From the NCBI GenBank assembly GCA_016867055.1, contig VGKN01000023.1, forward strand, positions 1-11,724: 11,724 nt of DNA. Reading direction: 5' to 3'. This stretch comes from Candidatus Omnitrophota bacterium (GTDB lineage: Bacteria; Omnitrophota; Koll11; VGKN01). This document shows positions 1 through 11,724 of this stretch, in pieces. Position 1 is the first letter of the stretch. The number at the start of each line of letters is the position of its first letter. Under the pieces are notes generated by a model. It did no database searches and had not been told where the DNA came from. It saw only the letters and a list, made by a program, of their open reading frames with translations. A program made the position numbers and the translations under genes.

Positions 1-132
1 AACTATTGTGCCTCTTTTGGTAGCATCAAATGCAGTTGCATCGTCCTTAAATTCCTGTATTAATAAGTCTTCATCGTCCGTCTCATATACTTTCTTTGCC
101 TTTCCTTCATAGATTAGTTTTAATTTTTGCAT
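1..132 (-). CDS. purC: SAICAR synthase (PurC), N-terminal 44 codons, cut by the window edge
   Basis: Phosphoribosylaminoimidazole-succinocarboxamide synthase joins aspartate to CAIR in de novo purine synthesis. Only the first 44 codons are present; the gene runs off the low-coordinate edge. The visible protein begins [18 protein letters not shown] and continues through EFKDDATAF. This is the typical SAICAR synthase start: a YEGKAKxVYET beta-hairpin that forms part of the ATP site, followed by FKDDATAF. The ATG at 132-130 shares its A with the purB stop (TAATG). A strong Shine-Dalgarno AGGAGGG lies about 10 nt upstream, inside the purB end. Coupled translation with purB is therefore likely, and PurB acts directly after PurC in the pathway. 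Family assignment is firm; completeness cannot be judged. Confidence 0.93.
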
Positions 133-1424
133 TAGATTCCCACCCTCCTATAAATTTTGTCCACAAACCGCATATGGTATTTCAGAGAAAAACATCTACC
201 AAGGTCTGTTTTAGACAAAATATTTGTTATTCTTTTATCCTTTTCCAAAATCTCTTTAAAATCTTTGTTCTCATTATAAGACCTCATAGCAGCCTCTTGA
301 GCTATACTATAGGCATCTAATCGGCTCAACCCTCTTTCTATCAGGGTTAAAAGCACATGCTGGGAGAATAATCTTCCCCTCGTAAGTCCCAAATTCCGCT
401 TCATATTCTCCGGATAAACCAAAAGATTATCAACCAGTTTTGTTATTTCATTTAGCATAAAATCAATAAGGGCGCAGGAGTCGGGTATAATTATCCTCTC
501 AACAGAGGAGTGGCTTATGTCCCTTTCATGCCACAGGGTTACATTTTCAAGCGCCGCCTGTGCATTTGCGCGAAGTAGCCGCGCAAGGCCACATATCCTT
601 TCTGAATTTACAGGATTTCTCTTGTGCGGCATTGCGGATGAGCCCTTCTGTCCTTTTGAGAAGAACTCCTCTGCCTCAGAAACCTCTGTCCTCTGAAGGT
701 GCCTAACCTCAGTTGCAAACCTTTCAAGGGTTGTGCCAATAAGGGCGAGGGTTGATAAAAACTCTGCATGCCTATCACGAGATATAACCTGCGTTGATAT
801 AGGACTTGGTTTAATGCCCAGTTTTTTACACGCATATTCTTCCACATATGGTTCAATATTTGCATAAGTGCCCACGGCACCCGATATCTTTCCAAAGGAT
901 ATCGTCTCTTTTGCCTTAATCATCCTTTCTAAATTCCTTTTTGTCTCATCATAAAAGAGAGCAAGTTTTAACCCAAATGTAATCGGCTCCGCATGCACTC
1001 CATGTGTTCTTCCGACAATTGGAGTATATTTGTATTTTTTTGCCTTTTTTGAGATAACATTTAAAAGTTTCCTTAGGTCATCTATTATGACATCACCGGA
1101 GGCCTTCATCTGACAGGCAAGGGTAGTATCTAAGATATCGTTTGAGGTAAGCCCCATATGCAAAAACCTCGCTGATGAACCTATATTTTCAGAGATGTTC
1201 TCAATAAACGCCACTACATCATGCTTTGTCTTTTCCTCTATCTGTTTTATCCTGTCTATGTTAAAGCGCGCCTTCTTCTTTATAATAGCTAAATCGCTCT
1301 TTGAAATTTTTCCAAGTTTAGAGAGGGCTTCGCAACTTAAAATCTCCACATCCAGCATCTTCTTAAACTTATTCTCATCGCTCCATATAGCTTTCATCTT
1401 TGGGAGTAGGTATCTTTCTATCAT
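132..1424 (-). CDS. purB: Adenylosuccinate lyase (PurB), 430 aa
   Basis: Cleaves SAICAR to AICAR plus fumarate, and adenylosuccinate to AMP plus fumarate. It is a cytosolic homotetramer of the fumarase/aspartase superfamily. Visible signatures in order: KHDV near residue 68, MGLTSNDI at 90-97, [10 protein letters not shown] at 138-147 with the catalytic His141, and the superfamily signature [10 protein letters not shown] at 262-271 on the mobile catalytic-serine loop. Length is normal for the bacterial short form (about 430 aa). The ATG follows TAGGAG by 8 nt, and that SD contains the stop codon of the upstream peptidase gene, so the two genes are separated by only 10 nt. Its stop overlaps the purC start. 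No frameshift or missing motif was seen. Confidence 0.97.
143..149 (-). promoter_or_regulatory. Shine-Dalgarno site of purC
   Basis: AGGAGGG on the minus strand, 10 nt before the purC ATG, inside the last codons of purB. It fixes the purC start and implies that ribosomes finishing purB are close to the purC start. Confidence 0.8.
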
Positions 1425-1434
1425 ATCATCGCTC

Positions 1435-2496
1435 CTATCTGTTAAGACCTAACATTATATAAGATTCAATCAGGTGTTTATACACCATATTCAAATTCTT
1501 TGTTTCGCCAGATGAACTTCTTATTGACTCTTCAAAGTTTATTATCGCCTCATTAAACCTACCCTGTTTTAGATTTATAAGGCCAAGTGTATCCCCATAC
1601 CAGAATTTTCCCTCGGGATTAATTTCAATTGCCTTTTTAATCATCTCCTCTGCCTCCTTTAGAGAAAAACCGCCCTCGGCCAAGGCATATGCCAGATTGT
1701 TATAGCAATCTGCGAAATCGGGAGATAATTTAATTGCCTTTTCATAATTCTCTATCGCTTTATCAAATTTTTTTTCCTTAAGATAAACATTTGCTAGATT
1801 AAAATAAATTAATGCCTGAGAATTATTTAAACCTATCGCTTTAAGATAATGCTTTTTTGCCGAATATAGATTACCCTTTTCTTCAAGAAGAATACCGAGT
1901 CTATTATACTCGTTCGGTTCTTTAATAAAATCCACCCTTTCAGGCGGAACAATCACAAGCATCCAATTATTGGCTTCTTTCCAGTTCTTAGAAAAATGGT
2001 CAAAACTTATTTTCACATTCTCTCTATATCCATCATTTATAACTAAATAGCCGTTTTTTTCATTTATACCTATAATTACAACATAATGGTAATCCGAAAA
2101 TAAAACTCTTTTTTTATGTAGCGCAATGACGGGGATATTTTTTCTTATATAAAATTTCATATCCTCTATTGTTCCTGAAAAATCTTTTGTAAAAAATCTT
2201 TTTCTTTGACAAAAATCCACCATTTCAAAGTTAAATGTGCCCTTTGCTTTCCCAAGATATATGGCCTGGGCTATTCCCTGTTGGTTTATATCTTCCCCCC
2301 AGTATCTTAATACCGCTTCAAGGCTTGCTGGTCCGCAGTAAAAATAACTCTGCCTCACAAATGGAAGACCTTTAATATAGAAGGTATCGTTATCCTGAGG
2401 GGGATAATCTTTTAGAGTGCTAACGTTCAGGCTTGCACAGCCCGTCAAAGTCAGGAAAAGGAGGGTAAAAAGAAAACATCTACAACGAAAAAACAC
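1435..2496 (-). CDS. PA2778-like C39-family cysteine peptidase lipoprotein with TPR repeats, 353 aa
   Basis: Predicted envelope lipoprotein with a papain-like peptidase domain and a C-terminal TPR array. A signal peptide ends in the lipobox LTGC with Cys20 as the predicted lipidated residue. The peptidase domain carries VRQSYFYCGPASLEAVL with Gln49 and nucleophile Cys54, then DYHYVVIIG with His137 and VINDG with Asp155, a complete C39-like triad. From about residue 196 there are four TPR-like units, the clearest being ALIYFNLANVYLKEKKFDKA. The domain order matches the family named after P. aeruginosa PA2778. Its upstream neighbour is the PA2779-like partner, as in that genome. The start is a GTG at 2496 because an in-frame TAA directly precedes it and no ATG yields the signal peptide; no convincing SD is visible. 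The substrate is unknown. Confidence 0.82.
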   Translation of the reverse strand: MFFRCRCFLFTLLFLTLTGCASLNVSTLKDYPPQDNDTFYIKGLPFVRQSYFYCGPASLEAVLRYWGEDINQQGIAQAIYLGKAKGTFNFEMVDFCQRKRFFTKDFSGTIEDMKFYIRKNIPVIALHKKRVLFSDYHYVVIIGINEKNGYLVINDGYRENVKISFDHFSKNWKEANNWMLVIVPPERVDFIKEPNEYNRLGILLEEKGNLYSAKKHYLKAIGLNNSQALIYFNLANVYLKEKKFDKAIENYEKAIKLSPDFADCYNNLAYALAEGGFSLKEAEEMIKKAIEINPEGKFWYGDTLGLINLKQGRFNEAIINFEESIRSSSGETKNLNMVYKHLIESYIMLGLNR

Positions 2497-2548
2497 TTAT
2501 TTTTACCAAGGGTTAAATCTGCGATAATATTAACTTTTATAAGGTAGG

Positions 2549-2953
2549 TTATTTATGTTTCGGCTCTACCTTAATGGCATAATCTGTAAAATAAAGTATT
2601 GCTATTATCAACAAAACAACAACTACAATAACAATTGCAACTCCACCTGCATCTGCGCCAATATTCATCATATCAACATTCTTTGAAAGAGCGCTTAATT
2701 GGCTGTCTGAGAGTCTCTCAAGTCTTGTCTTTAAATCTCTTTCGCTGATTCTTAAACTTAAAAGTCTTTTTTTTGCTATATCATTTTTGAATACGCCCAA
2801 TATCTTCTCAATATTTTGAAGGCGGCTTTCGGATGAAACTTCCTTTGATTTAACAGGCAGGCCAAAGACATCTGGTGGAAACAAACTTATATTTAATATT
2901 GCAATCAACATAATTATATACACAGATTTTATTTTAAATATTGTATTAAGCAT
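2549..2953 (-). CDS. PA2779-like small membrane protein, 134 aa
   Basis: Short protein of the PA2779 type, of unknown function. It has an N-terminal hydrophobic signal or anchor (about residues 10-26), a charged, probably helical middle (about 36-92, including LQNIEKILGVF and LERLSDSQLSAL), then GADAGG at 99-104 leading directly into a Val/Ile/Leu-rich membrane segment (about 105-122) and a short basic tail. An upstream in-frame ATG at 2965 would make 138 aa, but it overlaps the Shine-Dalgarno. GGAGG at 2963-2959 sits 5 nt before the ATG at 2953, so I choose the latter. It lies directly upstream of the C39-like peptidase gene, the arrangement seen for PA2779/PA2778, so the two probably act together. 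The Gly-Gly before the membrane segment is discussed in the findings. Confidence 0.75.
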   Translation of the reverse strand: MLNTIFKIKSVYIIMLIAILNISLFPPDVFGLPVKSKEVSSESRLQNIEKILGVFKNDIAKKRLLSLRISERDLKTRLERLSDSQLSALSKNVDMMNIGADAGGVAIVIVVVVLLIIAILYFTDYAIKVEPKHK

Positions 2954-2982
2954 TTTCACCTCCATAGCTTAAGGGTTAAGGT

Positions 2983-3600
2983 TTATCTTATTATAAATCC
3001 GGATGTGCTGACATAAATCTCAAGTACCCTGTCAAACTCACAGGTGGTATAAACCGCATTGCCATATACAGCATCCACAAAGGGAAGTTTCCTTACAATC
3101 TTCCTTAAAAAACCTGACACTATGGTTTCGTTCTGAAGACTATATATCGTATCGCTTAATTGCACTTTGTTTTTAAAAGAAGGATACCTTCCGCAAATCC
3201 TTGTTATCCTGTAATAGGTGTGTAGGCCTAATAAGTTCAGGAAAGGTTTCCACTTTATAATGTCTCCTTGAAGCATCCATTCCTTCCCCCTTATTGGAAA
3301 AATGATAGAGGGTTGTTCCTTTCCTTTTACAATCGGAGTATAATTCAGATTAAAGTCATATTCTCTATTCTTTGGCCTTTCGCAGTAAATTCTCGCAACA
3401 AGTTCTTCTTTGTTAAACTTAATGAAGGTTTTACAGGATATACCTGCAAAGAAAATAGCGAGACCGCAAAGTGCCACACCTAACCAGAGGAACGAAGAAA
3501 TTAACCTAAAGCGTCTTATCGCTCCTATGAAAAGAATTATACCTATTATAAAAGAACAAATGCCCAGTAGGATTAGACTGCTGGGAGTCATGGGGAACAT
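2983..3600 (-). CDS. Conserved two-helix membrane protein of unknown function, 205 aa
   Basis: I do not recognise a characterised family. The protein has two N-terminal hydrophobic helices (about residues 6-28 and 33-55) joined by the basic turn AIRRFR. A soluble domain of about 150 residues follows, containing WMLQGDIIKWKPFLNLLGLH, ITRICGRYPSF and, near the C-terminus, VDAVYGNAVYT. The WKPxLNLLGLHTxYxITR stretch resembles short proteobacterial membrane proteins often labelled multidrug or cation efflux pump without support; two helices are too few for a known pump. The open frame continues upstream to 3840, but that part is the tRNA and intron core. The first plausible starts are ATG 3600 or ATG 3591; no good SD precedes either. 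The gap to the PA2779-like gene is 29 nt, so co-expression with the PA2779/PA2778 pair is likely. Confidence 0.6.
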   Translation of the reverse strand: MFPMTPSSLILLGICSFIIGIILFIGAIRRFRLISSFLWLGVALCGLAIFFAGISCKTFIKFNKEELVARIYCERPKNREYDFNLNYTPIVKGKEQPSIIFPIRGKEWMLQGDIIKWKPFLNLLGLHTYYRITRICGRYPSFKNKVQLSDTIYSLQNETIVSGFLRKIVRKLPFVDAVYGNAVYTTCEFDRVLEIYVSTSGFIIR

Positions 3601-3661
3601 ATATAAATTAACGCTGGTTTGCCCCCTTGGTGACTCATTAATAAATGAATGCCTCAGGGAC

Positions 3662-3696
3662 AAATTTCGCTGTGATTTTGTATCATAGCGAAATTT
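3662..3696. repeat. 35-bp imperfect palindrome directly abutting the tRNA-fMet 3' end
   Basis: AAATTTCGCT at 3662-3671 and AGCGAAATTT at 3687-3696 are perfect 10-bp inverted arms. Inside them TGAT and ATCA pair as well, giving about 15 bp around a 5-nt loop with one non-Watson-Crick position. The first base of the arm on the transcribed strand is the A of the encoded CCA. There is no run of T after the stem on the minus strand, so a simple intrinsic terminator is doubtful. It may mark the tRNA 3' processing boundary or be a small inserted repeat. Confidence 0.7.
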
Positions 3697-3738
3697 GGTA
3701 GCGGGGCCTGGATTTGAACCAGGGACCTCAAGGTTATG

Positions 3739-3961
3739 CTTACTACTACAGTTTTCACTGCTCCGCCAAAATCTTGGCGAATTTGTAGTCTGGACTATAC
3801 CTTTGTCCTTGACACCGAAGTGTCTTAGGACATCTGCCATCTAGTCTCTACGCTTTTCCATCACAAATAGTGATGGACTTAGCTCGGTATTACCTTAAAC
3901 CTCAAGGGCTTCACCGAATTTGGCAGATTATCCTACAGTCGTTTCCGACTGAGGAGCCCAT
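3739..3961 (-). ncRNA. Group I ribozyme core: guide sequence, P2-P9 and omega-G
   Basis: Helices read on the minus strand: P2 CAGTCG-GAAA-CGACTG at 3951-3936; P3 ATCTGCC (3928-3922) with GGCAGAT (3838-3832); P4 TCGGT (3917-3913) with ACCGA (3888-3884); a P6 hairpin CCATCAC/GTGATGG at 3876-3858; P7 GACTA (3846-3842) with TAGTC (3797-3793); P8 containing GACAC-TTCG-GTGTC at 3824-3811; P9 hairpins CGCCAA-GATT-TTGGCG (3779-3764) and CAGT-GAAA-ACTG (3760-3749). Conserved blocks resembling cyanobacterial tRNA introns are AAATTCGGTGAAGCC (P), GGTAATACCGAGC (Q) and GTAGAGACTAGATGG (R). The terminal G at 3739 is the omega-G. The subgroup call IC3 is by resemblance. Confidence 0.88.
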
Positions 3962-4379
3962 CGGACAACAAATCCCATCGCGCTCTGTAGTTTGCTGACT
4001 TTGGCTTACGTTGTCTTTTATCTGTCTCTACAAAAGTTACAGTGCTTTCATAATTAGAAAAGACAGACACGGGTATTACGTAAAATACATGCAAGTCAGC
4101 AATGTAGACAATTGCGAAATCAAAATCATTTAAGCCGTAACGTTGCCTTAGCATACGTCGGCGATTCGTCTTAGTTCTACGCGCATCTACAACATAACAT
4201 TTTGCTTTTGCGCTAAACCAAGCGCTCTTCACCTGTATGCGTAGGAGCTTACCATGAAGATCGATTCCTAAATCGTATGAAAGTCGATCTCCAATAGGCC
4301 TTAACACCTTGAAACCTCTTTTTAGAAGTTCCGTTGTTACGGCTGATTCCGCAATGTCTGCTTTGAGTTTTGTGTCCAT
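3933..4379 (-). CDS. Intron-encoded PD-(D/E)XK homing endonuclease, I-Ssp6803I type, 148 aa
   Basis: Cleaves intronless tRNA-fMet genes at the anticodon region so that repair copies the intron in; this function is inferred from the family. Starting at ATG 4379 the protein has Glu11 (ADIAES), Asp36 (SYDLGID), then RIQVKSAW with Gln49 and Lys51. This is the PD-(D/E)XK core with a Q-x-K third motif as in I-Ssp6803I, a protein of almost the same length found in the same tRNA. The remainder is basic (RRTKTNRRRMLRQR). The frame is open further upstream to a GTG at 4409 inside the tRNA exon, which would add ten exon-encoded residues; the ATG three bases into the intron is more likely. Its AAGG upstream match lies in the tRNA anticodon stem. 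The C-terminus overlaps the guide sequence and P2. By hand count about 11 of 17 Arg codons are CGN, unlike the AGA/AGG preference of neighbours, which suggests transfer. Confidence 0.87.
   Translation of the reverse strand: MDTKLKADIAESAVTTELLKRGFKVLRPIGDRLSYDLGIDLHGKLLRIQVKSAWFSAKAKCYVVDARRTKTNRRRMLRQRYGLNDFDFAIVYIADLHVFYVIPVSVFSNYESTVTFVETDKRQRKPKSANYRARWDLLSDGLLSRKRL
3955..3961 (-). other. Internal guide sequence (P1/P10) of the intron
   Basis: AUGGGCU pairs with the joined exons GGCU|CAU over seven positions. GGCU of the guide pairs with GGCU of the 5' exon, with the obligatory U33-G wobble at the splice site and a G30-U wobble. AUG of the guide pairs with C34-A35-U36 of the 3' exon (P10). 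The motif lies inside the last codons of the endonuclease frame. Confidence 0.75.
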
Positions 4380-4424
4380 TGAGCCTTGCGAGCTACCGGA
4401 CTGCTCCACCCCGCGATGATTAAA

Positions 4425-4826
4425 TTATTTCTTTCCTAGCCTTGACTCCTCTCGGCGCTTAAGGTCTGCTAAGCGCTCCTGAGATTGTTTTAAAAATATC
4501 TTAAGTTTCTCCTCAAGGGCAGGGTTTTTAAACTGGATTCGTTTTTTCGGCTGTGAAACTAAAGTAGTTGACGCTTCCTTTCTGAGACTGAGATCCACCC
4601 TACCATTTTCGCTTATGGATAGAACCCTTGCCTTTAGCCTATCGCCCACCTTGAGATATTCGTTTATGTCCCTGACAAAACCATCGGTTATCTGCGAGAT
4701 GTGAATCAATCCTACCCTATTAAATGGGAGTTTTGCAAATGCACCAAAATTTGCTATCTTCGTTATCTCTATGTCAAGGAATTCGCCTTCCTTAAACGTC
4801 TCATTGGTTTGAGAGGGCTCTTCCAT
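4425..4826 (-). CDS. Single S1-domain RNA-binding protein (YabR-like), 133 aa
   Basis: Small RNA-binding protein with one S1 (OB-fold) domain at about residues 12-82: GEFLDIEITKIANFGAF, then GLIHISQIT, VGDRLKARVLSI and DLSLRK, which are the usual S1 landmarks. A basic, charged tail of about 50 residues follows (PALEEKLKIFLKQSQERL onward). It resembles B. subtilis YabR/general stress protein 13, whose gene also lies next to the FtsB homologue divIC, so the pairing with the upstream ftsB-like gene here is a supporting context clue. It starts 3 nt after the ftsB stop with no strong SD, so translational coupling is likely. The tRNA-fMet gene starts 10 nt below its stop. The exact RNA target is unknown. 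Confidence 0.85.
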   Translation of the reverse strand: MEEPSQTNETFKEGEFLDIEITKIANFGAFAKLPFNRVGLIHISQITDGFVRDINEYLKVGDRLKARVLSISENGRVDLSLRKEASTTLVSQPKKRIQFKNPALEEKLKIFLKQSQERLADLKRREESRLGKK

Positions 4827-4829
4827 AGA

Positions 4830-6402
<1,573 letters not shown>

Positions 6403-6404
6403 TT

Positions 6405-6433
6405 ACTATATAAGAACTACCCTTTAAAGTCAA
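6405..6433 (-). promoter_or_regulatory. Sigma70-type promoter of eno, near-leaderless
   Basis: TTGACT at 6433-6428 and TATAGT at 6410-6405 on the minus strand are separated by exactly 17 nt, close to the TTGACA-N17-TATAAT consensus. The -35 begins one base after the stop codon of the phosphohexomutase gene. The ATG of eno is only 8 nt past the -10 box, so a normal start point (6-8 nt after the -10) would fall on or just before the start codon. The hexamers are seen; activity is inferred. Confidence 0.6.
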
Positions 6434-7834
6434 CTAAAAATTGATAAGTCTTTTAGCCTCGTCTAGTAACAATTTCAGGGTAGCCTTAGAGTTAGACTCG
6501 GCATATAGGCGAGCAATCGGCTCTGTCCCAGAGGGTCTTATCAAAAGCCAGCTTCCGTCAACAAGATAAAACTTAAACCCATCTGTTCTATTAACTTTTA
6601 AAACCCTTAAACCTGCTATCCTGCTGGGATTAAACCTGCTAAGTTTTTTAAAAAACCTCTCTCTGGAGGCGAGCCTGATATCATTTCTCTCAGAATAGAA
6701 ACTGCCGTATTTTTTCGCTATGCCCTTCAATATCTCTTTAATACTTTTTTTATTAGAGGCGCAGGTCTCAAGCACCAATAAACAGGCAAGGATTCCGTCT
6801 TTTTCTGGAATATGGCCTGCTATGGAAAGTCCACCGGATTCCTCTGCACCCATAAGGCAATTACCCTTGAGTAATTCCTCTGCTATATACTTAAACCCCA
6901 CGGGAGTCTCAACAGGCTCCATATTATTAGAGGTTGCTATTTTATCTACTAAAGAGGTGGTGGCAATGGTCCGCGCCACCGTATCATATCTTTTTCTCGT
7001 TTTAATCAAGTGTTCTAATATTACACATATTATCTCATTTGCCTGAATGAACGAACCATCTCTGTCAACAACGCCAAATCTATCTCCGTCCGGATCGGTT
7101 GAAAGGCCTATGTCCAGTTTTTGCGCCTTAACAAGATTTAAGAGTTCCTTTAGCTGTGCCTTTGCGGGGGTAGGAGAGATATCTCCAAAATCCGGGTTTA
7201 TGTAATCATGAATCTTATATAATCTTACATTTGCTTCTTCCAAAATTCTGTCAAGGTATCCCCGCGATGTGCCATATAAAAAATCTATCCCTATTTTTAG
7301 ATTTGCCCTCTTAATTAAATCCAAATTAACGAGATTTTTTACATGCGAGATGTATCTTTCCTGGGGCTGGAATTTCTCAAACGAATCCTTTGGTTTTCTA
7401 TCCTTAAAGTGCCAGTTTCTTTTCTTTAAAAAAACGATGCGCCTTTCAAGATAAGAGGTAATCTCTCTTCCCGCAGGGCTACCTGAGGAAGAAGAAAATT
7501 TTATTCCGTTATATTGGGAGGGGTTGTGGCTTGCGGTTATGTTGATAGCGCCGGATGCCTTTTTATCTATTATGTGGAAAGAAATTACAGGGGTAGACGT
7601 ATCCCTGTCTGTAAGGAGGGGCTTTAAACCATTGTTTAAAAGAACCTTGTAAGAAGCCTCTGCAAATTCCCTTGAAAGAAACCTTGTGTCATATCCTACA
7701 ATGACAAGATTAGTTTTGTCTTTTGCATTCTTTATATAGTCCGATATTGCCTGTGTTACTAATCTTACATTATCAAATGTAAATTCCTCGCTTATTACTG
7801 CCCGCCATCCGCTAGTGCCAAATTTGATGTCCAT
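6434..7834 (-). CDS. Phosphohexomutase (phosphoglucomutase/phosphomannomutase family), 466 aa
   Basis: Alpha-D-phosphohexomutase moving a phosphate between C1 and C6 of a hexose, probably feeding sugar nucleotide or glycogen metabolism. The four domains are marked by FGTSGWRAV at the N-terminus (5-13), the phosphoserine loop TASHNP (100-105, Ser102), the metal loop DPDGDR (247-252, Asp247/249/251), the sugar-recognition loop GAEESGG (329-335) and the phosphate-binding RPSGTEP (433-439). Length is normal. The EESGG loop fits phosphoglucomutase/phosphomannomutase activity, but substrate preference (glucose, mannose or glucosamine) cannot be settled by reading. The gene follows a 93-nt gap filled by an inverted heptad repeat. 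Its start has only a weak GAAG match upstream. Confidence 0.93.
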   Translation of the reverse strand: MDIKFGTSGWRAVISEEFTFDNVRLVTQAISDYIKNAKDKTNLVIVGYDTRFLSREFAEASYKVLLNNGLKPLLTDRDTSTPVISFHIIDKKASGAINITASHNPSQYNGIKFSSSSGSPAGREITSYLERRIVFLKKRNWHFKDRKPKDSFEKFQPQERYISHVKNLVNLDLIKRANLKIGIDFLYGTSRGYLDRILEEANVRLYKIHDYINPDFGDISPTPAKAQLKELLNLVKAQKLDIGLSTDPDGDRFGVVDRDGSFIQANEIICVILEHLIKTRKRYDTVARTIATTSLVDKIATSNNMEPVETPVGFKYIAEELLKGNCLMGAEESGGLSIAGHIPEKDGILACLLVLETCASNKKSIKEILKGIAKKYGSFYSERNDIRLASRERFFKKLSRFNPSRIAGLRVLKVNRTDGFKFYLVDGSWLLIRPSGTEPIARLYAESNSKATLKLLLDEAKRLINF

Positions 7835-7848
7835 ATTTTTACTTCATA

Positions 7849-7933
7849 GTAACGTGTAATGCGTAACATGTAACGAGTAAAAAGTCATTAAGTTTTTGAT
7901 TACGCGTTACGAGTTACTGGTTACTCGTTACTT
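7849..7933. repeat. Inverted heptanucleotide repeat between purN and the phosphohexomutase gene
   Basis: Plus strand: GTAACGT, GTAATGC, GTAACAT, GTAACGA and a partial GTAAAAA at 7849-7883, all in strict 7-nt phase. After a 15-nt centre the reverse-complement unit follows: ATTACGC, GTTACGA, GTTACTG, GTTACTC, GTTACTT at 7899-7933, again in 7-nt phase. The two arms can pair into a long hairpin. The purN stop codon (7930-7928) is part of the last unit. This fills the only sizeable gap between purN and the next gene. Confidence 0.85.
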
Positions 7934-8557
7934 GTTTTTGTCCCTAATTTTTACCTTCCTTCCCTCTACCTTTAGTTTTCCTTCCACAAATAACTTGATT
8001 GCCTTAGGATATATAATATGCTCTCTTTCATGAATTCTTCTGGCAAGTGTCTCTTCTGTATCCCCATCCTTAATTCTTACCACATCCTGCAGTATTATTG
8101 GGCCTGTGTCAACTCCCTCATCAACAAAATGGACGGTAGGGCCAGTTAGCCTTACCCCATATTCAAGCGCATCCTTAATCCCTTCTGTGCCTCTAAAGGA
8201 AGGTAGTAGTGCAGGGTGGATATTCAAGATTTTATTTTTATACCTCCTCACCAATTCAGTTCCCAAAACTCTCATAAATCCTGCGAGAACTATTAAATCT
8301 ATATTATATCTTTTCAGATATTTCAGTATTTCTCTGTTAAACTCTATCCTTGAACTAAATTTTTTTGGGTCAATAAAAAAATTGTTAATCTTTGCTTTCT
8401 TTGCTCTTACCAAGGCATAGGCATCCCTTCTATCGCTTATAACAAGGCGAAGATTTGCTTTTATATAACCCCCTCTCACCTTATCTATAATTGCCTGCAG
8501 GTTTGTTCCTTTGCCGGAACAGAATATAGCAATATTTAGAAGTCCTTTATTTTTCAT
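7928..8557 (-). CDS. purN: Phosphoribosylglycinamide formyltransferase (PurN), 209 aa
   Basis: Transfers a formyl group from 10-formyltetrahydrofolate to GAR, giving FGAR, in de novo purine synthesis. Visible: the phosphate-binding SGKGTN loop (14-19), AGFMRVL (92-98), catalytic NIHPALLPSFRG with Asn112 and His114, and GPTVHFVDEGVDTGPIILQD with Asp150. All catalytic residues are present and the length is typical. The start overlaps the thioredoxin stop as ATGA, so the pair is probably translationally coupled. The C-terminal Lys codon and stop codon are supplied by the first unit of the heptad repeat, so the original stop may have been replaced when the repeat arrived. purB and purC lie about 6 kb further on. 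Confidence 0.97.
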   Translation of the reverse strand: MKNKGLLNIAIFCSGKGTNLQAIIDKVRGGYIKANLRLVISDRRDAYALVRAKKAKINNFFIDPKKFSSRIEFNREILKYLKRYNIDLIVLAGFMRVLGTELVRRYKNKILNIHPALLPSFRGTEGIKDALEYGVRLTGPTVHFVDEGVDTGPIILQDVVRIKDGDTEETLARRIHEREHIIYPKAIKLFVEGKLKVEGRKVKIRDKNK

Positions 8558-8886
8558 TTTGTTAATAATTCCTCAATCCTTTTTATAAGCTCTTTTTTTG
8601 ATACAGCACCTATTAATCTTGAACATTCCTTGTTATCTTTAAAAAATATAACGGTGGGTATATTCATAACGCCAAATCTTGTGGGCGTTTGGGGATTAGC
8701 GTCCACATCAAGCTTACCAACTCTAAGTTTACCTATATATTCCTTAGCAACCTCATCCACTATTGGAGAAAACATCTTGCACGGTCCGCACCACTCTGCC
8801 CAGAAATCAACTATTAAGGGTGCATTTGATGAGTTTAACTCCTTGTCAAAATTTTCGTCTGTAAATCGTATTACATTTTTATCCAT
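8554..8886 (-). CDS. trxA: Thioredoxin, 110 aa
   Basis: Cytosolic dithiol reductant. It has the thioredoxin fold with active site WCGPC (residues 32-36) in VDFWAEWCGPCKMFSPIVDE, the buried aspartate of LIVDFW, VDANP near 61-65 and the cis-proline in NIPTVIFF (Pro77). No signal peptide is seen, so it is cytosolic. Length is standard. The ATG follows TAGGAGGG with a good spacing, and the TAG of that SD is the rnfB stop codon, so it is translated closely behind the Rnf subunits. No thioredoxin reductase is in the window. Naming it trxA is by family; paralogues elsewhere may exist. Confidence 0.95.
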   Translation of the reverse strand: MDKNVIRFTDENFDKELNSSNAPLIVDFWAEWCGPCKMFSPIVDEVAKEYIGKLRVGKLDVDANPQTPTRFGVMNIPTVIFFKDNKECSRLIGAVSKKELIKRIEELLTK

Positions 8887-8902
8887 ATTTTAATATTCCC
8901 TC

Positions 8903-9694
8903 CTATTCTTTAGCTACTATGCATTTTGTCGGGCAGACCTTAACGCACGCCATGCAGCTTGTGCATTTTGAAAAATCTATTGTTGCCAGATTATCATTTA
9001 CATATATTGCATCAAACTCACATACCTTCTCGCACTTCCTGCAGGCAATGCAACTAACTGAGCATGCCTTCATAGAAACAGCACCCTTATCCTTAGAAAA
9101 GCATGCAACTGAAACCTTGTTTTTTGTAGGCATAAAGACAATTATATTTTTGGGGCATGTTTTTATACATAAACCGCAGGCGGTGCATTTTTCCTCATTT
9201 ACAATTGGTATACCGTCCTCTCCTATCCTTAATGCATCAAAGGGACAAACCCTTACACAATCACCAAAACCAAGACATCCATAGATACAAGCCTTCTGTC
9301 CACTATGAAGCATATTTACTGCAGCGCAGGTAGTAACGCCTTCATATCTATACCTATCAAGGGCGCGGTGACCACCCTTACAGAGTATGGTCACAGTTTT
9401 CTTTGTAACTGTTTCTACCTCCACGCCCAATATGCTGGCAATCCCTTTGTGTGCACTTTCTCCGCCAGGGGCACAGGCAGTTGGACCTGCTTTCCCCTTA
9501 GCAATTGCCTCGGCAAGAGCAAGACAACCTGCATTGCCACAGGCACCACAGTTTGAGCCTGGAAGAAAATTTAAAATCTCCTGGATCCTTGGGTCAGTCT
9601 GAACAGAGAAAATCTTAAGGGTATAGGCAAGCCCTATACCGAATAAAAAACCAATCGCTGAAAGCGTTATAACTGAAATTATTACAGTCTGCAT
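8903..9694 (-). CDS. rnfB: RnfB, iron-sulfur subunit of the Rnf complex, 263 aa
   Basis: Cytoplasm-facing ferredoxin-like subunit that takes electrons from reduced ferredoxin into the Rnf membrane complex. One N-terminal membrane helix (about 3-26) is followed by the RnfB-specific cluster motif GSNCGACGNAGC with Cys49, Cys52, Cys57 and a later Cys74 in PTACAPGG. Further cysteine motifs follow: CIYGCLGFGDCVRVCP (136-151), CTACGLCIKTCP (170-181), CSVSCIACRKCEKVCE (211-226) and CTSCMACVKVCP (244-255), so several 4Fe-4S clusters beyond the first are expected. The length is in the range of anaerobe RnfB. It is the last Rnf gene of a D-G-E-A-B order and is separated from rnfA by a repeat-filled gap of 91 nt. 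No strong SD precedes its ATG. Confidence 0.97.
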   Translation of the reverse strand: MQTVIISVITLSAIGFLFGIGLAYTLKIFSVQTDPRIQEILNFLPGSNCGACGNAGCLALAEAIAKGKAGPTACAPGGESAHKGIASILGVEVETVTKKTVTILCKGGHRALDRYRYEGVTTCAAVNMLHSGQKACIYGCLGFGDCVRVCPFDALRIGEDGIPIVNEEKCTACGLCIKTCPKNIIVFMPTKNKVSVACFSKDKGAVSMKACSVSCIACRKCEKVCEFDAIYVNDNLATIDFSKCTSCMACVKVCPTKCIVAKE

Positions 9695-9721
9695 AATTTC
9701 TAAACCAAAAATTAGTTTATT

Positions 9722-9783
9722 GAGTTGCTTGAGTTTTTAAAAACTCTATTAACTCTATAACTCAAGTAACTCTAGTAACGAGT
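9722..9783. repeat. Inverted GAGTT/AACTC repeat between rnfA and rnfB
   Basis: On the plus strand GAGTT at 9722 and 9731 is followed by AACTC at 9742, 9751, 9759 and 9768, with a spacing of 8-9 nt. The centre is the perfect 16-bp palindrome GAGTTTTTAAAAACTC at 9731-9746. The outer end TAGTAACGAGT shares its core with the GTAACGA units of the repeat after purN. It occupies most of the 91-nt gap. Confidence 0.75.
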
Positions 9784-9785
9784 GG

Positions 9786-10394
9786 CTATATCTTAAACCC
9801 ACTAAAACCCAAAAATGCCATTGACATAAGTGCAGCTATTATAAATGTTATAGGAACACCTTTTAAAGATTTTGGCACATCTACTAAATCAAGTCTCTCG
9901 CGTATCCCAGACATAAGAAACATCGCAAGCATATATCCTATCCCCGCGCTAAAACCCTGTATCAAACTAGATATACAACTATATTGAACGGCCTTGTCAT
10001 TTAAAAAAAACATCTCACTGTTTAAAACAGCCACTCCAAACACAGCACAGTTTACAGTTATAAGGGGAAGGTATATCCCGAATGCCCGAAATAATGGCGG
10101 GCTTATCTTCTGAATCACTATCTCCACAAACTGCACAAACGAGGCGATAACTAAAATAAAGGCGATGGTTCTTAAATAGGTTATATGATAAGGCAAAAGC
10201 ACATAATTATAAATAAGCCATGAGATAAACGACGCCATTGTGGTGACAAATGTAACCGCAACGCCCATGCTTACAGCAGGCCTTGTCTCTTTTGATACGC
10301 CTATAAAGGAGCAAAGCCCTAAGAATTTTGACAGGATAAAGTTATTAATCAAGATTGCACTTATTGCAATCATTATGAATTTTGAGATGTCCAT
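9786..10394 (-). CDS. rnfA: RnfA, membrane subunit of the Rnf complex, 202 aa
   Basis: Integral membrane subunit (about six helices) forming with RnfE the central half-channels of the ion-pumping complex. The sequence has NNFILSKFLGLCSF at the N-terminus with Cys28, and GIYLPLITVNCAVFG with Cys116. In characterised Rnf/Nqr complexes such cysteine pairs in RnfA and RnfE (NqrE/NqrD) hold a membrane 2Fe-2S cluster, so both ligands appear present here. Length is slightly above the usual 190-odd residues. The start is well supported by GGAG 5 nt before the ATG at 10394. It follows rnfE after a 100-nt gap containing an inverted repeat. Confidence 0.96.
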   Translation of the reverse strand: MDISKFIMIAISAILINNFILSKFLGLCSFIGVSKETRPAVSMGVAVTFVTTMASFISWLIYNYVLLPYHITYLRTIAFILVIASFVQFVEIVIQKISPPLFRAFGIYLPLITVNCAVFGVAVLNSEMFFLNDKAVQYSCISSLIQGFSAGIGYMLAMFLMSGIRERLDLVDVPKSLKGVPITFIIAALMSMAFLGFSGFKI

Positions 10395-10431
10395 ATTTAC
10401 TCCGACCTTCTGCTAATACTTCGAAGATAAA

Positions 10432-10529
10432 TCCAAATGACAAATTCCAAATGACAAAACATTGTTTTGGTAATTTATTATTGTAACTTTAAGTTTATTT
10501 TGAACTTTGGATTTTGACATTTGTCATTG
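10432..10529. repeat. Inverted TCCAAATGACAAA repeat between rnfE and rnfA, invading the rnfE end
   Basis: TCCAAATGACAAA occurs at 10432-10444 and again at 10446-10458, 14 nt apart. A diverged inverted copy (TTTGGATTTTGACATTTGTCATT) occupies 10507-10529. The inverted arm lies inside rnfE and encodes its last residues, including the stop region near 10495. The centre is A/T-rich. It resembles the other two gap repeats in design, though not in unit sequence. Confidence 0.75.
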
Positions 10530-11118
10530 ATTTTTTTATCTGTATATAATTCGTAAGTCCTATCAGAAGCCCTATGGTTAAAAGGGCGCCTGGTGCAAGT
10601 ATCATTACTGTGGCTGGCTCAAAACCTTTAAAATACTGAAAACCCAATATTCTGCCCGAACCTAAAAATTCTCTTATCGCAGAAATTATCACAAGGGCAA
10701 TTGCAAAGCCCGCACCCATTCCAAGGGCGTCAAATACAGAATTTAAAACCTTGTTCTTTGAGGCAAATGCCTCTGCCCTTCCAAGCACAATACAGTTTAC
10801 AACTATCAATGGCACAAATATACCCAGAGACTCACTTAGAGCGGGCGTATATGCCTTCATAATAAGTTCTGTTATTGTAACAAATGTTGCAATAACTACT
10901 ATAAAGCAAGGTATTCTTATCTTATCGGGAATAAAATTCCTTAACATAGAAATTATTATATTTGAGCCAAATAATACAAATGTGGCTGCAATGCCCATAC
11001 CTATCCCATTTAACACTGTAACAGATACGGCTAAGGTTGGACAAAGCCCAAGCACAAGTTTAAACGTAGGGTTTTCTATCGTTATGCCTTTGGTAAATTC
11101 CTTGAGTAGTGTTTTCAT
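10495..11118 (-). CDS. rnfE: RnfE, membrane subunit of the Rnf complex, 207 aa
   Basis: Integral membrane partner of RnfA, with about six helices. Family landmarks are ENPTFKLVLGLCPTLAVS with Cys26 and SLGIFVPLIVVNCIVLGRAE with Cys109, the expected ligands for half of the membrane 2Fe-2S site. The ATG overlaps the rnfG stop as ATGA, so coupled translation is likely. The C-terminal tail after the last helix (about KKSMTNVKIQSSK) is encoded by the inverted arm of a gap repeat and does not look like conserved RnfE sequence. The protein has therefore probably acquired a new end by repeat insertion, without loss of the membrane core. Confidence 0.96.
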   Translation of the reverse strand: MKTLLKEFTKGITIENPTFKLVLGLCPTLAVSVTVLNGIGMGIAATFVLFGSNIIISMLRNFIPDKIRIPCFIVVIATFVTITELIMKAYTPALSESLGIFVPLIVVNCIVLGRAEAFASKNKVLNSVFDALGMGAGFAIALVIISAIREFLGSGRILGFQYFKGFEPATVMILAPGALLTIGLLIGLTNYIQIKKSMTNVKIQSSK

Positions 11119-11642
11119 CGTTTACTCTTTAAAAACTCCTCGGCTTCTTTCTTAACGCCTTCAAGCACCGCCTTACTTGAAACAGTTGCACCTGTTATAG
11201 CTTGAACATTTTTAAAATTCAGTTCTTCAATTCTCTTTTCCTTAAACTGCTCTAAAAACCAAGGATGCTTTTCGCCTGATTTAACCTCTGTAATTCTTGC
11301 TCCTAAGCCTGGCGTCTCTGTATGTTCTAACACCTGTACACCCTTTATCTTGCCATCTATGGCAATACCAACTAAAATCTTTATATCTCCAGAATAACCT
11401 CGGGAATTGGCTCTTATGATATAACCAACTGTTCTACCCCTATTGCTACCTTCAAAATATTCCTCGCCCTGGTTAGTTATGACTTTGAACTTATTAGCAG
11501 TTGGTAAAACCTCTTTTAATAAGGCGAGTTCTTCCCTTGAGCGCTGGGATGCAATAACAGGCTGGGTAATCTGATACACAAGCGCCAAAACCAAAGAGGC
11601 AATAAAACATATAGCCATCAATATAACGCCGAATTTTATCAT
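11115..11642 (-). CDS. rnfG: RnfG, FMN-bearing subunit of the Rnf complex, 175 aa
   Basis: Periplasm-facing electron carrier with covalently bound FMN. One N-terminal membrane helix (about 5-26) is followed by the FMN-binding domain. The flavinylation motif is present as AITGATVSSKAV with the acceptor Thr153, preceded by VLEHTETPGLGARI and HPWFLEQF, both typical of the family. The length is on the short side of RnfG, as in many anaerobes. The start overlaps the rnfD stop (ATGA) and the stop overlaps the rnfE start (ATGA). Attachment of FMN requires an ApbE-type transferase, which is not in this window. Confidence 0.96.
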   Translation of the reverse strand: MIKFGVILMAICFIASLVLALVYQITQPVIASQRSREELALLKEVLPTANKFKVITNQGEEYFEGSNRGRTVGYIIRANSRGYSGDIKILVGIAIDGKIKGVQVLEHTETPGLGARITEVKSGEKHPWFLEQFKEKRIEELNFKNVQAITGATVSSKAVLEGVKKEAEEFLKSKR

Positions 11643-11724
11643 TTCTTCTTAATGGGTTTGACAAATCCAAATTTTTTCGGCTTAGTAAATCTATCTATAA
11701 TTGGGGTTGCCGAATTCATAATTA
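11639..11724 (-). CDS. rnfD: RnfD, C-terminal 27 residues, cut by the window edge
   Basis: The visible end reads NSATPIIDRFTKPKKFGF followed by VKPIKKK and a TGA. The pattern N-x-x-x-PxIDRxTKPxxFG is the usual cytoplasmic C-terminus of RnfD, the second flavin-bearing membrane subunit. The stop overlaps the rnfG ATG. The rest of rnfD, and rnfC if the order is C-D-G-E-A-B, should lie beyond position 11724. There are too few residues to say more. Confidence 0.85.
   Translation of the reverse strand, partial: IMNSATPIIDRFTKPKKFGFVKPIKKK

Follow-up and report, generated by a model that had tools for sequence, protein, structure and literature searches.

A probably mobile I-Ssp6803I-type group I intron in a native initiator tRNA gene of Omnitrophota

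The best known element of the kind considered here lies in the tRNA-fMet gene of Synechocystis PCC 6803, where a 655-nt intron encodes the 150-aa PD-(D/E)XK endonuclease I-Ssp6803I (PMC1995217, available text). The available text of the tRNAscan-SE 2.0 account reports group I introns in fMet and Ile2 genes that were missed by prediction in 36 genomes, names the fMet genes of Gloeobacter and Synechocystis among them, and makes no mention of Omnitrophota or of a phylum-wide pattern (PMC8450103). In Candidatus Omnitrophota itself, NCBI lists proteins named 'group I intron-associated PD-(D/E)XK endonuclease' (P0004, 86% identical; P0041, 78% identical) that belong to the same family and phylum as the endonuclease described below, as names only, with no tRNA or locus given. 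Among the matches listed, we found no paper on group I introns in Omnitrophota in the open-access literature, and a search of that literature for tRNA introns of CPR bacteria likewise returned no paper.

The DNA analyzed here is an 11,724-nt stretch from an Omnitrophota assembly (the window). Its element resembles the Synechocystis intron in its fMet host gene, its site in the anticodon loop, its similar length, and its homologous endonuclease (PMC1995217, available text), and it resembles the tRNAscan-SE 2.0 cases in that a group I intron in the anticodon loop explains a missing fMet prediction (PMC8450103, available text). A sequence-only reading of the window had implied that the element was a surprising, lone excursion far from cyanobacteria. 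That surprise is weaker now, as the element proves to be widespread and introns behind missing fMet predictions had already been noted (PMC8450103, in the text available). The kind of element is already known, from Synechocystis and Gloeobacter and by NCBI name in Omnitrophota, and what is added here is scale and context; we have not seen its prevalence within Omnitrophota described before.

We consider it very likely that the native initiator tRNA gene of this Omnitrophota bacterium, probably its only one, carries a mobile I-Ssp6803I-type group I intron; from the patterns set out below we infer splicing, cleavage, and homing. In intron mode, ARAGORN calls a single tRNA in the window, tRNA-Met(cat) at c[3696,4415], which is 77 nt long once a 643-nt intron is taken out between ...aggct (U33) and cataa (C34-A35-U36). 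Plain ARAGORN finds no tRNA in the whole window, and intron mode made no tRNA call on 100 order-1 Markov resamples of it. The proposal that a complete tRNA-fMet appears when 643 nt between U33 and C34 are removed is thereby matched base by base, with exact coordinates. Because CA stands after both splice sites, sequence alone would let them slide by 2 nt; they are fixed at the positions first proposed because U33 faces a G and the intron has a terminal G. The features of the locus are collected in Table 1.

Table 1. Features of the interrupted initiator tRNA locus and its neighbors (window coordinates)
Feature	Position	Strand	Basis
purB, adenylosuccinate lyase	132..1424	-	context; near fMet in some relatives
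tRNA-fMet 3' exon (C34 to encoded CCA end)	3696..3738	-	ARAGORN intron mode
Group I intron, 643 nt; CAAUGG start, GUAAG end, terminal G at 3739	3739..4381	-	ARAGORN, Rfam, and covariation
P9.0/P9 (3789-3785 with 3746-3742)	3742..3789	-	fold/covariation structure
P9a 3781-3762; P9b 3760-3749	within 3742..3789	-	fold/covariation structure
P7 pseudoknot, guanosine-binding helix (3846-3842 GACUA with 3797-3793 UAGUC)	3793..3846	-	paired in 36/36
P8	3831-3805	-	within P7 span
P3 (3928-3922 with 3838-3832), around P4, P5, P6, P6a	3832..3928	-	fold/covariation structure
P4	3917-3913/3888-3884	-	inside P3
P5	3907-3904/3896-3893	-	inside P3
Homing endonuclease ORF, 148 aa, PF11645 PDDEXK_5	3933..4379	-	profile and homology; dN/dS
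P2 hairpin CAGUCG-GAAA-CGACUG, also final endonuclease codons	3936..3951	-	fold/covariation structure
Internal guide sequence/P1 3' strand UGGGCU; G3958 opposite U33	3955..3960	-	read from sequence
P1 5' strand: G30 G31 C32 U33 / C+1 A+2	4380..4385	-	read from sequence
tRNA-fMet 5' exon (nt 1 to U33)	4382..4415	-	ARAGORN intron mode
S1-domain RNA-binding protein, upstream of tRNA-fMet	4425..4826	-	context; near fMet in several Omnitrophota loci
Enolase, conserved fMet neighbor	5128..6399	-	context

The joined exons have the marks of an initiator, with C1/U72 unpaired, A11-U24, and a CAU anticodon. The three G-C pairs at 29-31/39-41 are absent, and AGG/CCU stands in place of GGG/CCC. This stem is the second commonest among initiators (522 of 4438; PMC5143459 Table 4, available part), so the three G-C pairs are usual rather than defining. 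In Omnitrophota, the AGG/CCU initiator stem is found both with and without an intron. The 5' exon, a motif common to the relatives, comprises the acceptor 5' strand, the D arm, the anticodon stem 5' strand CAAGG, and C32-U33. We considered whether the AAGG of this stem is a Shine-Dalgarno site evolved for the endonuclease and rejected the idea, as CAAGG is frequent in genomes with uninterrupted fMet genes (e.g. G285, G249, and G229) and is therefore a lineage trait. An A+T-rich inverted repeat (AAATTTCGCTATGAT...ATCACAGCGAAATTT; window 3660-3697), seen by eye, comes immediately after the encoded CCA on the minus strand and is perhaps the end of the transcript; it is missing from the output of the terminator scan, and the promoter and terminator scan of the window gave a result at chance level.

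The sequence-only reading described the removed piece as an intact group I intron and proposed an Rfam search as a check. The group I model RF00028 matches 3979-3763 on the minus strand over its entire length with 65.3 bits (E 4.7e-15), above its gathering score of 50 bits, which bears the description out. IC3 is the subgroup typical of bacterial tRNA introns. The core RNA of the window folds 7.3 standard deviations better than shuffles (z -7.3, n=200), and, taken by itself, the core forms helices that correspond to P2, P3, P4, P5, P6, P8, and P9; a single-sequence fold of this type cannot include the P7 pseudoknot, and the guide sequence pairs elsewhere in it. The group I structure with the P7 pseudoknot was written from the window, a procedure that favors the window structure over slid versions of it. 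It was applied to 36 aligned cores that represent several phyla, out of 65 extracted, with the extraction demanding GGGC and a P4 motif (passed by 65 of 75 introns).

Within this alignment, 90.8% of 2156 cells are paired, both sides have changed at 49 of 65 pairs, and the covariation score is 0.453, against 0.180 for shuffled and at most 0.119 for slid versions. Cells with changes on both sides number 415 against 142 in shuffles; kinship among sequences can beat shuffles without any structure, but this margin is still wide. None of 500 shuffles reached the real value on any pairing measure. P7 and P4 are each paired in 36 of 36 cores, and the weakly kept parts are the outermost P3 pair (5 of 36), P5 (77.6% of cells), and the P8 extension. 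A P3-P8 core with its P7 guanosine site is maintained by covariation. Of 75 introns (65 read by script and 10 by eye), 70 have GGGC as the guide immediately ahead of P2 and the other 5 have GGGU; a terminal G was a requirement in setting intron bounds. In the window, A3961-U3960-G3959 could also pair as P10 with C34-A35-U36 of the 3' exon.

The endonuclease ORF sits in loop L1, with its ATG at intron nt 3-5 and its stop within the ribozyme core. Its product scores 149 bits against PF11645 (cut-off 26.1; E 1.1e-43), and residues 2-138 align with 2ost_A, the solved I-Ssp6803I chain, at E 9.1e-48. Glu11, Asp36, Gln49, and Lys51, which we take to be the active-site residues of the I-Ssp6803I-type enzyme, are all present in the window protein; E, D, and K are found in 81 of 81 aligned sequences and Q in 80 of 81, with one gap. 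On this match and these residues, the earlier assignment to the I-Ssp6803I family stands. The 2ost chain, perhaps an inactive variant, has Q at the position of E11, which makes this residue the least secure of the four. The dN/dS of the endonuclease has a median of 0.126 and a maximum of 0.31 (117 usable of 351 pairs), which indicates that it is under purifying selection.

The ORF crosses the guide sequence, such that its final codons are the guide sequence and P2. Among 48 endonucleases found within introns, 38 could be scored for core overlap and 10 could not; the ORF extends beyond the guide sequence in 36 of the 38 and ends before the core in 2. Endonuclease ORFs that overlap intron cores appear in the legend of Figure 2b in Hausner 2014 (PMC3984707), so overlap as such is known, as far as that legend goes. 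A relative from Snowella (L048, 655-nt intron) shares with the window the U33/C34 site and an endonuclease in L1 that runs into the guide and P2. The two differ in that the L048 ORF starts at about intron nt 18 rather than nt 3, and in that L048 has, by eye, a P1 extension (GCAAGAU/AUCUUGC), of which none was seen in the window. The two endonucleases also occupy separate parts of the endonuclease tree and come from different host phyla.

These features suggest how the element could operate. In the folded pre-tRNA, GGCU of the 5' exon would pair with GGGCU of the internal guide sequence, a guanosine bound in P7 would attack after U33, and joining of the exons would give mature tRNA-fMet. Alternatively, the unspliced transcript may serve as endonuclease mRNA, read from the AUG at intron nt 3-5. 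Because the last codons are the guide and P2, a given transcript would probably be either translated through or spliced, not both. The endonuclease is predicted to cut fMet genes that lack the intron, at the near-palindromic sequence of the anticodon arm, after which repair would copy the intron in.

A protein search with the window endonuclease returned 1602 relatives; a genome scan yielded 156 loci, and 80 of them were retained. An fMet gene was reassembled in 74 of the 80, always split at U33/C34, under 15 phylum labels that include Omnitrophota, Bacteroidota, Cyanobacteriota, Chloroflexota, Melainabacteria, Margulisiibacteriota, Chlamydiota, Nitrospirota, Acidobacteriota, and two CPR phyla; such record labels may be wrong, as for L028. 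In the other six loci (L020, L029, L032, L037, L038, and L070), neither a complete fMet gene nor an Rfam intron match was found. Among the 75 sequences formed by these 74 loci and the window, 26 (L050, L035, L061, L034, L039, and others) have a short intron (212-340 nt) and carry the endonuclease outside and downstream of the fMet gene, at 54-192 nt from it in 24 of the 26; in one of the 75 the endonuclease lies upstream. The endonuclease tree needs at least 11 switches between inside and outside positions.

Within the host phylum, we examined 285 Omnitrophota genomes, a sample drawn through G001. A best match to a contiguous-fMet model (R1) at E 9.7e-16 or better was counted as a contiguous gene and tallied by hand; 176 genomes have one, and the other 109 have no match better than 4.5e-14. 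A search pattern for the 3' exon that should fit interrupted genes alone was found in 59 genomes, and its reversed control in none. One of the 59, G219, had seemed to contain both an intact and an interrupted gene. This case was rejected, as its two extra matches (L278 and L279) are bare fMet 3' ends without an intron, leaving the signature in 58 of 285 genomes. The two fragments, which resemble each other in their flanking DNA and share the genome with an intact fMet gene, have the look of scars left by elements that integrated at the 3' end of the tRNA. Thirty signature loci were opened, and in 28 of them an intron separates the two exons; G130 and G222 have no recognized 5' exon and have a group I core beside the 3' exon.

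Endonuclease matches occur in 51 of the 285 genomes; 20 of these, weak or partial (E 3.6e-14 to 3.8e-5), were set aside, leaving 31 with a strong match. The signature is present in 30 of the 31, with G238 lacking it, so 28 of the 58 signature genomes are without a strong endonuclease match. Endonuclease fragments lie on the fMet contig of three of these 28 (G130, G065, and G212), which fits a cycle of gain, decay, and loss. Two of the 31 strong matches (G163 and G126) have an in-frame TAG; these and the early-stopping endonucleases indicate that some copies are not intact. No contiguous fMet gene was found in any of the 31 strong-match genomes. In 51 of the 109 genomes without a contiguous gene the signature is absent as well (G238, with its strong endonuclease match, is among them), which could reflect contigs absent from the assembly or yet another form of the fMet gene; incomplete assemblies are the likely reason, and missing contigs could equally hide second copies. 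As a side observation, RF00028 matches 150 of the 285 genomes at E 1e-3 and 130 above the gathering score, with up to six matches per genome, and other tRNA introns were seen in tRNA-Arg (L284) and tRNA-Tyr (L285).

The neighborhood of the gene points to a native locus. The best named relatives of the window enolase are from Omnitrophota, and rnfA, rnfB, rnfE, and rnfG are present above their NCBIfam cut-offs, in agreement with the earlier description of a non-cyanobacterial host carrying Rnf. Within flanks of about 1.5 kb or less, enolase adjoins fMet in 24 of 30 endonuclease-bearing loci (L117-L146) and in 19 of 30 loci with uninterrupted fMet (L147-L176); the corresponding counts for purB are 6 of 30 and 1 of 30. 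Enolase thus lies beside fMet with or without the intron, which indicates that the tRNA locus is native and that the intron comes and goes. In L028, labeled Planctomycetales, both enolase and endonuclease group with Omnitrophota, and the record is probably a mislabeled MAG.

Whether the intron moves was judged from 27 sequences in which endonuclease and enolase are both long enough (351 pairs). The alternative is a fixed, vertically inherited ribozyme whose endonuclease is a relic or a maturase and does not move. The correlation of endonuclease with enolase identities (Spearman 0.42) speaks for partly vertical inheritance, as does the endonuclease tree, where most Omnitrophota rows fall together (a 43-row set, support 99, that includes a few rows with other labels), and the tRNA locus itself looks vertically inherited. 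Against this, the endonuclease is more conserved than the linked enolase in 248 of the 351 pairs; for the window's best pair, with L001, the identities are 82% and 65%. The endonuclease tree (145 columns, weakly resolved, with 12 of 84 forks starred) places the window with L001, L003, and L004 at a support of 87, below the starred level, and the enolase data reject both the window+L001 clade (AU p 7.9e-5) and the four-member clade (p 5.4e-5). The two trees therefore conflict, with the host represented by enolase alone and transfer resting on this single marker gene. A dN/dS of about 0.13 is also hard to square with a relic, as are the 176 of 285 genomes with a contiguous fMet match with a fixed intron, and we regard this alternative as very unlikely. 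The earlier claim that the same homing system works here stands in part: the endonuclease/enolase conflict, purifying selection, and presence or absence of the intron beside the same neighbor fit mobility, and splicing, cleavage, and homing themselves are what we infer from them.

A mobile intron in a working gene also has to be set against the idea that the interrupted copy is dead, as a pseudogene or an assembly artefact, while a second, intact fMet gene does the work. The fMet genes were counted in relatives rather than in the window's own genome, and most of the relatives are multi-contig assemblies, which leaves this idea some room. The exons nevertheless make a complete 77-nt tRNA, compensatory changes maintain the core, and none of the 58 signature relatives has a contiguous fMet gene. 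These include G001, in which contig C1 spans 1.55 Mb with 39 tRNA matches (38 confirmed by ARAGORN) and the two contiguous CAU tRNAs are both elongator-like, with paired 1-72 ends and elongator D stems. A dead copy is thus extremely improbable, and the 58 of 58 count makes it probable that many Omnitrophota rely on ribozyme splicing for initiation. That the intron is not specific to fMet and jumps among tRNAs is scarcely credible. ARAGORN intron mode does label many loci Leu(caa), Pro(tgg), Thr(cgt), or Ser(cga), but its intron bounds are a few nt off in those loci; with bounds at U33/C34, all 75 sequences end in ...GGCT, resume at CATAACC, and have an fMet body. Insertion sites in tRNA-Leu, -Pro, -Thr, and -Ser were therefore rejected as a boundary artefact, and G001 and G205, the genomes with the tRNA-Arg and tRNA-Tyr introns, have their only endonuclease match at fMet.

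If the mobile, fMet-specific intron is the correct reading, each initiation event in the signature lineages (58 of 285 assemblies) would hinge on a ribozyme reaction in a parasite. In Omnitrophota a single site is found empty, full, or holding an intron without the endonuclease, in many cases next to a shared neighbor gene. Natural populations of the phylum could thus be used to trace how a bacterial tRNA intron passes through its homing cycle. We also entertained, as an unlikely extension, that the element acts as a homeostat for initiator tRNA, in which case a selfish element would have set up negative feedback on translation initiation. The endonuclease AUG adjoins P1, the tRNA 5' exon forms the leader of the ORF, and the last codons are the guide and P2, so a ribosome on the pre-tRNA would block P1 and splicing. 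With the pre-tRNA seemingly the sole source of initiator tRNA, plentiful fMet-tRNA would then favor endonuclease translation and slow splicing, and scarcity would favor splicing.

Carriage of the window's own element by a phage or plasmid was considered and rejected: it has no match in phage or plasmid collections at E 1e-5, and of six relatives in IMG/VR contigs, the five in the endonuclease tree lie apart from the window's clade. Endonuclease relatives on predicted viral contigs (L081-L085) are free-standing, and in all five loci with sequence beyond, the endonuclease gene ends within ~10 nt of, or overlaps, an intact, intron-less CAU tRNA gene. We have not seen phage endonuclease/tRNA pairs described before, and one might speculate that a phage cuts host fMet genes while providing a resistant copy. 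By eye, the CAU tRNAs of L083 and L084 have initiator marks, and their anticodon stem is altered (GUGACGCUCAUAACGUUA). The L084 protein has distant matches only, in 16 GenBank phage records at <60% identity.
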